Shown: one piece after another, positions 1 through 64,000 of the stretch
How positions within the stretch are numbered: the stretch's first letter is position 1
How the letters are laid out: every line of letters starts with the position of its first letter
DNA from: Paenibacillus sp. Soil766
GTDB lineage: Bacteria > Bacillota > Bacilli > Paenibacillales > NBRC-103111
Direction of reading: 5' to 3'
Assembly: GCF_001428105.1 (NCBI RefSeq)
Contig: NZ_LMSJ01000023.1
Span: forward strand, 2,147-66,146
DNA length: 64,000 nt
Made by a program: the position numbers and the translations under genes
Notes under the pieces: model-generated
Databases searched by the model: none
Told to the model about the DNA's origin: nothing
The model's input: only the letters and a program-made list of their open reading frames with translations

Positions 1-173
1 CCTTCCAACCAGATCAGCGCCGAAACGACCCTTCAGATCCCCTCTCGCGAGGGACACCCTGTCAGTCCTCCTCCTCAGGAGGGTCGGACCTCTACTTCGG
101 CTACGGCACTTCAAAGGGTAAAGTTACCGTGTGGATTTGAACCACCTAGATTGTGCGACTGTGAGGCGCACAC
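1..173 (-). mobile_element. Group IIC intron, 5' part (domain I), runs off the window
   Basis: On the minus strand the sequence begins with GTGTGCGCC directly after the T-run of the ypmB terminator. GTGYG is the usual 5' end of a group II intron. Further in it has the pattern AGGGTGTCC, a GCGA-capped stem, then GGATCTGAAGG, which closely parallels domain I of the Oceanobacillus iheyensis group IIC intron as I remember it. Several nested hairpins are visible, including one capped by TTCAAAT. Class C introns are known to insert just 3' of intrinsic terminators, and that is the arrangement here. The ribozyme core and any reverse transcriptase would lie beyond position 1. It is unlikely to be a riboswitch, since no core I know fits. 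Confidence 0.85.
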
Positions 174-201
174 AAAAAACTCAACCTTCTAATGAAGGCT
201 G
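174..201 (-). terminator. Intrinsic terminator of ypmB, group II intron target
   Basis: On the minus strand, CAGCCTTC and GAAGGTTG pair around an ATTA loop, followed by AG and six T. The ypmB stop codon TAG lies across the loop and the start of the 3' arm. The intron begins at the first base after the T-run. Confidence 0.85.
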
Positions 202-677
202 AGCCGATAAGTATCCAAATAAGTACCATCTTTGAAGGTGTAGTAATCATAGAAATAACGTGTACCTCTATCTTCCTTCGTCTTATAAAACACTTCCCAG
301 ACATAGTCATTTCCTAATTTACCTGGTATAACACGCTCTATTTCACTGCTTGGTGCCTTTTTCAACACAGCTGCGCGGGCTTGCTCCTCTGTGAAGGCTT
401 CCTCCGCCATTTCCGTATGAACATCCTCAGCAGAAACCCAAGTAATTAAACGTTGTCCTAGCTTGTTTTCCCCGTAAACAATTTGAAACGGCTCATCACC
501 GTAGAAGAAGTCGACCTTCGATGCTTTGGTCATCATACTTCCAACAAAGGCTTTTTCAACAGCTACACGTTTCTCTTCCCAGTGTTCGTTCTGCACATTC
601 AGGTAGAATCGGCTAAGCACAACACCAAGCGTTGCTACTATGAAAACACCAAGTGTAATCGATCGCTTCGCATTCAT
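189..677 (-). CDS. ypmB: YpmB-like membrane-anchored PepSY-type protein
   Basis: The product is about 162 residues. One N-terminal membrane segment (about residues 7-25) precedes an extracytoplasmic domain of the DUF5590/PepSY kind seen in B. subtilis YpmB. The start at the Met preceding NAKRS puts the hydrophobic segment at the N-terminus. A GGGGAGG lies 12 nt upstream, rather far, and an in-frame ATG nine codons earlier is possible. It follows the deaminase gene with a 43-nt gap. In B. subtilis, ypmB sits between dinG-ypmA and aspB-asnS, so position supports the name. Its role is unknown; PepSY domains are often linked to protease or spore cortex functions. Confidence 0.75.
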   Translation of the reverse strand: MNAKRSITLGVFIVATLGVVLSRFYLNVQNEHWEEKRVAVEKAFVGSMMTKASKVDFFYGDEPFQIVYGENKLGQRLITWVSAEDVHTEMAEEAFTEEQARAAVLKKAPSSEIERVIPGKLGNDYVWEVFYKTKEDRGTRYFYDYYTFKDGTYLDTYRLSLH

Positions 678-720
678 AAGCGCCGCGCACCTCCCCACAA
701 CCACTTACTTTGCCTAAACA

Positions 721-2016
721 TTAGCCTTTCAAGCGATCAAAGCATTGTTCAAATTCACGTTTAATTTTCTCTTCATCTAATGTTAGACATTCACCTTTAC
801 GGACGATCCACTTGCCATCAACGCATACATCAACGACATCTTTCGCACAAGCGGAGTATACAATGTGGGAAACGAAGTCAGTCTTCGGAAGGAAGTGGGG
901 TTGATCGATATCCAGTGCGATGAAGTCTGCTTTCATGCCAGGCTCAAGTAAACCGACATCATCCAGCCAAATGGATTCTGCTCCCATTCGAGTTCCAAGC
1001 AGCAAAGCCTCCTTCGCAGGGATTGCTAATGGATCACCACTCACACCTTTGTGAATAAGAGCTGCCAATCGCATTTCCTCAAACATGTCCAAATTGTTAT
1101 TAGATGCCGCTCCATCCGTACCTAAAGATACTTTAACGCCAGCACGCAATAATTCTGGTAACCGCGCAACTCCACTAGCAAGCTTAAGATTACTGCCCGG
1201 ATTATGGGACACACGCACATCATATTGCTTGAGAATTGCGATTTCTTCATCATTTAAATGAACACCGTGCGCAACAAGTGTTGGACGAGTGAATACGCCT
1301 AGCTTTTCCAAGTGAGCTACGGGTCTAGCGCCATACTGTTCCACATTTCCTTCGACTTCTCGGCGTGTTTCCGACATATGTGTATGGATCGGAAGATTAA
1401 GGTCATGTGCAGCTTGCACAATGCGTTCGATATAATCTGGCGGACATGTGTACGGTGCATGCGGCGACATCATCGTTGTAATTCTGCCATCTGCCTTACC
1501 GTGCCAGTTCTTTGCAAATTCTGTTGCTTCAATTAGCTTAGCTGTTTGTACATCAGGCGGACATAGTCCGATTACACCGCGGGTCAATACGCCGCGCATT
1601 CCCGACTCCTCTACCGCTAAGGCAACTTCATTCATATGGTCGTACATATCGACAAATGTCGTTGTGCCGCCTTTGATCATTTCAAGGATCGACAACCGCG
1701 TTCCCCATTTGACGTCTTGTGAAGTAAATTTCCCTTCCATTGGCCACATTTTTTCCTCAAGCCATACTTGCAGCGCAAGGTCGTCACCATAACCGCGGAG
1801 CAAAGACATCGCAGCATGTCCATGTGTATTCACGAGTCCAGGCATGTACAACTTGTTCGTCCCGTCAATTACTTCATCATAATTGTCTAATGGTTCTGGC
1901 ACTTCAACCCCGATGTATGTAATTTGACTGCCTTCGATTACCATGCAGCCATTAATGGAAGTTTTGTCATCCTTATTAGAAATAAAAATACCATTCGAAA
2001 TTAATGTTTTTTTCAT
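721..2016 (-). CDS. mtaD: Amidohydrolase, MTA/SAH deaminase type
   Basis: This 431-residue protein belongs to the TRZ/ATZ branch of the amidohydrolases. Members of the MtaD group deaminate 5'-methylthioadenosine, S-adenosylhomocysteine or adenosine. Metal ligands are visible as the HGH motif at residues 65-67, a central HTHMSE, VAHGVH further on and a late GTDGAASNN. N- and C-terminal beta-sandwich strands flank the barrel, and the length is normal. AGAGAGGG sits 9 nt before the ATG. It is transcribed divergently from the DUF47-pit pair and lies upstream of ypmB. The substrate is inferred from family resemblance, and another aminohydrolase activity is possible. Confidence 0.75.
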   Translation of the reverse strand: MKKTLISNGIFISNKDDKTSINGCMVIEGSQITYIGVEVPEPLDNYDEVIDGTNKLYMPGLVNTHGHAAMSLLRGYGDDLALQVWLEEKMWPMEGKFTSQDVKWGTRLSILEMIKGGTTTFVDMYDHMNEVALAVEESGMRGVLTRGVIGLCPPDVQTAKLIEATEFAKNWHGKADGRITTMMSPHAPYTCPPDYIERIVQAAHDLNLPIHTHMSETRREVEGNVEQYGARPVAHLEKLGVFTRPTLVAHGVHLNDEEIAILKQYDVRVSHNPGSNLKLASGVARLPELLRAGVKVSLGTDGAASNNNLDMFEEMRLAALIHKGVSGDPLAIPAKEALLLGTRMGAESIWLDDVGLLEPGMKADFIALDIDQPHFLPKTDFVSHIVYSACAKDVVDVCVDGKWIVRKGECLTLDEEKIKREFEQCFDRLKG

Positions 2017-2166
2017 AGTAAAAAACCCTCTCTATGCTCATTCTATAAACAACTACTGCTCCATAAACTTTACATCTTCAAGCTTGTAAAATCAAGGAAA
2101 CCATGTGCGATTCCTTAGATGTTAAGAAATTGTAAAATGTCACGGAATTTTCGTTGCTTTAGACCT

Positions 2167-2185
2167 AAAGTATATGATACTTTAA
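2167..2185. promoter_or_regulatory. 19-bp palindrome in the mtaD/DUF47 divergent region
   Basis: TAAAGTAT-ATG-ATACTTTA is a perfect 8-bp inverted repeat with a 3-bp centre, placed between two divergently transcribed genes. A second, looser dyad (ATTGTG-AG, six T, CT-ACAAT) lies at 2188-2208. Neither has a T-run that would make it a terminator. An operator for a dimeric regulator is the simplest reading, but I cannot match it to a known regulator. Confidence 0.4.
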
Positions 2186-2274
2186 ACATTGTGAGTTTTT
2201 TCTACAATTTGGTCATTTTCGATTTACAAATTCGTTCAAAAACTTGTACATATAGTAAAAATTAGGAGGATTCT

Positions 2275-2901
2275 ATGACAACGTTATTCACCAGAAAGAA
2301 CGAAGTCGATTTCTTACAATTGCTCATCCGTGCTGCAGAGAACGCTTTGCAAACAGCTCAATTGTTTCGCACAGCTATGATGGGAGATAAGCCGCCAATT
2401 GAATATGTTAAAGCCATTCATGACCTAGAACATGCAGGCGACTCCATAACACATGACATCTTCAGCGGTCTGAACAAAGTATTTATCACCCCTATTGATC
2501 GGGAAGATATTATGGTTCTAGCTTCCAAAGTGGATGATGTCACAGACGGGATAGAAGCAACGATTGCTCGTTTCGACTATTTGAATGTATCTCATACGGA
2601 CTCCTACATGAAAGATTTCTCAGGTGTAATTGTAGATTCCTGTCAACATATGTTAGATGCCTTTAAGCTTTTGGCTAAGAAAAAGTATATGCAAATTCCG
2701 GAGCACACCGTTGCTATAAACAAGCTTGAGAATGATGGAGATCGATTGATGCGCGAAGGGATTCGTCAAATCTTTATAACACGTAAAGATGTGTACGAAG
2801 ATTTCAAACTCAAAGAAATTTATGAGCGTTTGGAAGAAACAACCGATGCTTGCGAAGATGTCGCTAACATTCTAGACAGTGTAGTACTTCGTTACTCTTA
2901 A
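2275..2901 (+). CDS. DUF47 family PhoU-like accessory protein of phosphate transporter
   Basis: This 208-residue, largely helical cytoplasmic protein resembles the DUF47/PhoU-like family, whose members are usually encoded just before a Pit transporter (YkaA in B. subtilis). Two E/DxxxD-type helical repeats, HDLEHAGDSITHD near residue 50 and NKLENDGDRLMREG near residue 160, are typical of the metal-binding PhoU fold. It starts with ATG behind AGGAGG and is followed 57 nt later by pit. A role in controlling phosphate transport is inferred from the pairing. Confidence 0.85.
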   Translation: MTTLFTRKNEVDFLQLLIRAAENALQTAQLFRTAMMGDKPPIEYVKAIHDLEHAGDSITHDIFSGLNKVFITPIDREDIMVLASKVDDVTDGIEATIARFDYLNVSHTDSYMKDFSGVIVDSCQHMLDAFKLLAKKKYMQIPEHTVAINKLENDGDRLMREGIRQIFITRKDVYEDFKLKEIYERLEETTDACEDVANILDSVVLRYS

Positions 2902-2958
2902 GACGAGATGTCTGTGTACGAAGAAAGTTTTCCTATTGGAAAACGCTAGGAGGAATTC

Positions 2959-3960
2959 ATGTTAACTTATTTGATCATTATCGTTGCACTAGCCTTGCTA
3001 TTCGACTTCATCAATGGATTCCACGATACAGCTAACGCGATTGCGACTTCCATTTCTACGCGAGCATTAAGCCCACGAGTCGCTATATTTATGGCTGCTA
3101 CACTTAATTTCGTTGGTGCCATGGTTTCATCTGAAGTTGCCAAAACGGTAGGCGGAAGTATTGCCAATCCTGCGAAGATCGAAAATGGGGTTGAAGTCGT
3201 TATTGCTGCCCTACTTGCGGCCATCATTTGGAACTTGCTTACTTGGTACCTGTCCATTCCATCTTCCTCCTCCCACACGTTGCTTGGTGCCTTAGCTGGT
3301 GCTGTAATTGCAGGAGCGGGCTTCAATGGTGTTAACTGGAGTGGTTTCACACAAATTATTATCATTCTCATATTATCGCCGATTATCGCTTTCGCTCTGG
3401 GTTATCTCATCATGGTTTTGATCAAGTATATCGTAATTTGGTCAGGCAATACGTCCAGATCGAAGCTAAATCGTGGATTTCGTACGTTACAAATCCTATC
3501 AGCCGGATTACTTTCCTATTCACATGGGGGTAATGATGCTCAGAAGGCGATGGGCATTATCGTATTTGGCCTCGTTGCTGCCGGTGTGCAAGATGATTTG
3601 AATGTACCTCTCTGGGTTAAAATCTCAGCCGCACTTGCCATGGGACTTGGTACTTCCATTGGTGGATGGCGAATTATTAAAACCGTTTCAGGTAAAATTG
3701 TTAAAATTGAACCGATAAACGGTTTTGCGGCCGATTTAACATCCTCAATTGTTATTCAAATCTCAACTTTCATCGGTAAACCATTATCTACAACACATGT
3801 CATTTCTTCTGCGATCATCGGGACAGGCAGTGTCATGCGTTTCCACGAAGTACAATGGGGTACGGTGGGTCGAATGTTGATCACTTGGATTATTACGATT
3901 CCCATCTCGATGGTTCTTGCTTACACGCTGTACTTTGCGATATTCCGTTTAATCATGTAA
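2959..3960 (+). CDS. pit: Low-affinity inorganic phosphate transporter, PiT family
   Basis: This 333-residue polytopic membrane protein carries the two PiT signature segments: FDFINGFHDTANAIATS near the N-terminus and SYSHGGNDAQKAMG in the second half. It imports phosphate with a proton, probably as a metal-phosphate complex. About ten hydrophobic segments are visible and the length is full for bacterial PiT. AGGAGG precedes the ATG. It forms an operon with the DUF47 gene and ends at a strong hairpin shared with the convergent rex gene. Whether it responds to phosphate starvation cannot be told from the sequence. Confidence 0.92.
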   Translation: MLTYLIIIVALALLFDFINGFHDTANAIATSISTRALSPRVAIFMAATLNFVGAMVSSEVAKTVGGSIANPAKIENGVEVVIAALLAAIIWNLLTWYLSIPSSSSHTLLGALAGAVIAGAGFNGVNWSGFTQIIIILILSPIIAFALGYLIMVLIKYIVIWSGNTSRSKLNRGFRTLQILSAGLLSYSHGGNDAQKAMGIIVFGLVAAGVQDDLNVPLWVKISAALAMGLGTSIGGWRIIKTVSGKIVKIEPINGFAADLTSSIVIQISTFIGKPLSTTHVISSAIIGTGSVMRFHEVQWGTVGRMLITWIITIPISMVLAYTLYFAIFRLIM

Positions 3961-3972
3961 TAGTAAACAATC

Positions 3973-4014
3973 AAAGGCACGACCCGCTGAAGCTGCGCGG
4001 GTCGTGCCTTTTTC
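3973..4014. terminator. Bidirectional terminator between pit and rex
   Basis: A 15-bp stem, AAAGGCACGACCCGC paired with GCGGGTCGTGCCTTT, is flanked by an A-run and a T-run. It can therefore stop pit on the plus strand and rex on the minus strand. Confidence 0.9.
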
Positions 4015-4017
4015 ATG

Positions 4018-4638
4018 CTAATCCAGATAATAGGCTAAGCTTTGAAGCTCTGTTGTAAAATCCGCATAATGCACGCGCACATCTGGCGGCACCTTGATAA
4101 TGACTGGAGCAAAGTTCAAGATTGCTTCAATGCCACAAGCAACGAATTCATTCGCGACATTCTGTGCTTCAGCCGCGGGAACGGTTATAATACCGATACG
4201 CACACCAAGCTCAGTCATAACCGACTTCATTTTGTCCATGGGGAGCACAACTAGGTTATTAATGACCTCACCTGTCTTAGCAGGCATGGCATCGAATAAA
4301 GCCACAATTTTCATATCATTACGTAAATACGTATTATAATTGCAAAGTGCTCTGCCTAAGTTTCCAGCGCCAACGAGCGCAACTTGAATATGTCGATCTA
4401 ATTTAAGAATCTGACGAATCTTCTCGATCAAATAATTGATATCATATCCAATACCTTTTTTGCCAAACTCGCCGAAATAAGCTAAGTCCTTCCGGATTTG
4501 AGCAGGATTCAGATCTAACTTTTGACCTAAATCCTGAGAAGATACCGTGGAAACATTGTTCATTTGCAACTCGTTTAGATAACGTAAATAGATAGGCAAT
4601 CTGCGGACAACAGCTTCTGAAATTTTTTGTGTTTTCAC
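4018..4638 (-). CDS. rex: Redox-sensing transcriptional repressor Rex
   Basis: This 206-residue Rex protein has an N-terminal winged helix (about 1-80, with the recognition region SSQDLGQKLDLNPAQIRKDL) and a Rossmann domain with GAGNLG near residue 91 that binds NADH/NAD+. A C-terminal helix allows domain swapping. Rex represses fermentation and alternative respiration genes until NADH accumulates. It starts with GTG behind GGAGGAG, only 3 nt after the dinG stop, so the two are co-transcribed. Linkage to dinG rather than to groES or tatA differs from B. subtilis. I found no convincing Rex box in the window. Confidence 0.93.
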   Translation of the reverse strand: MKTQKISEAVVRRLPIYLRYLNELQMNNVSTVSSQDLGQKLDLNPAQIRKDLAYFGEFGKKGIGYDINYLIEKIRQILKLDRHIQVALVGAGNLGRALCNYNTYLRNDMKIVALFDAMPAKTGEVINNLVVLPMDKMKSVMTELGVRIGIITVPAAEAQNVANEFVACGIEAILNFAPVIIKVPPDVRVHYADFTTELQSLAYYLD

Positions 4639-4641
4639 GTA

Positions 4642-7500
4642 TTAGGCTCCTCCCATCCATTGCTCAATCCTCGGCAGCATTTGTTCGCAGGTCATGTGCT
4701 CGATCTTCGGACCAGGCAACGAATAGAGGAAGTGCTTGCCATAATACGTTTCAATAACACGTGTATCATAGATAATGACGATCCCTTTGTCTGACGCTCT
4801 CCGAACTAATCGACCGAAGCCTTGTTTAAATCGAATCACAGCTTGAGGTACAGAAAATTTCATAAATGGATTCTCATTGCGCTTCTTGATATTCTCACAT
4901 TTGGCTTCAACAAGCGGGTGATTCGGTGGTTGAAATGGAAGGCGAATGATCGCCAGACAACTTAGTGCATCTCCTGGAATATCGACACCCTCCCAGAACG
5001 AGCTGGTGCCTAGTAACACGCACATTTTGTTATCTTGGAACATACGGGTCAATTTACTACGATTACCGCTGTCTACCCCCTGCCCAAGCACGGTGATGCC
5101 ATGAGGACTCAGCTTCTCCTTCATTCCCGCATGGACGAGTTTCAACATCCGATTCGACGTACATAGAACCAGCATTCGGCCTTTCGTCACCTGTGCCACA
5201 TCACTCAGGGAGTTGATTAGGGCTTCGATGAAAATCGGATCACCCGCTCCCTTAATGGTCGGGAAATTGCGTGGAATGACGACCAGAGCCTGCTCTCGAT
5301 AATTAAAAGGAGATGGCAACTGCACCGTTTTCAGCTTACCTGACTCTTCGTCCTCTGGAATGGCTAATCCTAGTTGCTCCGCCGAGTATTGGAACGATTT
5401 GTTCACCGAGAGCGTTGCGGAGGTCAAGATAATACTGTCTTTCGTTTCAAAGAAGTGCTGCTGCAGTAGCCCGCTTACATCCGTCGGCACAGAATTCAGC
5501 TGAACCGATTTGGCTTTCGCATACGTACCGGCTTCAATCCAATACACGTACCCTTCATCTGCCATTTTCATGAAGAAATGAAGCGCATCACGATGTGCGT
5601 ACAGTTCTTTCACAGTGCCATTCAAATCCGTTACTAACCCTTGAACACCAAGCCCATCTTGCTGTTCCTTTAATTCACTTAACAATTTATCTAAAGTTCG
5701 TAATAGTTCATTTGCATTTAGATAAATATTATCCTCCATAATTAGTAGCTCACGCCAATTTGAAGGTAATGTTTCTGGCTTCAAACGTAGTACATACTGC
5801 GAGGTTTCCGATTGTGAAGGATCGCTTCCAGATGAAACCAATTCATACAGAGCTTCGCTTAGTCGCTCCCAATCCTCTTTGATCGAAATGATTTTCGGGA
5901 ACAATCCATCAATCGTGTTGCTCCATGCGGCTGCACGCTCCCCGGCCTCATCCGATTTCTGCAATCGGAAACGCAGCATCGGAAGCTGACCGCTTCGATT
6001 ATCTTTATACAGCCACAATAAAGAATGGTAAAACGCAGAAGAATGCAACTCTATTCCGAGGTGCTTACTTGCCACTTCTTCAAAGTGATGCGCCTCATCG
6101 ATCACAAGGTGCTTGTAGGACGGTAGAAGGCGGTTCTCAGCTTTCATATCTGTAAAGAGGAGGGAATGGTTCGTAATGATCACATCAGCCGTGTTGGCAT
6201 CATTACGAGCCCTGTGGTAGAAGCACTTCTTATACCATGGGCACATGCGGTTTAAACAAGAGTCCGAATCACTCGCAACTGAGTACCAGAACTGGGCACC
6301 TTTGTTGCCAAAGTGCAATTCTTCCTCATCTCCATGTTCAGTTTCACTTAACCAGACGACCATTTGCGCGGCCGTTATTGGGTCTTCTCTGCCATTTTCG
6401 TAGTCACGTGTTGTGAGCTTCGTTTCAAACTTACGCAGGCACAGATAATGACTTCTTCCCTTCAGAACAGCGGCTTTGAACGGAACAGGAAAAATATCTT
6501 TTAATAAAGGAATATCCCGCTCACGCAGCTGCTCTTGCAAATTAATCGTATGGGTTGAAACGACCACTTTCTTCTCATATTTCAAACCATAATAGATCGA
6601 AGGTATCAAGTAACCCAGTGATTTGCCCGTCCCTGTACCCGCTTCGATCATCAAATGCTGATCTGCCTCAAGAGACTTCTTCACTTCTAGAATCATTAGA
6701 TCCTGGGATTCACGATCCTCATACACCTCGAACCGTTGTTGAAGCGCAGATTTCAATCCTTGCTGAAATGCTTGAAAGGAAGCACCTAACGCCTCAGTGA
6801 CCTCAAACTCCGTGCGTAACTCATCTTCGTCGCCCCAATCCGTCACATTCAGTGTAAATTGACGGAAGTAACGATTCGTATCCATATCGACACTTGTTAC
6901 TGATTCTTTATATAAACAAATCTCGTCCAGAAACCAACCTAAATCTGTGTTACCGTTTTCGAAAATTTGGTTCAATCTTTGTACCGTTAAGAGAGGCAAC
7001 CCCAGTAAGCGATCCAAGCAATGTATCCAAATCAATGCTGTAACTTCCGCATCACTATCTGCTTGGTGTGGTCTTTCATGATCAATACCAAATAACGCCG
7101 CCACCATGCTAAGTTGTAGACTAGAAATGGACGGGAATAAAATACGCAGCAGATCCATGGTATCAAGAACACGTCCCGAGAATGGAGGATAACCGGTTCT
7201 CGTAAGTCCCCGCTGCAAGAATGACAAGTCAAATGCGGCTTGATGGGCTACAAGCACACAATCAAACAAGAGAGGAAACATATCAGACATAACTTGATCG
7301 AGTGACGGTGCATCTGCAACCATCTCATTGGTAATCCCCGTTAATGTTGTAATCGAAGAAGGTATACTAATCCCTGGGTTCACCAGAGAAGTATACCTGT
7401 CTGTAATTTCAAATTGATCTATAATGACGAGTCCAACCTGTATAATTTCGTCCCCAGGCTGACTTCCTGTCGTTTCAAAATCCAAAACAGCAAATTTCAT
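4642..7500 (-). CDS. dinG: DinG-type helicase fused to a DEDDh exonuclease domain
   Basis: The N-terminal about 170 residues form a DnaQ-like 3'-5' exonuclease with the DFETTG motif, followed by an XPD/DinG superfamily 2 helicase. EAGTGTGKS is Walker A, a DEAH box (VIDEAHHFEE) follows, and the late GQGVDSGNRS and GFGRLVRR lie in the second helicase lobe. Cysteines around NRMCPWYKKCFY could form the iron-sulfur site, although some Firmicutes DinG proteins act as 3'-5' exonucleases without helicase activity. I start it at the ATG before KFAVLDFETTG; a TTG five codons earlier is also possible. It lies between a TPR gene and rex. Confidence 0.9.
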   Translation of the reverse strand: MKFAVLDFETTGSQPGDEIIQVGLVIIDQFEITDRYTSLVNPGISIPSSITTLTGITNEMVADAPSLDQVMSDMFPLLFDCVLVAHQAAFDLSFLQRGLTRTGYPPFSGRVLDTMDLLRILFPSISSLQLSMVAALFGIDHERPHQADSDAEVTALIWIHCLDRLLGLPLLTVQRLNQIFENGNTDLGWFLDEICLYKESVTSVDMDTNRYFRQFTLNVTDWGDEDELRTEFEVTEALGASFQAFQQGLKSALQQRFEVYEDRESQDLMILEVKKSLEADQHLMIEAGTGTGKSLGYLIPSIYYGLKYEKKVVVSTHTINLQEQLRERDIPLLKDIFPVPFKAAVLKGRSHYLCLRKFETKLTTRDYENGREDPITAAQMVVWLSETEHGDEEELHFGNKGAQFWYSVASDSDSCLNRMCPWYKKCFYHRARNDANTADVIITNHSLLFTDMKAENRLLPSYKHLVIDEAHHFEEVASKHLGIELHSSAFYHSLLWLYKDNRSGQLPMLRFRLQKSDEAGERAAAWSNTIDGLFPKIISIKEDWERLSEALYELVSSGSDPSQSETSQYVLRLKPETLPSNWRELLIMEDNIYLNANELLRTLDKLLSELKEQQDGLGVQGLVTDLNGTVKELYAHRDALHFFMKMADEGYVYWIEAGTYAKAKSVQLNSVPTDVSGLLQQHFFETKDSIILTSATLSVNKSFQYSAEQLGLAIPEDEESGKLKTVQLPSPFNYREQALVVIPRNFPTIKGAGDPIFIEALINSLSDVAQVTKGRMLVLCTSNRMLKLVHAGMKEKLSPHGITVLGQGVDSGNRSKLTRMFQDNKMCVLLGTSSFWEGVDIPGDALSCLAIIRLPFQPPNHPLVEAKCENIKKRNENPFMKFSVPQAVIRFKQGFGRLVRRASDKGIVIIYDTRVIETYYGKHFLYSLPGPKIEHMTCEQMLPRIEQWMGGA

Positions 7501-7591
7501 AACGTCTATCTTCAATCCCTTCGTCCTACACTTCTCCTAGCATACCAAATATGATTAGGAAAAGGGAATACCTTGTTTTACCGCTAACGGG

Positions 7592-8188
7592 CTAGGACTC
7601 ATCGAGATTGATTAGTGGCTCCATGCAAGAGGGGTCAGTATGATATGCTTTTTGAAAATATTCGAAAGCCTTCTCTAGGTTTTGATTTTGCACTTGAATA
7701 CAACCCATAGCGTTATAAGAAATAGCTTTCATCTTTGAATTTTCCGTCAATGGCAGCAGAAATTTGAAGTGCTGATAGGCATCACCAAACTCCCCTTTAC
7801 GCAAATGTCCCATTGCTAAATACACTCGCGCTAATAAGAAATCTGGTTGCCGCTGAATCAGCACCTCGAATTCTTTGATCGCTTGATCATACATGTACAA
7901 CTTATAATACCCTTGTCCGCGCATGAATTCTTCTGTTTGCTTGCCGGACATGTCGAGCTCCATCAGTTCGTCATGTAAGGTTTGTGTGCTGCTGATCGGC
8001 ACCACCCCATAAAACTTTCCCAGCTTCTCCTCAAAAAGCAGCCACGCCTCGATGAATTCATCACTCATCGTCTTCAACACTTGCAATTGTTCGTCAAGTT
8101 CGGCTTTTTTCTCCACATCACTGTTCGGATATTCCTTCTGGATTTCTTCCAAAACCTCATTCATTGTGGAAAATAAATGCTTAAACAT
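7592..8188 (-). CDS. TPR repeat protein
   Basis: This roughly 198-residue soluble protein has an N-terminal helical, charged region (MFKHLFSTMNEVLEEIQ) and at least three tetratricopeptide units in the second half. They are recognisable by alanine/glycine spacing such as GQGYYKLYMYDQAIKEFE and AMGCIQVQNQNLEKAFEYF. GGTGGGG lies 7 nt before the chosen ATG, which favours it over an upstream in-frame start. It sits between panD and dinG, where B. subtilis has no TPR gene. TPR proteins are interaction scaffolds, and no partner can be named. Confidence 0.7.
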   Translation of the reverse strand: MFKHLFSTMNEVLEEIQKEYPNSDVEKKAELDEQLQVLKTMSDEFIEAWLLFEEKLGKFYGVVPISSTQTLHDELMELDMSGKQTEEFMRGQGYYKLYMYDQAIKEFEVLIQRQPDFLLARVYLAMGHLRKGEFGDAYQHFKFLLPLTENSKMKAISYNAMGCIQVQNQNLEKAFEYFQKAYHTDPSCMEPLINLDES

Positions 8189-8277
8189 TTGGCATCCCCA
8201 CCTTTGCTTCGAAAGCTTACCCTCATTCTTTGTAAACAAAGACCTTTTCATGCATGCAAGTGGTTCCGCCGTAAATC

Positions 8278-8661
8278 TTAGAGGACAGTCGAATGTTCTT
8301 CTTCCTTCAGCAATTGGGCAACGGTGTTGTTTGCTCCCATAATGGCAATCGTTGGATGATGCTTCTTCGCTTCTTCGTCGCTCATCATGGCATAGGAAAC
8401 AATAATAATAGTATCACCCGTTTGAACGAGTCTTGCTGCCGCGCCATTCAGACAAACCACACCTGTGCCCCGCGGCCCAGGAATAATATACGTCTCCAAA
8501 CGTGCACCATTATTGTTATTCACGATTTGCACTTTCTCATTTGGCAGCATATCCACAAGGTCAATCAAATCCTCATCGATTGTGATACTGCCGATATAAT
8601 TTAAATTCGCCTCTGTAACCGTGGCGCGGTGGATCTTCGCTTTCATCATCGTGCGAAACAT
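8278..8661 (-). CDS. panD: Aspartate 1-decarboxylase (pyruvoyl enzyme)
   Basis: This 127-residue protoenzyme makes beta-alanine from aspartate for pantothenate synthesis. The self-cleavage site is visible as NYIG-SIT with Gly24-Ser25; Ser25 becomes the pyruvoyl group. The upstream [10 protein letters not shown] contains Lys9 and the later PGPRGTG and [11 protein letters not shown] are typical. The length is full. It is the last gene of panBCD, starting 6 nt after the panC stop with its AGGAAGTGA site inside the panC end. Confidence 0.96.
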
Positions 8662-8667
8662 AAGACG

Positions 8668-9555
8668 TCACTTCCTAACTTGTAGAATAAGATTATCAAT
8701 TAAACGTGTTTTCCCAAACTTCACAGCCAGCGCGATAATAAGAGTATCAATAGAATGGCTGTATTCAAAAGTCTCTAAAGTAGGGTAAGACAATACTTCC
8801 GCATAATCTATAACGGCTAATGGCGCCGTTAGGATATGATCGCGAACTAAAATCTCTAGCTCTTGTGATGTAAATGAGGATGCTGACATGCTTTGGATGA
8901 ATTCTTTTGCTTGCTGTAAGGACTGAGACAATACCAATGCTTGTTGGCGCTCCTCCGGAGATAGATACACATTACGCGAGCTCATCGCCAAGCCATCGTT
9001 CTCACGCAGGGTCGGGCAAGGCACAATTTCAATGGGTATATTTAAATCATGAACCATCTGCTCAATGACTGCCACTTGTTGGGCATCCTTCAAACCAAAG
9101 AAAGCTTGGTCCGGCTGCACCATATGGAATAGCTTACTTACAACCGTAGCCACACCATCAAAGTGGCCTGGTCGAGAAGCCCCACAAAGTCTCGTCGTGA
9201 CCTCTGACACACTCACGGTGGTGCGCGTTGGTGTTGGGTACATCTCGTCTACGGATGGCATAAATACAATATCCACACCAGCTGCCTCCGCGACCGCCAA
9301 ATCTTGCTCCGCATTACGAGGATATCGTTCAAAATCTTCCCCCGGACCGAACTGCAAGGGATTCACAAAAATGCTCAACACAACTAATCCACTTTGAGAA
9401 CGTGCCTTTTGGAGAAGACTCGCATGTCCTTCGTGTAAAAAACCCATTGTCGGCACGAAGCCGACAGTTTGATCATTCTTTCGTCGATATGCTTTGATCC
9501 GAGCTCGTAAATCGGCAATTGTCTGAACCACTTCCATGGTATGGATCGCTGCCAT
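8668..9555 (-). CDS. panC: Pantothenate synthetase (pantoate-beta-alanine ligase)
   Basis: This enzyme of about 295 residues joins pantoate and beta-alanine using ATP. It shows the nucleotidyl-transferase signature VPTMGFLHEGHASLL (HIGH-like HEGH) near residue 40 and a KMSKS-like SSRNVYLSPEER in the second half. AAGGAG sits 9 nt before the chosen ATG and overlaps the panB stop, indicating coupling. A TTG two codons upstream is the alternative. It is the middle gene of panBCD. Confidence 0.95.
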   Translation of the reverse strand: MAAIHTMEVVQTIADLRARIKAYRRKNDQTVGFVPTMGFLHEGHASLLQKARSQSGLVVLSIFVNPLQFGPGEDFERYPRNAEQDLAVAEAAGVDIVFMPSVDEMYPTPTRTTVSVSEVTTRLCGASRPGHFDGVATVVSKLFHMVQPDQAFFGLKDAQQVAVIEQMVHDLNIPIEIVPCPTLRENDGLAMSSRNVYLSPEERQQALVLSQSLQQAKEFIQSMSASSFTSQELEILVRDHILTAPLAVIDYAEVLSYPTLETFEYSHSIDTLIIALAVKFGKTRLIDNLILQVRK

Positions 9556-9561
9556 GACCAA

Positions 9562-10416
9562 TCACTCCTTATCGCCGTATAGATATTGAACAACATCGTT
9601 GTCCATATGAAATGTATTTTCTTGCGCTGGAAACGTCCGCGCTTTCACTTCTTTCACATATTCGCCAATCCCTGCACGGATAGTTTCCCCGATATTTGCA
9701 TAGGCTTTAACAAACTTTCTGGGAGCACTGTCAGAACCATACTGCAACAAATCATGGTACACAAGGACTTGCCCATCACAATGCACACCAGAGCCTATGC
9801 CAATAGTGGGAATGGACAGCTGCTTCGTGATCCATGCCGCAAGCTCATCGGTAACCAGCTCCAGAACTACCGCGAAAGCACCTGCTTCTTCAATTGCCTT
9901 TGCATCACTCAACAGCTTCTTAGCTTGATCCGAGCTGCGCCCTTGTACACGGAAGCCTCCCAGTTGGTGAACCGACTGCGGTGTTAACCCCAAATGGCCA
10001 ACGACTGGAACTCCTGCATCGGTAATCGCTTTGACGGTAGCCGCGATCTCTGCGCCACCTTCTAATTTAACCGCCTTAGCGCCGCCTTCACGCATCAAAC
10101 GTCCAACGCCTTGCAATGTAGCGTCCAAGCTGCCATGGTACGTTAAGAATGGCATATCAGCGACGACAAACGTATTCGCGGCCCCACGCACAGCAGCACG
10201 TGTATGATAAACCATATCATCTAGTGTAACTGGCAGTGTAGAATCATAGCCTAGCACGACATTCCCTAGTGAATCACCAACTAGAATAACATCAATACCT
10301 GCTTCTTCCGACAAACGTGCCGAAGGATAATCATAGGCCGTCACCATCGTAATCGGTACGCCATCTTGCTTCATTTTTCTCATCTTTGCTGTCGTTAGCG
10401 CTTTACGTTGTTCCAC
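9562..10416 (-). CDS. panB: 3-methyl-2-oxobutanoate hydroxymethyltransferase
   Basis: This 284-residue TIM-barrel enzyme transfers a hydroxymethyl group from methylene-tetrahydrofolate to ketoisovalerate, the first committed step of pantothenate synthesis. Signature segments are VTAYDYPSA, GDSLGNVVLGYDST, VKLEGG, GHLGLTPQSVHQLGG and IGIGSGVHCDGQVLV. The chosen start is a GTG with only a weak upstream site (GAGG about 14 nt away). It is the first gene of the operon, behind a roughly 185-nt leader that ends in an intrinsic terminator, so expression is probably set by attenuation. Confidence 0.95.
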   Translation of the reverse strand: MEQRKALTTAKMRKMKQDGVPITMVTAYDYPSARLSEEAGIDVILVGDSLGNVVLGYDSTLPVTLDDMVYHTRAAVRGAANTFVVADMPFLTYHGSLDATLQGVGRLMREGGAKAVKLEGGAEIAATVKAITDAGVPVVGHLGLTPQSVHQLGGFRVQGRSSDQAKKLLSDAKAIEEAGAFAVVLELVTDELAAWITKQLSIPTIGIGSGVHCDGQVLVYHDLLQYGSDSAPRKFVKAYANIGETIRAGIGEYVKEVKARTFPAQENTFHMDNDVVQYLYGDKE

Positions 10417-10602
10417 AGGTATCCCAGCTTCCTCATATAAAATAAAAAACCTTTTAGCTAAGAGCTAAAAGGAGCGCATGCAGAAAGAATCAATGATCCC
10501 TCTGTCTCGGTCCTATAAGGCTCAGAGCAGAATCCAACATCTTGTTTCGGTTATTCAGATCAGGCAAGATCAAGTGCAGTTCCTATAAGGATACCGCCTT
10601 AT
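10417..10602 (-). promoter_or_regulatory. panB leader with tandem hairpins, probable pan RNA motif
   Basis: The untranslated leader of panBCD contains two copies of CCTTATAGGA (plus-strand TCCTATAAGG at 10511-10520 and 10581-10590, 70 bp apart). Each forms the tip of a hairpin; the first has the stem GCGGT/ACTGC with a bulged A before TCC/GGA. The terminator at 10436-10472 follows. The published pan RNA motif is a stem-loop with bulged adenosines that often occurs in tandem upstream of panB in Firmicutes, and this leader fits that description. The ligand and the alternative pairing are not known to me. Confidence 0.65.
10436..10472 (-). terminator. Attenuator-type terminator upstream of panB
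   Basis: CCTTTTAGCT-CTT-AGCTAAAAGG is followed by TTTTTTATTTTA on the minus strand, all before the panB start. A strong terminator between a promoter and its first gene is the hallmark of leader-controlled expression. Confidence 0.85.
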
Positions 10603-10608
10603 GTTTCT

Positions 10609-10614
10609 ATTATA
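10609..10614 (-). promoter_or_regulatory. -10 element of the panBCD promoter
   Basis: A perfect TATAAT lies on the minus strand about 190 nt before panB. The -35 region (around 10632) is weak, which may mean activator dependence or simply a low-strength promoter. Transcription would start near 10602. Confidence 0.55.
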
Positions 10615-10651
10615 CCAAAGCTTGCTTCGGGATGATACCCTTTATCTCCCA

Positions 10652-11620
10652 CTACTTCAGTTGAATGTCTCCGGAATAAATTTTAATCCGTTTACCATTG
10701 GGAGTTATCACCGTCAAAGCACCAGTATCATCCAAAGAATCTGCCACTCCTTCAATAAAGCCTGAAGGTGTTGATGTCCGAATCGGTCTCTTCAGAGTGA
10801 CACTTAACGCTTCCCATAGTAAACGAATTGGAGCAAATCCCTTCTCCAGATATAGGGCGTACATCTCCTCGAATTCCTTTAGAAAAGCTTGTACTAATCT
10901 CGCGCGCGAAACCTCGGCGCCAGATTCGATGGCTAAAGAAGTGGCAATGGAGCGGAGCTCTTCTGGATAGTCCTCTTCTAACAAATTAACACTAATACCT
11001 ATTCCTGCGATCACATACTTTAAGCGCTCGTCTTCGCCACTGCTTTCCAGCAAAATACCACTAACTTTCTTCCCATGTATAAGAAGATCATTTGGCCATT
11101 TGATGCCAATTTCAACTTGGCACACTTTTTGTATGGCACGACACAGGGCAACCGCACTAAGCAGAGTTAGCTGCGGCATGAAGTAGACAGGAATTCGTGG
11201 TGTCAGAATTAGACTCAACCAAATCCCCTTACCCGAAGGAGAATGCCAGTTGCGCCCCATTCGACCTCTGCCTGCTGTCTGCTTCTCTGCGAGCACAATC
11301 GTGCCCTCAGACGCGCCTGAAGCCACGAGCTGATGCGCAATCGTCTGAGTCGAATCGACTTCATCATAAATATGTACTTTTTGACCCAGCACTTTCGTTT
11401 CCATACCATTCATCAATTCGCTGATCTGCCATTTCGCTGGCTTATGGATCAGACGATACCCTTTGCGTGGAGCCGCTTCAAACGCATATCCCTCCGAACG
11501 GAGTTCCTCGATATGCTTCCAGATCGCAGTACGGCTCACACCTAACCTCCGACTGATTTCCGCACCGGATACATAGGTTTCGGGCGCTTGCTCAAAAAGC
11601 TCTAAAATTCGCTCATTCAT
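10652..11620 (-). CDS. birA: Biotin-protein ligase and biotin operon repressor
   Basis: This 322-residue class II BirA has a winged-helix N-terminus (GAEISRRLGVSRTAIWKHI, about 19-38), a catalytic domain with the biotinyl-AMP loop GRGRMGRNW near residue 118 and KWPNDLL, and a C-terminal SH3-like domain. It attaches biotin to carboxylases and, with biotinyl-AMP bound, represses biotin genes. It is followed on the same strand by panBCD, as in B. subtilis, but a promoter and leader separate them. A GTG/ATG-rich start region leaves little doubt about the N-terminus. Confidence 0.95.
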   Translation of the reverse strand: MNERILELFEQAPETYVSGAEISRRLGVSRTAIWKHIEELRSEGYAFEAAPRKGYRLIHKPAKWQISELMNGMETKVLGQKVHIYDEVDSTQTIAHQLVASGASEGTIVLAEKQTAGRGRMGRNWHSPSGKGIWLSLILTPRIPVYFMPQLTLLSAVALCRAIQKVCQVEIGIKWPNDLLIHGKKVSGILLESSGEDERLKYVIAGIGISVNLLEEDYPEELRSIATSLAIESGAEVSRARLVQAFLKEFEEMYALYLEKGFAPIRLLWEALSVTLKRPIRTSTPSGFIEGVADSLDDTGALTVITPNGKRIKIYSGDIQLK

Positions 11621-11727
11621 ACGATTTCACTCGCAATCTTATAGTTTGATCTATAATAGCGCATTGCTGCGCTTGATTTCTAATTCAATTAGTTGCTGAA
11701 GCGTGCGAAAAACCTTGGTTCGATTTC

Positions 11728-11890
11728 CTAGCTACTTCATGTGCAAGATACCTCTAGCGCAACTTACTAGTTACCCATGGGTGCAACATACCGCTAACTT
11801 GAACTACTAGTTACCCATGCGTGCAAGATACCTCAATCTTCAATTACTAGCTACTCCATATGTGCAAGATACCTCTTGCTCAACTGCCTA
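11728..11890. repeat. Tandem repeat, four units of about 40 bp
   Basis: CTAG/CTA landmarks recur at 11728, 11767, 11807, 11847 and 11888, giving periods of 39, 40, 40 and 41 bp. Each unit has the form CTAGnTACyCATG, then GTGCAAGATACC, then a variable stretch ending in CAAyT. The middle units are the most alike. No plausible gene crosses the array and the period is not a multiple of three, so it is not a repeat protein. It fills the gap between cca and birA. Confidence 0.75.
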
Positions 11891-11920
11891 GTCACCCTAC
11901 GAACGACCGCTTTTTCAATT

Positions 11921-12056
11921 AACTGGATTTCATGTAGGTATTTTGAGTAATAAAGTACCAAAATCGAAAATAGCTGGATTTTCTGTAGTTAATTCTGACC
12001 AATTTTCCTATTTTCGCTTGAATTGCAATATTTAACTGGAGGTTTTCCAGTTAAAT
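11921..12056. repeat. Degenerate palindromic intergenic repeats
   Basis: Two similar segments, AACTGGATTTCATGTAG at 11921-11937 and AGCTGGATTTTCTGTAG at 11972, are followed by a perfect 11-bp inverted repeat, ATTTAACTGGA / TCCAGTTAAAT, at 12030-12056 with a 5-nt loop. They share the AACTGGA core, so all three look like members of one interspersed family. No gene is seen here. The 550-bp gap from 11621 to 12171 otherwise holds only the 40-bp array. Confidence 0.55.
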
Positions 12057-12151
12057 GTAATTTTAAGAGAAGTTCAAGTAAAATAAATGTATTTTTTACA
12101 GTTATTCGAATAATTAAGTGCCTGTAAGGGCCGCCACAGCCGTCATTCAAA

Positions 12152-12190
12152 AGAAAAACCGCACAGCGCTGCTACTTCGCAGCCTGCGCG
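12152..12190 (-). terminator. Terminator overlapping the cca stop codon
   Basis: On the minus strand, CCGCGCAGGCTGC folds with GCAGCGCTGTGCGG and is followed by TTTTTCTTTT. The cca stop codon lies within the loop. Confidence 0.8.
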
Positions 12191-13464
12191 GCGTCAATCA
12201 GAGCCTCGCGCTCATTCGGGATTTCCCCGAGAGCAGCTCGCTCGAGCAAATCCTGCAGCAGCCTGCCCATCCATGGGCCGGGCTGCCGATCAAGGGCCAC
12301 CGCCACATCCTGGCCGGATATGGCAAGTTCTTTCAGGCTGAAGCAGGGGACCTCCTTCAGCCAAGCTTCTCCGCGCCGCAGCAACTCCGGCGCGGTCTCA
12401 ACCAAGAAGCGCGCCAAGCCGCCGCGCTTCCCCTCCACCTGCGGCAGCTCGCGCAGCAGCCGCAATAACGCGCGGGCTGCGGCTTCGCCGCGGCGCACCG
12501 CGCCAAGCTTCCAGACCCGCTCCAGCGGAGCCGGGTCATCCACCCTTACCTGCGCGGCGACAGCATCGCGCAGAGCAAGCACTTCCGCGACCGCTGCGCC
12601 ATCGGCGCGGGAGAAGGTCAATTCCTGGAGCGCCGCGCGGACTACGTCCGCTGGCACCTCCAGGAGCATCAGCAGCATGGACCAACGGTCATGCTGCCCC
12701 TCGAGCGCGCTGACAACGTCCAGCGCGTCGTCCCAGGCGAGCCAGGCCTCAAAAGGCAGCGGAAGCTGCTTTTTGAGGTAGGCCAGCAGGCCGCTCGCCA
12801 GCAGTAACCGCACAGCCCGTGCGGGGGCTGGGCCCTCAACCATGCGCTGCAGCTCGCTGCGCACGCGCTCCATGGCAATATGGCGCAGCAATGGCGCATT
12901 CGCCAGCAGCGCCTGCCAAGTGCTCGCCTCGATCTCTAGATCGTAAGTCGAAGCGAAACGAATGCAGCGAAGCATGCGCAACGCATCTTCGCCAAATCGT
13001 TCCTCCGCAATACCAACGCAGCGTAGTACACCAGCCGCTAGATCTGTTTGTCCCCCATAAGGATCCTGCAGAACGCCAGCTACATCCATAGCCATCGCGT
13101 TCATCGTGAAATCCCTTCGCCTTAAATCTTCAGTTAAATCCGAAATATAGGCAACAGAGGCAGGGCGACGAAAACCTTCGTACGCTGCCTCCTTACGAAA
13201 GGTCGTTACCTCATAGGCGCCTTGCGCTATTAGAACTGTGACCGTGCCATGTTGGAGCCCTGTTGGTACCGTCCGCTGAAAGATTTGAATCACCTGCTCT
13301 GGCAATGCAGAGGTGGCGATATCAATGTCTTTGATTGGACGACCAAGTACCACATCCCGTACACAGCCACCGACATAATAGGCTTCATAACCAGCTTCCA
13401 TGAGCGAAGTCAATACCTCCGAAGCACCTGGATCATTCATTCCCTTGCCTGCATCCAACTTCAT
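12172..13464 (-). CDS. cca: CCA-adding tRNA nucleotidyltransferase
   Basis: This 430-residue class II CCA enzyme repairs or adds the 3' CCA of tRNAs, which matters here because the tRNA gene in this window lacks an encoded CCA. Head motifs are YYVGGCVRD, the metal-binding DIDIATSA, RRDFTMNAMA and RFGEDALRMLR. The C-terminal body is much less conserved and markedly GC-rich compared with the N-terminal half and the neighbours. The first ATG has AGGAG only 2 nt away; the ATG eight codons later (before NDPGAS) is a real alternative. It lies between bshA and birA as in B. subtilis. Confidence 0.93.
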   Translation of the reverse strand: MKLDAGKGMNDPGASEVLTSLMEAGYEAYYVGGCVRDVVLGRPIKDIDIATSALPEQVIQIFQRTVPTGLQHGTVTVLIAQGAYEVTTFRKEAAYEGFRRPASVAYISDLTEDLRRRDFTMNAMAMDVAGVLQDPYGGQTDLAAGVLRCVGIAEERFGEDALRMLRCIRFASTYDLEIEASTWQALLANAPLLRHIAMERVRSELQRMVEGPAPARAVRLLLASGLLAYLKKQLPLPFEAWLAWDDALDVVSALEGQHDRWSMLLMLLEVPADVVRAALQELTFSRADGAAVAEVLALRDAVAAQVRVDDPAPLERVWKLGAVRRGEAAARALLRLLRELPQVEGKRGGLARFLVETAPELLRRGEAWLKEVPCFSLKELAISGQDVAVALDRQPGPWMGRLLQDLLERAALGEIPNEREALIDAAQAAK

Positions 13465-13486
13465 TTCTCCTATCCAGTTAGCATCC

Positions 13487-14659
13487 TTATTGACATGAAG
13501 ATGCAGAAATGCGATGTGATTCAGGGAGCTCCCGTCCTAACACGCGATAGTAAATCTCCTCGTATTGAACTGTCGTAATATCGTTACAAAACGTATAACG
13601 CGCACGATTCAAACAATTTTGTGCCATTTGTTCATACATCACTTGATTTTTCAAAAGATTAATCGCATAACTGGCCATTTGCTCCGTATCACCGACTTCA
13701 GCTAGAAAGCCAGTTTCACCATGTGTAATCAACTCAGGAATTCCACCTGCATTGGATCCAATCGTTGGCACACCGCAAGCCATTGCTTCAAGTGCAACAA
13801 GCCCGAAGCTTTCTTTCTCAGAAGGAAGCAACATAACATCTGCAAGTGAAATGACTTGAGCCACATCATCCTGTTTCCCACAGAACGTTACTTTATCCGA
13901 GAGGCCAAGCTCCTTCACTTTCGAAATCATTTTCGAAAGATCCGGTCCTTCCCCAACAAATAAAAGTCGAGACGGCACTTCTTTACTCACTTTTGCGAAA
14001 ATATCCACAACATCCTGCACGCGTTTCACAGGTCGGAAATTGGAAATATGGATAAGAATTTTCTCATCCGGCCGAGCGAATTCGCCTCGCAGCTTCGATA
14101 TATCTCGCGGGTAATACACCCGTTTATCAACAAAGTTATAGGTCAAATCTATATCACGATCAATGGCTAACAATTCCCGTGTTTCTTTGATCAGATCCTT
14201 GGAAACAGCCGTTACAGCATCGCTTTCATTGATGGCATAACGGATAAGATCCGAAATCGATTGATCCTGCCCCAACACCGTAATATCTGTCCCATGAAGA
14301 GTCGTCACAACCTTGAGATTCGAGCCTACCATTTGCTTAGCAAGCAATGCACAAACGGCATGTGGAATTGCATAGTGAACATGGAGCAAATCAAGCTCTT
14401 CCATTTTGGCAACTTGGGCTAGCTTACTAGCAAGCGATAGATCATATGGCGGATACCGGAAGACATAATATTGGCTAACTTCCACTTCATGATAATAAAT
14501 ATTTTTATGAAATTTGCCTAATCGAAACGGCATGCTATGTGTAATAAAGTGAACTTCGTGTCCTTTTTCAGCCAGTAACTTTCCAAGCTCAGTCGCTACT
14601 ACACCTGAGCCACCGAGTGTTGGATAACACGTAATACCAATCTTTAATTTATCTTTCAT
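13487..14659 (-). CDS. bshA: N-acetyl-alpha-D-glucosaminyl L-malate synthase
   Basis: This 390-residue GT4 glycosyltransferase catalyses the first step of bacillithiol synthesis, joining GlcNAc from UDP-GlcNAc to L-malate. Typical features are CYPTLGGSGVVATELG at the N-terminus, LHVHYAIPH, HISNFRPVKR in the nucleotide-sugar domain and the EKESFGLVALEAMACGVP motif. It follows bshB1 on the same strand with a 23-nt gap and an AGAGGTG site. Its neighbourhood with bshB1 and mgsA matches B. subtilis. Confidence 0.95.
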   Translation of the reverse strand: MKDKLKIGITCYPTLGGSGVVATELGKLLAEKGHEVHFITHSMPFRLGKFHKNIYYHEVEVSQYYVFRYPPYDLSLASKLAQVAKMEELDLLHVHYAIPHAVCALLAKQMVGSNLKVVTTLHGTDITVLGQDQSISDLIRYAINESDAVTAVSKDLIKETRELLAIDRDIDLTYNFVDKRVYYPRDISKLRGEFARPDEKILIHISNFRPVKRVQDVVDIFAKVSKEVPSRLLFVGEGPDLSKMISKVKELGLSDKVTFCGKQDDVAQVISLADVMLLPSEKESFGLVALEAMACGVPTIGSNAGGIPELITHGETGFLAEVGDTEQMASYAINLLKNQVMYEQMAQNCLNRARYTFCNDITTVQYEEIYYRVLGRELPESHRISASSCQ

Positions 14660-14682
14660 CTCTCACACCTCTTTCCGAACAA

Positions 14683-15372
14683 TCAAAAATGCTCTATCAA
14701 CAAAGGGAGTTTGGAAACAAACCCTTCTGCGTACGTCAATTGACGCTTCTGCCCCATGAGTCGATCACGAGCTTCAACACGTTCGACATATCCTTGATTG
14801 AGTGGCGTCGCAACGGTGCCCGTACCCGTTACAAATTGTGACCGGTACGCACGTAGTGCTGCCATTTTATTATCATAAGTGTCTGTTACATTAACAATCA
14901 CATCAGCTTCATACACATCATTTATAAAATAAAAAAATAGTTGCTCCACATTCACAGCTTCTGAGTCTGGCAAATATTTTCGCAGCTTCGCATTGAAAAC
15001 AGCTTCCTGTACGAGCGTTGAACATGCAATATGATCGGGGTGACGATCTTGCCAATATGGCGCGAACACGATTCGTGGACGAAACTTCCTGATTTCTTGT
15101 GTTATCCGTTCAATATGCTCTGCTGTGACCAATAATCCTCGATCTGGTAATCCCAGATTCGTACGGGTTGCTACCCCTAGAATTTTCGCTGCTTCTGTTG
15201 CTTCTTCTAGTCTAGTTTCTACCGTGCCATTGGAGGACATCTCCGCATAGGTCAGCTCACACAATCCAACACGTAGTCCATGCTGTGTATGCTTAGCAAT
15301 AGTCGCCCCCATCCCAATCTCAGCATCGTCTGCATGGGCACCAAATATAAGAATATCTAATTGTTCACTCAT
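14683..15372 (-). CDS. bshB1: N-acetyl-glucosaminyl-malate deacetylase
   Basis: This LmbE/PIG-L family zinc deacetylase of about 229 residues removes the acetyl group from GlcNAc-malate in bacillithiol synthesis. Zinc-binding motifs are FGAHADDAEIG near the N-terminus and HPDHIACS in the middle. The start chosen is the ATG one base after the mgsA stop codon (TAAGATG), giving the usual N-terminus MSEQLDILIFG; longer upstream reading is unlikely. Tight packing indicates co-transcription with mgsA and bshA. Confidence 0.94.
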   Translation of the reverse strand: MSEQLDILIFGAHADDAEIGMGATIAKHTQHGLRVGLCELTYAEMSSNGTVETRLEEATEAAKILGVATRTNLGLPDRGLLVTAEHIERITQEIRKFRPRIVFAPYWQDRHPDHIACSTLVQEAVFNAKLRKYLPDSEAVNVEQLFFYFINDVYEADVIVNVTDTYDNKMAALRAYRSQFVTGTGTVATPLNQGYVERVEARDRLMGQKRQLTYAEGFVSKLPLLIEHF

Positions 15373-15373
15373 C

Positions 15374-15793
15374 TTATTCAATTCCTGGCTTATATTTATG
15401 TACGAGTTCTCTCCAAGCAAAATCCCCACGATCCAAAGCCCTTACAAGCAACTCCGCAGTCGCAATGTTCGTAGCACACGGAATCCCTTGCACATCACAT
15501 AATCGAAGCAAAGCGATAATATCAGGCTCGTGTGGTTGAGCCATCAAAGGATCACGCAAGAAGATGATCAAATCCATCTCATTTTCTGCAACCAATGCCC
15601 CAATCTGCTGATCTCCACCAAGTGGCCCTGACATGAATCGATGAATATTCAAATTCGTATTTGCCATTATTCGACTGCCTGTCGTGCCAGTTGCATATAG
15701 TTTGTGTCCCTCGAAAACATGCTCATAAGCCGTAACGAAATTCACCATCTCATCTTTTTTTCGATCATGGGCAATAAGTGCGATGCTTAACAT
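15374..15793 (-). CDS. mgsA: Methylglyoxal synthase
   Basis: This 139-residue enzyme converts dihydroxyacetone phosphate into methylglyoxal, a bypass that frees phosphate. Conserved segments are [19 protein letters not shown] (phosphate binding), [10 protein letters not shown] and the catalytic [15 protein letters not shown]. The length is full. It follows dapB with a 25-nt gap and is followed at once by bshB1. Bacillithiol is a methylglyoxal-detoxifying thiol, so co-expression with bsh genes makes sense. Confidence 0.95.
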
Positions 15794-15818
15794 CTAACTT
15801 CCACTCTCCTAGGGGTCT

Positions 15819-16622
15819 CTAATCTATAAAATGCTCAAAACCATAAATCATTCCGGTATACGTCATTACTTTTCGTACCGCTATCGCAACACCTGGCATA
15901 TAGGCCGCACGATCATAAGAGTCATGTCGAATCTTAAGCGCTTGACCTTGTTCGGCCATAATCACTTCCTGTTGCGCAAATACACCTGGCAGACGCACAC
16001 TATGTATTCTGAATCCATTGTAATACCCACCGCGGGATCCTTCAATTGTTTCTTCTTCTTTCGGATTCCCTTGCTTAATTTCTTCTCGCACTTCTGAAAT
16101 GAGCTCAGCGGTTTTCACAGCTGTTCCAGAAGGTGCATCTAGCTTTTGATCACCGTGATATTCGATGATTTCCAAATGAGGGAAATATTTCGAAGCTTGG
16201 GCAGCGAACCTCATCATGAGAATAGCCCCAATGGAGAAATTCGGTGCAATTAATCCACCAATATTGTTGTCTCGGCAAAGCATGTCCAAATCAGCAATAG
16301 CCTGAGGAGTGAAACCCGTCGTCCCCATCACGGGTCGAATCCCTAACCGAATCGCAAGATTTGTATGTGAAACCGCCGTTTGCGGTCCTGTAAAATCAAC
16401 TAACACATCTGGTTTGGATTGGGTTAGAACCTTTTCAATGTCGTTACCCATCAGAATCCCGCATTCATCCATACCAACCATTCTTCCTAGATCAATGGGG
16501 CCGGAGGTACGACTTACTCCCCCTACTAACTCCATATCAGACTCACGCAGAACGGTCTTAACGACCTCCCGCCCCATTCTTCCACTTGCTCCGATAACTG
16601 CTACTCGTATTCTACGCTCCAT
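15819..16622 (-). CDS. dapB: 4-hydroxy-tetrahydrodipicolinate reductase
   Basis: This 267-residue reductase acts in the lysine/diaminopimelate pathway. Visible motifs are VIGASGRMGREV (nucleotide binding), VLVDFTGP, GTTGFT, IAPNFSIGA, and the active-site segment EIIEYHGDQKLDAPSGTA with HxxxK-like residues. The start has GGAG upstream. It begins the dapB-mgsA-bshB1-bshA run, the same order as B. subtilis. Confidence 0.96.
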   Translation of the reverse strand: MERRIRVAVIGASGRMGREVVKTVLRESDMELVGGVSRTSGPIDLGRMVGMDECGILMGNDIEKVLTQSKPDVLVDFTGPQTAVSHTNLAIRLGIRPVMGTTGFTPQAIADLDMLCRDNNIGGLIAPNFSIGAILMMRFAAQASKYFPHLEIIEYHGDQKLDAPSGTAVKTAELISEVREEIKQGNPKEEETIEGSRGGYYNGFRIHSVRLPGVFAQQEVIMAEQGQALKIRHDSYDRAAYMPGVAIAVRKVMTYTGMIYGFEHFID

Positions 16623-16638
16623 ATTGTGATGATCTCCT

Positions 16639-17163
16639 TTATCTTTGTTTCGGGCCTAGCTCTGTATTCATTTTAGTCTTATAGATCGAAGCATGTTGCT
16701 TTGCAAGCTCGTGATGAGGCTCTAGACGGACAGCCTCCATTACGGTCTGATAAGCTCTGGTATAATCCTTTCGCATCGCGAAGGCTTCACCTAGAATAAG
16801 ATACGCTTCAATGGCTAATGGATCAAGCACAATTGCTTCTTTCAGCAGAAAAATAGCACGCTCCGCATGAGCAGTCTGATTCGTAAGCTGCCTTCTGGCT
16901 TGTTCAACAAGCTCTCGTGCATTCAACACTTGCAAGTGAAAGCGAAATGCTTCGTTCGCTGGGTCTAGTTCAATCGCTCTTGATGCATGTTCCACCGCTT
17001 TGTTAAGCTTATTACTTCTCGCGAAAGTAATGGAAAGTTTATGATGATAGACAGCATTGTTTGGTTCTTCAGCTATCGCTTTTTCAAACCATTCAATGGC
17101 CTTCTCAAAATCATGCCCAAGTATGGATTCGTATGCTTTTTGTATTTGATTTTCTCCATTCAT
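16639..17163 (-). CDS. TPR repeat protein
   Basis: This soluble protein of about 174 residues consists almost entirely of tetratricopeptide units, for example AYESILGHDFEKAIEWFEKAI and YLILGEAFAMRKDYTRAYQTV. AAAGGAGG lies 8 nt before the ATG of MNGENQIQ, which decides the start against an in-frame reading 48 codons longer. It lies between ypjD and dapB with short gaps, so it is probably part of the same transcript. Its partner is unknown. Confidence 0.75.
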   Translation of the reverse strand: MNGENQIQKAYESILGHDFEKAIEWFEKAIAEEPNNAVYHHKLSITFARSNKLNKAVEHASRAIELDPANEAFRFHLQVLNARELVEQARRQLTNQTAHAERAIFLLKEAIVLDPLAIEAYLILGEAFAMRKDYTRAYQTVMEAVRLEPHHELAKQHASIYKTKMNTELGPKQR

Positions 17164-17227
17164 CTGCCCATCCTCCTTTGCCATTAGCGGTCTTCCCGTT
17201 TCATGGGGATGGTTTAGTTTATGAAGA

Positions 17228-17566
17228 TTATTTCGTTTCGGTGTTAATTTTAGTCCAACGCCCTGCATCACGGGTATTGAATTTGTGCATGATTTTGTCA
17301 TGCGCATCCGTCAGATCAATGCCAAGTGAATTGGCAAAGCAGATCGTAATGAATAAAATATCACCAAGCTCCAATTCGATTGAATTGTCCGCTTCTGTAC
17401 TCTTTTTCGGTTTTTCACCGTAAGAATGATTCACCTCACGCGCTAATTCACCAACTTCTTCAGACATTCTAGCCAGCATAGAAAGAGGACTGAAATATCC
17501 TTCCTTGAACTGGGAAATATAAGTATCAACCTCTTGTTGCAGGTCTTTAAGTGTACGTTCTGACAT
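17228..17566 (-). CDS. ypjD: MazG-like nucleotide pyrophosphohydrolase YpjD
   Basis: This all-helical MazG-family protein of about 112 residues hydrolyses nucleoside triphosphates to monophosphates. The metal-binding pattern EEVGELAREV followed by ELGDILFITICFAN is clear. The start at MSERTLKDLQ has GAAGGA 5 nt upstream. Like its B. subtilis namesake it sits next to ypjC and dapB. The true substrate (non-canonical dNTP or other) cannot be told. Confidence 0.88.
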   Translation of the reverse strand: MSERTLKDLQQEVDTYISQFKEGYFSPLSMLARMSEEVGELAREVNHSYGEKPKKSTEADNSIELELGDILFITICFANSLGIDLTDAHDKIMHKFNTRDAGRWTKINTETK

Positions 17567-17684
17567 TGGCATCCTTCTTTCTATCCTCTTCACAAAGGTT
17601 ATCCTCCTTATGTTAAACTAAACGAGAAAAGTTGACAAATTTTTTGTTAGAAAAGGCAAGCATATTAGGCATGGAGGAATTCAC

Positions 17685-18560
17685 ATGGTATTTAAAGAAA
17701 GGTTCCAAGATCAATTACTCAATGTGTTGGGAATTGGGATTGGAACCGCGATTTACGCGTTTGGTTTGCATTATTTTGTCATATCGAATGAGCTCATGGA
17801 AGGCGGATTAACGGGCATATCCCTTTTGCTCAAATACGTGCTTAATGTCCCTCCCTCCATCTCCACCCTTGTATTTAATATTCCGTTATTTTATTTAGGC
17901 TGGCGAAATTTCGGTAAAGGGCCTATGCTGTATACGATCTTCGGAGTCATTTGCCTTTCGTTCTTTCTGTGGGTGATGGAATGGCTAATTCATATGGGTT
18001 GGATAGTACCTTTTCACACTACACAAGACTATTTTCTAGCAACCCTATATGCTGGGATAACGCTTGGCACGGGTCTTGGGCTTGTATTTCGATTCGGTGG
18101 AACGACAGGTGGTTCTGATATATTAGCTCGCATAGGTCATAAAAAAAGAGGTTGGAGTGTCGGACAAGTCATCCTGATTATTGATGTCGTCGTCATTGGT
18201 TCTTCTTTCATTTATCTCCCTAAAGAAAAAGTGCTCTATTCACTTGTAGCCGTATTCGTCACATCTCGGATCATTGATTACATATCAGAGGGAGCTTATG
18301 CAGCCAAATCATTTACGATCATCAGTGATCAGCCAAGTAGCCTTGCAGAGTCCATCACCAAAGTACTAGATCGCGGAGTAACACTCTTCCCAGCGCGTGG
18401 TGCTTATTCAGGAAACACGAAGGAAGTCGTCTATTGCGTCGTTTACCGGCATGAAACAAGGCAATTACGAGAGTTAATTCACGCCGTTGATCCACGTGCT
18501 TTCATTATCGTTGGGGATGTCCATGAGGTCATCGGCGAGGGTTTCAAAACAAACTCATAG
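17685..18560 (+). CDS. ypjC: YitT family membrane protein YpjC
   Basis: This 291-residue protein has five to six membrane helices followed by a cytoplasmic DUF2179 domain (about 210-285). The hallmarks are GLHYFVISNELMEGGLTGIS and GLGLVFRFGGTTGGSDILA. It starts with ATG behind GGAGG. It is one of only three plus-strand genes here, divergent from ypjD and convergent with ypjB. The transported substrate is unknown. Confidence 0.9.
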   Translation: MVFKERFQDQLLNVLGIGIGTAIYAFGLHYFVISNELMEGGLTGISLLLKYVLNVPPSISTLVFNIPLFYLGWRNFGKGPMLYTIFGVICLSFFLWVMEWLIHMGWIVPFHTTQDYFLATLYAGITLGTGLGLVFRFGGTTGGSDILARIGHKKRGWSVGQVILIIDVVVIGSSFIYLPKEKVLYSLVAVFVTSRIIDYISEGAYAAKSFTIISDQPSSLAESITKVLDRGVTLFPARGAYSGNTKEVVYCVVYRHETRQLRELIHAVDPRAFIIVGDVHEVIGEGFKTNS

Positions 18561-18574
18561 GTTAACATCAATGT

Positions 18575-18623
18575 AAAAAAAGTGGATTAAACAGCTCTAC
18601 TGAGCTAGCTTAATCCACTTTTT
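18575..18623. terminator. Bidirectional terminator between ypjC and ypjB
   Basis: AAAAGTGGATTAA pairs with TTAATCCACTTTT around an inner AGCTC/GAGCT stem, with A- and T-runs on the two sides. Confidence 0.88.
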
Positions 18624-18624
18624 A

Positions 18625-19506
18625 TTATCTGTTTTCACTTTCCCTTGGCTGTCTAACTGGAACAATATGTCGTCCGGATTGGTACATCTGCCAGCCAACA
18701 TAAGATAAAACCCCTATGATAATAAGACCTATACTAAGTGACCAGATGATGGGATGATTCGGATCCGTAAGTGGCACATAGGCTAGGGCATCTTTGTGTT
18801 TAACTAAGAAGAGCTCATCTATCACTTGATTCATATTCACAATACCCGCTTCTAGCTGTCTGATAGGCATTGGTTTTGTATTCACATGGGTACGTAGGAA
18901 GACGATTAACGAATCTAACTTCTCAACCGACGATGGATCTCGGCTAATGATTAATGAGGGATGAATAATGGCGATATGCTGAGAAAGATTAGCAAATTCC
19001 GCTATTGCTTCTTGCTGCTTATTCGCTTTTACCTGTTGACTCAGCAATTGGCTATCATTTTGCAGCACCTTATAATATTGCAGCCACATCGGCTGGTTCT
19101 TATGTGAAAGTGCATCTGTTGCAAGACGAATTTTGGCAACAGCTACTTGTCCATCAGATGGTGAGTAACTAACCGCGTTATACACCCGCTTCGCATCAGT
19201 AATCGTAGCAGTCAATGCATTCAATCCCTCTATGGAGGTAATTCCATCCCATGAAATCTTCGGAATTTGATCGGACAATTGAATCAACTTATTTCTTGCC
19301 TCACCAACTTGTCCAGACATCGTTAGGGTATACATCTCTTCGGCGATCTGATTTAAAAACGAAATCCGTTCTACCTGAACTGGGTCTATAGGTTTACTAG
19401 CTTGTCCGACTGTGTGTTGATTTGCACTGCAAGCTGCAAGTAAGCAAAGAACAAGGCCGAGTAAGAAAGTCACCGCTATCCCTCTTATCGTTCTATCGAA
19501 AAACAT
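18625..19506 (-). CDS. ypjB: Sporulation protein YpjB
   Basis: This 293-residue protein has an N-terminal signal with a lipobox-like LLAACSA near residue 26, so it may be lipid-anchored. A helical extracytoplasmic region follows and a C-terminal membrane helix (about 257-277) ends in a basic tail. This matches the YpjB family, whose B. subtilis member is expressed during sporulation. GGAGGGG precedes the ATG. It follows ypjA. Two membrane anchors on one protein are worth noting, and the function is unknown. Confidence 0.82.
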   Translation of the reverse strand: MFFDRTIRGIAVTFLLGLVLCLLAACSANQHTVGQASKPIDPVQVERISFLNQIAEEMYTLTMSGQVGEARNKLIQLSDQIPKISWDGITSIEGLNALTATITDAKRVYNAVSYSPSDGQVAVAKIRLATDALSHKNQPMWLQYYKVLQNDSQLLSQQVKANKQQEAIAEFANLSQHIAIIHPSLIISRDPSSVEKLDSLIVFLRTHVNTKPMPIRQLEAGIVNMNQVIDELFLVKHKDALAYVPLTDPNHPIIWSLSIGLIIIGVLSYVGWQMYQSGRHIVPVRQPRESENR

Positions 19507-19560
19507 GGGACATCCCCTCCTTCACCATCATCATATGGAGGTTCGTCCCACTTTAGACCA

Positions 19561-20220
19561 TCAGGTACTTGCTTTCAACATTTTTTTCTCTCTTACCATT
19601 AGACACGTTATCGCAATCCAAATGCTAATGATACTCAAGCATATCGTGAAGAATTGAATCGTTCCCAAATAGGGATGCAGTTCACGCTGGAGTCTTGGAA
19701 AAATTCCTCTTTCATAATCCATGAAGTCATTCCAAAACGTCCAGAGCGCCACAATTACAATAGCTGGTAGTCGGAATGAAAACCAACGAACAAATAACAA
19801 TGCTTCAACGGCCATAGCCAAATGAGAGGCGGTCAGCATCCATCCGTCCCACCCGACAGCCGCCCCATGCCAAGCACCTGCCCATATCATCGTAACTGCC
19901 CATATCCCATACTTAAATGACGTGATGAGTCCGAAAGCTTCAACAAAGCCGCGTATTGCGTTAAATAGCTTACTCTTAGGCTTGGCACTGGACCGATCCA
20001 TAATTAAGTAACCAATGGAAAGAGTGAAAAACAAACTAGCAGTCGGACTATCTGGCACAAAAAACACGTACCATAACGAATTCTCTGCAAGGGTGTCTAC
20101 CATTTGAAGCCAATACCATTCATAGCCATATAGGGTTCCTAGCAAATTACTAATAAAAAACAACCAGAGCATTCTCTTACTAAGTAGGAAGTTTCTGCTC
20201 CACAAATAGGAAACGGACAC
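19561..20220 (-). CDS. ypjA: DUF1405 membrane protein YpjA
   Basis: This 219-residue protein has about six membrane helices and the features of the DUF1405 family (FISNLLGTLYGYEWYW, FVPDSPTASLFF). It starts with GTG behind AAAGGAGGG. It lies downstream of the qcr operon terminator and upstream of ypjB, the B. subtilis order. No function is known for the family. Confidence 0.85.
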   Translation of the reverse strand: MSVSYLWSRNFLLSKRMLWLFFISNLLGTLYGYEWYWLQMVDTLAENSLWYVFFVPDSPTASLFFTLSIGYLIMDRSSAKPKSKLFNAIRGFVEAFGLITSFKYGIWAVTMIWAGAWHGAAVGWDGWMLTASHLAMAVEALLFVRWFSFRLPAIVIVALWTFWNDFMDYERGIFPRLQRELHPYLGTIQFFTICLSIISIWIAITCLMVREKKMLKAST

Positions 20221-20274
20221 GATGGTCCCTCCTTTATAGAATCAATTTTGATACGTAGACCTTCTAAAATTCCC

Positions 20275-20306
20275 AAAAAAAACCTGATCACTTTCGCGAT
20301 CAGGTT
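20275..20306 (-). terminator. Terminator of the qcrABC operon
   Basis: AACCTGATC and GATCAGGTT pair around GCGAAAGT, followed by eight T on the minus strand, immediately downstream of qcrC. Confidence 0.88.
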
Positions 20307-20311
20307 CTGTT

Positions 20312-21202
20312 TTATTGAGTTTTTTGTTTGGATAACCAATCTGCTAATTTATCAATATCGGCATCCGTCAAGCCTTTATCAATGTTAGGCTTATACATAG
20401 CAGGCATGTTGCCTTTACCATTTTTGATAATACCCATAATGTCTTCCTTCGTATGAGTATCACCAGTGCCTAACAAAGCAGGTACACCAGAAGCTGGCAT
20501 TCCTTTAAGCTGTGCACCGTGACATGCTAAGCAAGTTGCTTTGGCATAAATCGCAGCACCTGGATCATCAGCAGCAACAATTGCAGCTGCTTTCTTCGTT
20601 TCTTTCTTCGCACCCCCGCCAGCTGCGCCACCTTTGTTAGCGTGCATTTCTTCTTCACGCTTGATGTGCTCTGGAATGATGTTTTTCTCTTTAAGCTCTA
20701 CTTGGTAATGTGACCAAGATGTGTACGTTAGGTATGTACAAGCAATCAAAGATAAAATCATAAGGCTGGAAGCAATTGGTCTTCTATAGAAGCGACGTTC
20801 TTTACCAGTATCCAAGAATGGAGCTAGCAATAAACCACCAAATAGTAATCCTGGTACTACAACGGCTCCAAGAACTACGTAATCACCCGATGTATATGGA
20901 TACTTCAGCAATTGATACATGAACAAGAAGTACCAGTCTGGCATCGGAATAAATGCCGTATTCTTCGGATCCGCAGGATAACCTAGCGGAGCTGGGTCGG
21001 ACATTACTAATACTAGCATACCGACCAAGACAACGACACCAACCATCCACTCTTTCAACAAGAAGTTGGGAATGAAGGCTTCCGATTTACCTGGGTAAGC
21101 AGAGTAATCTCTAGGAATGAGTCGTTGTTCTTGCGTTTTCTTAATTACGCGGGAATCCCCTACGTAAACGATTTTTTCATCAGACTTATGACCATGCGCC
21201 AC
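20312..21202 (-). CDS. qcrC: Menaquinol:cytochrome c reductase cytochrome b/c subunit
   Basis: This 296-residue protein is the fused subunit IV/cytochrome c found in Bacillus bc complexes. The first about 170 residues carry three membrane helices with PDWYFLFMYQLLKYP. After an alanine/lysine-rich linker comes a cytochrome c domain with the haem-binding CLACH near residue 223 and a likely Met axial ligand in GKGNMPAMY. It starts with GTG behind GGGAGGGG. It is the last gene of qcrABC. Confidence 0.95.
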   Translation of the reverse strand: MAHGHKSDEKIVYVGDSRVIKKTQEQRLIPRDYSAYPGKSEAFIPNFLLKEWMVGVVVLVGMLVLVMSDPAPLGYPADPKNTAFIPMPDWYFLFMYQLLKYPYTSGDYVVLGAVVVPGLLFGGLLLAPFLDTGKERRFYRRPIASSLMILSLIACTYLTYTSWSHYQVELKEKNIIPEHIKREEEMHANKGGAAGGGAKKETKKAAAIVAADDPGAAIYAKATCLACHGAQLKGMPASGVPALLGTGDTHTKEDIMGIIKNGKGNMPAMYKPNIDKGLTDADIDKLADWLSKQKTQ

Positions 21203-21222
21203 GCTATTCGCCCCTCCCTAAA

Positions 21223-21894
21223 TTATAGCGGTCCGGAAATACCTTGTTTGCGAATCATGAAGAAGTGTCCGGCAAGCAAAGCGAGCAGAACGCCAGGCAG
21301 GAAGAACACATGAATAGCAAAGAACCGTGTTAGTGTTTGTGCACCAACAATGCTTCCGCCTTGCAGCAATGTTTCGATGTACGGTCCCGCAAAAGGTACC
21401 GATGCTGCAATTTTCATACCTACTTGTGTAGCAAAGTAAGCTTTGTTATCCCATGGAAGCAGGTATCCCGTAAAACCAAGACCTAACATAACGAAGAAAA
21501 TGAGCATGCCTACTACCCAGTTCATTTCACGTGGAGCCTTGTAGGATCCGGTGAAGAACACGCGCAGGGTATGTAAGAACATCATTACGATAACTAAACT
21601 AGCTCCCCAGTGGTGCATACCTCTGACGATAACACCGAAAGCTACTTTATGTTGCAAGTAATCAACACTTGCATAAGCATTGATAATATCAGGTGTGTAA
21701 TACATTGTTAGGAACATACCTGACAAAATTTGAATTACTGTGATGAAAAACGTCAATCCGCCAAAACAATAAACGAACGCGGAAAAGTGATGAGCTGGGT
21801 TAACGTGTTCTGGTACCTCGTGATCCGCTACATCTCTCCACATAGGCGTAATATCAAGACGTTCGTCAATCCAGTTGTATACGTTTTTAAACAT
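21223..21894 (-). CDS. qcrB: Menaquinol:cytochrome c reductase cytochrome b subunit
   Basis: This 223-residue b6-type cytochrome has four membrane helices and paired haem-ligand histidines, seen in RGMHHWGASLVIVMMFLHTL and TRFFAIHVFFLPG. GFTGYLLPWDNKAYFATQVG marks the quinol-oxidation region. It forms the membrane core of the menaquinol-oxidising complex, with the Rieske protein encoded before it and the cytochrome b/c subunit after it. Confidence 0.96.
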   Translation of the reverse strand: MFKNVYNWIDERLDITPMWRDVADHEVPEHVNPAHHFSAFVYCFGGLTFFITVIQILSGMFLTMYYTPDIINAYASVDYLQHKVAFGVIVRGMHHWGASLVIVMMFLHTLRVFFTGSYKAPREMNWVVGMLIFFVMLGLGFTGYLLPWDNKAYFATQVGMKIAASVPFAGPYIETLLQGGSIVGAQTLTRFFAIHVFFLPGVLLALLAGHFFMIRKQGISGPL

Positions 21895-21911
21895 CTGATC
21901 GTGACGCCCCC

Positions 21912-22457
21912 TTATACTCTAGTGTTAGCATGCAGTTGACCAACATACACGAAACCATTCTCTACTTTTGTTGTGTACTCATCTAATGGACTAGGCGCAA
22001 CAGCAAGGTTCTTGCCGTCTTGCGTATAATGCGCACCATGACAAGGACAGAAATACTGATCTTTGTAAGCAGGGTTATCGTTCCAGTTAACCGTACACCC
22101 TAAGTGCTTACACGTTGGATTTAACGCAAAGAGAGCACCCTTACTATCTTTGGAAATCCATGCTACGAGTTCAGCTTCACTTTCGTACCAACCATCTACC
22201 TGATGGACTTGGAACGTAAACGCTTGTGGAACATTCGTAATTTTACTTTCTTCGACAACTTTAACCCAGTCCGATGCTGCTTTGGGCTGAAGGACTGGAT
22301 CTACGGCAAACCGAATCATCGGTATGATAATTCCGGCTCCCATGAATCCACCAGCGCCACCAAGGGTATAAGAAAGAAATTGTCGACGAGACATTTCGCG
22401 TTTGGTCCCGGGTTTCTTCCCATGCTGTTCTTCATTGTGATTGTTATGATCACTCAT
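21912..22457 (-). CDS. qcrA: Menaquinol:cytochrome c reductase Rieske iron-sulfur subunit
   Basis: This Rieske protein has about 181 residues. An N-terminal SRRQFLSYTLGGAGG segment resembles a twin-arginine-like signal and anchor, and the [2Fe-2S] ligands are in CKHLGC and CPCHGAHY. The start at MSDHNNHNEE has AGGAGGG about 11 nt upstream; the reading frame extends 22 codons further without a better site. It is the first gene of qcrABC. Confidence 0.95.
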   Translation of the reverse strand: MSDHNNHNEEQHGKKPGTKREMSRRQFLSYTLGGAGGFMGAGIIIPMIRFAVDPVLQPKAASDWVKVVEESKITNVPQAFTFQVHQVDGWYESEAELVAWISKDSKGALFALNPTCKHLGCTVNWNDNPAYKDQYFCPCHGAHYTQDGKNLAVAPSPLDEYTTKVENGFVYVGQLHANTRV

Positions 22458-22738
22458 TCTCAGGTCTACCCTCCTACATTGGCCGCAGTCCGAACCCTCT
22501 CGGACAACAGCTACCTCTATCACGTGTCGTTCGACATTACACTACATAACTAGGACATTTCTAATAATAGCCTACGTCTACTAGGTCGTCAAGAATTCAT
22601 AACTCCTTTTATTGGATTGAAATCTTCGCTTTCGGACAAATTTTAACGAAATTGTCACAACTTTTTGCAAGCCACATTCATCCATTACTACCCTTATCTT
22701 GCACATTTTTTTTCCATTAATACACGACAACAGCAAAG

Positions 22739-23170
22739 TTACTCTACAGGGTACCAAAGTTGTTGTACTTGTTTGGAAATACCTGATCGAATTGCTTCTG
22801 ACTGCTGAGCCCATTGCTCGCTATCGACAACGATCAACAAATCTGTTTGGGCTGATTTCCAGTGAATTGCTTTCGAATGCAAAGTTAATACGATTATGTA
22901 ACGAAACCCGCTTTTCTTCAATTGATGTACGATGCTCTCCACTTGCTCACTTGCATCAGTATCTGCTATGTAATGAAGAGCTGGATAAGTGACAACTCTA
23001 CCCTTGTAAGGAATCTCGATAATTTCCATGACATCACGAAGCCGCTCCAACACTGTGGTCACTTGCATCGGATCCTCATCACCTGTCAAACCCGTCACAG
23101 GAAGAAGACATGTATCCAAGTAGGGTTTCAATTCCGTCCATTCCTGTGCAACAATCTCATTAAACTTCAA
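22739..23170 (-). CDS. ypiF: DUF2487 family protein YpiF
   Basis: This small soluble protein of about 143 residues resembles the YpiF/DUF2487 family encoded just upstream of qcrA in B. subtilis. The most recognisable parts are WTELKPYLDTCLLPVTGL and the KSGFRYIIVLTLHSKAI segment. GGGAGG lies 9 nt before a TTG at 23170, which I prefer to an ATG seven codons earlier with no ribosome binding site. Its function is unknown. Confidence 0.75.
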   Translation of the reverse strand: MKFNEIVAQEWTELKPYLDTCLLPVTGLTGDEDPMQVTTVLERLRDVMEIIEIPYKGRVVTYPALHYIADTDASEQVESIVHQLKKSGFRYIIVLTLHSKAIHWKSAQTDLLIVVDSEQWAQQSEAIRSGISKQVQQLWYPVE

Positions 23171-23312
23171 GGTGTAGCGCCTCCCTATCATTTACCAAAA
23201 GAACATCCGCTATGTAGCGCAAGCTCAACTTGTACTTAAAGTACTTTAATCCGTCCTTTCTTAGCTGTCAATCAGGTATTCAGTCGAACATCGAAACCTT
23301 GTAGATCACATA

Positions 23313-23345
23313 CAAAAAAGACATGGGATTGGCATCCTCATGTCT
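23313..23345 (-). terminator. Terminator after the IDEAL-domain gene
   Basis: AAGACATG-A-GGAT pairs with ATCC-C-ATGTCTT and is followed by TTTTTTG on the minus strand. Confidence 0.85.
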
Positions 23346-23376
23346 TCATGTTTACTTACTCATGCGCAGCAAATGA

Positions 23377-23565
23377 TTACCCTAGTGATTGTAAAATCCT
23401 TAATTCAGATGTTAGCGCCAAAAAGGATGTCTGATCTCCTTTAGCAAGTGCGCTGTCAATTTCCTTATAAAGATTTTCTTCTCTATATTTGCGTAAGGCA
23501 TTATCCCAAATCATTTCCGCGAAAAGTGCCAGCAGCGCATCGTTAGATACATTCATTTTTCCCAT
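23377..23565 (-). CDS. IDEAL-domain small protein
   Basis: This 62-residue protein ends in a segment typical of the IDEAL domain, with the pattern ENLYKEIDSALAKGDQTSF. The ribosome binding site GGAGGTAGG is placed for the ATG of MGKMNVSND rather than an upstream in-frame ATG. IDEAL domains occur at the C-terminus of small Firmicutes proteins such as UPF0302/YpiB, which lies near ypiF in B. subtilis. Here only the short IDEAL part seems present. It may be involved in protein-protein contact; nothing firmer can be said. Confidence 0.7.
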   Translation of the reverse strand: MGKMNVSNDALLALFAEMIWDNALRKYREENLYKEIDSALAKGDQTSFLALTSELRILQSLG

Positions 23566-23741
23566 GAGACCTACCTCCAAATGTTGTCCGCGGTTTGTCA
23601 GGAGCTTCTTTTTCGCAAAAATATATGTCTGCATTTTGGTGTACGCCAACCCGTTGTTATGCTCCTATTACATCATATTCACTAGTGAATTCAACGCTTC
23701 ATTCAAAAGCCCGTTTGAGCCGGAATGTGTTAATACCTAGA

Positions 23742-24863
23742 TCAGAAAAGTACAACTTTGTCTTCCTCTGCAATACTAATTCCTCGAATTACTTTAGAGC
23801 CTAGCTTAGTGACCTGAATAACGGCCCCATACGTGTGATCTTCGCCTATCCGGATCAGGCCCAAGTGCATCATCATTTGGATGATTCGCTGCTCGACAAT
23901 GGATTCTGAACCGTCGTAGTAAAATGGTTTAACTAATTTGCTAAACAAATCTACAATCGAAGCCAACGTCACCCATTGATCACAAAGTCGATCCAGCCAA
24001 ACCGCTATACTTTGTAAATTCGGAATCGGATTTTTGTATAACCTCAGCCAAAACGTGTACACATCCGTTACTGATTCTTTCTTCCCTTCCAGTAAACGTT
24101 CCTTACCTGCTTCTGTAATACGAAGCACTAGGCCATGTTCACTGATGAATTGGTGGTAATAGCAATAATCATAGATAAGTGAAAATCGATTTGGGTATTC
24201 CTTAAACATACGTCCGTAACCGAATCGCCATGTCCCCTTAGCTACCAATCCCTCTTGAACAGATAAACTAGCGAGAAGCTGCCCAAGCTGTTTTTTGTAC
24301 ATAAAGCCATCTGCTGTTAATGGCATTTCTTGCTGTGCAACTGCGGTTAAGAAATGAAAGATGTCATCGACTAGAAGTACTTGCTCATCACGATAGATCA
24401 GTGGTTCTTCAGTTTTCACCAAATCTTGCTTGAATTGCTTCGCTAGTACATCACTAAATCTTCGTTTTAGATCCGCTGGAACATGAAATAAGTATTTGGT
24501 TTGTTGGGAATACCCGTTAAACAACCAACCTAATTTCTTGAATTTTAGGATCATATCCCTTGGATTCCAATCTTCTGATGACTCTACTTTCTGAAAGCGT
24601 GATTGCTGGGCTCTAGCGATGAGTTCCTCCATATTAAACGCATTGCGAGGGTCTGAGAGCAGGGAGTTAAGGAAGCGAATGTTTTCCAAACTAAGACTTT
24701 GAATGTGTTTTTCGAAGATGTCTTTGCGCATGGCCGTACTCAGGATCGATTGAATCAACTCATTCTTAGAATGACCATTGCACTCACACTCGTAGGTATG
24801 TGCAATTCGGCCTAATTCATGGATATCGGCATAGCTGAGCATATCCGCTAGGTTCATTTCCAT
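23742..24863 (-). CDS. Unrecognised 373-residue protein, probably with winged-helix modules
   Basis: I do not recognise this gene. The protein is soluble and helical. An N-terminal LADMLSYADIHELGRIAHTYE segment with a CxC pair is followed by NELIQSILSTAM, which looks like a small SAP- or helicase-N-type module. The C-terminal third (about 290-365) reads like one or two winged-helix units ending in RGISIAEEDKVVLF. The layout recalls N-terminal regions of XPB-type helicases but no helicase motifs are present. GGAG lies 7 nt before the ATG. It is encoded alone between a phosphatase gene and the IDEAL gene and has no counterpart in the B. subtilis order. Confidence 0.6.
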   Translation of the reverse strand: MEMNLADMLSYADIHELGRIAHTYECECNGHSKNELIQSILSTAMRKDIFEKHIQSLSLENIRFLNSLLSDPRNAFNMEELIARAQQSRFQKVESSEDWNPRDMILKFKKLGWLFNGYSQQTKYLFHVPADLKRRFSDVLAKQFKQDLVKTEEPLIYRDEQVLLVDDIFHFLTAVAQQEMPLTADGFMYKKQLGQLLASLSVQEGLVAKGTWRFGYGRMFKEYPNRFSLIYDYCYYHQFISEHGLVLRITEAGKERLLEGKKESVTDVYTFWLRLYKNPIPNLQSIAVWLDRLCDQWVTLASIVDLFSKLVKPFYYDGSESIVEQRIIQMMMHLGLIRIGEDHTYGAVIQVTKLGSKVIRGISIAEEDKVVLF

Positions 24864-24951
24864 CCTACATCTCCCATCTGGCGGAGCTTTCTACTCCGAT
24901 GTTTCTAGTAACCATTATGGGATTTTTTTCCGAAAATATTCCGCGAACAAC

Positions 24952-24982
24952 AAAAAAACATGACTCTAGCGAGTCATGTTTA
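24952..24982 (-). terminator. Terminator after the histidine phosphatase gene
   Basis: AAACATGACTC and GAGTCATGTTT pair around a 4-nt loop, followed by a T-run on the minus strand. Confidence 0.87.
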
Positions 24983-24985
24983 CTT

Positions 24986-25576
24986 TCATACCATCGTATC
25001 AGAGGTCGTTTGCAAATGGGTTAAACAATTGTATAACTGGAGCTCCCACTGATCTCTTTGCCGTAACAACAAGGTCAATGACGTATTCTGTAAGAACTCC
25101 TCTTGATTCAATTTCAAAACACGAAGCACTTGAACGATAAAACCACCATGAGAGATGAGTAAGATCTTCTTACTAGGGTACTGATTCAAAATTTCTGTTT
25201 CAAGCTCCAACCATCTTGTCCATAGCTCACTATCCGACTCTTGGCCCAGATCCTGAAGCTTCCATTCGGCCCCCCAGCGCTCTTCACGCTCAACGGCAGT
25301 AGTTCCTTCAACCAAACCGTATTTGCGCTCTCTCAAGCGTTTATCTGTGCGCAATAGCGGGATGCCAGACAATGTAGAGATAATTTGTGCGGTTTCATTC
25401 GCTCGTTTCAAGTCACTGCTAAGGATTCCATCCCAACTTTCCTGAGATAGACGCAGCCCAAGTAATCGAGCTTGCTCTCTGCCTTCGTCCGTTAAGTCTG
25501 TATCCAACTGTCCTTGCAACTTGCCGAGTCGATTCCACTCCGTGCTTCCGTGACGTATAAACCCTATCGTTGTCAT
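24986..25576 (-). CDS. Histidine phosphatase family protein
   Basis: This 196-residue protein of the phosphoglycerate mutase-like superfamily has the catalytic FIRHGSTEWN at residues 5-14, LTDEGREQA, and the second histidine in LLISHGGFIVQVL. The usual basic and acidic active-site residues are in place, so it should be an active phosphatase rather than a mutase. GGAGG precedes the ATG. It follows the anti-sigma gene with a short gap. The substrate is not evident; CobC-, PhoE- and GpmB-type roles are all possible. Confidence 0.85.
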   Translation of the reverse strand: MTTIGFIRHGSTEWNRLGKLQGQLDTDLTDEGREQARLLGLRLSQESWDGILSSDLKRANETAQIISTLSGIPLLRTDKRLRERKYGLVEGTTAVEREERWGAEWKLQDLGQESDSELWTRWLELETEILNQYPSKKILLISHGGFIVQVLRVLKLNQEEFLQNTSLTLLLRQRDQWELQLYNCLTHLQTTSDTMV

Positions 25577-25622
25577 GCTTTTACCTCCAGCGCTAGAAAT
25601 GCAAAATGCTCCACCAGGAGCA

Positions 25623-26252
25623 TTAAGTTTTCGTTCGTGATAACCAATTCATAATAATAATAGTTGCTATTAAGCCGAGAAGCGATACGACTAATAAGTA
25701 ATGAGGGTACGAATGGATCGGTCCAACATGAAAACGTAAAGGTTCCATGAAGCTTGGATTCAGACTTGCTACCGCATCACCCAACTTGTGTCCATTCAAT
25801 GATTCTGTACCGCTAATCTTTAGCGCTTGTGGCGCTTCGAGATCGTAAAGTGAATTGTCCGCGGAAGCCATCGTTGACTGCGGGGAGCCATCGTATACGA
25901 TCGCAAATAAAAAGCTAAACACAAAAAGTGCTAAACAAAACGCTATAACAGCCGTCAAATTCCGTCTTAATTTATAGGAAATGGAATACATCCGTTCCGA
26001 AACTGGAATTCGCCATGATTCATCCTCATAAATACGGTTCATAACTTTGGTGGAGACAATGGGCTCAAAGTCCGTCAGCTCCTCGTCAGTTGCTGCAGTG
26101 CGGATAAGAATCATGCTCTCTTCCCATATTTGAAATTCCTCTTTACAGGAGTCGCACGTTTCTAAATGTTTATCTACCGCTGCACGACGCAGGTCATCAT
26201 TCGGCAAATCCCAATAGACTCCAAATAATTCCTGGATCTCACTACACTTCAT
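25623..26252 (-). CDS. Zinc-finger anti-sigma factor
   Basis: This 209-residue protein has an N-terminal zf-HC2 anti-sigma domain with VDKHLETCDSCKEEF (HxxxCxxC), two membrane helices (about 95-115 and 182-200) and an extracytoplasmic part between them. It is encoded directly after an ECF sigma factor, so it presumably holds that sigma at the membrane until a signal releases it. GAAGGGATGA overlaps the sigma gene stop region. The signal is unknown. Confidence 0.85.
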   Translation of the reverse strand: MKCSEIQELFGVYWDLPNDDLRRAAVDKHLETCDSCKEEFQIWEESMILIRTAATDEELTDFEPIVSTKVMNRIYEDESWRIPVSERMYSISYKLRRNLTAVIAFCLALFVFSFLFAIVYDGSPQSTMASADNSLYDLEAPQALKISGTESLNGHKLGDAVASLNPSFMEPLRFHVGPIHSYPHYLLVVSLLGLIATIIIMNWLSRTKT

Positions 26253-26258
26253 CGCTTG

Positions 26259-26840
26259 TCATCCCTTCGATTCTTCGAATATCGGTTCACTGAAATAAGG
26301 ATCCAAATGCAATTTGACTGATGCTCTAGCTCTAAATAAGAGCGATTTCACCGAACTGACGGTTTGACCCAAAATGTTGGCAATTTCCTGATAATCCATC
26401 TGATCATATTCACGTAAAATCAAAGCCGATCTTTGCTTTTCTGGCAAGCTATTAATCGCTTCGCGAACCATGGACACCTTTTCGTTCCTCAACATAGCCT
26501 GCTCTGGCATCGCATCAAAAGAAGCATGCGGTGTGAGACCGCTTTGCTCTAGTGACACCTGGACACTTTTATTTTTGCGCAGCTCACTCAATACGGTATT
26601 ACGGGCAATGGTATATAACCACGTAGAGAAAGATGCCTCGATCTCGCGGAAAGAATGCAAACTGCGATACGCTTTATAAAATGTTTCATTACACAAATCT
26701 TCCGCGATAGCTTCCATTTGTGTGCTCTTCAGCATGTGATAAATAAAAGCAAGGATTTTACGCTCGTAACGACGCATAAGCTCGTTATACAGCTGAACAT
26801 TTCCATCCTTGATTTCTCTGATCAATTGGGAATCGGTCAT
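26259..26840 (-). CDS. ECF-type RNA polymerase sigma factor
   Basis: This sigma-70 family protein of about 193 residues has region 2 (LCNETFYKAYRSLHSFR, followed by FSTWLYTIARN) and region 4 (LPEKQRSALILREYDQMDYQEIA). Region 3 is missing, as in the ECF class. AGGAGGG lies about 10 nt before the ATG of MTDSQLIREI, so an upstream 40-codon extension is rejected. It is paired with a membrane anti-sigma factor. I cannot assign it to a B. subtilis sigma such as SigW or SigX. Confidence 0.9.
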   Translation of the reverse strand: MTDSQLIREIKDGNVQLYNELMRRYERKILAFIYHMLKSTQMEAIAEDLCNETFYKAYRSLHSFREIEASFSTWLYTIARNTVLSELRKNKSVQVSLEQSGLTPHASFDAMPEQAMLRNEKVSMVREAINSLPEKQRSALILREYDQMDYQEIANILGQTVSSVKSLLFRARASVKLHLDPYFSEPIFEESKG

Positions 26841-27096
26841 TACGTGGCGACCCTCCTCGCGATTCCGGGTACCACTCCAACTGTTCATACATGTTTTACT
26901 TGTGTTGGAGTGAAAAGTTGCGTTGTATTGTAAAAAAAAAGTGAATGCGTAATTTGGCAAACAATTAGATTTTAATCTATTCTCGATTCAAGACGAGATT
27001 CCTGCTAGATTCGACAAATTGTTGGATAAAGTTCATATTTCTACTACAACTCTACTATCGACATCTCCTGCATTCCTTTTATATGTATGAAAAAGG

Positions 27097-27171
27097 CAAA
27101 AAAAAACCGCCGATTCGGCGGTTGCACTTATAGTGCGATTATCGGATAGGAGTGGAGAGAAACCATACTGT
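27097..27171 (-). ncRNA. Candidate small regulatory RNA, about 75 nt
   Basis: A consensus promoter at 27178-27206 would start a short transcript that ends at a strong intrinsic terminator (AACCGCCG-AAT-CGGCGGTT then nine or more T, 27097-27123). Between them are a small hairpin GCACT-ATA-AGTGC and, near the 5' end, an unstructured C/U-rich stretch, TTTCTCTCCACTCCTATCC. That stretch is complementary to Shine-Dalgarno sequences, a common seed design in Gram-positive small RNAs. No ribosome binding site precedes the 12-codon reading frame it contains. The terminator could merely serve the upstream deacetylase gene; the promoter argues for an independent transcript. Confidence 0.55.
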
Positions 27172-27177
27172 ACTTTT

Positions 27178-27206
27178 ATTATATGTATACGGTTTCATTC
27201 TGTCAA
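27178..27206 (-). promoter_or_regulatory. Consensus SigA promoter of the small RNA candidate
   Basis: TTGACA, exactly 17 bases, TATAAT on the minus strand: both hexamers are perfect. It points into a stretch without a protein gene for more than 300 bases. Confidence 0.75.
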
Positions 27207-27214
27207 CACTTTTT

Positions 27215-27228
27215 TGAAAACGTTTACC
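27215..27228 (-). promoter_or_regulatory. cre-like site (CcpA) upstream of the small RNA promoter
   Basis: GGTAAACGTTTTCA differs from a strong cre (TGTAAACGTTTTCA) at one base. It ends 8 nt upstream of the -35 box, centred about 50 nt before the likely start, a distance seen at CcpA-activated promoters. This is a sequence match only. Confidence 0.45.
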
Positions 27229-27233
27229 AAGCA

Positions 27234-28094
27234 TCATTTTGAACTAGCTAATAGTGATTGTTCTCTCTTGGCCTGCTTGATCAAATTACTAATGGAATGT
27301 GGACGAACAAATGGACTTCCACCGTTGATTCGAGGTATTTGCATTGCATCTGTCCATTCTGAAGCAATTCCGGCTTTCGTTGTAAATGCATACTGAATAC
27401 CTGCTTCATGCAAGTATGAAATCGTCGTATCATCGTAACTACCATACGGGTAAGCATAAGAATCTACATTATTCGAAGCATTCAGTTCCTTGAGTTTATC
27501 CATACATTTACGAGTATCTTGAACAATTCTACTCTTAAACTCAACCTCAGTCTCTAGCTTACCATTCAGAACAACCTTGTTGGATAACAGCGGCTTTCCA
27601 TCTTTCATTGCATGAAGCTCATCGGAATGCCCTTGGAATTCAATATTAGGGTCTTCACTACGCATTTGTTTAATCTCAGCCTTAGATAAAGTCGCTAACT
27701 TAGACTTTTTGGGATCATCCAAATCTTTCGTAATAACGAAATTCACTGCAGGGATATGAAGCTTCTTTAGAATTGGAAATGCATGCGTGTAGAAACTTTC
27801 GTAGCCATCATCAAATGTGATAAGCAATGCATTATCAGGTACTGGTTTTCCTTCGTTTTTGAAGTCTTTAAATTGATCCATCGTAATAAAATGAAAGCCT
27901 TTCCTTTGCAACGATACTAGCTGCCGCTCAAATAGCCTCGGTGTGATTGTGACAGAGTTCTGCTCAAATTCGTCAATGTGATGATAAACGATTACGGCAA
28001 CCTCATTGGAGTAATACACATCTTTCGCACTTGCTAAAATAGGTGAAAAATTAAGAATGACAATCATGACCGCTAGTATGCTTACAATGAACAT
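27234..28094 (-). CDS. Polysaccharide deacetylase (NodB family), secreted or membrane-anchored
   Basis: This protein of about 286 residues has a signal/anchor (FIVSILAVMIVILNFSPILASA) followed by a NodB domain. Catalytic motifs are TFDDGYESF (metal and catalytic Asp), QGHSDELHAM (HxxxxH-like) and AYPYGSYDD. It removes acetyl or similar groups from an extracellular polysaccharide such as peptidoglycan or a capsule. The start is uncertain because no good ribosome binding site stands before the chosen ATG. It follows tyrA at the end of the aromatic cluster, where B. subtilis has aroE (EPSP synthase). Confidence 0.82.
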   Translation of the reverse strand: MFIVSILAVMIVILNFSPILASAKDVYYSNEVAVIVYHHIDEFEQNSVTITPRLFERQLVSLQRKGFHFITMDQFKDFKNEGKPVPDNALLITFDDGYESFYTHAFPILKKLHIPAVNFVITKDLDDPKKSKLATLSKAEIKQMRSEDPNIEFQGHSDELHAMKDGKPLLSNKVVLNGKLETEVEFKSRIVQDTRKCMDKLKELNASNNVDSYAYPYGSYDDTTISYLHEAGIQYAFTTKAGIASEWTDAMQIPRINGGSPFVRPHSISNLIKQAKREQSLLASSK

Positions 28095-28193
28095 TCGGTA
28101 CTTCAGATCAACCGCCCCATAACAATGAATAGTATGTAAATAATTAACAAGTCCCATTATAGCATGAGGCTTTAGACCTGTGAATCCGCTACA

Positions 28194-28246
28194 AAAAATA
28201 AAAGAACTCCCTTTGCGATGGCGGATACCAACACAAAGAAAGTCCT
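28194..28246 (-). terminator. Probable terminator after tyrA
   Basis: GGACTTTCTTTG pairs imperfectly with CAAAGGGAGTTC, followed by TTTTATTTTTTGT on the minus strand. Mismatches in the stem lower confidence. Confidence 0.55.
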
Positions 28247-28269
28247 GAATGTTACAAGTAATTCAAAAA

Positions 28270-29358
28270 TTAAACATGCACCGCATATTCTTTACCTAAT
28301 AACTCCGCAGCGCGATCTGCATCCTCTTGGTTACGGAAAGACAATCGGAGAATACCAGGCACATCTTCACGGCTCTCGATAATTTGAATATTGCTCAGAT
28401 TGATTCGAGCATTCCCAAGTAAAGATGTTATTGAACCTATGATGCCCGGGTGATCGGGCACATCTACATAAATATCAAATAAGGACGTAAGAACACCTTT
28501 ACGACGTTCTGGCAACTTGCTGCGGAATTCTCCAGCAATACGAAACTGTTCCGCAATTCCTTCACCATCACTTTGCTCAATCAACTGGACGAATCGAGAA
28601 ATCTCATCATTCCAATCCTTGAGCAGCTTGAGTATAACTTCACGATTGTTGACTAGAATATCACGCCATATCGTCGGTTCGCTTGAGGCGATCCTAGTAA
28701 TATCTCGAAAGCCCCCTGCTGCCAAGTTTTGATACAAAGGATTACTCTCGTTATAGCTTCTTACTTGATTAACTAGTGCTACGGCAATGATATGCGGCAA
28801 ATGGCTGATAGCACCAACGATGTCATCATGCTCACGCGCATCCACTTGGACGATTTGTGCTTTCGTGTGACTAAGTAGACTTGTCAGACGATCCACTTCA
28901 GCCTGTGGCGTACCTTCTGCTGGTGTTAACACATAGAAAGCATTCTCGTACAAGTGAGATGAAGCAGCCTCCACCCCGTGACGCTCAGAGCCGGCCATCG
29001 GATGACCACCGATAAAATAGTAGCCTTCCTTCAAGTGCGCTGCTGCACTTTCTGTAATTGAAGCTTTCGTACTGCCCACATCTGTTATGATACAGCCTTG
29101 TTTTAGTGGCAGCTTCATTAGCTTCTGAACATATTCCTCCAAATTACCCACAGGTACACATAGGAAGATATAGTCAGCTCCATCAACCGCTTCTGCCATA
29201 TCGGTAGTTGCATAGTCGACAACATTCCGTTTCAGCAGTTTTTGGACAGAGTTCGGATTAGGCGAATGGCCGACAACGGTAAAGTCTGGTTTTCCTTTGT
29301 AACATAAGGCAAGAGATCCACCGATCAGACCTACTCCGAATATTGCTATTTTCGTCAT
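28270..29358 (-). CDS. tyrA: Prephenate dehydrogenase with ACT domain
   Basis: This protein of about 362 residues oxidatively decarboxylates prephenate for tyrosine synthesis. An N-terminal NAD-binding FGVGLIGGS, the GGHPMAGSERHGV active-site segment and HDDIVGAISHLPH are clear. The last about 70 residues form an ACT domain (YVDVPDHPGIIGSITSLLG), which usually mediates tyrosine feedback. A TTG four codons upstream of the chosen ATG is possible. It is the last gene of the aro-trp-his-tyr supraoperon. Confidence 0.95.
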   Translation of the reverse strand: MTKIAIFGVGLIGGSLALCYKGKPDFTVVGHSPNPNSVQKLLKRNVVDYATTDMAEAVDGADYIFLCVPVGNLEEYVQKLMKLPLKQGCIITDVGSTKASITESAAAHLKEGYYFIGGHPMAGSERHGVEAASSHLYENAFYVLTPAEGTPQAEVDRLTSLLSHTKAQIVQVDAREHDDIVGAISHLPHIIAVALVNQVRSYNESNPLYQNLAAGGFRDITRIASSEPTIWRDILVNNREVILKLLKDWNDEISRFVQLIEQSDGEGIAEQFRIAGEFRSKLPERRKGVLTSLFDIYVDVPDHPGIIGSITSLLGNARINLSNIQIIESREDVPGILRLSFRNQEDADRAAELLGKEYAVHV

Positions 29359-29385
29359 GACAAGAATCAACCTTTATCTTCTGAA

Positions 29386-30486
29386 TTAGACTAGAACAGG
29401 AACTTCTGCAAGAACCTCCGTTAGAGCCGCAATGAATTTGGCATTTTGCTCACTTGAACCAATTGTGACACGCAGTGAAGTTGGGAAGCCCAACATATGA
29501 CCACCACGAACGATTAGCCCTCGGCGCAATAAGCCGTTGAATACCTCTGCTGCTGGACGAGCTACGTCCACCATAATGAAGTTTCCATGTGCAGGAAACG
29601 AGTGCAGCCCAAGTTGTTTGAATTGTTCTTCTAAATAGTTTAAACCAGCTGTATTCGCTTCGCGGCAGTTCGCGATGAAATCCTGATCTTTAATTGCCGC
29701 AAGAGCAGCAGCTTGTGCGAAACGAGTCGTATTGAAGGGCTCACGCACTTGATTAATCGAACGAATGACATCTGGATGCCCTATTCCATAACCAATACGA
29801 AGTGAAGCCAATCCATAAATTTTGGAGAAAGTACGTAGGGAGATCACATTCTTGTATTGCCCAATAAGCTCAATGCTATCTGGGAACTCACCTGTTGTGT
29901 TGTACTCACAATAAGCTTCATCTAGTACAACAATCGTGTGTGCAGGAACTTTAGCTAAGAAAGCTTTAATTTCCGCATCTGTATTCATCGTACCCGTTGG
30001 GTTATTGGGATTACAAATCCAAACGATTTTTGTGCGATCCGTAATGGCCTCAGCCATGGCATCCAAATCATGAGTACCATCTTTCAATGGAACTTCAATG
30101 GAGATCGCGCCTTCGATTTCACAATTGTGTTTGTATTGCGGGAATGTGTGTGAAGCCATTACGGATTCATCACCTGGCACTAGAAAAGCACGTGCTAGCA
30201 TAAGAATAACTTCATCCGAACCAGCGCCGAAAATTAGTTGATTCGTCTCAACCCCTAATGAAGCTGCAACAGCTTCTGTTAGTTGTACGGCGCCTCCATC
30301 TGGATACAAACTAATATTTGTTATTTCTGCTTCAATAGCAGCCTTCACATGTGGAGATGACCCGAATGGGTTTTCATTGGATGCAAGCTTAATTACTTCA
30401 GTTAAGCCAAGTTCACGCTTTACTTCCTCAATTGGCTTACCTGGTTGGTAGACTGGTAAATGTATAATGGTTTGTTTCGGTTTCAT
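29386..30486 (-). CDS. hisC: Histidinol-phosphate / aromatic aminotransferase
   Basis: This 366-residue class I/II PLP aminotransferase serves both histidine synthesis and aromatic amino acid transamination in Bacillus. KLASNENPFG, WICNPNNPTGT, LDEAYCEY and TFSKIYGLASLRIGYG (Schiff-base Lys) are visible. GAGGTGA precedes the ATG. Its position between trpA and tyrA is the B. subtilis arrangement and explains the dual role. Confidence 0.95.
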   Translation of the reverse strand: MKPKQTIIHLPVYQPGKPIEEVKRELGLTEVIKLASNENPFGSSPHVKAAIEAEITNISLYPDGGAVQLTEAVAASLGVETNQLIFGAGSDEVILMLARAFLVPGDESVMASHTFPQYKHNCEIEGAISIEVPLKDGTHDLDAMAEAITDRTKIVWICNPNNPTGTMNTDAEIKAFLAKVPAHTIVVLDEAYCEYNTTGEFPDSIELIGQYKNVISLRTFSKIYGLASLRIGYGIGHPDVIRSINQVREPFNTTRFAQAAALAAIKDQDFIANCREANTAGLNYLEEQFKQLGLHSFPAHGNFIMVDVARPAAEVFNGLLRRGLIVRGGHMLGFPTSLRVTIGSSEQNAKFIAALTEVLAEVPVLV

Positions 30487-30502
30487 GAAGTCACCTCATC
30501 AA

Positions 30503-31318
30503 TTAGTGGTTCGAACGTTTTAATTGACCTACAAAACTACCTATTAGCTTAAGACCTTCCGGATGAGCAGCGTCCTTGTCGAAATGTGGTAATGCGTTCT
30601 CAATCGTGCGGACAATCGCACTTCCTACGACAACACCATCGCACAGCTTCTCAAAGCGTTCAACCTGTTCACGCGATGATATGCCGAAGCCCACAACAAT
30701 GGGAACAGACGCGGCTTCACGAACGGTTGTTAGGAAATCTTCAATGCCGCCAAAAAATTCAGCGCGCTCGCCAGTTACCCCAAGGGAAGACACACAATAA
30801 ACGAAACCGCGTGCACTCGCAGCAATACGTTGTACACGTTCATTCGAAGTTGGTGCAACTAAAGGAATCAAATGAACGCCATATTTCTCAGCAATTCCTC
30901 TAGTCTCACTATCTTCTTCCAACGGAAGATCTGGAATAATAATGCCACTAATTTCATTCTCCTGCATCACTTTGAAAATGCGTTCCAAACCTATTTGGAG
31001 AACAGGATTATAATAAGTAAAAAGAATGAACGGCAGCTGTGAACCGCGATTCCTTGCCTGTTTAGCAACATCGATCACATCAAAGATGGAAATTTTCCGT
31101 TTCAACGCGCGCTCTGATGAGCGCTGAATAACGGGTCCATCTGCGAGTGGATCCGAGTAAGGAACCCCAAGCTCGATTAAATCCGCGCCACCGCGTTCCA
31201 TTTCTAGAATCAACTCCAAGGATGCCTCAATCGAAGGGTCACCAATCGTTAGAAAAGGGATCATGGCGGTTTCACCGCGCGCTTTGAGTTCTGCAAAACG
31301 ACTGTCAATACGGTTCAT
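30503..31318 (-). CDS. trpA: Tryptophan synthase alpha subunit
   Basis: This 271-residue TIM barrel cleaves indole-glycerol phosphate. Catalytic Glu lies in LIELGVPYSDPLADGP, and IIPDLPLEE and VGFGISS are typical. GAGGGGGT precedes the ATG, which lies 3 nt after the trpB stop, so the two synthase subunits are made in step. Confidence 0.97.
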   Translation of the reverse strand: MNRIDSRFAELKARGETAMIPFLTIGDPSIEASLELILEMERGGADLIELGVPYSDPLADGPVIQRSSERALKRKISIFDVIDVAKQARNRGSQLPFILFTYYNPVLQIGLERIFKVMQENEISGIIIPDLPLEEDSETRGIAEKYGVHLIPLVAPTSNERVQRIAASARGFVYCVSSLGVTGERAEFFGGIEDFLTTVREAASVPIVVGFGISSREQVERFEKLCDGVVVGSAIVRTIENALPHFDKDAAHPEGLKLIGSFVGQLKRSNH

Positions 31319-31321
31319 CGC

Positions 31322-32515
31322 TTATACCCCCTCGCCAAGATAACTAATAATGGATTCCACATCTTTATCGCCGCGGCCTGACAAGCTCACGATAATGATT
31401 TGATCCTTCGACATCGTCGGTGCTAATTTCAACGTATGTGCAATGGCATGTGCGCTCTCTAAAGCAGGGATTATGCCTTCTGTGCGGCTCAATAATTGAA
31501 GTGCATCCAGTGCTTCTTGATCCGTTATTGGATAATAAGTAGCACGCTCAGCATCTTTAAGATACGCATGTTCTGGACCGATACCCGGGTAGTCCAAGCC
31601 GGCTGAGATCGAATGCGCTGGTAAAACTTGACCATACTCATCCTGAAGCAAGTAGCTAAGTGATCCTTGGAATACACCCGGCGTTCCTTTAGTCATCGTT
31701 GCTGCATGCTCCTCCGTATTAACACCGCGACCTGCCGCCTCGACACCAATCAATTTCACGGACTCATCTTGAACGAATGGATAGAAGATCCCCATCGCAT
31801 TACTGCCTCCACCAACACATGCAACTACCGCATCGGGCAATCTGCCTTCTGTTTCTAAGATTTGCTCACGGGACTCATCCCCGATCACGCGTTGGAAATC
31901 ACGAACCATCATCGGATAAGGATGCGGTCCCGTTACGGATCCAAGAATATAGTACGTATCTTGAACGTTACTTACCCAGTACCGCAATGTTTCGTTACAA
32001 GCATCTTTCAATGTACGTGTTCCTGAAGTAACAGGAATGACTTCCGAGCCTAACAATTTCATGCGAAACACATTCAATTGCTGACGCTTCGTGTCTTCTT
32101 CACCCATGAATACTTTACATTCGAAACCCATTAGAGCTGCGACAGTCGCTGAAGCAACACCATGTTGACCTGCCCCAGTTTCTGCGATGATTTTCTTTTT
32201 ACCCATCCGTTTGGCAAGTACTGCTTGACCGATGGTGTTATTAATTTTGTGTGCCCCTGTATGATTTAAATCTTCACGTTTCAAATAAATCTTTGCTCCG
32301 CCGAGAAGCTCAGTTAAGCGCTCTGCATAATAAAGCGGAGTAGGTCTCCCGGAATACTGCTTCTGCAAATAACGAACCTCTGCAATGAATTCAGGATCAT
32401 CTTTATATCGTGCATAAGCTTCTTCAAGCTCATGTAAGGCATTCATCAATGTCTCGGGCACATAGCGGCCACCGAACTTGCCAAATCTACCATGCTGATC
32501 AGGTACTTGTGTCAC
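31322..32515 (-). CDS. trpB: Tryptophan synthase beta subunit
   Basis: This 397-residue PLP enzyme condenses indole with serine. [13 protein letters not shown], the PLP lysine in [20 protein letters not shown] and the phosphate-binding GGGSNAMG are all present. It starts with GTG inside the trpF stop region (GTGA overlap), so translation is coupled to trpF. Confidence 0.97.
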
Positions 32516-33210
32516 TTACGGGTCACCCTTTCCACAAACGCGGTTATTTTCGCAATATCTTTCACGCCATCTGTCTCCACGCCGCTCGATACATCAACGC
32601 CATCAGGAGCATATGCATGTACTAATTGATCTACGTTATCATGTCGGAGTCCGCCAGCTACTAGCAATTGAATACCAGCAGAACGAGCCCAATCTTGATA
32701 AACAGGTATACAATCCCAGGCAAAAGTTGTCCCAGAACCGCCTCCATATACAGGGTCAAAGGTATCTAATAAGATGGCATCTACATGCCCGATATAAGGA
32801 TTTAATTGCTCAGCTACCTTGGATAGAGAAGGTATGGCATCTTCTGTTTTGGAGATGGAAACGGATTTAAATACTTGTACACCAAAATGTTCACGAACCC
32901 AGCCACAGAAAGCTGGTGTTTCCTGGCTATGAAGCTGCACGATATCCAAAGGAGCTGCAGCTAAGATTTCGATCAACTGTTCCTTCGTTGGATTAACAAA
33001 TACACCAACTGATCGTGGAACTGTCTGACCCTTCGCTTCCTCTGCCTTCAAAAAAGCAATCAGTTCGGCTGCCTTCTCTGGCGTGATCTGTCGCTTGCTT
33101 GGTGCAAAAACAAAGCCGATATGAGCTATCGGCAAATGTACGATTGATTTTAACACTTCAACGCTTTGAAGTCCACAAATTTTTACCGTTGGAATTGTTC
33201 CCACAGTCAT
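32512..33210 (-). CDS. trpF: Phosphoribosylanthranilate isomerase
   Basis: This TIM-barrel isomerase of about 232 residues has VKICGLQ at the N-terminus (catalytic Cys), [22 protein letters not shown] and LVAGGL. AGAGGCGG precedes the chosen ATG; a TTG one codon earlier is also in frame. A 101-bp gap with a long inverted repeat separates it from trpC, unusual in an otherwise compact operon. Confidence 0.95.
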
Positions 33211-33241
33211 CAAATCCGCCTCTTTCTACGTATAAATGCGA

Positions 33242-33303
33242 GTTCAAAAAGCCCATTTTTCAGCACAGGAGAAGATTGAAAGAAGCTGGTGGTCTTTTTG
33301 AAC
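33242..33303. repeat. Inverted repeat between trpC and trpF
   Basis: GTTCAAAAAG at 33242-33251 is the exact complement of CTTTTTGAAC at 33294-33303. Pairing continues inward (CCA/TGG and CAGC/GCTG), so the mRNA can form a stem of well over a dozen pairs. There is no T-run after it on the minus strand, so it is not an ordinary terminator. Confidence 0.6.
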
Positions 33304-33314
33304 AACCTCTATAA

Positions 33315-34109
33315 CTATGCCTTATTGACCAACTCGCCCATTAACTGATGAACGGCTTGTTCTACAACGGGTTGTCGCATGAAATGCTCTCCGATCAATA
33401 CAGCTTGTGCCCCTACTTTCTCGACATAAGCCATATCCTCAACGGTAGATATCCCACTTTCACTCACCACAGTTTTACCCTTTGGCATTAAGCTTATTAA
33501 TTCTTCCGTTGTTCCTAAATCGGTTACGAAAGTTTTTAAATTTCGATTATTTACACCTATCATTTGAGTATCCAGCTCTAGTGCGCGCTCCAACTCTTCA
33601 CGATCATGCACTTCAACGAGTGCATCTAGACCAAGATCCTTCGCAAGTCTCAAATATTGCTTCATTTGCTCCGTTGTCAAAATCGCTGCAATAAGCAGAA
33701 TGGCATCTGCTCCCAGTAGTCTTGCTTCATAGATTTGCTTCGGGTCAATGGTGAAATCTTTGCGTAACAACGGAACATTCGCTGCTTTACGCACAGCTTT
33801 CAAATAGTCATTGCTTCCTTGGAAATACGAAACATCGGTCAATACCGAAATACAATCTGCGCCTGCACGTTCATAAGCCTGGGCTAATCCAACAGGTTCG
33901 AAATCAGCGCGAATCAATCCTTTGGATGGCGAAGCTTTCTTCACTTCCGCGATAAGTCCCATGGAACGATGTTTCCCAAGCGTCAATGCCCGCTCAAAGC
34001 CTAAACAAGGAGGAAGCTGAGAAATTAACTTTTCAGCCTCCGCGATCGAAAACTGGCTCATCGCCTCAACTTCTACACGCTTTGTAGCTACAATTTTATC
34101 AAGAAACAT
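33315..34109 (-). CDS. trpC: Indole-3-glycerol phosphate synthase
   Basis: This 264-residue barrel enzyme has LIAEVKKASPSKGLI (catalytic Lys and phosphate-binding serines), LTDVSYFQGS, LLRKDFTID, VEVHDREELE, VNNRNLKTF and VSESGIS. Its start overlaps the trpD end by 11 nt and AGGAGA lies within trpD, indicating translational coupling. Confidence 0.97.
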   Translation of the reverse strand: MFLDKIVATKRVEVEAMSQFSIAEAEKLISQLPPCLGFERALTLGKHRSMGLIAEVKKASPSKGLIRADFEPVGLAQAYERAGADCISVLTDVSYFQGSNDYLKAVRKAANVPLLRKDFTIDPKQIYEARLLGADAILLIAAILTTEQMKQYLRLAKDLGLDALVEVHDREELERALELDTQMIGVNNRNLKTFVTDLGTTEELISLMPKGKTVVSESGISTVEDMAYVEKVGAQAVLIGEHFMRQPVVEQAVHQLMGELVNKA

Positions 34110-35139
34110 GGCATAGTTCTCCTGTGTATTGGATTAAATCTTGCAATTTTTGCTCCGCACGCCCCGAATCAATGACTTCTGCAGCAAATTTCACGCCCTG
34201 TTGAAGCGTGCCTACTTGACCGGTTACATAAAAGCAAGCCGCAGCATTCGCTAACACGATGTCCCGATAAGGACCTTTTTCACCAGCAAAAATATGACGA
34301 ATAATTTCTGCATTAAGGGCAGCATCTCCACCCGCTACATCTTTGATACTATGTGCACGAAGACCTAAATCGTCAGGTGTAATGGTATAAGTCGTGATAA
34401 TATCTGATTTCAATTCAGTCACCTTCGTTGGCGCTGAGATACTGAATTCATCTAAACCATCTTCACTAGCCACAACAAGTGCACGCTTTAGACCAAGTGC
34501 TTGCAGCGATTGCGCTAGCATCTCTGTCTTGGTTCTGTCGAAGACGCCTAGCACCTGACGATCTGCACCCGCAGGATTCGTAAGCGGTCCAAGCAAATTG
34601 AAAACCGTTCTAAATCCAAGTTCTTTGCGCGGTGCTGCAACATGCTTCATCGATTGATGATAAGCCTGTGCGAACATAAAGCAAATGCCAGTACGTTCAA
34701 GACATTTGGCCGCTTGTTCCCCGCTCAGTGTAATCTTTACGCCAAGCGCTTCTAGGACATCCGCACTACCGCTTTTACTCGACATTGCTCTATTGCCATG
34801 CTTCGCTACTCGAATACCGCCTGCTGAGGCTACGATGGCAGCTGTCGTTGAGATATTGAATGTGTCAGCACCATCTCCACCTGTTCCGCACGTATCGAGG
34901 AGGTCACTTTGGTGTACGTTCACTTGCACAGCTTTGCTTCGCATCGTCTCAGCAAACCCTGTAATCTCTTCAAACGTTTCCCCTTTGATACGAAGCGCCG
35001 TCAATAAACTGCCTATTTGTGCTGGTGTTGCAGCCCCATCCATAATCTCAGACATGACGATGCGCGCTTCTTCTCGGGATAAATGATTGCCACTGATTAC
35101 TTTACCAAGAGCTTGTTGTATCGAAATTGTTCCACTCAT
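34099..35139 (-). CDS. trpD: Anthranilate phosphoribosyltransferase
   Basis: This 346-residue enzyme transfers phosphoribose to anthranilate. LDTCGTGGDGADTFNIST, KHGNRAMSSKSGSADVLEALG and NLLGPLTNPA are family signatures. GAAGGGG precedes the ATG. It lies 21 nt after trpE. No trpG glutamine amidotransferase gene is present in the operon, as in B. subtilis, where that subunit is encoded with folate genes. Confidence 0.97.
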   Translation of the reverse strand: MSGTISIQQALGKVISGNHLSREEARIVMSEIMDGAATPAQIGSLLTALRIKGETFEEITGFAETMRSKAVQVNVHQSDLLDTCGTGGDGADTFNISTTAAIVASAGGIRVAKHGNRAMSSKSGSADVLEALGVKITLSGEQAAKCLERTGICFMFAQAYHQSMKHVAAPRKELGFRTVFNLLGPLTNPAGADRQVLGVFDRTKTEMLAQSLQALGLKRALVVASEDGLDEFSISAPTKVTELKSDIITTYTITPDDLGLRAHSIKDVAGGDAALNAEIIRHIFAGEKGPYRDIVLANAAACFYVTGQVGTLQQGVKFAAEVIDSGRAEQKLQDLIQYTGELCHVS

Positions 35140-35160
35140 GTTCTTCCATGCCCCTTCCTT

Positions 35161-36708
35161 CTATGAGTTAACAAAATAATCTTTGTTAATATCGCTTACA
35201 GGTCTAGGCTCAGGACTGAACATGGCTTCTGCCATACGAATTGATTTCAGTAAAGCCGTCGCTTTGTTCACGGTTTCTTGATATTCACTCTCAGGTACAG
35301 AATCCCAAACGATTCCGGCTCCTGCTTGCACATAGGCCTTACCTTTTTTGAACACAATCGTCCGGATCGTAATACAAGTGTCCAAATTCCCGGAAAATCC
35401 TAGATAACCAATCGCACCAGCGTAAGAGCCGCGAGACTCTGGTTCCAGTTCAGCAATAATGCCCATCGCTCTCAGTTTCGGTGCTCCAGACACCGTGCCT
35501 GCAGGCATACAGGAAAGGAAAGCATCGAAGAAATCCTTATCCTTGGCAATTTTACCAGATACGTTGGAAACGATGTGCATCACGTGTGAGTACCTCTCAA
35601 TATCCATAAAGGTATCACATTTGACTGTACCAAATTCAGAGACACGCCCGATATCATTGCGTCCAAGATCAACAAGCATCAGATGCTCAGCACGTTCTTT
35701 CTCGTCAGCAAGCAATTCTATTTCATAGGCATGGTCTTCCTCTGGTGTTTTCCCTCTAGGTCTTGTTCCAGCAATCGGCCGCGTCTCTACTTTTTCTTCC
35801 TCAACTCGTACTAACAATTCCGGAGACGTGCCCACGATAACCTCGTCATCCATTTTCAGCACATACATATAAGGGGATGGATTCATTGTTCGTAGTACAC
35901 GATACACTTGTAAAGGAGAAACCGTTGTTTCCATTTCAAAACGCTGCGAGAGCACGACTTGGAAAATATCGCCGGCACGAATGTAATCCTTCGCTTTGTT
36001 TACATTGGATATGAACTTTTCCTTCGTAATATTCGAGCGAATTTCACCCAAATCTGGTTCGGACACGATTGGATTGTGCGTCATCGTATCGGAACTAAGG
36101 GGCCGTTTAATTTTCTCAATTGTGGCATCAATTTTCTCACATGTTGCTTGATATGCTTTTGCAATATCTGAATCCGTTGCGAATTGGGGAACATGTATGT
36201 TAGCAATCACTTTGATCTGTTGTTTGAAATGATCAAACACGATAACCTGATCACAAAACATGAATTGAATATCATTCATTTGTAAGTCATCAATCTGATG
36301 AGCCGGTAGTTTCTCATAGTATTGCAATAAATCATATCCGAAGAATCCAACTGCCCCCCCCGTAAAGCGAGGCAGGTCTGCAAGTTGAGGGCTGGAGTAG
36401 GAACGAAGGTACGCCTTCAACACTTCGATCGGTTTCTCATCCGTGATTTTTTTCTCGGACCCCGTTTCGACCGTTGTTTTTCCATGCTTCGCCGTGATCA
36501 TCAAGAATGGATCGCTGCCTAAGAAGGAATAACGGGCCCACTTCACTCCTCCTTCAACGCTTTCTAATAAAAAAGCACGAGGCTCTTGGTATAAATGTTG
36601 GAACACACGTATAGGCGTCTCGGTATCCGCTAGTAAATGACGCACTACTGGGATAAGATTATAATCTTTGGACAAACGAATGACTTCTTGCAATTCAGGT
36701 GTATACAT
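35161..36708 (-). CDS. trpE: Anthranilate synthase component I
   Basis: This 515-residue chorismate-utilising enzyme shows the feedback-site region LLESVEGG near residue 48 and the catalytic segments FQVVLSQRFE, RPIAGTRPRG, DLGRNDIGRV, GTVSGAPKLRAMGII and QAGAGIVWDSVPESE. GAGGGGA precedes the ATG. A run of eight G lies in the coding strand near 36353 within TGGAVGFFG. It heads trpEDCFBA, which is controlled by a TRAP-type leader. Confidence 0.97.
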   Translation of the reverse strand: MYTPELQEVIRLSKDYNLIPVVRHLLADTETPIRVFQHLYQEPRAFLLESVEGGVKWARYSFLGSDPFLMITAKHGKTTVETGSEKKITDEKPIEVLKAYLRSYSSPQLADLPRFTGGAVGFFGYDLLQYYEKLPAHQIDDLQMNDIQFMFCDQVIVFDHFKQQIKVIANIHVPQFATDSDIAKAYQATCEKIDATIEKIKRPLSSDTMTHNPIVSEPDLGEIRSNITKEKFISNVNKAKDYIRAGDIFQVVLSQRFEMETTVSPLQVYRVLRTMNPSPYMYVLKMDDEVIVGTSPELLVRVEEEKVETRPIAGTRPRGKTPEEDHAYEIELLADEKERAEHLMLVDLGRNDIGRVSEFGTVKCDTFMDIERYSHVMHIVSNVSGKIAKDKDFFDAFLSCMPAGTVSGAPKLRAMGIIAELEPESRGSYAGAIGYLGFSGNLDTCITIRTIVFKKGKAYVQAGAGIVWDSVPESEYQETVNKATALLKSIRMAEAMFSPEPRPVSDINKDYFVNS

Positions 36709-36773
36709 GGAAACATCCCCTCTCAGCTTGTGAGCTACTCGCTGTCTGCGGCGCTCAAAACTCTATTCGAATA

Positions 36774-36802
36774 CAAAAAAACCTCTACCAGGGGTAGAGG
36801 TT
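36774..36802 (-). terminator. trp leader attenuator terminator
   Basis: AACCTCTACC-CCT-GGTAGAGGTT is followed by TTTTT on the minus strand, 66 nt before trpE. The 5' arm (CTCTAC) is complementary to GTAGAG, which occurs twice in the TRAP site, so an antiterminator is possible when TRAP is absent. Confidence 0.88.
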
Positions 36803-36922
36803 GACTTTAGTTTCAGTAGACGATCAGGATGAATGTGAAAAAAAGAATACGAAGCTTGGGTATGAACAAATAGACGATCCCTCTGGGAACGATCCAATGG
36901 TCATATAGCTACTTTACTTTTT

Positions 36923-36985
36923 CTCATCTCAACTCGGCTCTGCTCTACTCGACTAAACTCTGCTCTACTAACCTAAACTCATCTA
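36923..36985 (-). promoter_or_regulatory. TRAP binding site, 13 GAG/UAG triplets
   Basis: On the minus strand the sequence reads 13 consecutive (G/T)AG triplets, each separated by exactly two bases, from 36985 to 36923. TRAP, an 11-subunit ring, wraps such RNA one triplet per subunit when tryptophan is bound. The gene for TRAP (mtrB) is in this window. Binding would prevent the antiterminator and let the terminator at 36774-36802 form. Confidence 0.93.
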
Positions 36986-36990
36986 ACTTC

Positions 36991-37020
36991 ACTATACTAC
37001 CGGGTAGCTTCATTTGTCAA
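36991..37020 (-). promoter_or_regulatory. trp operon promoter inside the aroH 3' end
   Basis: TTGACA, 18 bases, TATAGT lies across the last codons and stop codon of aroH. Transcription would begin just at or before the first TRAP triplet. It gives trpEDCFBA-hisC-tyrA its own start besides read-through from aroC. Confidence 0.7.
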
Positions 37021-37383
37021 TTTAACAATATCAGGACGAAGTTTTTTCGCTTCCTTCAAGTACACATGGTTTATCTCCGCTTGAGTTTTGGTGGTGTTCA
37101 CCTGAACCATCAAACGAATACATTTGGGTAATGCATTCTCAACGGGTACTTCCAAGGAACACATTAAAGGAACAAGCTCCCAGCCAATAAGAGTACGAAT
37201 CGCAATTGCTGGAAATGTTGCTGTAATATCTTCCGTAACTGTAATGAAAACCGATCCAATATCTTCTGGAAGGAAATCATTCGCTTCTACAATTGCTTGC
37301 AAGAGCTCACTTGTTGCTTGTAGTATTTCCTGTGCATCATTCTGTTCAACGGTTGTTGCGCCACGAATTCCCCTTAAGTACAT
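36997..37383 (-). CDS. aroH: Chorismate mutase, AroH type
   Basis: This 128-residue trimeric chorismate mutase converts chorismate to prephenate. RGIRGATTVEQND (active-site Arg), SVFITVTEDI, and PLMCSLEVPVENALPKCIR match the B. subtilis enzyme. It lies 3 nt downstream of aroB, and its 3' end carries the trp promoter. Confidence 0.96.
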   Translation of the reverse strand: MYLRGIRGATTVEQNDAQEILQATSELLQAIVEANDFLPEDIGSVFITVTEDITATFPAIAIRTLIGWELVPLMCSLEVPVENALPKCIRLMVQVNTTKTQAEINHVYLKEAKKLRPDIVKLTNEATR

Positions 37384-37386
37384 CGG

Positions 37387-38481
37387 TTATTTCTCCCCTT
37401 TTAGAAGGTCAACAATTTCTCTCACTTGCTGTGAAGTAAGATCCTTACGGATCTCGACTTTACCAATCTCAGTCGGGATGATATACACCATCGTACCTTC
37501 TTTGAATTTCTTATCATGCATCATAGCACTCATAATGCGATCTGTGTCCAAATGTGATGGTATACTCACCGGCAATCCGTATTTCACAAACAAACCTCTG
37601 GTTACTGCATGTATGTCCTCGCTGTAGCCAAACTGCTGAGCAAGCTTTGCAGCCCCGACCATCCCAATCGCAATAGCCTCACCGTGCAGCAACTCTCCGT
37701 AGCCTGCCACAGCTTCTAATGCGTGACCAATTGTGTGTCCAAGGTTTAATATCGCACGGAGATCATTCTCGCGCTCGTCCTGCGATACAACGATGGCTTT
37801 CACCTGACAACCTATGTAAAGCGCATAACTTAACGCTTCTGGATCTAATCCTAACAGCTTGTCTGCGTTTTCATCGCACCACTGTGTGAAAGCGGCATCC
37901 CAGATCAAGCCATGTTTGATCACTTCAGACAAGCCTGCCTTCACTTCACGCTCAGGCAAAGTCAACAGCAAGTCGATATCGAAGAGGACTAGCTCCGGTT
38001 GATGAAACGCCCCGATGATGTTTTTCGCCATCGGATGATTGACCGCTACCTTGCCGCCGACAGAACTATCGTGGGCAAGGATGGTCGTCGGGATCTGCAC
38101 GAAGCGGATCCCGCGCATGAAGCTCGCCGCAGCGAAGCCGGCGAGATCGCCAACCACGCCTCCTCCGAGGGCTATGATCGCAGAGTTGCGATCAAGGCCC
38201 GCCTGAAGGGCGGCAGTGACGATTCCCTCGAGCTGCGCGAGGGATTTGGATGTTTCGCCTGCGGGCACGACGCAGGCCGTCGCGTCGAAGCCGCCGTCAC
38301 GGAGCAGCGTCAGGACGCGCTCCAAGTGCAGTAACGCCACCGATTCGTCGGTGACGACGAGTAGCGGCGACTTGCGGCTAAGTTTCGCGCGATCGAACAG
38401 TGCCGAGATATTGGTAAGAATGCCTTGGCCAATATAAATGGGATAAGACCTTTCTCCAAGCTCTACGGTAAGTTCTCTCAT
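37387..38481 (-). CDS. aroB: 3-dehydroquinate synthase
   Basis: This 364-residue NAD- and zinc-dependent enzyme makes dehydroquinate in the shikimate pathway. IALGGGVVGDLAGFAAASFMRG (NAD binding), the phosphate-binding HDSSVGGKVAVNHP and the zinc ligands in SEVIKHGLI and NLGHTIGHALE are clear. Its ATG lies one base after the aroC stop. The 5' third (about 38000-38450) is visibly more GC-rich than the rest. Confidence 0.96.
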   Translation of the reverse strand: MRELTVELGERSYPIYIGQGILTNISALFDRAKLSRKSPLLVVTDESVALLHLERVLTLLRDGGFDATACVVPAGETSKSLAQLEGIVTAALQAGLDRNSAIIALGGGVVGDLAGFAAASFMRGIRFVQIPTTILAHDSSVGGKVAVNHPMAKNIIGAFHQPELVLFDIDLLLTLPEREVKAGLSEVIKHGLIWDAAFTQWCDENADKLLGLDPEALSYALYIGCQVKAIVVSQDERENDLRAILNLGHTIGHALEAVAGYGELLHGEAIAIGMVGAAKLAQQFGYSEDIHAVTRGLFVKYGLPVSIPSHLDTDRIMSAMMHDKKFKEGTMVYIIPTEIGKVEIRKDLTSQQVREIVDLLKGEK

Positions 38482-38482
38482 C

Positions 38483-39646
38483 TTAGTAGTTCTCCACTTG
38501 CTTAAGGAAATTCGCTAAGTTCGTGCGGATTTCTTCGATGGAGTCTCCTCCGAATTTATCTAAGAATGCATTAGCCACTTCCCAAGCGATGACATTCTCC
38601 ATGATCACGCCTGCTGCTGGCACTGCACAAGTATCGGATCGCTCCACTTGGGCTGTAAATACTTCTTTCGTATCGATATCAACACTTTGTAATGGCTTGT
38701 ACAAAGTTGAAATTGGCTTCATTACGCCGCGAACGATGATCTGCTCGCCAGTTGTCATTCCACCTTCGAATCCACCTGCACGATTCGTTCTGCGTCTAAA
38801 GCCAGCTTCCTCTGTGTAAAGGATTTCATCATGCACGTTCGAGCCTCTGCGTTCTGCAGCTTCGAAGCCGATACCGAATTCCACACCTTTGAAGGCTTGA
38901 ATGGAAAGCACGGCTTGTGCAATTTTGCCATCCAATTTGCGATCCCACTGAACGTGACTACCAAGTCCTACGGGTACACCTTCGATAATCACTTCTACGA
39001 TACCACCTAAAGTATCGCCATCTTCTTTGGCAGCATCGATTGCAGCGATCATTTTGGCTTCTGCTTCTTTATCAACTACACGTACTGGTGATTCCTCTGT
39101 AATACGAATGAGTTCATCCACAGGCAGCTCTTGACGCTCTACTTCGACATCGCCAATACGGATCACTTGTCCAGCTACTTTGATCCCGAACTCTGCTAAC
39201 AATTGACGAGCAACAGCCCCAGTGGCTACACGCATCGTTGTTTCACGAGCACTTGATCTTTCCAAAATATTACGCAAATCTTTCTGATTATATTTGAGGC
39301 CGCCGTTTAAATCTGCATGTCCAGGACGAGGACGGTTCACACGGCGTTTGCCTTCGTTATCTTCTTCAACGGGTTCAATCCCCATAACCGAAGTCCAATG
39401 TTTCCAATCATTATTCACGACAACTAATGCGATTGGCGCACCTGTTGTTTTACCATGACGCACACCACCTGCAATGGTAGCAGTATCTTTCTCAATTTGC
39501 ATGCGACGACCACGACCATAGCCTTTTTGACGTCTATGTAATTGATGGTTTAAGTCTTCAAAGTTAAGGTTTACATTACTTGGAAACCCTTCAATTATCG
39601 CAGTGAGCTGCGGGCCATGCGTTTCACCTGCTGTTAAATATCTCAC
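38483..39646 (-). CDS. aroC: Chorismate synthase
   Basis: This 387-residue FMN-dependent enzyme forms chorismate from EPSP (the B. subtilis name is aroF). [16 protein letters not shown] at the N-terminus, [24 protein letters not shown] and RASSARETT-like [15 protein letters not shown] are hallmarks. It starts with GTG behind AGGGGGT and heads the aro-trp supraoperon. Confidence 0.97.
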
Positions 39647-39800
39647 AATCCGTTACCCCCTAAGAATTTTACGAAGAACATCGAACTCCGTATATAAACA
39701 TAATAGTATGCAAAAACCGAGCCTAATTACTTCATGTACCAAGGAAAAAAAGCTGCAGTACCAAGCACTTTAGCGCTTTGACGCGCGATTATATGTTGTC

Positions 39801-39829
39801 ATTATAGTATAGCTACTCAGGTTTGGCAA
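39801..39829 (-). promoter_or_regulatory. Promoter of the aroC supraoperon
   Basis: TTGCCA, 17 bases, TATAAT on the minus strand, about 155 nt before aroC. The intervening leader holds a bulged hairpin (GCTAAAGT...ACTGCAGC) followed by seven T near 39750, which could act as an attenuator. Confidence 0.7.
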
Positions 39830-39841
39830 CAACACAAATGC

Positions 39842-39888
39842 AAAAACACGCTTCACAGGTCAGGGACAAACCCTTCGCGTAAGCGTGT
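39842..39888 (-). terminator. Terminator after the small HTH gene
   Basis: ACACGCTT and AAGCGTGT pair around a long loop and are followed by TTTTGC on the minus strand. The loop is long for a terminator. Confidence 0.6.
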
Positions 39889-39911
39889 CATCATCTAGAC
39901 AGGAACTAGTA

Positions 39912-40076
39912 TTACCCGTGCATAGGCTGCTTCTGGACGACCCTCGTAGGCTCACTAAGCTGAGGATCATTCATAAGACCCGTAATTTGTGAGGAATCAA
40001 CTCCTAAAATTTGAGCACATTCTTGAATGGAAATCATTCCTCTGCGATAAGCGGTAATCACCTTGCGTTTGTCCAT
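39912..40076 (-). CDS. 54-residue protein with helix-turn-helix character
   Basis: This short gene starts with ATG behind AGGGGGC, 4-5 nt away, and encodes MDKRKVITAYRRGMIS... to ...KQPMHG, 54 residues. The segment KVITAYRRGMISIQECAQIL followed by GVDSSQITGLM reads like a helix-turn-helix of the recombinase/transposase or sigma region 4 type. It sits between cheR and aroC with its own terminator. I do not recognise a named family. A small DNA-binding regulator is a guess. Confidence 0.65.
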   Translation of the reverse strand: MDKRKVITAYRRGMISIQECAQILGVDSSQITGLMNDPQLSEPTRVVQKQPMHG

Positions 40077-40168
40077 GATAGCCCCCTAAGCGTGTATGCA
40101 TTGTTCAAAGCTTGGTGTTTCCCTCACTTTGCACTGCTACATCTTAGTATTGGAAAATAAGGAAGTTC

Positions 40169-40951
40169 TTATACTCCTTTTTTCCGATAAAAGAAAGTTT
40201 CAGCCGCTTCGAGATCATATTGCCCCGGAGAAAAAATCTGCTCCGTTGAGCCTACGAAAAGCAGACCACCTGGTTTAAGGGCTTTAGCAAACTTCTGGTA
40301 CAAAACATGCTTCGCTTCTTCAGTAAAATAAATGATGACATTGCGGCAAACGATCAGATCGTAACCGGTATCAAATGTATCAACAAGTAAATTTTGTTTC
40401 TGAAATTTCACAGACTTTTTGAGATCATCCGTAATATGAAACATCAAGCCATCTTGTTTAAAATACTTCTTCACATAATTAGCTGGCACATCACGCACAG
40501 AACGATCCAAGTACAACCCTTTACGTGCTTTCTCTAGAGCGCCATCGTCAATATCCGTAGCGTGCAAGCTCGTTTCAGCCAACGCCCCTTGCTCAGCTAA
40601 AATCATAGCTAGTGTGTACGGTTCTTCTCCAGTGGAGCACGCTGCACTCCAAATCTTCAACCGGCGATTCCGTTTAAGCATCTCTGGTATAAATTTCTGT
40701 TCCACAAGCTCCCAACGATTCGGGTTTCTCCAAAACTCAGATACATTGATCGTCATTCGATCCAAAAACTCATAGAATAGTTCCTTGTCCTTCATCATCG
40801 CTTCAAAAAAAGAAATAAACGTATTGTAACCCCGCTTCATTCGCAAGGTAGTTAATCGTCTCTTCATTTGCGCTTCTTTATACAACGCAAGATCAATGGA
40901 CGTGTGTTCCTTTATTTTTTTAATAAACAACAAAAAATCTTGATCTTCCAT
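40169..40951 (-). CDS. cheR: Chemotaxis protein-glutamate methyltransferase CheR
   Basis: This protein of about 260 residues methylates receptor glutamates with S-adenosylmethionine. Its N-terminal helical domain includes KRRLTTLRMKRGYN, and the Rossmann part shows IWSAACSTGEEPYTLAM, ATDIDDGAL and DLIVCRNVIIYF. AAGGTGG sits 9 nt before the ATG of MEDQDF, preferred to a GTG three codons earlier. Its place between ndk and the aro genes is the B. subtilis arrangement. Confidence 0.95.
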   Translation of the reverse strand: MEDQDFLLFIKKIKEHTSIDLALYKEAQMKRRLTTLRMKRGYNTFISFFEAMMKDKELFYEFLDRMTINVSEFWRNPNRWELVEQKFIPEMLKRNRRLKIWSAACSTGEEPYTLAMILAEQGALAETSLHATDIDDGALEKARKGLYLDRSVRDVPANYVKKYFKQDGLMFHITDDLKKSVKFQKQNLLVDTFDTGYDLIVCRNVIIYFTEEAKHVLYQKFAKALKPGGLLFVGSTEQIFSPGQYDLEAAETFFYRKKGV

Positions 40952-41019
40952 GCTGTCCACCCACCTTGATCATTATGTACATTGATACATTCTGTGTGGA
41001 TTTACTAAATTCCTTCATA

Positions 41020-41063
41020 AAAAAACAAAAAGAACCTGTATCATTTCAGATAACAGATTCTTT
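41020..41063 (-). terminator. Terminator after ndk
   Basis: AAAGAATCTGTTATC pairs with GATACAGGTTCTTT (one or two mismatches) and is followed by TTGTTTTTTT on the minus strand. Confidence 0.75.
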
Positions 41064-41075
41064 GCGTCAATGAGA

Positions 41076-41519
41076 TTAGATCCATTCTTGTATGTTTTTT
41101 GAATACGTGAAAATTTCGTTAGGCTGAAAAAAGTTGTTAATTTCACGTTCAGCGCTTTCAGGTGAATCCGACCCATGAATCAGGTTGAGATTCGTATGTA
41201 CAGCATAATCTCCGCGAATGGTGCCAGGTGCGGCTTCCAATGAATTCGTTTTGCCAATCATGGTACGGGACAACGTGATCACTTGATCACCATGCCATAC
41301 CATTGCAAAAACAGGTCCTGATGTAATGAAATTCACAAGTCTTTCGAAAAAATCTTTTCCTTTATGTTCCGCATAGTGTATCTCAGCTTGTTCTCGGGAA
41401 ATGACAGTCAACTTGCTGCCAATCAATTGGAAACCTTTCTGTTCAAACCGTTTTACAATCTCGCCAACAAGTCCACGTTGTACACCATCTGGTTTAACCA
41501 TGAGAAATGTTTTTTCCAT
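41076..41519 (-). CDS. ndk: Nucleoside diphosphate kinase
   Basis: This 147-residue kinase equilibrates nucleoside di- and triphosphates. [17 protein letters not shown] at the N-terminus and the phospho-histidine segment [16 protein letters not shown] are diagnostic. AGGAGG precedes the ATG. It lies downstream of hepT as in B. subtilis and ends at an intrinsic terminator. Confidence 0.97.
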
Positions 41520-41578
41520 TGAAAGACTACCTCCTAAAAGTTTTCGTCAGAAAACTAGCTTCGTAAGCATTCGCTTCG

Positions 41579-42556
41579 TTAATAAGATCGATTCCCGATA
41601 AAATGAGCGATCTCGATCAGATCTTTCTTCGCTTGATGATCCGGCAGTTTGTCTAATGACGAAATCGCTTTATCAATATACAACTGGGAAAGTCGATCGG
41701 CTTCCTTAATGCCAGCACTGCCTCGAATCATTTCTAAGAATCGACTAACATCGGTTTGTCCATCCAGTTTATGTATTCGATCAAGTTCTGTCAATATCAT
41801 TGACTTTAAAGCTGAATCTTGTAGGTTCAAGATTACCGGCAACGTAATATTGCCTTGCTTGACATCACTTCCAGGCGGTTTCCCGATCTGTTTCTCCGTG
41901 CCTGTTAAATCCAGAATATCATCTCTGATTTGGAAGGCCATACCTACATTATATCCAAAATTATACAACTTAGTGCTCATCCAATCTGGAGCGCCAGAAG
42001 CCATAGCACCTAATTGGCAAGAGATTGCTATTAATAACGCAGTTTTGCGTCGAATGCGAAGTAAATAGTCACGGATCGTTTGCTCGGAATGAAAGAAAAA
42101 GCGAATTTGCTCCATTTCTCCAATGGACATTTCAACAATTGCTTTAGACATGATTTGGTGAACTCTCGGATCCGGAATCTGAGTAATCACACCTAGCGCT
42201 CTTGCAAAAATATAATCACCAGTAAACATCGCAATGCGATTATCCCATTTGGAACGAACTGTCAATTGACCACGTCGTGTGTTCGCATCGTCAATGACGT
42301 CATCATGGACAAGAGAAGCCATGTGAATAAGCTCTAGGGGCACTGCAACGTTTTTCATCGTTTGGAGTTCATAATTTCCAAATTCACCAGATAAAAGAAC
42401 GAAAACCGGTCTAATCCGTTTCCCTCCAGCTTTAAGTAAATGGATCGAAGTTTCTCTTAGTAAAGAGTGATCGTTATTCACACTCTCTTCCAGTTCTTTC
42501 TCTATCGCTGAAATATCTCTTCTTTTTCTAGCATAAATATCCAACAAATTTTTCAT
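41579..42556 (-). CDS. hepT: Heptaprenyl diphosphate synthase component II
   Basis: This 325-residue all-helical polyprenyl synthase makes the side chain of menaquinone. The two aspartate-rich motifs are HDDVIDDANTRRG and RDDILDLTG, and GGKRIRP is near the N-terminus. Its ATG overlaps the mqnA stop codon. With HepS, encoded at the other end of the same block, it forms a heterodimer; chain length (usually seven units) is inferred. Confidence 0.94.
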   Translation of the reverse strand: MKNLLDIYARKRRDISAIEKELEESVNNDHSLLRETSIHLLKAGGKRIRPVFVLLSGEFGNYELQTMKNVAVPLELIHMASLVHDDVIDDANTRRGQLTVRSKWDNRIAMFTGDYIFARALGVITQIPDPRVHQIMSKAIVEMSIGEMEQIRFFFHSEQTIRDYLLRIRRKTALLIAISCQLGAMASGAPDWMSTKLYNFGYNVGMAFQIRDDILDLTGTEKQIGKPPGSDVKQGNITLPVILNLQDSALKSMILTELDRIHKLDGQTDVSRFLEMIRGSAGIKEADRLSQLYIDKAISSLDKLPDHQAKKDLIEIAHFIGNRSY

Positions 42557-43416
42557 TCAGTCACCCGTGCCACTTTATTATCTTCCCAAATGCCGATTTG
42601 AACTGGTTTCGGTAAGAAACCAAGTTCGTAACAGTACTGATAGTACGATTGAAGACCCTCCCACTGCTCAGCTGCGAAATCATAACACAATGTATGAAAA
42701 TAATGATGCCAATAGTCGGAATTGCCACCAACAGTAGCTTGTGCCTCTTCAATCATGTACTTCGGCTCGCGATGAGCTTTTTCCTTACTTGCCTTAAATG
42801 CATCGAAAATAGTAGCTACAAGTTCTGGATAGGTATGAATCGTTTCTTTGCGAATTGCCCACACAGCGAACGTCATCCATTTACCAGTCCATTTAGCCCA
42901 CTCTTGACCAAGATCTGTAATCATATACTTTGTATTCTGCCAACTTTCCTTAATGGCGTCATCTCCAATGAGTAGAGCTGCATCAGCGCCCTCCATCATT
43001 TGATCTAGATTTGGCTTTGCATATTCATAAGTTGGTTTACCTTTATAAAATTTCTCCAGAATAATTTTAAGCAAATTAACGGACGTTGCAGACGTCGTCG
43101 GTAGTATGATTTTCCCATTCACGATTTCTCGCAAAGGTTTGTCATGGAATAGTAGGATCGAATTGACTTCACCATAGGAGCTAACAGATAGATCCGGGAA
43201 TAGCATATAATCCTCATAAAATTGACCATATGAAAAAGAAGAGATAGGTCCCATATCAATCTGCCCTTCTGCCATGGCTTGATTGAGGGATGTAGGTACC
43301 TGTTCAATAATATCTACTTCTGAACTTTCCATCAGCTCAGGAAAATAATAATAGATCGGCCATACATTTGTATAATTGATTCGGCCTATTCGGATTTTAG
43401 GGTCTAGGTTGCTCAT
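42553..43416 (-). CDS. mqnA: Chorismate dehydratase MqnA (futalosine pathway)
   Basis: This periplasmic-binding-fold enzyme of about 287 residues dehydrates chorismate to 3-enolpyruvoylbenzoate in the futalosine route to menaquinone. IRIGRINYTNVWPIYYYF at the N-terminus, GQIDMGPISSFSYG and ALLIGDDAI are typical of the family. GGGGAGA decides the ATG at MSNLDPK. It overlaps ubiX by 20 nt and hepT by 4. The name is based on family features; an uncharacterised paralogue cannot be excluded. Confidence 0.88.
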   Translation of the reverse strand: MSNLDPKIRIGRINYTNVWPIYYYFPELMESSEVDIIEQVPTSLNQAMAEGQIDMGPISSFSYGQFYEDYMLFPDLSVSSYGEVNSILLFHDKPLREIVNGKIILPTTSATSVNLLKIILEKFYKGKPTYEYAKPNLDQMMEGADAALLIGDDAIKESWQNTKYMITDLGQEWAKWTGKWMTFAVWAIRKETIHTYPELVATIFDAFKASKEKAHREPKYMIEEAQATVGGNSDYWHHYFHTLCYDFAAEQWEGLQSYYQYCYELGFLPKPVQIGIWEDNKVARVTE

Positions 43417-44011
43417 CAATATCTCCCCATCTGCGGTACAAGGAATGTTCAATCTCCATGCTATCCATAACTTTACCTACCAAAAAGTCAACCATCTCAT
43501 CGATTGAGCGCGGACGATTATAGAAGGCTGGCATAGCCGGTATCATTCGCACACCCATTTTTGTTAGGGTAAGCATATTTTCTAAATGTATAGCATGCAA
43601 AGGCGTTTCCCTTGGCACCAGAATTAATTTTCTTCCTTCTTTCAACATGACATCCGCGGTACGCTCAAGCAAGTTGTCAGACGATCCATGCGCAATACCA
43701 GATAATGTACCCATCGAGCATGGGATGACAACCATCCCTTTGGTTCGAAAAGAACCACTGGCCACAGTTGCACCAATATTCGCAACAGGGTGATATTCAT
43801 AGGAGCCTGCTCGTCCACCAAAATGCTTCTCAAGCACCTCTACACGTTTCGTTGCACTCCAGTCATGTTCATCTTGCAGAACACGCCATCCCGAATCTGT
43901 AATAATAAGATGTACATCTAAACCAAGATCCAATAGTACTTCACATAATCTTACTCCGTAAATAGCTCCACTCGCACCCGTAATTCCAATGACCCAGTTT
44001 CCGCTACTCAT
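43397..44011 (-). CDS. ubiX: UbiX-type flavin prenyltransferase
   Basis: This 204-residue flavoprotein makes prenylated FMN, the cofactor of UbiD decarboxylases. WVIGITGASGAIYGVRLCE (FMN binding), CSMGTLSGIAHGSSDNLL and VPRETPLHAIHLENM are diagnostic. Its ATG overlaps the stop of the prenyltransferase gene. Within this cluster it likely serves as the futalosine-pathway partner (MqnM role) for an MqnL-type decarboxylase not found in the window. Confidence 0.92.
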   Translation of the reverse strand: MSSGNWVIGITGASGAIYGVRLCEVLLDLGLDVHLIITDSGWRVLQDEHDWSATKRVEVLEKHFGGRAGSYEYHPVANIGATVASGSFRTKGMVVIPCSMGTLSGIAHGSSDNLLERTADVMLKEGRKLILVPRETPLHAIHLENMLTLTKMGVRMIPAMPAFYNRPRSIDEMVDFLVGKVMDSMEIEHSLYRRWGDIDEQPRP

Positions 44012-44883
44012 GAATGTTTACTCACAATGACATCCAGTAATGTGAAGGTGAACATAACTAAACTCAATACCCCATTCATCGTGAAGAATGCCGTATTTAA
44101 TTTGGACAAATCCTGCGGTGTAACGAGCCTATGTTCTTTAAACAGTAATATATAAGCAATAACTAGCCCCACCAAATACAACCAACTCAGATGCGTGATG
44201 AAAAATAAGGAGACTAAACCGATGGCAGTTAAGACATGCAGAACTCGTGCTGTTTGTAATGCTGTTTTAATACCGAATCGACTTGGCAATGAGTGCAAAC
44301 CTTCTTCACGATCAAACTCGGCATCCTGGCAAGCATAAATCAGATCGAAACCAGCACTCCAACATGCAACCGTAAGGAAAAAGATGATTGACGACCATGT
44401 AAATTGACCTGTAACCGCAATCCAACCACCCAACGGTGCAAGCCCCAACGTCAAGCCAAGTACAAAATGGCATGTCCAGGTAAATCTTTTGGTATAGGAA
44501 TAAATCACAAGAAAGAACACCGCAATAGGTAAAAGCTTCATGGACAATGCACTTAGATGATAGGTTGCCCAGAAAAGAACAGCAAACGAGATGATGATAT
44601 AAAGAATAACTTGAGGTATTGAAATTAGCCCTGCTGGAATGGCTCGATTCTCTGTTCTTGGATTACGCTTGTCAATGGCTTGATCAATTACACGATTTAA
44701 TGCCATCGCGGCAGTTCGTGCCCCCACCATAGCTAATGTGATCCAACCGATCTGTGCCCAGCTAGGTAAATGTCCCTGCCATACAACGGAACCAAGAATA
44801 GCCCCCATGAAAGCAAAAGGTAAAGCAAACACACTGTGTTCGAATTTAATCATTTCAAGAAAAATCTTCAATTTAGTAAACAT
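44008..44883 (-). CDS. mqnP: UbiA-type prenyltransferase, probable MqnP
   Basis: This 291-residue polytopic protein attaches the polyprenyl chain to an aromatic ring. The two aspartate motifs are ALNRVIDQAIDKRNPRT (NxxxDxxxD) and DLIYACQDAEFDREEG. It differs from MenA by its UbiA-like motif spacing, which together with mqnA and ubiX favours the MqnP role (6-amino-6-deoxyfutalosine-derived naphthoate). It lies 7 nt after menG. Confidence 0.85.
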   Translation of the reverse strand: MFTKLKIFLEMIKFEHSVFALPFAFMGAILGSVVWQGHLPSWAQIGWITLAMVGARTAAMALNRVIDQAIDKRNPRTENRAIPAGLISIPQVILYIIISFAVLFWATYHLSALSMKLLPIAVFFLVIYSYTKRFTWTCHFVLGLTLGLAPLGGWIAVTGQFTWSSIIFFLTVACWSAGFDLIYACQDAEFDREEGLHSLPSRFGIKTALQTARVLHVLTAIGLVSLFFITHLSWLYLVGLVIAYILLFKEHRLVTPQDLSKLNTAFFTMNGVLSLVMFTFTLLDVIVSKHS

Positions 44884-44890
44884 ATGCGAA

Positions 44891-45646
44891 TTACACTCCT
44901 GATTTCGTATTACCTTTAGTTCCTACATGTAGAGCCGCTACACCCCCAAAGAGAGGATGCGCTTGTACGTGATCTAAACCATTCTTCGAGAAGATGGCCG
45001 CGAGTTGCTTATGATCTGGAAATGAAATTAAAGATTCCGGTAACCACTTATATTGCTCATATTTCTTGACAATCAATTTACCGAGGAATGGCATGATATG
45101 TCGGAAATAAACATAGTATATGGACTTAAATGGCTGCCATGTTGGTTTGGATAGCTCTAAAGACACAACTAGCCCTCCGGGCTTAACGACACGTTGCATT
45201 TCTCGAATGACCTGTTCAAGATCGGGAACATTACGCAAGGCAAACCCGATTGTAGCATAGTCAAACGTATTGTCGTCAAACGGAAGACTCATCGCATTTC
45301 CTTGTATAAGCTCGACCTGCTGTTCTAAGTGCAGTTGTTTTATTTTCTCTGCACCAATATCCAGCATATTTTGGCTGAAATCCAATCCAACCATTTTCCC
45401 TGTTCTACTCGCTTGAGCAAGACTAATGGTCCAATCACACGTTCCACAACATAAATCTATTGCCGTAGCCCCAGGTTGTACATTCATCTTCTTCATTGCA
45501 AATTTACGCCATGCTTTATGACGATTAAAACTAATGATATTATTCATCAAATCATATTTAGGTGCAATGCTTTCAAAAACACCATGTACAAATTCTTCTT
45601 TACTTTTCGCTTTTTTATTTTCACTTTTCGTATTGCTTACACTCAT
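44891..45646 (-). CDS. menG: Demethylmenaquinone methyltransferase
   Basis: This 251-residue class I methyltransferase adds the last methyl group of menaquinone. VHGVFESIAPKYDLMNNIISF, ATAIDLCCGTCDWTI (SAM binding) and GFALRNVPDLEQVIREM are UbiE/MenG signatures. AAGGGGA precedes the ATG. It sits between hepS and the prenyltransferase gene; hepS-menG-hepT order is also seen in B. subtilis but without the inserted genes. Confidence 0.95.
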   Translation of the reverse strand: MSVSNTKSENKKAKSKEEFVHGVFESIAPKYDLMNNIISFNRHKAWRKFAMKKMNVQPGATAIDLCCGTCDWTISLAQASRTGKMVGLDFSQNMLDIGAEKIKQLHLEQQVELIQGNAMSLPFDDNTFDYATIGFALRNVPDLEQVIREMQRVVKPGGLVVSLELSKPTWQPFKSIYYVYFRHIMPFLGKLIVKKYEQYKWLPESLISFPDHKQLAAIFSKNGLDHVQAHPLFGGVAALHVGTKGNTKSGV

Positions 45647-45659
45647 TCCCCAGGTCCCC

Positions 45660-46526
45660 TTAAATTTCTTCTAACACTTTAGGATGCTCCCCAGCCCATC
45701 GTAGAAAGGGCTCTCCCATGTGAAAGAGTTCACTTTGTAGCACATCCGATTCAAGCTTCTTAACAAAGTCGTGCAATTGCTTCGTTTGAATGTTCAGCAA
45801 TTGATACAATTGTGAGGTTATATTGTATTTATGTTGAAGTGTACGAACCTTCGTCGTATCTACCTCTTCACCTTGTAATAGTTTACGCTCATCTCGTGTG
45901 CCTTTCTGGTTAATATGCCAATAACCCCAACTGCCCCTGAACTTAGAAATCGTTTCTATCCGGAAAATTTCTGTGAACAACAGTTCACATCTTACAAAGC
46001 CTCTAAGAATATCAGGCCAGGCTTGTTTGTTAGCCCCGAACATGACTTCTGAAAAAGACAAAAAAAGCTGAGATTTAATTTCCACCGTAAGGTGAATGTA
46101 ATCTTCTGCCGACAGTTTCAGCTGTTTCATTTTCGTATAGCTGCTCATCTTTAGCCGATTGACTTCACATATCGCATTTGAAAGCTGCTTAATCATATCG
46201 ATCTGCCCCGTTTTAGCTAGGAGATGATAAAATCTGGCACTGAAGTAGTCTCCCGCAAGCACTTGTAGCTGTCTGGACCTTGATGCCTTCTTCTCCTTAA
46301 CTTCATTGGACGCATTCACAAGATCATGAGTATCGAGTCCTAGCTGTACAAGTGCTGTTGCTAAAGTAAATAATTCACTTAATGAGCTTAGTTTGTTATT
46401 TTCATTCAAGAATGCAAACAACAGACGTGTGCGCAACTCAGGAAAATCGGGCAAGTCTGTGTGAATTTGGATCATATCATACTCCGTGTACTGCTTAGCG
46501 ATCTCAGGGATCCGATAAGAATTCAT
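45660..46526 (-). CDS. hepS: Heptaprenyl diphosphate synthase component I
   Basis: This helical protein of about 288 residues is the small, non-catalytic subunit of heptaprenyl diphosphate synthase. LLFAFLNENNKLSSLSELFTLATALVQLGLDTHDLV and QLQVLAGDYFSARFYHLLA resemble HepS and, distantly, a polyprenyl synthase without aspartate-rich motifs. GGAGG 7 nt before the ATG fixes the start at MNSYRIP. It begins the menaquinone block. Confidence 0.88.
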   Translation of the reverse strand: MNSYRIPEIAKQYTEYDMIQIHTDLPDFPELRTRLLFAFLNENNKLSSLSELFTLATALVQLGLDTHDLVNASNEVKEKKASRSRQLQVLAGDYFSARFYHLLAKTGQIDMIKQLSNAICEVNRLKMSSYTKMKQLKLSAEDYIHLTVEIKSQLFLSFSEVMFGANKQAWPDILRGFVRCELLFTEIFRIETISKFRGSWGYWHINQKGTRDERKLLQGEEVDTTKVRTLQHKYNITSQLYQLLNIQTKQLHDFVKKLESDVLQSELFHMGEPFLRWAGEHPKVLEEI

Positions 46527-46625
46527 GCAAAAGCCTCCGTAACCGTATGCCAAATATCATTTTATGAAACTCGATGTCTTAATCCAAATTATTATAGCAT
46601 AACACGTTAATAGAAGCACAATAAA

Positions 46626-47159
46626 TTATAGGGGATACTTTTGTTGCCATTTGGATGTATAGGTGATGCGAAATCGATTCTGAAGCTCTTGCTCCAATTG
46701 AATTAAACTAAGCTCTGAAGGCTTCTTCTCCATATCCTTGCCAAATTCACGTTGTGCAACCATCGCCAAGACAAGCTGAGTTGAGGTTGTATCGGTCACG
46801 CCGGAGTAGTCAATAATGCGTACCCACACCTGATCGACATTTTTGGTTTTCACCAGCATCGTCTGTGCAATTGTATACAGATCACGATATACCGCAATCG
46901 TCTCCGCATTTTTGGGTAAACTTAAATCAAGTGACAATCGCGACGTACTCAGTTCCACTTTGCGTATTCGCAACTGCAGTGGAATCTGAACTAATAGATC
47001 GGCTAAATTATTTTCGGTAAGCTGTCCCCCCCGATTATTGGACCATGTGTAGTCAGATCCTAAGCCTGATGACAGATCCATCTTTGGTAACATGGATAAG
47101 CTAATCGCAACAACAACCGAAATTCCTAGTGTGATCACAATACGCATTGACCATTTCAC
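46626..47159 (-). CDS. Unrecognised membrane-anchored protein of about 177 residues
   Basis: I do not recognise this gene. One membrane helix near the N-terminus (IVITLGISVVVAISLSML) is followed by an extracytoplasmic domain of mixed sheet and helix with a serine-rich segment and ISYSG-like DYSGVTD. The start at GTG (AGGGGGTG 6 nt before) is preferred over an ATG four codons later. It lies between mtrB and hepS, separated from mtrB by a terminator. B. subtilis has no gene at this place. Confidence 0.6.
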   Translation of the reverse strand: MKWSMRIVITLGISVVVAISLSMLPKMDLSSGLGSDYTWSNNRGGQLTENNLADLLVQIPLQLRIRKVELSTSRLSLDLSLPKNAETIAVYRDLYTIAQTMLVKTKNVDQVWVRIIDYSGVTDTTSTQLVLAMVAQREFGKDMEKKPSELSLIQLEQELQNRFRITYTSKWQQKYPL

Positions 47160-47243
47160 AATCAACACCCCCTATGCATATGCAGGAGCCAAATAACCGA
47201 CAGGTTATCCAAATAAACAAGTCCTATACACCATTGTACATAG

Positions 47244-47270
47244 AAAAAAAGCAGGCTATGCCTGCTTTTC
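47244..47270 (-). terminator. Terminator after mtrB
   Basis: AAAGCAGGC-ATA-GCCTGC followed by TTTTTTT on the minus strand. Confidence 0.88.
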
Positions 47271-47281
47271 TCAATAATATC

Positions 47282-47530
47282 TTATTCTTCTGTATCGATC
47301 GTGCCAAACTTGGTCATTATCAAAGCCTTACCTCTTACTTTAACCGCGGATGTATGCTCAGTGAACTGAGCAATCATAACTTCGCCTTTATCTAGCTTCT
47401 CTGTATGATGAAAACGTGTGTCTTGTCCACGTGTTAATCCAATCACATGAACACCATTATCTTTCGCTTTAATTACGAAATACTCATTACCGTTCGAGTT
47501 TGACTGATTTAATTTATTCGATTGTTCCAT
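47282..47530 (-). CDS. mtrB: Tryptophan RNA-binding attenuation protein (TRAP)
   Basis: This 82-residue protein forms an 11-mer ring that binds tryptophan and then GAG/UAG-repeat [20 protein letters not shown] and [20 protein letters not shown], followed by KVRGKALI, are nearly those of B. subtilis TRAP; tryptophan-pocket Thr and His residues and the RNA-contacting Lys-Val-Arg are present. The N-terminal asparagine/serine-rich tail is about seven residues longer. GGGG lies 6-7 nt before the chosen ATG. The usual neighbour mtrA (folE) is missing. Its target, the trp leader, is about 10 kb away. Confidence 0.97.
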
Positions 47531-47604
47531 ATCCATCCCCCGTCCTTCCCTAACCTTCATCTTATCTAATGATGCCAAAAAATGCGACTGAAAGTCAACA
47601 TGTC

Positions 47605-48525
47605 CTACATAGTTAATTCCGTAGACGCTGCTGTTGCGCGTTTCCGATAAAATTGCTTGAACTTCGCCGGCAAAGCATGAGTTGATCCTAAGCGAATAAG
47701 GAGATCCGTCAATTTAACGGTTCCATAGGCGAACAACATGCCTGCGATTACATCGATCACCCAATGAATCTGCAAATACATGGTCGAAAAAATAATCGCC
47801 GAGCAATACATGACCATCATGTATTTAAAAATTCGATCCTTCTCCCTTAGTGCAAGTAACAGCATTGCAAACGAAATGGACGTATGCATACTAGGAAAAC
47901 AATTCATCACCGCTACTAATAAGGAGTTTTCATCCGCAAACACACGATGTAGTAAATCAGGCTGTTTATTTACATACCATACTTCGTGAAGCAGAATCAA
48001 ATTATAAAAAGGTAAGATAAGTGGAAATTGCAGCATATGCCCAGAAAGCGCGTAAGACAACATTTTTTGGATACTACGTGTCCAGAAGCTGCGGACTATA
48101 CAAATCCAAAGCGAAAGCACAAAGCCATAGTTGTAAACCCACACCATTGCTCTATCCAAAAAAGGTGTTGAAATCCATCTTGCCCATCCCCCTGAATTCA
48201 ACGGGATCGCGTTCATATAACTATCCCAGCGCCAGGGATGACGATTATTTTCAAACATCAGGTTCGCAATTTTCCACCAAAATCCATTGCCTGTCCCATA
48301 AAAAAAATAAAAAATACCTAATAGTGGAATGCCTATCAGAAAAAAGCGTTTCCAATCTACATCAATCTGATCCTTCCGTACCCCTAATAAACAGAAACAC
48401 AATAATATCCAGCATTCTGTGCTCCAGTTACCAACCGTACCAATCTGCCAAATCAAGAAAACAGAAGCAATCATCCCGAACATTGTCCAATCCAGTGACT
48501 TTATGAGCCCGTTCAACTTACTCAA
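47605..48525 (-). CDS. PAP2 superfamily membrane phosphatase
   Basis: This integral membrane protein of about 306 residues has six or more helices and the C-terminal phosphatase motifs [11 protein letters not shown] and [10 protein letters not shown], the PAP2/AUR1-like catalytic histidines. It probably acts on a lipid phosphate or polyprenyl pyrophosphate at the outer face. AGGGGGT sits 6 nt before a TTG at 48525, which I prefer to an upstream ATG without a site. It lies between the tRNA gene and mtrB. Confidence 0.8.
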
Positions 48526-48596
48526 CCCTGTACCCCCTATGTAATCCAAGAGATTCAAACACATGAACCTGAACTCGCCTTCGTTTCATGGGAATA

Positions 48597-48622
48597 GAAA
48601 AAGACATCGAACACCGATGTCT
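48597..48622 (-). terminator. Terminator of the tRNA-Pro gene
   Basis: AGACATCG and CGATGTCT pair around GTGTT, followed by TTTTTC on the minus strand, 10 nt after the tRNA 3' end. Confidence 0.85.
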
Positions 48623-48631
48623 CTGTCATAA

Positions 48632-48705
48632 TCGGAGTAACACGATTCGAACGTGCGACCTCACCCACCCCAAGGGTGCGCGCTACCAGGCTGCGCCATA
48701 CCCCG
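48632..48705 (-). tRNA. tRNA-Pro(GGG)
   Basis: The 74-nt minus-strand sequence folds into a complete cloverleaf: acceptor CGGGGTA/TACTCCG, D stem GCGC/GCGC, anticodon stem CACCC/GGGTG with loop TTGGGGT (anticodon GGG), variable AGGTC, T stem GCACG/CGTGT with loop TTCGAAT. C1-G72 and A73 are proline identity elements. The genomic sequence continues TTATG, so the CCA end is not encoded and must be added by Cca. Promoter and terminator are its own. Confidence 0.96.
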
Positions 48706-48743
48706 TTACGTTTACAGCCAATAATAACGCATTCACTTTTGTT

Positions 48744-48772
48744 AGTATAGTAGGAGAATTTCAAATTGTAAA
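48744..48772 (-). promoter_or_regulatory. Promoter of tRNA-Pro
   Basis: TTTACA, 17 bases, TATACT on the minus strand, about 40 nt upstream of the mature tRNA. Confidence 0.7.
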
Positions 48773-48785
48773 GCCATTTTCAGGC

Positions 48786-48840
48786 AAAACAAATAAAGCC
48801 GTTACCCGCTAATAGCGGCCACGGCTTTATCATTATGTAA
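48786..48840 (-). terminator. Terminator of hup
   Basis: ATAAAGCCGT and ACGGCTTTAT pair around an inner GCCGC/GCGG stem, followed by TTTGTTTT on the minus strand. Confidence 0.8.
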
Positions 48841-48866
48841 CGTTCAATCCTATGTATAAATACAAA

Positions 48867-49139
48867 TTATTGAATGCCATCTTTAAGTGCTTTACCAGGT
48901 TTGAAAGCTGGGATTTTGCTAGCTGGGATATCAATTTCTCCACCAGTCTGTGGATTGCGTCCTTTACGAGCAGAACGTTCACGAACTTCGAAGTTACCAA
49001 ATCCAACCAATTGCACTTTATCTCCACCTTGCAATGCTTCAGAAATTGCATCAAAAACAGCATCTACTGCTTTCGTTGCGTCTTTCTTGGAAAGCTCAGA
49101 TGTTTCCGCAACTTTGTTAATCAATTCAGATTTATTCAT
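48867..49139 (-). CDS. hup: HU-type DNA-binding protein
   Basis: This 90-residue nucleoid protein (Hbs in B. subtilis) bends DNA as a dimer. [20 protein letters not shown] at the N-terminus and [21 protein letters not shown] in the beta-arm are diagnostic. GGGGAGGTGA lies 5 nt before the ATG, so the reading frame upstream is not coding. A TATAAT about 75 nt upstream may be its promoter. It lies next to spoIVA as in B. subtilis. Confidence 0.96.
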
Positions 49140-49346
49140 GCCATTCACCTCCCCCCAAAATTTCTCACTACCGTTACTTCCTGTTTTCACCGTTTTCCAA
49201 GAAATTATACATAAACTTCTGAAAAATCGTTGATTTTCTAAGCAAAATGAACTTTGAAAGCAGACGAATAAATTCATAGTAATACACTCAGGGTGCAATT
49301 TCAAGTATCTATTTCCAATTTATGTGGGTCTTTCCGCTAGAAAACG

Positions 49347-49376
49347 ACAAAAAACACTCTTTCGAGTGTTTTTTGT
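49347..49376. terminator. Terminator after spoIVA
   Basis: ACAAAAAACACTC pairs with GAGTGTTTTTTGT around TTTC. The symmetrical A/T tails would allow it to work from both sides. Confidence 0.88.
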
Positions 49377-49386
49377 CCACATTTAT

Positions 49387-50865
49387 CTACAAAATAATAG
49401 CAATCAAGCCACCAGAGCCTTCGTTGATAATACGTCCAAGTGTTTCTTGTAGTTTGTATCTCGCATTGTCAGGCATTTGGGCAAGCTTGCCTTGTATGCC
49501 TTCTCGAACAATCGAATGCAATGATCTTCCGAAGATATCAGACTCCCAAATCTTGAGCGGATTATCCTCAAAATCCTGCATCAGATAGCGTACAAGCTCT
49601 TCACTTTGCTTCTCCGTACCGATGATCGGTGAGAATTCGGATTCTACATCTACTCGAATCATATGAATTGAAGGCGCAGTAGCTCGTAGGCGTACGCCGA
49701 ACCTGGAACCTTGGCGGATTAATTCTGGCTCATCTAATGCCATTTCAGCGAGTGTAGGTGGTGCAATCCCATACCCGGTTGTTTTGACCATTTCAAGAGC
49801 CTCAGCGAATTGATCATATTCCCTCTTCGCATGTGTGAAATCTTGCATAAGCTGGAGAAGATGATCCTTACCGCGAATTTCAACACCAACAACCTCGACG
49901 AGAATGCGATCATAAAGTTCATCTGGTGCAAAGAGGTCAATTTCCGCTACACCTTGCCCCATATTCAGCCCTGCTAGAGCAGCTTTGTCGATAAACTCAT
50001 ATTCAGCAAATTGACTGACCACTCGATCAACATCACGTAAGCGTCTGATATCCTGTACAGTATCGCGTACCGATGCTTCGAACTGTGTCCGCAGCCAATG
50101 ATTCTCATCTAGAACCATAACCCAGCTAGGTAAGTTCACATTCACTTCATGAACTGGGAACTCATACAGGACTTCACGAAGCACGGAGACCATTTCTTCT
50201 TCTCCAGCGCTAGCAACGCTCATTGTTACAACTGGAACGTCGTAGCGGCTTTGCAGCTCGCTGCGCAGCTCAAGTGCAGGCTCACTGTTTGGCTTCTGGG
50301 AGTTAATGATCACAATGAACGGCTTCCCGACCTCTTTGAGTTCATTAATAACTCTTTCCTCTGCCAATACATAGGAAGACCGCGGTATATCCGAAATCGT
50401 GCCATCTGTCGTAACCACAACACCCAGTGTAGAGTGCTCTTGTATGACTTTGCGTGTTCCAATCTCCGCCGCTTCTTGGAAAGGAATCGGCTCATCGAAC
50501 CATGGTGTATTAATCATCCGAGGTCCGTTCTCGTCTTCATAGCCTTTGGCGCCATCGACTGCATATCCAACACAATCAACTAGGCGAACGTTTACGTTCA
50601 ACCCTTCGGCCACAGAAATTTGAACCGCCGTATTCGGTACGAATTTCGGCTCCGTTGTCATAATCGTGCGGCCAGCAGCGCTCTGCGGGAGTTCATCGGT
50701 AGCCCGGATCCTATCCGCTTCGCTTTGAATGTTCGGCAGCACTACAGATTCCACAAAACGTTTGATAAAGGTTGATTTCCCTGTCCGGACTGCTCCGACA
50801 ACCCCCAGGTAAATGTCCCCTCCCGTTCGTTCTGCAATGTCCTTAAAGATATCCACTTTCTCCAA
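49387..50865 (-). CDS. spoIVA: Stage IV sporulation protein A, spore coat ATPase
   Basis: This 492-residue protein, the exact B. subtilis length, polymerises on the forespore with ATP hydrolysis to form the base of the coat. The Walker A GAVRTGKST has its Lys at residue 30; TTDGTISDIPRS and KPFIVIINSQKP follow, and the C-terminus GSGGLIAIIL inserts toward SpoVM. It starts with TTG behind AGGAGGG; the frame continues 52 codons upstream without a good site. A SigE-like promoter lies about 85 nt upstream. Confidence 0.97.
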   Translation of the reverse strand: MEKVDIFKDIAERTGGDIYLGVVGAVRTGKSTFIKRFVESVVLPNIQSEADRIRATDELPQSAAGRTIMTTEPKFVPNTAVQISVAEGLNVNVRLVDCVGYAVDGAKGYEDENGPRMINTPWFDEPIPFQEAAEIGTRKVIQEHSTLGVVVTTDGTISDIPRSSYVLAEERVINELKEVGKPFIVIINSQKPNSEPALELRSELQSRYDVPVVTMSVASAGEEEMVSVLREVLYEFPVHEVNVNLPSWVMVLDENHWLRTQFEASVRDTVQDIRRLRDVDRVVSQFAEYEFIDKAALAGLNMGQGVAEIDLFAPDELYDRILVEVVGVEIRGKDHLLQLMQDFTHAKREYDQFAEALEMVKTTGYGIAPPTLAEMALDEPELIRQGSRFGVRLRATAPSIHMIRVDVESEFSPIIGTEKQSEELVRYLMQDFEDNPLKIWESDIFGRSLHSIVREGIQGKLAQMPDNARYKLQETLGRIINEGSGGLIAIIL

Positions 50866-50949
50866 GAGAATCCCTCCTACAGTTTGGTCGTCAACTGACG
50901 CTAATGACGGTAACAATTGACTACTCGTACATTCATTTGGACTAGTAAA

Positions 50950-50977
50950 TATATATGTACTTTCGATAGAAATATGA
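50950..50977 (-). promoter_or_regulatory. SigE-like promoter of spoIVA
   Basis: TCATATT, about 13 bases, CATATATA on the minus strand resembles the mother-cell SigE consensus (ATATT and CATAcAnT). spoIVA is a known SigE target in B. subtilis. The match is moderate. Confidence 0.5.
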
Positions 50978-51072
50978 TAGATGCGTTTCAACTTTTTTCG
51001 CTCATATTTTATGAAGCACATACGGCTTTCGAAAGAATATATGATCAGTCGGTTGCGCTTATTCTATAAAGA

Positions 51073-51103
51073 CAAAAAAACCTCTTACACATGGTAAGAG
51101 GTT
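51073..51103 (-). terminator. Terminator after yphF
   Basis: AACCTCTTACC-ATGT-GTAAGAGGTT followed by TTTTTTG on the minus strand. Confidence 0.88.
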
Positions 51104-51112
51104 CGTTCAAAT

Positions 51113-51856
51113 TTAATTATGTGGCATAGGTTGATTATCTTTCCAAGCATAAGGAACGCTCCGAATCGGTACGAAGTAAGATTTATCTACGAGAATCTGT
51201 CTCAAATCTTGATCAGGCTTAATGGAACCACTTAACGCATTATTCTGAATGAACGTGTTGATATCCATCGCATAATCAATGGCTACTTCTCCCGTTTGCT
51301 TGTTTAGAATGTAAGTAATGCCATTTTTTCGATTATAAACAGATTTGATTTCAGGTTCTTTCATCCCTATCAACTTGAAATCAACGTAAGCAAATGCATC
51401 ATTCAACGAAATACTCTGTGGCATGTTGCCGCTGTGCTTCGCTATGTAATCATTCACTTTCTTCTGAACATCTTCCACACTTTGATAGGCGGATAGGTCC
51501 ATTAACTTCACCACAGGTTTCGTTTCGGCATCTACGAGTACATAGATGAACACCCCGCCGCTTTCAAATGCATTCGCAGGCACCGCACTCAGCAGATTCG
51601 TTTTTTTCAATTTCGGAAAATCGATCACATACTTCTCATAGAGTGGTGTCGACATCTCACTATTTTTAATTGGAAGTACACCTGTTTTCTCATGATAAGT
51701 ATCTATAGCCTGTTGAACAACGGTAATAAACTCAGCAGGATTAATTAAATTCTCTTTCCGTAACTCTTGTGGATATGCACAGCCTGTAAGCAAAATAACC
51801 AAGATAAGTGCCAGAAGCAAGCTTCTACCTTGGGTTCGTTTTCGTTGTACTTTCAC
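51113..51856 (-). CDS. yphF: Lipoprotein YphF
   Basis: This 247-residue protein has a lipoprotein signal with lipobox LLTGC at about residues 22-26, so the mature protein is anchored outside the membrane. The rest is soluble and carries FPKLKKTNLLSAVPANAFESGGVFIYVLVD in the middle. Position next to spoIVA matches B. subtilis yphF, a lipoprotein of unknown function. It is separated from yphE here by three extra genes. Confidence 0.7.
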   Translation of the reverse strand: MKVQRKRTQGRSLLLALILVILLTGCAYPQELRKENLINPAEFITVVQQAIDTYHEKTGVLPIKNSEMSTPLYEKYVIDFPKLKKTNLLSAVPANAFESGGVFIYVLVDAETKPVVKLMDLSAYQSVEDVQKKVNDYIAKHSGNMPQSISLNDAFAYVDFKLIGMKEPEIKSVYNRKNGITYILNKQTGEVAIDYAMDINTFIQNNALSGSIKPDQDLRQILVDKSYFVPIRSVPYAWKDNQPMPHN

Positions 51857-51877
51857 AATTCAACCATCCTATCTTGA

Positions 51878-52225
51878 CTAAATGAAGTCGTCATCTTCCG
51901 CTTGTCTAGCGAGCTGGGCTCGAATTGCAGCTTTTAAGGGATCCTCTGGAATGTTTACTTCCACATCACCTGTTACTCTCGCTTGGCATGCAAGACGAAC
52001 TCCCTCATCTACCAGGGAGCCAAGCTTCAATCGTTCATTCGTATTTAGAGGTGCTAAACCGCTTTGGTCATTGACCTTTACTTTACACATTAAACAAGCA
52101 GCCTTTGCTCCGCAACGTGTTCGTATATGAACTTTGGCTTTATTACCAGCATCCAACAAGGTTGTGCCTGCTCTTACTTTAATTTTTTTATTATCTGGCC
52201 AAAAATGAACATCAAACACACTCAT
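51878..52225 (-). CDS. 2Fe-2S ferredoxin
   Basis: This plant-type ferredoxin of about 115 residues has ligands in RTRCGAKAACLMC (Cx5CxxC spacing) and CQA further on. An N-terminal VFDVHFWPDNKKI strand and a C-terminal basic-acidic tail (ARQAEDDDFI) complete it. The start at the ATG before SVFDVHF is chosen; it lies 6 nt after the nucleotidyltransferase stop. It is one of two ferredoxins flanking that gene. Its redox partner is unknown. Confidence 0.85.
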   Translation of the reverse strand: MSVFDVHFWPDNKKIKVRAGTTLLDAGNKAKVHIRTRCGAKAACLMCKVKVNDQSGLAPLNTNERLKLGSLVDEGVRLACQARVTGDVEVNIPEDPLKAAIRAQLARQAEDDDFI

Positions 52226-52230
52226 CATCG

Positions 52231-52821
52231 TCACCGTTTCCAATCTAGCAATTCGTTCAACATGACATGAAATTCATGCCCCCACTGATTGCGGTTCATC
52301 AAATCATTCAAAGCCTGCATATGTTTGTCTGGATGTTCTTGCATCGTTCTGAGAATCGGTACATAGCGATCAGGCCGATTCCTGAGCATATTAAAGAGAA
52401 ACTCATGCGCTAACGGCATTACCGGAACGTCCCACGCTGCATTAGAGGCAGGGTAATAATAGTTCTCAAACAAGTAATTAACTTCAACTTGATACAAGGA
52501 TCCCAGTGCCTTTACTTTAAAATCACCAACCACCTCAACAACATGTCCATCAATGTGATAGTGACTAAGCATCGAAGCATAGATAGGTGTTTCACTATAT
52601 TCTGGTTTATCAATCGCGTAAGGCTGTAGCAACTTATGTACTGTGTGAACATCCTTCAGATCTATGTAAATATCCAAATCTCTGGGAGTCCTTCCTATAT
52701 CGACGTTATGCATAAGTAAGCCACAGCTTCCGCCAATCAGCCATTGTACACTATGGGCTTGCTGTAACCGAGTATGAATAGTCGAAATCGACGGGAGTAA
52801 TGGCTCCAGCAGTCTCATCAT
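52231..52821 (-). CDS. Nucleotidyltransferase-fold protein
   Basis: This protein of about 196 residues has LIGGSCGLLMH followed by RTPRDLDIYID, the GGS...DxD pattern of the polymerase-beta nucleotidyltransferase fold, and a third acidic strand (VVEVVGDFKV). It resembles the small NTase proteins of the MNT/AbiEii-like or aminoglycoside-type group, not the CCA enzyme. AAAGGTG precedes the ATG at 52821. It is encoded between two ferredoxin genes, with the first only 25 nt upstream and the second 5 nt downstream. Substrate unknown. Confidence 0.7.
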   Translation of the reverse strand: MMRLLEPLLPSISTIHTRLQQAHSVQWLIGGSCGLLMHNVDIGRTPRDLDIYIDLKDVHTVHKLLQPYAIDKPEYSETPIYASMLSHYHIDGHVVEVVGDFKVKALGSLYQVEVNYLFENYYYPASNAAWDVPVMPLAHEFLFNMLRNRPDRYVPILRTMQEHPDKHMQALNDLMNRNQWGHEFHVMLNELLDWKR

Positions 52822-52846
52822 GCCCACACCTTTCAGGCAGTAATTT

Positions 52847-53140
52847 TTAAAAATATGGCTTGTGCGTAACAGAAATCGTTCCTTCTTGCTTAACTACGCA
52901 TTGACAGGCTAGACGGAAGCCTTGTGCAAGCTCATCCGGTTCTAGACGATCTTCTTCCGGTTCTGATGCCTCTGCAAGCAGTTCACGACCTTCAGCTACG
53001 TAGCAGCGACATCTCGCGCAGGTTCCTCGCGTACAGGAAAATCCCCAATCTACTCCTGCCTTCAAGGCATGGTCCAGAATGGTTAATCCCGTTTCGGGCG
53101 TTACTTTTATCTGTGTTTTGCGTGTTTTCAGCTCTAACAT
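52847..53140 (-). CDS. 2Fe-2S ferredoxin
   Basis: This 97-residue ferredoxin has the ligand array CTRGTCARCRC and a late LACQC. The N-terminal strand ELKTRKTQIKVTPETG and acidic EASEPEEDRLEPDE segment are typical of small plant/vertebrate-type ferredoxins. GGGGGGA precedes the ATG. It follows yphE and starts the inserted ferredoxin-NTase-ferredoxin run. Confidence 0.88.
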   Translation of the reverse strand: MLELKTRKTQIKVTPETGLTILDHALKAGVDWGFSCTRGTCARCRCYVAEGRELLAEASEPEEDRLEPDELAQGFRLACQCVVKQEGTISVTHKPYF

Positions 53141-53159
53141 GTTGATTTCCCCCCGTTGC

Positions 53160-53339
53160 TTAAAACAAAGAAGATAACATAAAAAGTAAGATTGGAATAA
53201 ACATCAAAAAAGCAATGATAGATAACACTCCGCGCCATACGCCAGAAGTTCTTGTACGTGCGTACGAGATCAGAAATGACGCAACAACCATCAGTCCCAT
53301 GGCCACAAATGAGGCCCACATTTTGTCTAAAGATGACAT
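53160..53339 (-). CDS. yphE: Small two-helix membrane protein, DUF2768/YphE-like
   Basis: This 59-residue protein starts with ATG behind AAGGAG (8 nt). It has two hydrophobic helices, SFVAMGLMVVASFLISYA and VLSIIAFLMFIPILLFML, with a basic loop RTRTSGVWRG between them. Small size, two helices and place between gpsA and yphF fit B. subtilis YphE (DUF2768). The longer reading frame on the same strand across this region is a shadow in another frame. The function is unknown. Confidence 0.75.
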   Translation of the reverse strand: MSSLDKMWASFVAMGLMVVASFLISYARTRTSGVWRGVLSIIAFLMFIPILLFMLSSLF

Positions 53340-53492
53340 ATGATAAACTCCTTATGTAAAAATCGTGAAAATGAAACACATGTAAGTATAGCACAGAATG
53401 AGAAAAACTCCTATCGAAGTACTTCGAGGATGAGCGACCGCGTTTTAAATGTTATTTTTATCGCCAATAAGAATAAATTCTTATGTGGAGAG

Positions 53493-53527
53493 AAAAAAGC
53501 ATAAAGGGGAAGATCCCCTCTATGCTT
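53493..53527 (-). terminator. Terminator after spoVIF
   Basis: AAGCATA-G-AGGGGA pairs with TCCCCT-T-TATGCTT, followed by TTTTC on the minus strand. Confidence 0.88.
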
Positions 53528-53528
53528 C

Positions 53529-53810
53529 TTATTTCTTGCCCATCATCATGCTCATTAACTGCTGCATATTATTGGTATCCAGTTTACTGCTTTTAACGGC
53601 TTGAACGATATCATTAATTGTTTCTTCTGACACCTTGACATTCACTAATCCAGAAACCTGTTTGATGAGAGCTCTTAATTGAACCTCACTCTGCATGGTA
53701 GAAGGTTTCACTCCACTTGCAATTTTTTCGATATCTTTAGCTGTCACGGATTTGCCCGTCTTCTTCTTGACCACACTTAATACGTCCTTCGACATATCTT
53801 TATTCGCCAA
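53529..53810 (-). CDS. spoVIF: Stage VI sporulation protein F-like
   Basis: This 93-residue helical protein matches the SpoVIF pattern: VKKKTGKSVTAKDIEKIASG, LRALIKQVSGLVNVKVSEE and a Met-rich end (MQQLMSMMMGKK). SpoVIF supports late coat assembly in B. subtilis. It is encoded after gpsA, a different place from B. subtilis. The name is given on motif resemblance only. Confidence 0.75.
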   Translation of the reverse strand: MANKDMSKDVLSVVKKKTGKSVTAKDIEKIASGVKPSTMQSEVQLRALIKQVSGLVNVKVSEETINDIVQAVKSSKLDTNNMQQLMSMMMGKK

Positions 53811-53907
53811 TTGTGCCGCCTCCAGTACCCTAAGATAATGAGAAATCCTGATAGGGTATAGTATGAATGCGGAGAAGATCTGGTGTAGGCTATCTCCAAC
53901 CTTTTGT

Positions 53908-54933
53908 TTACCTTGTCAACGGTAATTCTTCCATTTCGTGTGTACGTAAACGACCCATAAGATCACCAGCGGCAAGCTGTGGAGATTTCCCTTCAAATAA
54001 AACGTTATGTAATTCATTCGTAATCGGCATGGTGACGTCATAGCGTTTCGCTAGGTCATAGGCTGCTTTCGTTGTTTTCACGCCTTCTACAACCATTCCC
54101 ATCTCTTTAAGCACGTCGTCTAATGGAATCCCTTTGGCCAATTTGTTGCCCGCTCGCCAATTTCTACTATGCTTACTTGTACAGGTTGCGATCAAATCAC
54201 CAATACCAGCTAACCCAGCAAAGGTGAGAGGGTTAGCCCCCATGGCAGTACCTAATCGTGTGATTTCCGCTAGCCCTCTAGTAACGAGTGCTGCTTTCGC
54301 ATTATCACCGAAATCCAGACCATCTGTTAGCCCTGCACCAAGTCCAATGATATTCTTCAACGCTCCGCCTACCTCAACACCTGTTACATCCGGATTCGTA
54401 TATACACGGAAATATCGTGTAATGAGCAAGTCCTGAGCAGCTTCCGCGGCTTCTAAATCCTCAGCAGCGACGACTACAGTTGTCGGCATTTTGCAAATGA
54501 CTTCTTCCGCATGACTCGGTCCCGAAAGAACTACAAATCGCTTTGGATCCATCTCAGGGAGCTCGTCCGCGAGCACCTCTGTCATACGCTTGAGTGTCCC
54601 CGTTTCAAAGCCCTTCGTCGCATGAATAATAAGTGTATCTTTCTTGAGAAAAGGTCGAATACGAGAAGCTACTTCACGCATGCCTGAAGATGGGACCACC
54701 ATAATGATCGCATCCACATCTTGTACGGCTTCTTGCAAAGAATGGGTCGCTATGATCGAAGGAGACAGCGATATTTCTTTGAGAAAACGACTATTCGTGT
54801 GTTTTTCATTAATTTCTACAACTTGTTCTTCGTTACGAGACCATAGAAGGACTTCTTTGCCATTATCCGCCAATACCGAGGCGAGTGCCGTCCCCCAACT
54901 TCCAGCTACAAGGACCGATACTTTTTGTGTCAC
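53908..54933 (-). CDS. gpsA: Glycerol-3-phosphate dehydrogenase [NAD(P)+]
   Basis: This 341-residue enzyme reduces dihydroxyacetone phosphate for phospholipid synthesis. VLVAGSWGTALASVLADNG (nucleotide binding), the catalytic Lys in GALKNIIGLGAGLTDGL, and HSRNWRAG are signatures. It starts with GTG behind GGAGGGG. It follows plsY, which uses its product, so the two act in sequence. Confidence 0.96.
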   Translation of the reverse strand: MTQKVSVLVAGSWGTALASVLADNGKEVLLWSRNEEQVVEINEKHTNSRFLKEISLSPSIIATHSLQEAVQDVDAIIMVVPSSGMREVASRIRPFLKKDTLIIHATKGFETGTLKRMTEVLADELPEMDPKRFVVLSGPSHAEEVICKMPTTVVVAAEDLEAAEAAQDLLITRYFRVYTNPDVTGVEVGGALKNIIGLGAGLTDGLDFGDNAKAALVTRGLAEITRLGTAMGANPLTFAGLAGIGDLIATCTSKHSRNWRAGNKLAKGIPLDDVLKEMGMVVEGVKTTKAAYDLAKRYDVTMPITNELHNVLFEGKSPQLAAGDLMGRLRTHEMEELPLTR

Positions 54934-54964
54934 GGTTTCCCCTCCTACGCGTAGTTGTTTTTCG

Positions 54965-55567
54965 TTAGGCTCTTTTCTGGCCCAGCTTGTTTTCTTTTCC
55001 TTGAATAAGCTTTACAATATTCGTCCGATGACGCAAGAAGGCAAATGCGCACAGCAAGATGCTTATCCACAGAACAGGTAACGGCCGGTCCATCCCCCAA
55101 ATTAGAAAAGGTAAGAGTGCTGTAAGAATAAGGGAGCCGAGCGATACGAAGCGTGTGACAGCAATGATGACGATGGCTGTTAACCCAGCAATCAAAGTAG
55201 GAATAAAACAAAGTGTAGCCATAACACCGATGGTAGTTGCGATACCTTTACCACCACGGAAGCCGAAGAATACAGGCCAATTATGCCCAACAATAGCTGC
55301 TAAACCACACAAAACACGAATCCAGATATCATCAGGTCCCGGCGCAGCCCAAACCCCAAGTAAGACAGCTAGGACGCCTTTCAAGGCATCTAACAGCAGG
55401 ACGAGGATCGCTGGCCCCTTCCCCAGAACGCGGAGCGTATTCGTTGCCCCCGCGTTCCCACTGCCGTGCTTGCGAATATCAATTCCCTTAAACCATTTTC
55501 CGAATAAATAACTAAAGCTGATGGATCCGAGTAAATAGCCCACTACAATTGTTATTATCGAAAGCAA
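54965..55567 (-). CDS. plsY: Acyl-phosphate:glycerol-3-phosphate acyltransferase
   Basis: This 200-residue protein with five membrane helices acylates glycerol-3-phosphate. The three conserved loops are GSGNAGATNTLRVLG, GLAAIVGHNWPVFFGFRGGKGIATT and the VSLGSL/FRHRTNI region near the C-terminus. It starts with TTG behind GGAG. It lies between der and gpsA. Confidence 0.95.
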   Translation of the reverse strand: MLSIITIVVGYLLGSISFSYLFGKWFKGIDIRKHGSGNAGATNTLRVLGKGPAILVLLLDALKGVLAVLLGVWAAPGPDDIWIRVLCGLAAIVGHNWPVFFGFRGGKGIATTIGVMATLCFIPTLIAGLTAIVIIAVTRFVSLGSLILTALLPFLIWGMDRPLPVLWISILLCAFAFLRHRTNIVKLIQGKENKLGQKRA

Positions 55568-55580
55568 TGTACAACATCTC

Positions 55581-56906
55581 CTATTCTTTGTCCGAAGTTT
55601 TTCTACGGCTTAAGATGCGAATTGGCGTTCCTTCAAAGCCGAAGGCAGCACGAATTTTGTTATCCAAATAACGTTCGTATGAGAAATGCATAAGCTCTGG
55701 CTCATTCACGAAGAGAACGAACACTGGCGGTTTAACGGCTACTTGTGTTACATAGTTAATCCGCAGACGCTTCCCTTTGTCCGTTGGCGGCGGATTGTAA
55801 GCAACCGCATCAGATACAACGTCATTCAGGAGATGCGTTTGCACGCGCAGAGCATGATTCTCAGCCACTTGTACGATGACAGGCAACAGTTTATGAAGGC
55901 GCTGTGTTGTTTTCGCAGATACAAACACAATAGGTGCATAACTCAAGAACAAGAAATGATCGCGAATCGTCGTCGTGAAATGTTGCATCGTCTTCTCATC
56001 TTTCTCAACGATATCCCATTTATTTACGACAATGACAATCGCTTTTCCTGCTTCATGCGCATAACCCGCAATGTGCTTATCTTGGTCAATAATACCTTCT
56101 TGTCCATCGATTACTACTAACACCACATCTGCTCGCTCAATTGCTTTCATTGCCCGCATAACGCTGTATTTCTCGGTGTTCTCGTATACTTTGCCACGCT
56201 TACGCATACCTGCGGTATCAATGATAACGAATTTCTGACCATCACGCTCAAAAGGTGTATCAATTGCGTCACGCGTTGTACCTGCAACATCGCTCACGAT
56301 AACCCGCTCTTCACCAAGAATCGCGTTCGTCATTGACGATTTCCCTACGTTTGGGCGACCAATTAATGCAAATTTAATAACTTCTTCGCCATACTCATCC
56401 TCTGATTTGTCAGGGAATAAATTACAAACAACCTCAAGAAGATCGCCAATCCCGATTCCGTGCGAGCCCGATATTCCAACAGGATCACCGAAACCAAGGG
56501 AATAGAATTCATAGATATCATCTTGACGTGCCAAATTATCCACTTTATTTACTGCCAAGACAACTGGCTTCTTGGAACGGAATAATAGCTGCGCTACTTC
56601 TTCGTCTGAAGGAGTTACGCCCGCCTTCGCATCGACCATGAACACAATGACATCTGCTTCTTCAATGGCAAGCTCAGCTTGTACACGAACAGATTTAAGG
56701 ATTGCATCCTCGCCGTCAATTTCAATACCACCAGTATCAATGACACTAAACGATGTATTAAGCCATTCACCAACACCATATAAACGATCTCGCGTGACAC
56801 CTGGTTTATCTTCTACGATCGCCATACGATCGCCTACGATTCGATTAAAAATGGTGGATTTCCCGACATTAGGTCGGCCTACAATTGCAAGTACGGGTCT
56901 AGCCAA
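55581..56906 (-). CDS. der: Ribosome assembly GTPase Der (EngA)
   Basis: This 441-residue protein has two GTPase domains, each with its own P-loop: GRPNVGKST at about 10-18 and GRPNVGKSS near 183, with NKVD and NKWD specificity motifs, and a C-terminal KH-like domain. It is needed for 50S subunit assembly. It starts with TTG behind AAGGAGA. The order der-plsY-gpsA is compact. Confidence 0.97.
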
Positions 56907-57035
56907 TTTACATCTCTCCTTCGGATTCCATGATCAGCCATGGAAAATTACGCAACTTACATCATAGCAAAAAAGAGGCGCCTTGGCTAATCTCTTTTGA
57001 GACTTCCATCAAATATGCGCTTTTAAAATGAATGG

Positions 57036-57215
57036 TCAGGAATGTTTCACCAGAATCATCGTACCATTTTTCAAATCATGTGCATTCGCGTCTAACATTT
57101 TCTCCAATGAGAATGCGGTTCTCTGCATCTCTTCTTCACCATCAACAATAAAGATAGGAGCACCGCCAGCAATACGGTCTTTCGACAATGTTACGATCGC
57201 GAGAATTTGTGACAT
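57036..57215 (-). CDS. Small companion protein of YIEGIA
   Basis: This 59-residue protein (MSQILAIVTL... to ...MILVKHS) starts with ATG behind GGAGGGG, 10 nt away, right after the YIEGIA stop. It looks like a small soluble alpha-beta protein with DRIAGGAPIFIVDGEEEM. NCBI annotation uses 'capping complex subunit for YIEGIA' for proteins of this size beside YIEGIA, and I apply that by context. It precedes der on the same transcript. Confidence 0.72.
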   Translation of the reverse strand: MSQILAIVTLSKDRIAGGAPIFIVDGEEEMQRTAFSLEKMLDANAHDLKNGTMILVKHS

Positions 57216-57222
57216 TAGGGCT

Positions 57223-58134
57223 TTACCCCTCCTTCTTTTTATTTACACCAGCTTCAGAAGGCATGCGCACAGCACTTTCAAGAACAGGTACACGATGAAG
57301 GGCAGTGCATGTTTTCTCTTTGTCATTTTCCTGCAAAAGTAAAAGTAAACCTATTGTCCCTGAGTCCAGATCCAATTTAGCCATTGGTCGTAAAGAAGGC
57401 TCTCCCTCATCACGATACACGCCGAATAAAGTGGACATATCATACATAATGGCTTGCCTCTGGCCAACATGAGATATCGTTACACGTGCATTACGGTTTT
57501 TCGGTTTAATTAGAAATCCTTGACCGTATTTCATTATTTTTTCTCTCGTATCCCTTAGCCCTACATTCATAATATAAATAGAACCCACAGAGACATCTGG
57601 TCCCTCGATATGAATATCAACGGGTTCAATATCAGCGATATCCCCTAATTTGCTACCTGATTTAAAAAAGTTTGCAAGCCAAATTGAAACGACTCCAGCA
57701 GCTATCCCCCAGTACCAAGCACCTAAGATACTAAATAAGGAGGCCAAAAATGCTGTCATTATGACCAAATAATTACGACCCTCGAATACCATCGCAATTC
57801 CTTCGATATATGCCGCTCCTCGAGGGACAAGTTCTAACTCATCCACTTTCGTTAAGCTCTGTCTTTCCATATTGCGCACATCTCTAAACTGTTGTGCCGC
57901 TAATGAAAGAAACGTGACTGCCGTATAATTTTTCTCCAAAAGCGCAGGAACGGCAACCGCTCCAAGACCAGCAGCGATCACCCCAAGTGAGACATGAATG
58001 ATTTTCCCATGTGGATACGTTGGATATTGCCGATAATCCGTTCGCAGCATGTTGATTCGTGACAAAATACCAAAAATGACACCAACGACAATCCCAATGG
58101 TATACCGATGAGTAGATAACCAAGTCATATTCAT
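57223..58134 (-). CDS. YIEGIA family membrane protein
   Basis: This 303-residue protein contains the diagnostic YIEGIA hexapeptide near residue 109 (RGAAYIEGIAMVFEGRNY). It has two to four membrane helices in the N-terminal half and a soluble C-terminal part. B. subtilis has a homologue (yphB region) in the same position beside yphA and linked to spore envelope functions. AGGAGG is 13 nt before the ATG, overlapping the yphA end. Function in detail unknown. Confidence 0.82.
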   Translation of the reverse strand: MNMTWLSTHRYTIGIVVGVIFGILSRINMLRTDYRQYPTYPHGKIIHVSLGVIAAGLGAVAVPALLEKNYTAVTFLSLAAQQFRDVRNMERQSLTKVDELELVPRGAAYIEGIAMVFEGRNYLVIMTAFLASLFSILGAWYWGIAAGVVSIWLANFFKSGSKLGDIADIEPVDIHIEGPDVSVGSIYIMNVGLRDTREKIMKYGQGFLIKPKNRNARVTISHVGQRQAIMYDMSTLFGVYRDEGEPSLRPMAKLDLDSGTIGLLLLLQENDKEKTCTALHRVPVLESAVRMPSEAGVNKKKEG

Positions 58135-58140
58135 TGTGTC

Positions 58141-58761
58141 TTAGTTGCCTCCTCTGCGGTCAAACCAGCTTCTCACGACTGTTCGGCAACCACTGTAGGC
58201 AGCTTGTACGACGATCGTTATCGTTCTAGCTGTAAAGATTGACAGCCACCATTGATCTTGGAAAGTAGCCATTCCCAGCAGATGATAGCCATCTACTTGA
58301 TGAATACCAGCTTGATACATATCCCCGATCAAATATCCGATCGAAATGGCTGCAATTTGTTCCCATGCATTGCGTTGAACAACTACGGCTACAATGGCAA
58401 TCATCAGAGCAGTCTGCCATTCAGAATTACGAATGATGAGAATAGGGTCCATTGTTAGCAGTTGTTGAAATAGAAAGTGGAGTGAACCGATCAGAAGTCC
58501 AATGGAAAGCAGATGCAGCTTATGTATAAAACCTTGTGTGACATAAAGAATACTAAAAGCAATCGTTACTACTACAACATAAACAAGTTGGAGTTGTATA
58601 TGTTGTATCGTCACGCTTACTCTCGATCCGATCAGCCAAGAGACAAAAAAAAGAAGCATGCCTTTATGCGATATACTTCGAATGTACAGCTCCTTCCAAC
58701 CGCTGGCGAGCAAGATCAACGTGATGCTAAGGAGAATAAGCGACAGATAACCGGCATTCAT
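58141..58761 (-). CDS. yphA: YphA-like membrane protein
   Basis: This polytopic protein of about 206 residues has six or so hydrophobic segments and no catalytic motif that I can see. Its place between fni/rpsA and YIEGIA is that of B. subtilis yphA, which is the main ground for the name. AGGGTGGT lies 6 nt before the ATG. It is followed by YIEGIA after 6 nt. Confidence 0.6.
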   Translation of the reverse strand: MNAGYLSLILLSITLILLASGWKELYIRSISHKGMLLFFVSWLIGSRVSVTIQHIQLQLVYVVVVTIAFSILYVTQGFIHKLHLLSIGLLIGSLHFLFQQLLTMDPILIIRNSEWQTALMIAIVAVVVQRNAWEQIAAISIGYLIGDMYQAGIHQVDGYHLLGMATFQDQWWLSIFTARTITIVVQAAYSGCRTVVRSWFDRRGGN

Positions 58762-58892
58762 AATCAAACCACCCTAGCCTGCTTTGCTACCGATGACTTC
58801 CTCTGCCATCGATTTGCTTGCGGATCTTCAGGCTCCCCCTCAAATAAATAATAAGGGAGATCTGCCTGATCCTTAGTATGGCAATATTTTGA

Positions 58893-59951
58893 TTATTTAC
58901 TCCGATTAGTTCGCTCTGCGTATGAAGTTAAGTCAATACCTCTCGCTCGACACCATTCCGCGGTGTCTCCAACGATGACCACTGGACACCCTGTAAGGGC
59001 TTGAACCGAATTAGCGCCTAATGCCGTCATAATTAAGATGAGTCCTTGATGCAGTTCTTCTGCATATGCGTGAAGCGCGTCTACGCCTTCTACACGCAAT
59101 ACCTTCAGAAATGCGCCCGCCATGCCCACTGCTGATGCACCTAGTGTAAGTGCTTTCGCCGCTTCCAATGCATTTGTAATGCCGCCTGACGCAATAATAG
59201 AACCCCATGGATAAACAGATAGGGCCTCTAATAAAGTCATACTTGTCGGCGTTCCCCAATCATTGAGCCAATCCAATGCAGCAGGCCGTCTCGCATTTTC
59301 AATAGCAGCAAAATTCGTTCCGCCTGAGCCACCTACGTCGAGAACCTGAACACCTACTTCGCTTAATTGCTTGGCGTTATCACGCGATATGCCAAAGCCT
59401 ACCTCTTTCACAATTACCGGCACTGGTGAATGACGAACAATGCTTTCAATCCGTCCAAGCATGCCCACGAAGCTGCGATCACCTTCTGGCATAATCAACT
59501 CTTGCATCACGTTGAGATGAATTTGAAGCGCATTCGCTTCTATCATATCTATCGCACGTAACGCTTGTTCCGTTGTGGCTTCACTCCCCAAATTAGCGAA
59601 GATGATACCATTGGGATTCTCGCGTCGCACTACTTCATAGCTGGATGCCACTTCGCTATTCTTAATCGCTGACATCTGAGAGCCAACAGCCATAGGTAAA
59701 CCTTTTTCCCTGGCTAGAATGGCCAATTCTCGATTAATACTCTCTGTCTCGTGAGCGCCTCCGGTCATTGCATTAATTAAAATCGGCGAACTCATAGTGA
59801 GATCGCCGATTGTTGTTGTTAGAGCAATATGATCCGTCGAAGTCTCAGGAAGACAGTTATGCACAAGCTTGATATCCGCCAACCCATGTTGACGAGTTTG
59901 ACCAAGCTCCAGCGCGTAATGGACATGCTCCATTTTGCGTGAGATGCGCAT
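58893..59951 (-). CDS. fni: Type 2 isopentenyl diphosphate isomerase
   Basis: This 352-residue FMN enzyme interconverts IPP and DMAPP, feeding the prenyl chain synthesis of HepS/HepT. RKMEHVHYAL at the N-terminus, NAMTGGAHET, MAVGSQMSA, QIHLNVMQEL, VKEVGFGIS and VGGSGGTNFA are type 2 signatures. GGGAGGG precedes the ATG. It follows rpsA by about 30 nt. Confidence 0.96.
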   Translation of the reverse strand: MRISRKMEHVHYALELGQTRQHGLADIKLVHNCLPETSTDHIALTTTIGDLTMSSPILINAMTGGAHETESINRELAILAREKGLPMAVGSQMSAIKNSEVASSYEVVRRENPNGIIFANLGSEATTEQALRAIDMIEANALQIHLNVMQELIMPEGDRSFVGMLGRIESIVRHSPVPVIVKEVGFGISRDNAKQLSEVGVQVLDVGGSGGTNFAAIENARRPAALDWLNDWGTPTSMTLLEALSVYPWGSIIASGGITNALEAAKALTLGASAVGMAGAFLKVLRVEGVDALHAYAEELHQGLILIMTALGANSVQALTGCPVVIVGDTAEWCRARGIDLTSYAERTNRSK

Positions 59952-59981
59952 TTCTGTACCCTCCCTAGCAAATGGATCCCT

Positions 59982-61295
59982 TTATTTTTTGAATTTAGCC
60001 AATTTATCTCCAAAACGCTCACCAAGTGTCATGGACAAACCTTGATTGCTTAGGGATACGTTCTCGTTACCAGCAATTTCTTTTTGGTGACTAGCGCTGT
60101 TTCCACGATCACGATCGCCGCGCGGTTGTCTTTCTCTTTCTGGTTTGCCAACTGATGACGGAGCCGCTGCACCCGCAGGTGCTTCAGGAGCATCCTCTGT
60201 ATCTTTAATGCTTAAGCTAACGCGTTTCTCAGCCAGGTTGATTTCCAAGACTTTAACTTGTACTTCTTGGCCTTCTTTCAATACTTCATGTGGAGTACCG
60301 ATGTGACGGTGTGCGATTTGGGAAATGTGAACAAGACCCTCAACACCTGGTGCCACTTCAACGAATGCGCCGAAAGCTGCAAGACGTTTAACTGTACCTG
60401 TTACGATATCACCAGCTTTGAAATCACGCTCAACATTTGACCAAGGACCATCTTGCGTAGCTTTGATGCTCAAGCTGATTTTGTCATTGGACGGATCCAA
60501 TTTAAGGATTTGCACCTTAACTTTGTCTCCTTCTTTCACAACATCAGAAGCTTGTTCAACATGCTGCCATGCAAGCTCAGAAATATGAACAAGTCCATCA
60601 ATACCACCGATGTCTACAAATGCACCGAATTGTGTCAAACGTTGTACAGTACCATCTAGCACTTGACCAACTTGAAGACCTTCGATAATTTTCTTCTTGT
60701 TCGTTTCGAACTCTTCATCCAAAATATCTTTTTGGGAAAGGATGACTTTGTTTTTCTCGCGGTCAATTTCTTTCACACGAAGACGCAAAGTACGGCCTTT
60801 GTAGGAAGAGAAATCTTCAACGAATTGACGCTCAACCATGGAAGCCGGTACGAAACCACGTACACCAATATCCACAACTAATCCGCCTTTAACTACTTCA
60901 GCAACAGCTGCTTCGATAATTTCTTTGCTCTCAAGTTGTCCTTGTAGCGTTTCCCATGCTTTCTCGTTGTCAACGACACGTTTGGACAATACCAACGTTT
61001 CTTTTGCGTCGTTGATGGAAACAATCTTCAATTCTACTTCTTGACCAAGCTCAACTGCTTGCCCAGCATCATTCAAGCTTACGGAAGAAAGCTCACGAAC
61101 TGGGATGACACCATCGTATTTGTAACCGATATCCACGAAAGCTTGATCAGCGTCTACTTTAACGATTTTACCTTTAACTGTAGCGCCTTTCTTCAGCACA
61201 GCAACATTATTAAGAGCGTGCTCTGCTTCTGCTTGTGAAACGGCCGTTTCTTGAGCTTCCTGTGATTGATCTTCAACTTTTACTTCATCTGACAT
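59982..61295 (-). CDS. rpsA: S1 domain protein (30S ribosomal protein S1 homologue, YpfD)
   Basis: This 437-residue RNA-binding protein carries four S1 repeats, each with a GxxVxGxV entry, for example KGATVKGKIVKVD, VLDGTVQRLTQFGAFVDIGG and IVTGTVKRLAAFGAFVEVAPG. The four repeats, rather than six as in E. coli, are usual for Firmicutes. The tail is alanine- and arginine-rich. GGAGG precedes the ATG. It lies between plsC-cmk and fni as in B. subtilis. Confidence 0.93.
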   Translation of the reverse strand: MSDEVKVEDQSQEAQETAVSQAEAEHALNNVAVLKKGATVKGKIVKVDADQAFVDIGYKYDGVIPVRELSSVSLNDAGQAVELGQEVELKIVSINDAKETLVLSKRVVDNEKAWETLQGQLESKEIIEAAVAEVVKGGLVVDIGVRGFVPASMVERQFVEDFSSYKGRTLRLRVKEIDREKNKVILSQKDILDEEFETNKKKIIEGLQVGQVLDGTVQRLTQFGAFVDIGGIDGLVHISELAWQHVEQASDVVKEGDKVKVQILKLDPSNDKISLSIKATQDGPWSNVERDFKAGDIVTGTVKRLAAFGAFVEVAPGVEGLVHISQIAHRHIGTPHEVLKEGQEVQVKVLEINLAEKRVSLSIKDTEDAPEAPAGAAAPSSVGKPERERQPRGDRDRGNSASHQKEIAGNENVSLSNQGLSMTLGERFGDKLAKFKK

Positions 61296-61445
61296 TAGAT
61301 TAGCCTCCTCTATTTACAACCAACAAAAATAATTTATAAGTCACAAAGCAGCAGTCAAACTCCTACTCTGTTTCAAACATAATAATAAGTTCAAATCACT
61401 TTATGGTTAGTATAATTCCAAGCTTTCGATTCCATACATTTCTGC

Positions 61446-62027
61446 TTATGCTTTACTAGTAACTGTATGTAGTCGGCGAATTTCTTTCATAATCGCTTCC
61501 GTCGCCTGCTCCAGATCCTCTGAACTACCGCCTTCATAAGCGCTCATATCAAGTGGTTTACCATAAACGATCGTCATACGACGGAAAAGTGAGTAGGTAC
61601 CTACGATAGCTACCGGAACAACTGCCGCACCTGACTTCAATGCAAGACTAGCAGCGCCTTTTTTCCCCATTCCACCCGCATTGCTTCTAGATCCTTCTGG
61701 AAAAACACCAAGCATGTTGCCGTCACGCAGCAACTGTACAGCAAGTCGAATCGACTCTCTGCTTACGCCTCCACGTTTAACTGGGAATGCGCCTACTTTA
61801 GATATGATAGACCCAAGTACTGGTATATCAAACAGCTCCGCCTTGGCCATGAAATGAACCTTGCGGCGCAGTGGTGAACCTAAGAATGGTGGGTCCAATA
61901 AGCTAGTATGATTACCACACAAAACAACGGCCCCTTGCGTTGGAACATTTTCCATTCCGATAGCACGCATTCGAAAAAAAACAGTGAAAATAAATCGAAA
62001 TAAGGCTCTTCCGATGCGATATAGCAT
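61446..62027 (-). CDS. plsC: 1-acylglycerol-3-phosphate acyltransferase
   Basis: This protein of about 193 residues makes phosphatidic acid. The HX4D catalytic motif is NHTSLLDPP near residue 40 and the acceptor-binding FPEGSRS follows near residue 100. The start is the ATG two bases after the cmk stop codon. With plsY and gpsA it covers consecutive phospholipid steps within this window, though in separate gene groups. Confidence 0.93.
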   Translation of the reverse strand: MLYRIGRALFRFIFTVFFRMRAIGMENVPTQGAVVLCGNHTSLLDPPFLGSPLRRKVHFMAKAELFDIPVLGSIISKVGAFPVKRGGVSRESIRLAVQLLRDGNMLGVFPEGSRSNAGGMGKKGAASLALKSGAAVVPVAIVGTYSLFRRMTIVYGKPLDMSAYEGGSSEDLEQATEAIMKEIRRLHTVTSKA

Positions 62028-62029
62028 CT

Positions 62030-62713
62030 TTATTTGCCACCTCCGACTTTGTCCTTGCAAAGTCCAAGAATTTCGTCCACAACTTCTTCAATTGTCATTG
62101 ACGTACTGTCCATCAACACGGCATCATGCGCCCTACGCAGTGGTGAAATTTCCCTCGCTTCATCGAATTGATCGCGACGTGCGATATCCTGCTCCAACTC
62201 GGAAAGAGTCAGTGTATTCGTACCACTGTTTTCTAATTCCTTGAATCGACGCTCAGCACGTTCTTTCACACTCGCAGTTAAGAAAACCTTGATCTCTGCA
62301 TCTGGCATGACATGGGTGCCAATGTCACGACCGTCCATGACTACGCCTTTGGAAACAGTCATTTGCTGCTGCAGCGCAACTAACAAATGTCGTACAGCAC
62401 CATAGCTGGCAATTTGTGAAACATGTGTCGTTACATCCGTTGAACGAATCGCTTTCGTCACATCCACACCATCTACGATGACCTGTTGTCCTTCATCTCC
62501 AGGGATGAGCTCAATCTGCATACGATTGGCGAGCGAAGCCACTTCTGTTTCTTGCTCAGGTAGCAGCCCTTCTTGCTGTACTTTCCACGTTACTGCTCGA
62601 TACATGGCTCCTGTATCCACGTAAATAAACCCAAGTGCACCGGCAACTAACCGTGCAATGGTGCTTTTACCGGCTCCAGCAGGACCATCTATGGCAATAT
62701 TGAACTTATCCAA
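62030..62713 (-). CDS. cmk: Cytidylate kinase
   Basis: This 227-residue kinase phosphorylates CMP and dCMP. IAIDGPAGAGKSTIARLVA is the P-loop, and DTGAMYRAVTWK and VMDGRDIGTHVMPDAE are family motifs. It starts with TTG behind AGGAGG. It follows a terminator, so a promoter must lie in the 62714-62755 gap or read-through occurs. Confidence 0.96.
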   Translation of the reverse strand: MDKFNIAIDGPAGAGKSTIARLVAGALGFIYVDTGAMYRAVTWKVQQEGLLPEQETEVASLANRMQIELIPGDEGQQVIVDGVDVTKAIRSTDVTTHVSQIASYGAVRHLLVALQQQMTVSKGVVMDGRDIGTHVMPDAEIKVFLTASVKERAERRFKELENSGTNTLTLSELEQDIARRDQFDEAREISPLRRAHDAVLMDSTSMTIEEVVDEILGLCKDKVGGGK

Positions 62714-62754
62714 GCTGCTGTTCCTCCTAACAATACTTCACAGTACCTTACGAA

Positions 62755-62779
62755 CAAAAAAGCAGGCACTTGCCTGCTA
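62755..62779 (-). terminator. Terminator after ypfB
   Basis: AGCAGGCA-AG-TGCCTGCT followed by TTTTTGTT on the minus strand. Confidence 0.87.
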
Positions 62780-62852
62780 ATTACTAGAAATTATATCACA
62801 CAACATGGTCATATGCAAAACTTGGGTTCTATCCCGCCTTGATTTCATGCGC

Positions 62853-63077
62853 TTATGAGCGTTCTCTTGGGGGATGTTCCGGGATGATATACGGCTGCCC
62901 TTCGAGTGGCTCAACGCGTGTGAAATGCTTGCGAATATACGCATTTTGCAGCAAAGCTTGTACACAAACTAGCAAAATAACAACGAAAATCACAGCTCGA
63001 ATAATGACCTTCTCTACTTTCGCAGAAAAGCGCAAAAATAATTGTTCATATGGTTCTGTCTCTTGCTCCTTCGACAT
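62853..63077 (-). CDS. ypfB: DUF5359/YpfB-like small membrane protein
   Basis: This 74-residue protein has a charged N-terminus, one membrane helix (IIRAVIFVVILLVCVQAL, about 25-42) and a proline-rich C-terminal part. Size, helix and place between ypfA and cmk match B. subtilis ypfB (DUF5359). GGGAG precedes the ATG. Function unknown. Confidence 0.8.
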   Translation of the reverse strand: MSKEQETEPYEQLFLRFSAKVEKVIIRAVIFVVILLVCVQALLQNAYIRKHFTRVEPLEGQPYIIPEHPPRERS

Positions 63078-63143
63078 GAGATCACACTCCCGCTAGCATC
63101 CAATATGCATAGCAGTATACCCTTAGCGTAGATCTCTCAATCC

Positions 63144-63797
63144 CTAGCGTTTACGAAAATCCATTTGTCTCTCAAAGCAAAAACGAATCAGTTTCTGCCG
63201 TTCTCTGTCCGCGATCTCTGCGAAACGAATCATCACTAACTGCTTCCCCGTCTCTGTCCCTTTCACGCGGACAACTTCTCCGGTAAACGGAATATGCTCG
63301 ATAGTCCCATTCTTAAATGGTGCAAGAACCCAACATGAGATTATCGCATTTAAGCCGATCGGAATATGACCATCACAAATAAATGAAATACCTCCGCCAC
63401 CAACATCATCGGTTAATCCAATAAATTGGATCTGTTCGTTCAACTTCACGGCTATTTCTAATTCTGCTAAAACTCGAAGGAAGTTTCTGCGTTGAATTTG
63501 CGTAATCGCACTTAGCTCTGGAAGCCTTAGTTCGATCAAGCGAATGACATCCTCTTTAAAAGCTACTACCTCCGTTGTGAAATAGTGCTTCACACCGCCT
63601 TGACCTAGGAAATGAGCACTAATCTCATCACCTTGATAAAGTTTTTTCAATCGACCTGTCTTTTCATTCAATGGGATTTCAATGATGATCGCGTTTTCTG
63701 TCACATCCGCAATTCTAGACTTATATTCGATTTTGGACTCTTCTTCATCAATACTGTTCATTTGCATATGTAAAATCTGGTTGACCTTAGGAAGCAA
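63144..63797 (-). CDS. ypfA: PilZ-domain flagellar brake protein
   Basis: This protein of about 217 residues has a YcgR-N-like beta-domain followed by PilZ. The c-di-GMP site appears as RRNFLR (RxxxR) and DVGGGGISF (D/NxSxxG type) near residues 115 and 145. B. subtilis YpfA (MotI/DgrA) slows the flagellar motor when c-di-GMP rises. GGAGG 8 nt before TTG at 63797 favours that start over a GTG three codons earlier. It lies between ypeB and ypfB. Confidence 0.88.
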   Translation of the reverse strand: MLPKVNQILHMQMNSIDEEESKIEYKSRIADVTENAIIIEIPLNEKTGRLKKLYQGDEISAHFLGQGGVKHYFTTEVVAFKEDVIRLIELRLPELSAITQIQRRNFLRVLAELEIAVKLNEQIQFIGLTDDVGGGGISFICDGHIPIGLNAIISCWVLAPFKNGTIEHIPFTGEVVRVKGTETGKQLVMIRFAEIADRERQKLIRFCFERQMDFRKR

Positions 63798-63857
63798 TTT
63801 CGGCACCTCCGCGAAGTAATATGCATTAATTATAGCATGACCGCACCATTTAGATAG

Positions 63858-63892
63858 AAAAAAAAAGAAGCAGGATGATATCCTGCCTCTTC
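63858..63892 (-). terminator. Terminator after ypeB
   Basis: AGGCAGGAT-ATC-ATCCTGCTT followed by CTTTTTTTTT on the minus strand, just past the ypeB stop codon. Confidence 0.85.
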
Positions 63893-63895
63893 CTA

Positions 63896-64000
63896 CTATG
63901 ATTTTCCTTTTGCAACTTCCGCTTGATCCGGACGAATTGTCTCTATTTTTTCTTCCATGCCCACATCTGCATTAACATAAACACGATAGATATTGTTATT
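63896..64000 (-). CDS. ypeB: YpeB C-terminal end (germination protein, partial)
   Basis: Only the last 34 codons and the stop lie in the window. They encode NNNIYRVYVNADVGMEEKIE and a tail ending in VAKGKS. The YVNAxxGxEExI pattern is that of the final PepSY repeat of YpeB, which is required for assembly of the germination enzyme SleB in the spore cortex. Place before ypfA agrees. The 5' part, and sleB, would be beyond 64000. Confidence 0.75.
   Translation of the reverse strand, partial: NNNIYRVYVNADVGMEEKIETIRPDQAEVAKGKS

Follow-up and report, generated by a model that had tools for sequence, protein, structure and literature searches.

Between a gene for a polysaccharide deacetylase and one for an ECF-like sigma factor, the window (the whole stretch of 64,000 nucleotides from Paenibacillus sp. 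Soil766 that was analysed) holds a short region at 27097..27171 that is very probably an independent small-RNA gene. This gene, its parts and its flanking genes are:

27234..28157, minus strand: polysaccharide deacetylase gene (Pfam PF01522), upstream; its cluster is met at 26 of 186 loci
27229-27214, minus strand: upstream cre-like site TGGTAAACGTTTTCAA, centred at about -51; 12 of 13 positions agree with the published consensus
27206-27201, minus strand: -35 box TTGACA; TTGAC is constant across 31 sequences from 23 genera
27198-27183, minus strand: spacer cre ATGAAACCGTATACAT, between -35 and -10, centred at about -20
27183-27178, minus strand: -10 box TATAAT, separated from the -35 box by a 17-nt spacer
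27097..27171, minus strand: small RNA, its ends predicted from promoter spacing and terminator
27144..27165, minus strand: conserved core TGGTTTCTCTCCACTCCTATCC, with the tandem anti-Shine-Dalgarno motif UCUCC-A-CUCC inside
27124..27136, minus strand: hairpin GCAC..GTGC of the predicted fold, which varies from genus to genus
27105..27123, minus strand: intrinsic terminator stem-loop of 8 pairs, 6 of them G-C, followed by a T run
26259..26840, minus strand: ECF-like sigma-70 region 2/4 factor (Pfam PF04542, PF08281), downstream

The promoter agrees with the consensus at 12 of 12 positions and is the sole site of that quality within 3.3 kb; promoter-like sites of all strengths in the same 3.3 kb number 8 against 8.9 in shuffles, which is chance. 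Transcription is predicted to start near 27171 on the minus strand, and the resulting RNA of about 75 nt (77 nt as folded) has a predicted folding energy of -19.1 kcal/mol (z -2.6), with a 5′ part that stays almost open and is followed by two hairpins. A preliminary description of the locus, made from its letters, had named a TTGACA-17-TATAAT promoter ahead of a region of about 75 nt with a strong terminator, all of which are present on the minus strand; the open CU-rich 5′ part and the two hairpins that it expected are borne out by the predicted fold.

This stretch recurs far above chance. Searches of the order and the class with a query of 136 bp found the gene in 59 of 60 genomes of its own order (own genome included) and in 23 of 24 genera, the one order genome without a match being 1.4 Mb long with a completeness of 91%. 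There is one exact or near-exact copy of the core in 58 of the 60 order genomes. Two copies of the gene occur in each of four genomes, G091, G193, G296 and G260 (locus pairs L086/L087, L405/L406, L358/L359 and L364/L365), where the second copy has a different promoter. We also observed a c-di-GMP-I riboswitch (RF01051) at 325-408 on the plus strand of L085, about 2.6 kb from a copy of the small-RNA gene. Across the class, 133 of 299 genomes matched the query, 127 of them over the core; the remaining 6 matched outside the core only and were left out of the 127. In a sample of 398 genomes of the phylum, exact copies of the core were confined to the 7 genomes of its own order and absent from the nine other genomes of the same class and from the 382 genomes of other classes. 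Copies with two mismatches were found in 9 of these 382 genomes, which is near chance level by estimate. Scanning named genomes for the exact core gave at least 118 stretches, and the 80 matches listed include Paenibacillus, Cohnella, Brevibacillus, Aneurinibacillus, Ammoniphilus and Thermoactinomyces as well as Melghirimyces, Shouchella, Halalkalibacter, Fictibacillus, Pseudalkalibacillus and Alteribacillus.

Over 186 unique loci, the usual site has an aromatic operon on one side and a sigma/anti-sigma pair or TPR (ypiA)-type genes on the other, with sigma-factor and zf-HC2 partner clusters adjoining the small RNA in 123 and 107 loci, respectively. The neighbours in the aromatic operon are presumably trpBA-hisC-tyrA, with or without aroA, names that outside the Pfam-tested genes were assigned by reading the sequences. 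At 16 loci, neither tyrA, aroA, a sigma factor nor the deacetylase is among the two nearest genes per side; six of these have hisC. In the window, the sigma-70 region 2/4 factor and a zf-HC2 (anti-sigma-like) partner directly downstream of it lie at 25623-26840 on the minus strand.

The small RNA is co-oriented with the deacetylase and the sigma factor between which it lies in the window, and no terminator was detected between the deacetylase and the RNA, an arrangement that would also suit an RNA belonging to one of these two genes, as 5′ leader or attenuator of the sigma factor that follows or as 3′ end of the deacetylase mRNA. However, at 21 of the 186 loci, Paenibacillus and the Halalkalibacter/Shouchella group included, the gene is inverted relative to its neighbours tyrA/aroA, and it is therefore neither a leader nor a 3′ UTR. 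The downstream gene, moreover, changes by group (sigma factor, TPR/ypiA, others), and a fixed same-strand downstream gene, as a cis-acting leader or attenuator would have, was not found across the 186 unique loci. A promoter of its own with at least 9 of 12 positions stands at 224 of 225 loci (165 of 165 and 59 of 60 ahead of the core, against 25 and 9 in letter shuffles), with L387 as the single exception. The leader or 3′-end reading, which we consider very improbable, is thereby already largely refuted. Promoter, terminator and inverted loci mark an independent transcription unit and support the stand-alone gene that had first been proposed.

Conservation along the gene was measured on 31 sequences from 23 genera that had been found with the whole query, with the window as reference; loci from the named genomes were left out of the rate for the core because these had been collected by exact core match. 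The core (27165-27144) differs from the window at 0.7% of positions and the 5′ end of the RNA at 2%, followed by the promoter (12%), the terminator stem (35%), the linker with the hairpin (39%), the upstream cre-like site (42%) and the two flanks (75% and 66%). A seed that is kept while the body of the RNA varies, as seen in these 31 sequences, is expected of a trans-acting, base-pairing small RNA. The preliminary description had considered that the CU stretch might prove unconserved beside a varying terminator; the opposite was found, as the CU stretch is kept while the terminator varies. In an alignment of 36 RNAs, hand-chosen from 165 plus a few others, 4 of 4 predicted terminator pairs have pair-keeping changes on both sides, each pair being broken or gapped in 1 to 10 of the 36.

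The exact 21-mer that remains of the core without its first T is present in 56 of the 60 order genomes. Rare variants of the core read CCGCTCC, CCACCCC and CTATTCC outside the order and CAACTCC within it (L051), and changes inside TCTCTCCACTCC number five in all, four transitions and one transversion. For tests of seed pairing, useful material is offered by loci where the core or the preceding GG has varied naturally (L390, L394, L396, L403, L402, L385, L393, L397 and L051). A stem GUAUGG/CCAUAC that presents the core as a 17-nt loop was seen in Halalkalibacter, Fictibacillus and others and was rejected as a general feature; over 96 distinct pairs of arms, 571 of 2000 permutations of the arms did as well.

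In the window, and in the majority of the homologues inspected, an ATG follows the predicted start by 5-6 nt and could open a short leaderless peptide gene (ATGGTTTCTCTCCACTCCTAT..., MVSLHSYP...). It has no ribosome-binding site, and several homologues lack the ATG (CTGG, CAGG, GTGTGA, TGTAG); the core is nearly free of changes, synonymous ones included, and no reading frame is kept beyond it. As the start of the reading frame is not conserved, a peptide is unlikely, to the point of being hardly credible.

Compared with the cre consensus in the form that we take it to have, WTGNAANCGNWWNCAW, the spacer site ATGAAACCGTATACAT, which overlaps the first T of the -10 box, agrees at 12 of 12 positions. 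Against the published consensus WTGNNARCGNWWWCAW, as given in a section of PMC3463425, it agrees at 12 of 13 positions by eye, so that each of the two cre sites of the window, 31 bp or about three helical turns apart, is one base off. The upstream site had been described as one base short of the consensus, which is correct (12 of 13 against WTGNNARCGNWWWCAW). It scores 10 or 11 of 12 in its own genus (16 distinct loci), and the spacer cre, not the upstream site, is the one conserved through the order.

Counts of cre were made on 165 distinct RNAs from the 186 unique loci, identical RNAs and one cut locus being left out, and each RNA was taken to end at its first T run, so that a few come out too short (e.g. 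L148). With WTGNAANCGNWWNCAW, promoters have a cre of 12/12 at 107 of 165 loci (0.05 in dinucleotide shuffles) and of at least 11/12 at 122 (0.9 in shuffles), counts that come largely from one lineage and one ancestor and do not represent independent loci. The centre of the cre falls within three adjacent spacer positions in 115 of these 122 promoters. In the 3′ half, 19 of 165 loci reach at least 11/12 with the same pattern (0.7 in shuffled sequences), and with WTGNNARCGNWWWCAW a full 13/13 is reached in 90 of 165 promoters and 11 of 165 3′ halves (shuffles 0.05 and 0). Upstream of the -35 box, 60 of 165 loci have a cre of at least 10/12, where letter shuffles give a mean of 2.4.

In other lineages, the placement of the site shifts. 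In family f32 (Brevibacillus and kin), a cre lies inside the terminator hairpin, with 12/12 in 12 of 15 loci and 11/12 in one more; it is absent from both second gene copies in this family. Halalkalibacter and some, not all, Pseudalkalibacillus also have a cre in the terminator, and families f33, f34 and f37 have one over the -35 box. Altogether, 6 of 25 families outside the order have a cre of at least 11/12 (shuffles 0.64, maximum 3) and 11 of 25 one of at least 10/12 (shuffles 5.0, maximum 9). CcpA control is not universal, because a cre of at least 10/12 is lacking at 20 of 165 loci and one of at least 11/12 in 19 of the 25 outside families; judged by these sites, it is a widespread added layer. 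Loss of ccpA was considered as the cause of missing cre sites and ruled out: of 44 genomes tested, 37 have a ccpA that scores above the NCBIfam cut-off, and many of these lack a cre. The window's own genome is among the 37 (481.9 bits, cut-off 442.35).

A cre at a workable position in a genome that encodes CcpA is, at the level of sequence, what a member of the CcpA regulon presents, and CcpA control of the small RNA is well supported in this sense. The carbon control that had been suggested thus gains strong cre support, with the correction that the upstream site is a second site, and that the better conserved spacer cre had been missed. For B. subtilis, a section of PMC3463425 describes repression by a cre that overlaps the promoter and possible activation by an upstream cre; since the spacer site is the conserved one, repression is likelier than activation. 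Separately, a palindrome that resembles a cre and is centred on CC or GG, TTGTAAGCCCTTACA, was observed in the terminator loops of 7 of 224 RNAs, one organism being represented twice (L071, L078, L102, L353, L368, L370 and L408); it is perhaps the operator of a variant CcpA or of another LacI-family protein.

The spacer between -35 and -10 holds a further element in families f29 and f42, namely GGAGTGGAGAG, the reverse complement of the core, which is exact in G097 and G112 and near-exact in G126 and G141 (loci L071, L348-L350, L353, L407 and L408); of 61 class genomes scanned with a pattern for this element, 3 gave a match. The hairpin that this complement is predicted to make with the core (-17.6 to -24.5 kcal/mol) needs a transcript that enters from upstream, and the complement would silence such read-through RNA. 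Its presence in the promoter is also what could be expected if the core acted as DNA, as an operator just past the transcription start. Against this stand the varying distance from promoter to core, the framing of the core by promoter and terminator at nearly all loci, and the absence of the complement arm elsewhere, also in the f29 genome G077 (L368), and we judge a DNA operator to be improbable.

The reading that we favour as the probable one is a CcpA-repressed, trans-acting small RNA of about 75 nt with its own promoter and terminator, in which a tandem anti-Shine-Dalgarno seed would block translation. Its own vegetative promoter and terminator would yield the RNA. In the presence of preferred sugars, CcpA with HPr-Ser-P would occupy the cre between -35 and -10 and shut the promoter, and with CcpA inactive the RNA would be made. 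The two CUCC blocks of the open 5′ part GGUUUCUCUCCACUCCUAUCC would then base-pair to GGAG-type ribosome-binding sites on a number of mRNAs, UCUCUCCACUCC being the stretch that in the seed model is meant to join the mRNAs at these sites, and translation of those mRNAs would be blocked.

Partners of such a seed were looked for in several ways. Over 60 genomes, GGAGTGGAGA stands ahead of an ATG 214 times, where two controls with rearranged letters and an intact GGAG give 153 and 197 (wherever two ATGs were possible, both were counted); core complements ahead of start codons are thus not clearly enriched over the controls. The reversed pattern (49 sites in the 60 genomes) is no fair control, because it has no ribosome-binding site. 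Judged by their sequences, the genes met in this search would include those for a GH76-like and a GH43-like enzyme, a response-regulator-like protein and a sugar ABC ATPase; a Pfam search with one 60-residue piece from these genes gave no match, and they are not evidence because the controls, too, show recurring sites. Complements to 18 of the 21 core bases outside the small-RNA gene amounted to 6 stray ones in 60 genomes, with no recurring long complement, and the neighbouring genes gave 11 matches, inside the shuffled range of 1-32. Pairing with 23S rRNA, suspected from three matching blocks, was rejected, as it gave no convincing signal over shuffled cores: the best duplex (L321) reaches -25.3 kcal/mol, which 8 of 60 shuffled cores equal, and that of the window's own genome (L323) -23.5 kcal/mol, which 23 of 60 equal. 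No selection for an exposed core was detected: its exposure is 0.82, and shuffling it within the same RNAs gives 0.81. Neither a protein partner nor short seed pairing spread over many mRNAs would be picked up by these tests. Of the carbon-controlled, translation-blocking small RNA in the preliminary description, the stand-alone gene and the probable control by CcpA have held, and the independent gene, the extreme conservation of its core and the cre sites can be read from the sequences themselves; with complements not clearly enriched (214 against 153 and 197), blocking stays at the level of what we infer, together with repression by CcpA in the cell, pairing by the seed, the direction of the effect and the targets.

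Twenty-one nearly invariant bases exceed what a usual seed needs, and this counts against the seed model. Almost no substitutions between genera, complementary ribosome-binding sites that are not clearly enriched and the lack of a recurring long complement in 60 genomes would all agree with a core that binds a protein or serves as a decoy, the RNA capturing a conserved RNA-binding or ribosome-associated protein and pairing with mRNA not being its job. Yet the core itself, plain in sequence, rich in C and U and mostly single-stranded, has anti-Shine-Dalgarno blocks in tandem, a make-up that is also met in known seeds of Gram-positive small RNAs. In addition, four of the five changes in TCTCTCCACTCC are transitions, able to keep G-U or G-C pairing, although five are too few to decide. 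A protein-binding core seems to us rather unlikely, and we retain the CcpA-repressed seed RNA as the preferred reading.

Searches of Rfam 15 (4227 families) gave no match at gathering score at the small RNA in the window or at 20 homologous loci; at a relaxed threshold, 26800-27300 gave seven matches, all far below gathering scores, the best with 29.5 of 51.4 bits (E 0.014). The sole gathering-score match in the window is a 'pan' motif (RF01749), a cis-regulatory RNA, at 10498-10600 on the minus strand (51.2 bits). RoxS/RsaE and FsrA have a C-rich seed that is thought to pair with ribosome-binding sites, and the new RNA has such a seed too; the preliminary description had brought them up for this seed, and their Rfam models do not match the new RNA at gathering score. 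Its probable control also differs, being by CcpA rather than by ResDE/Rex or Fur, the regulators that part of PMC8216469 names for RoxS/RsaE and FsrA. RsaE is described, in a portion of PMC4409812, as the only trans-acting small RNA besides 6S that is known from both S. aureus and B. subtilis.

The functionally nearest relative is RsaI (RsaOG) of S. aureus, according to the same part of PMC8216469 a stand-alone CcpA-regulated small RNA with a C-rich region that binds mRNAs and with two G-rich regions, conserved in Staphylococcus and not in Bacilli. A C-rich region and, judged by its cre sites, probable CcpA regulation are shared by the new RNA, which differs from RsaI in having neither a G-rich sponge region nor an Rfam match. 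RosA (S345) of B. subtilis is another small RNA that CcpA represses, by way of a promoter site (PMC8216469, same part), as is proposed for the new RNA; RosA is, however, a G-rich sponge without C-rich regions, and the new RNA is of the reverse kind. G-rich sponge regions, the trait of RsaI and RosA, were not found in the sequence of the new RNA. 6S RNA is long and structured and binds RNA polymerase. That of lactic acid bacteria is, like the new RNA, the product of a noncoding gene with a cre, which in some lineages lies at the promoter or inside the gene (a section of PMC8414754); it differs in its length and structure, and the new RNA gave no 6S match.

For Paenibacillus itself, part of PMC5670726 reports 27 small RNAs, three of them annotated, from RNA-seq of P. 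riograndensis SBR5, and the new RNA may be among the unannotated ones. Among the openly accessible papers listed on small RNAs of Paenibacillus and Brevibacillus, Paenibacillus RNA-seq, CsfG and CcpA-linked small RNAs, none showed a description of it, and a search with the letters of the core gave, among the matches listed, only papers on other subjects by title. The gene thus appears to be uncatalogued, and we regard it as a new small-RNA family of a known kind, with an unusual depth of conservation and an unusual placement of its operators.

A more far-reaching possibility, which we offer tentatively, is that the ancient invariant core is a shared translation switch of Bacilli, the wiring of which has been rebuilt repeatedly: with a cre in the spacer (Paenibacillales), over the -35 box, upstream, or in the terminator hairpin (Brevibacillus and kin, Halalkalibacter, others), where, the gene being only about 100 nt long, it may act as a roadblock, and with a promoter complement in two families that would silence only read-through copies. 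With a core that hardly changes between Paenibacillus, Thermoactinomyces, Brevibacillus and Halalkalibacter, this would be another very deep small RNA, and cre sites that shift around one constant RNA are a readable case of regulatory rewiring. The stable locus and the single core copy in 58 of 60 order genomes make deletion and testing easy. Through this gene, regulation by RNA would be tied to carbon control in soil and industrial bacteria that form a large group and for which little work on small RNAs was found in the literature searched.
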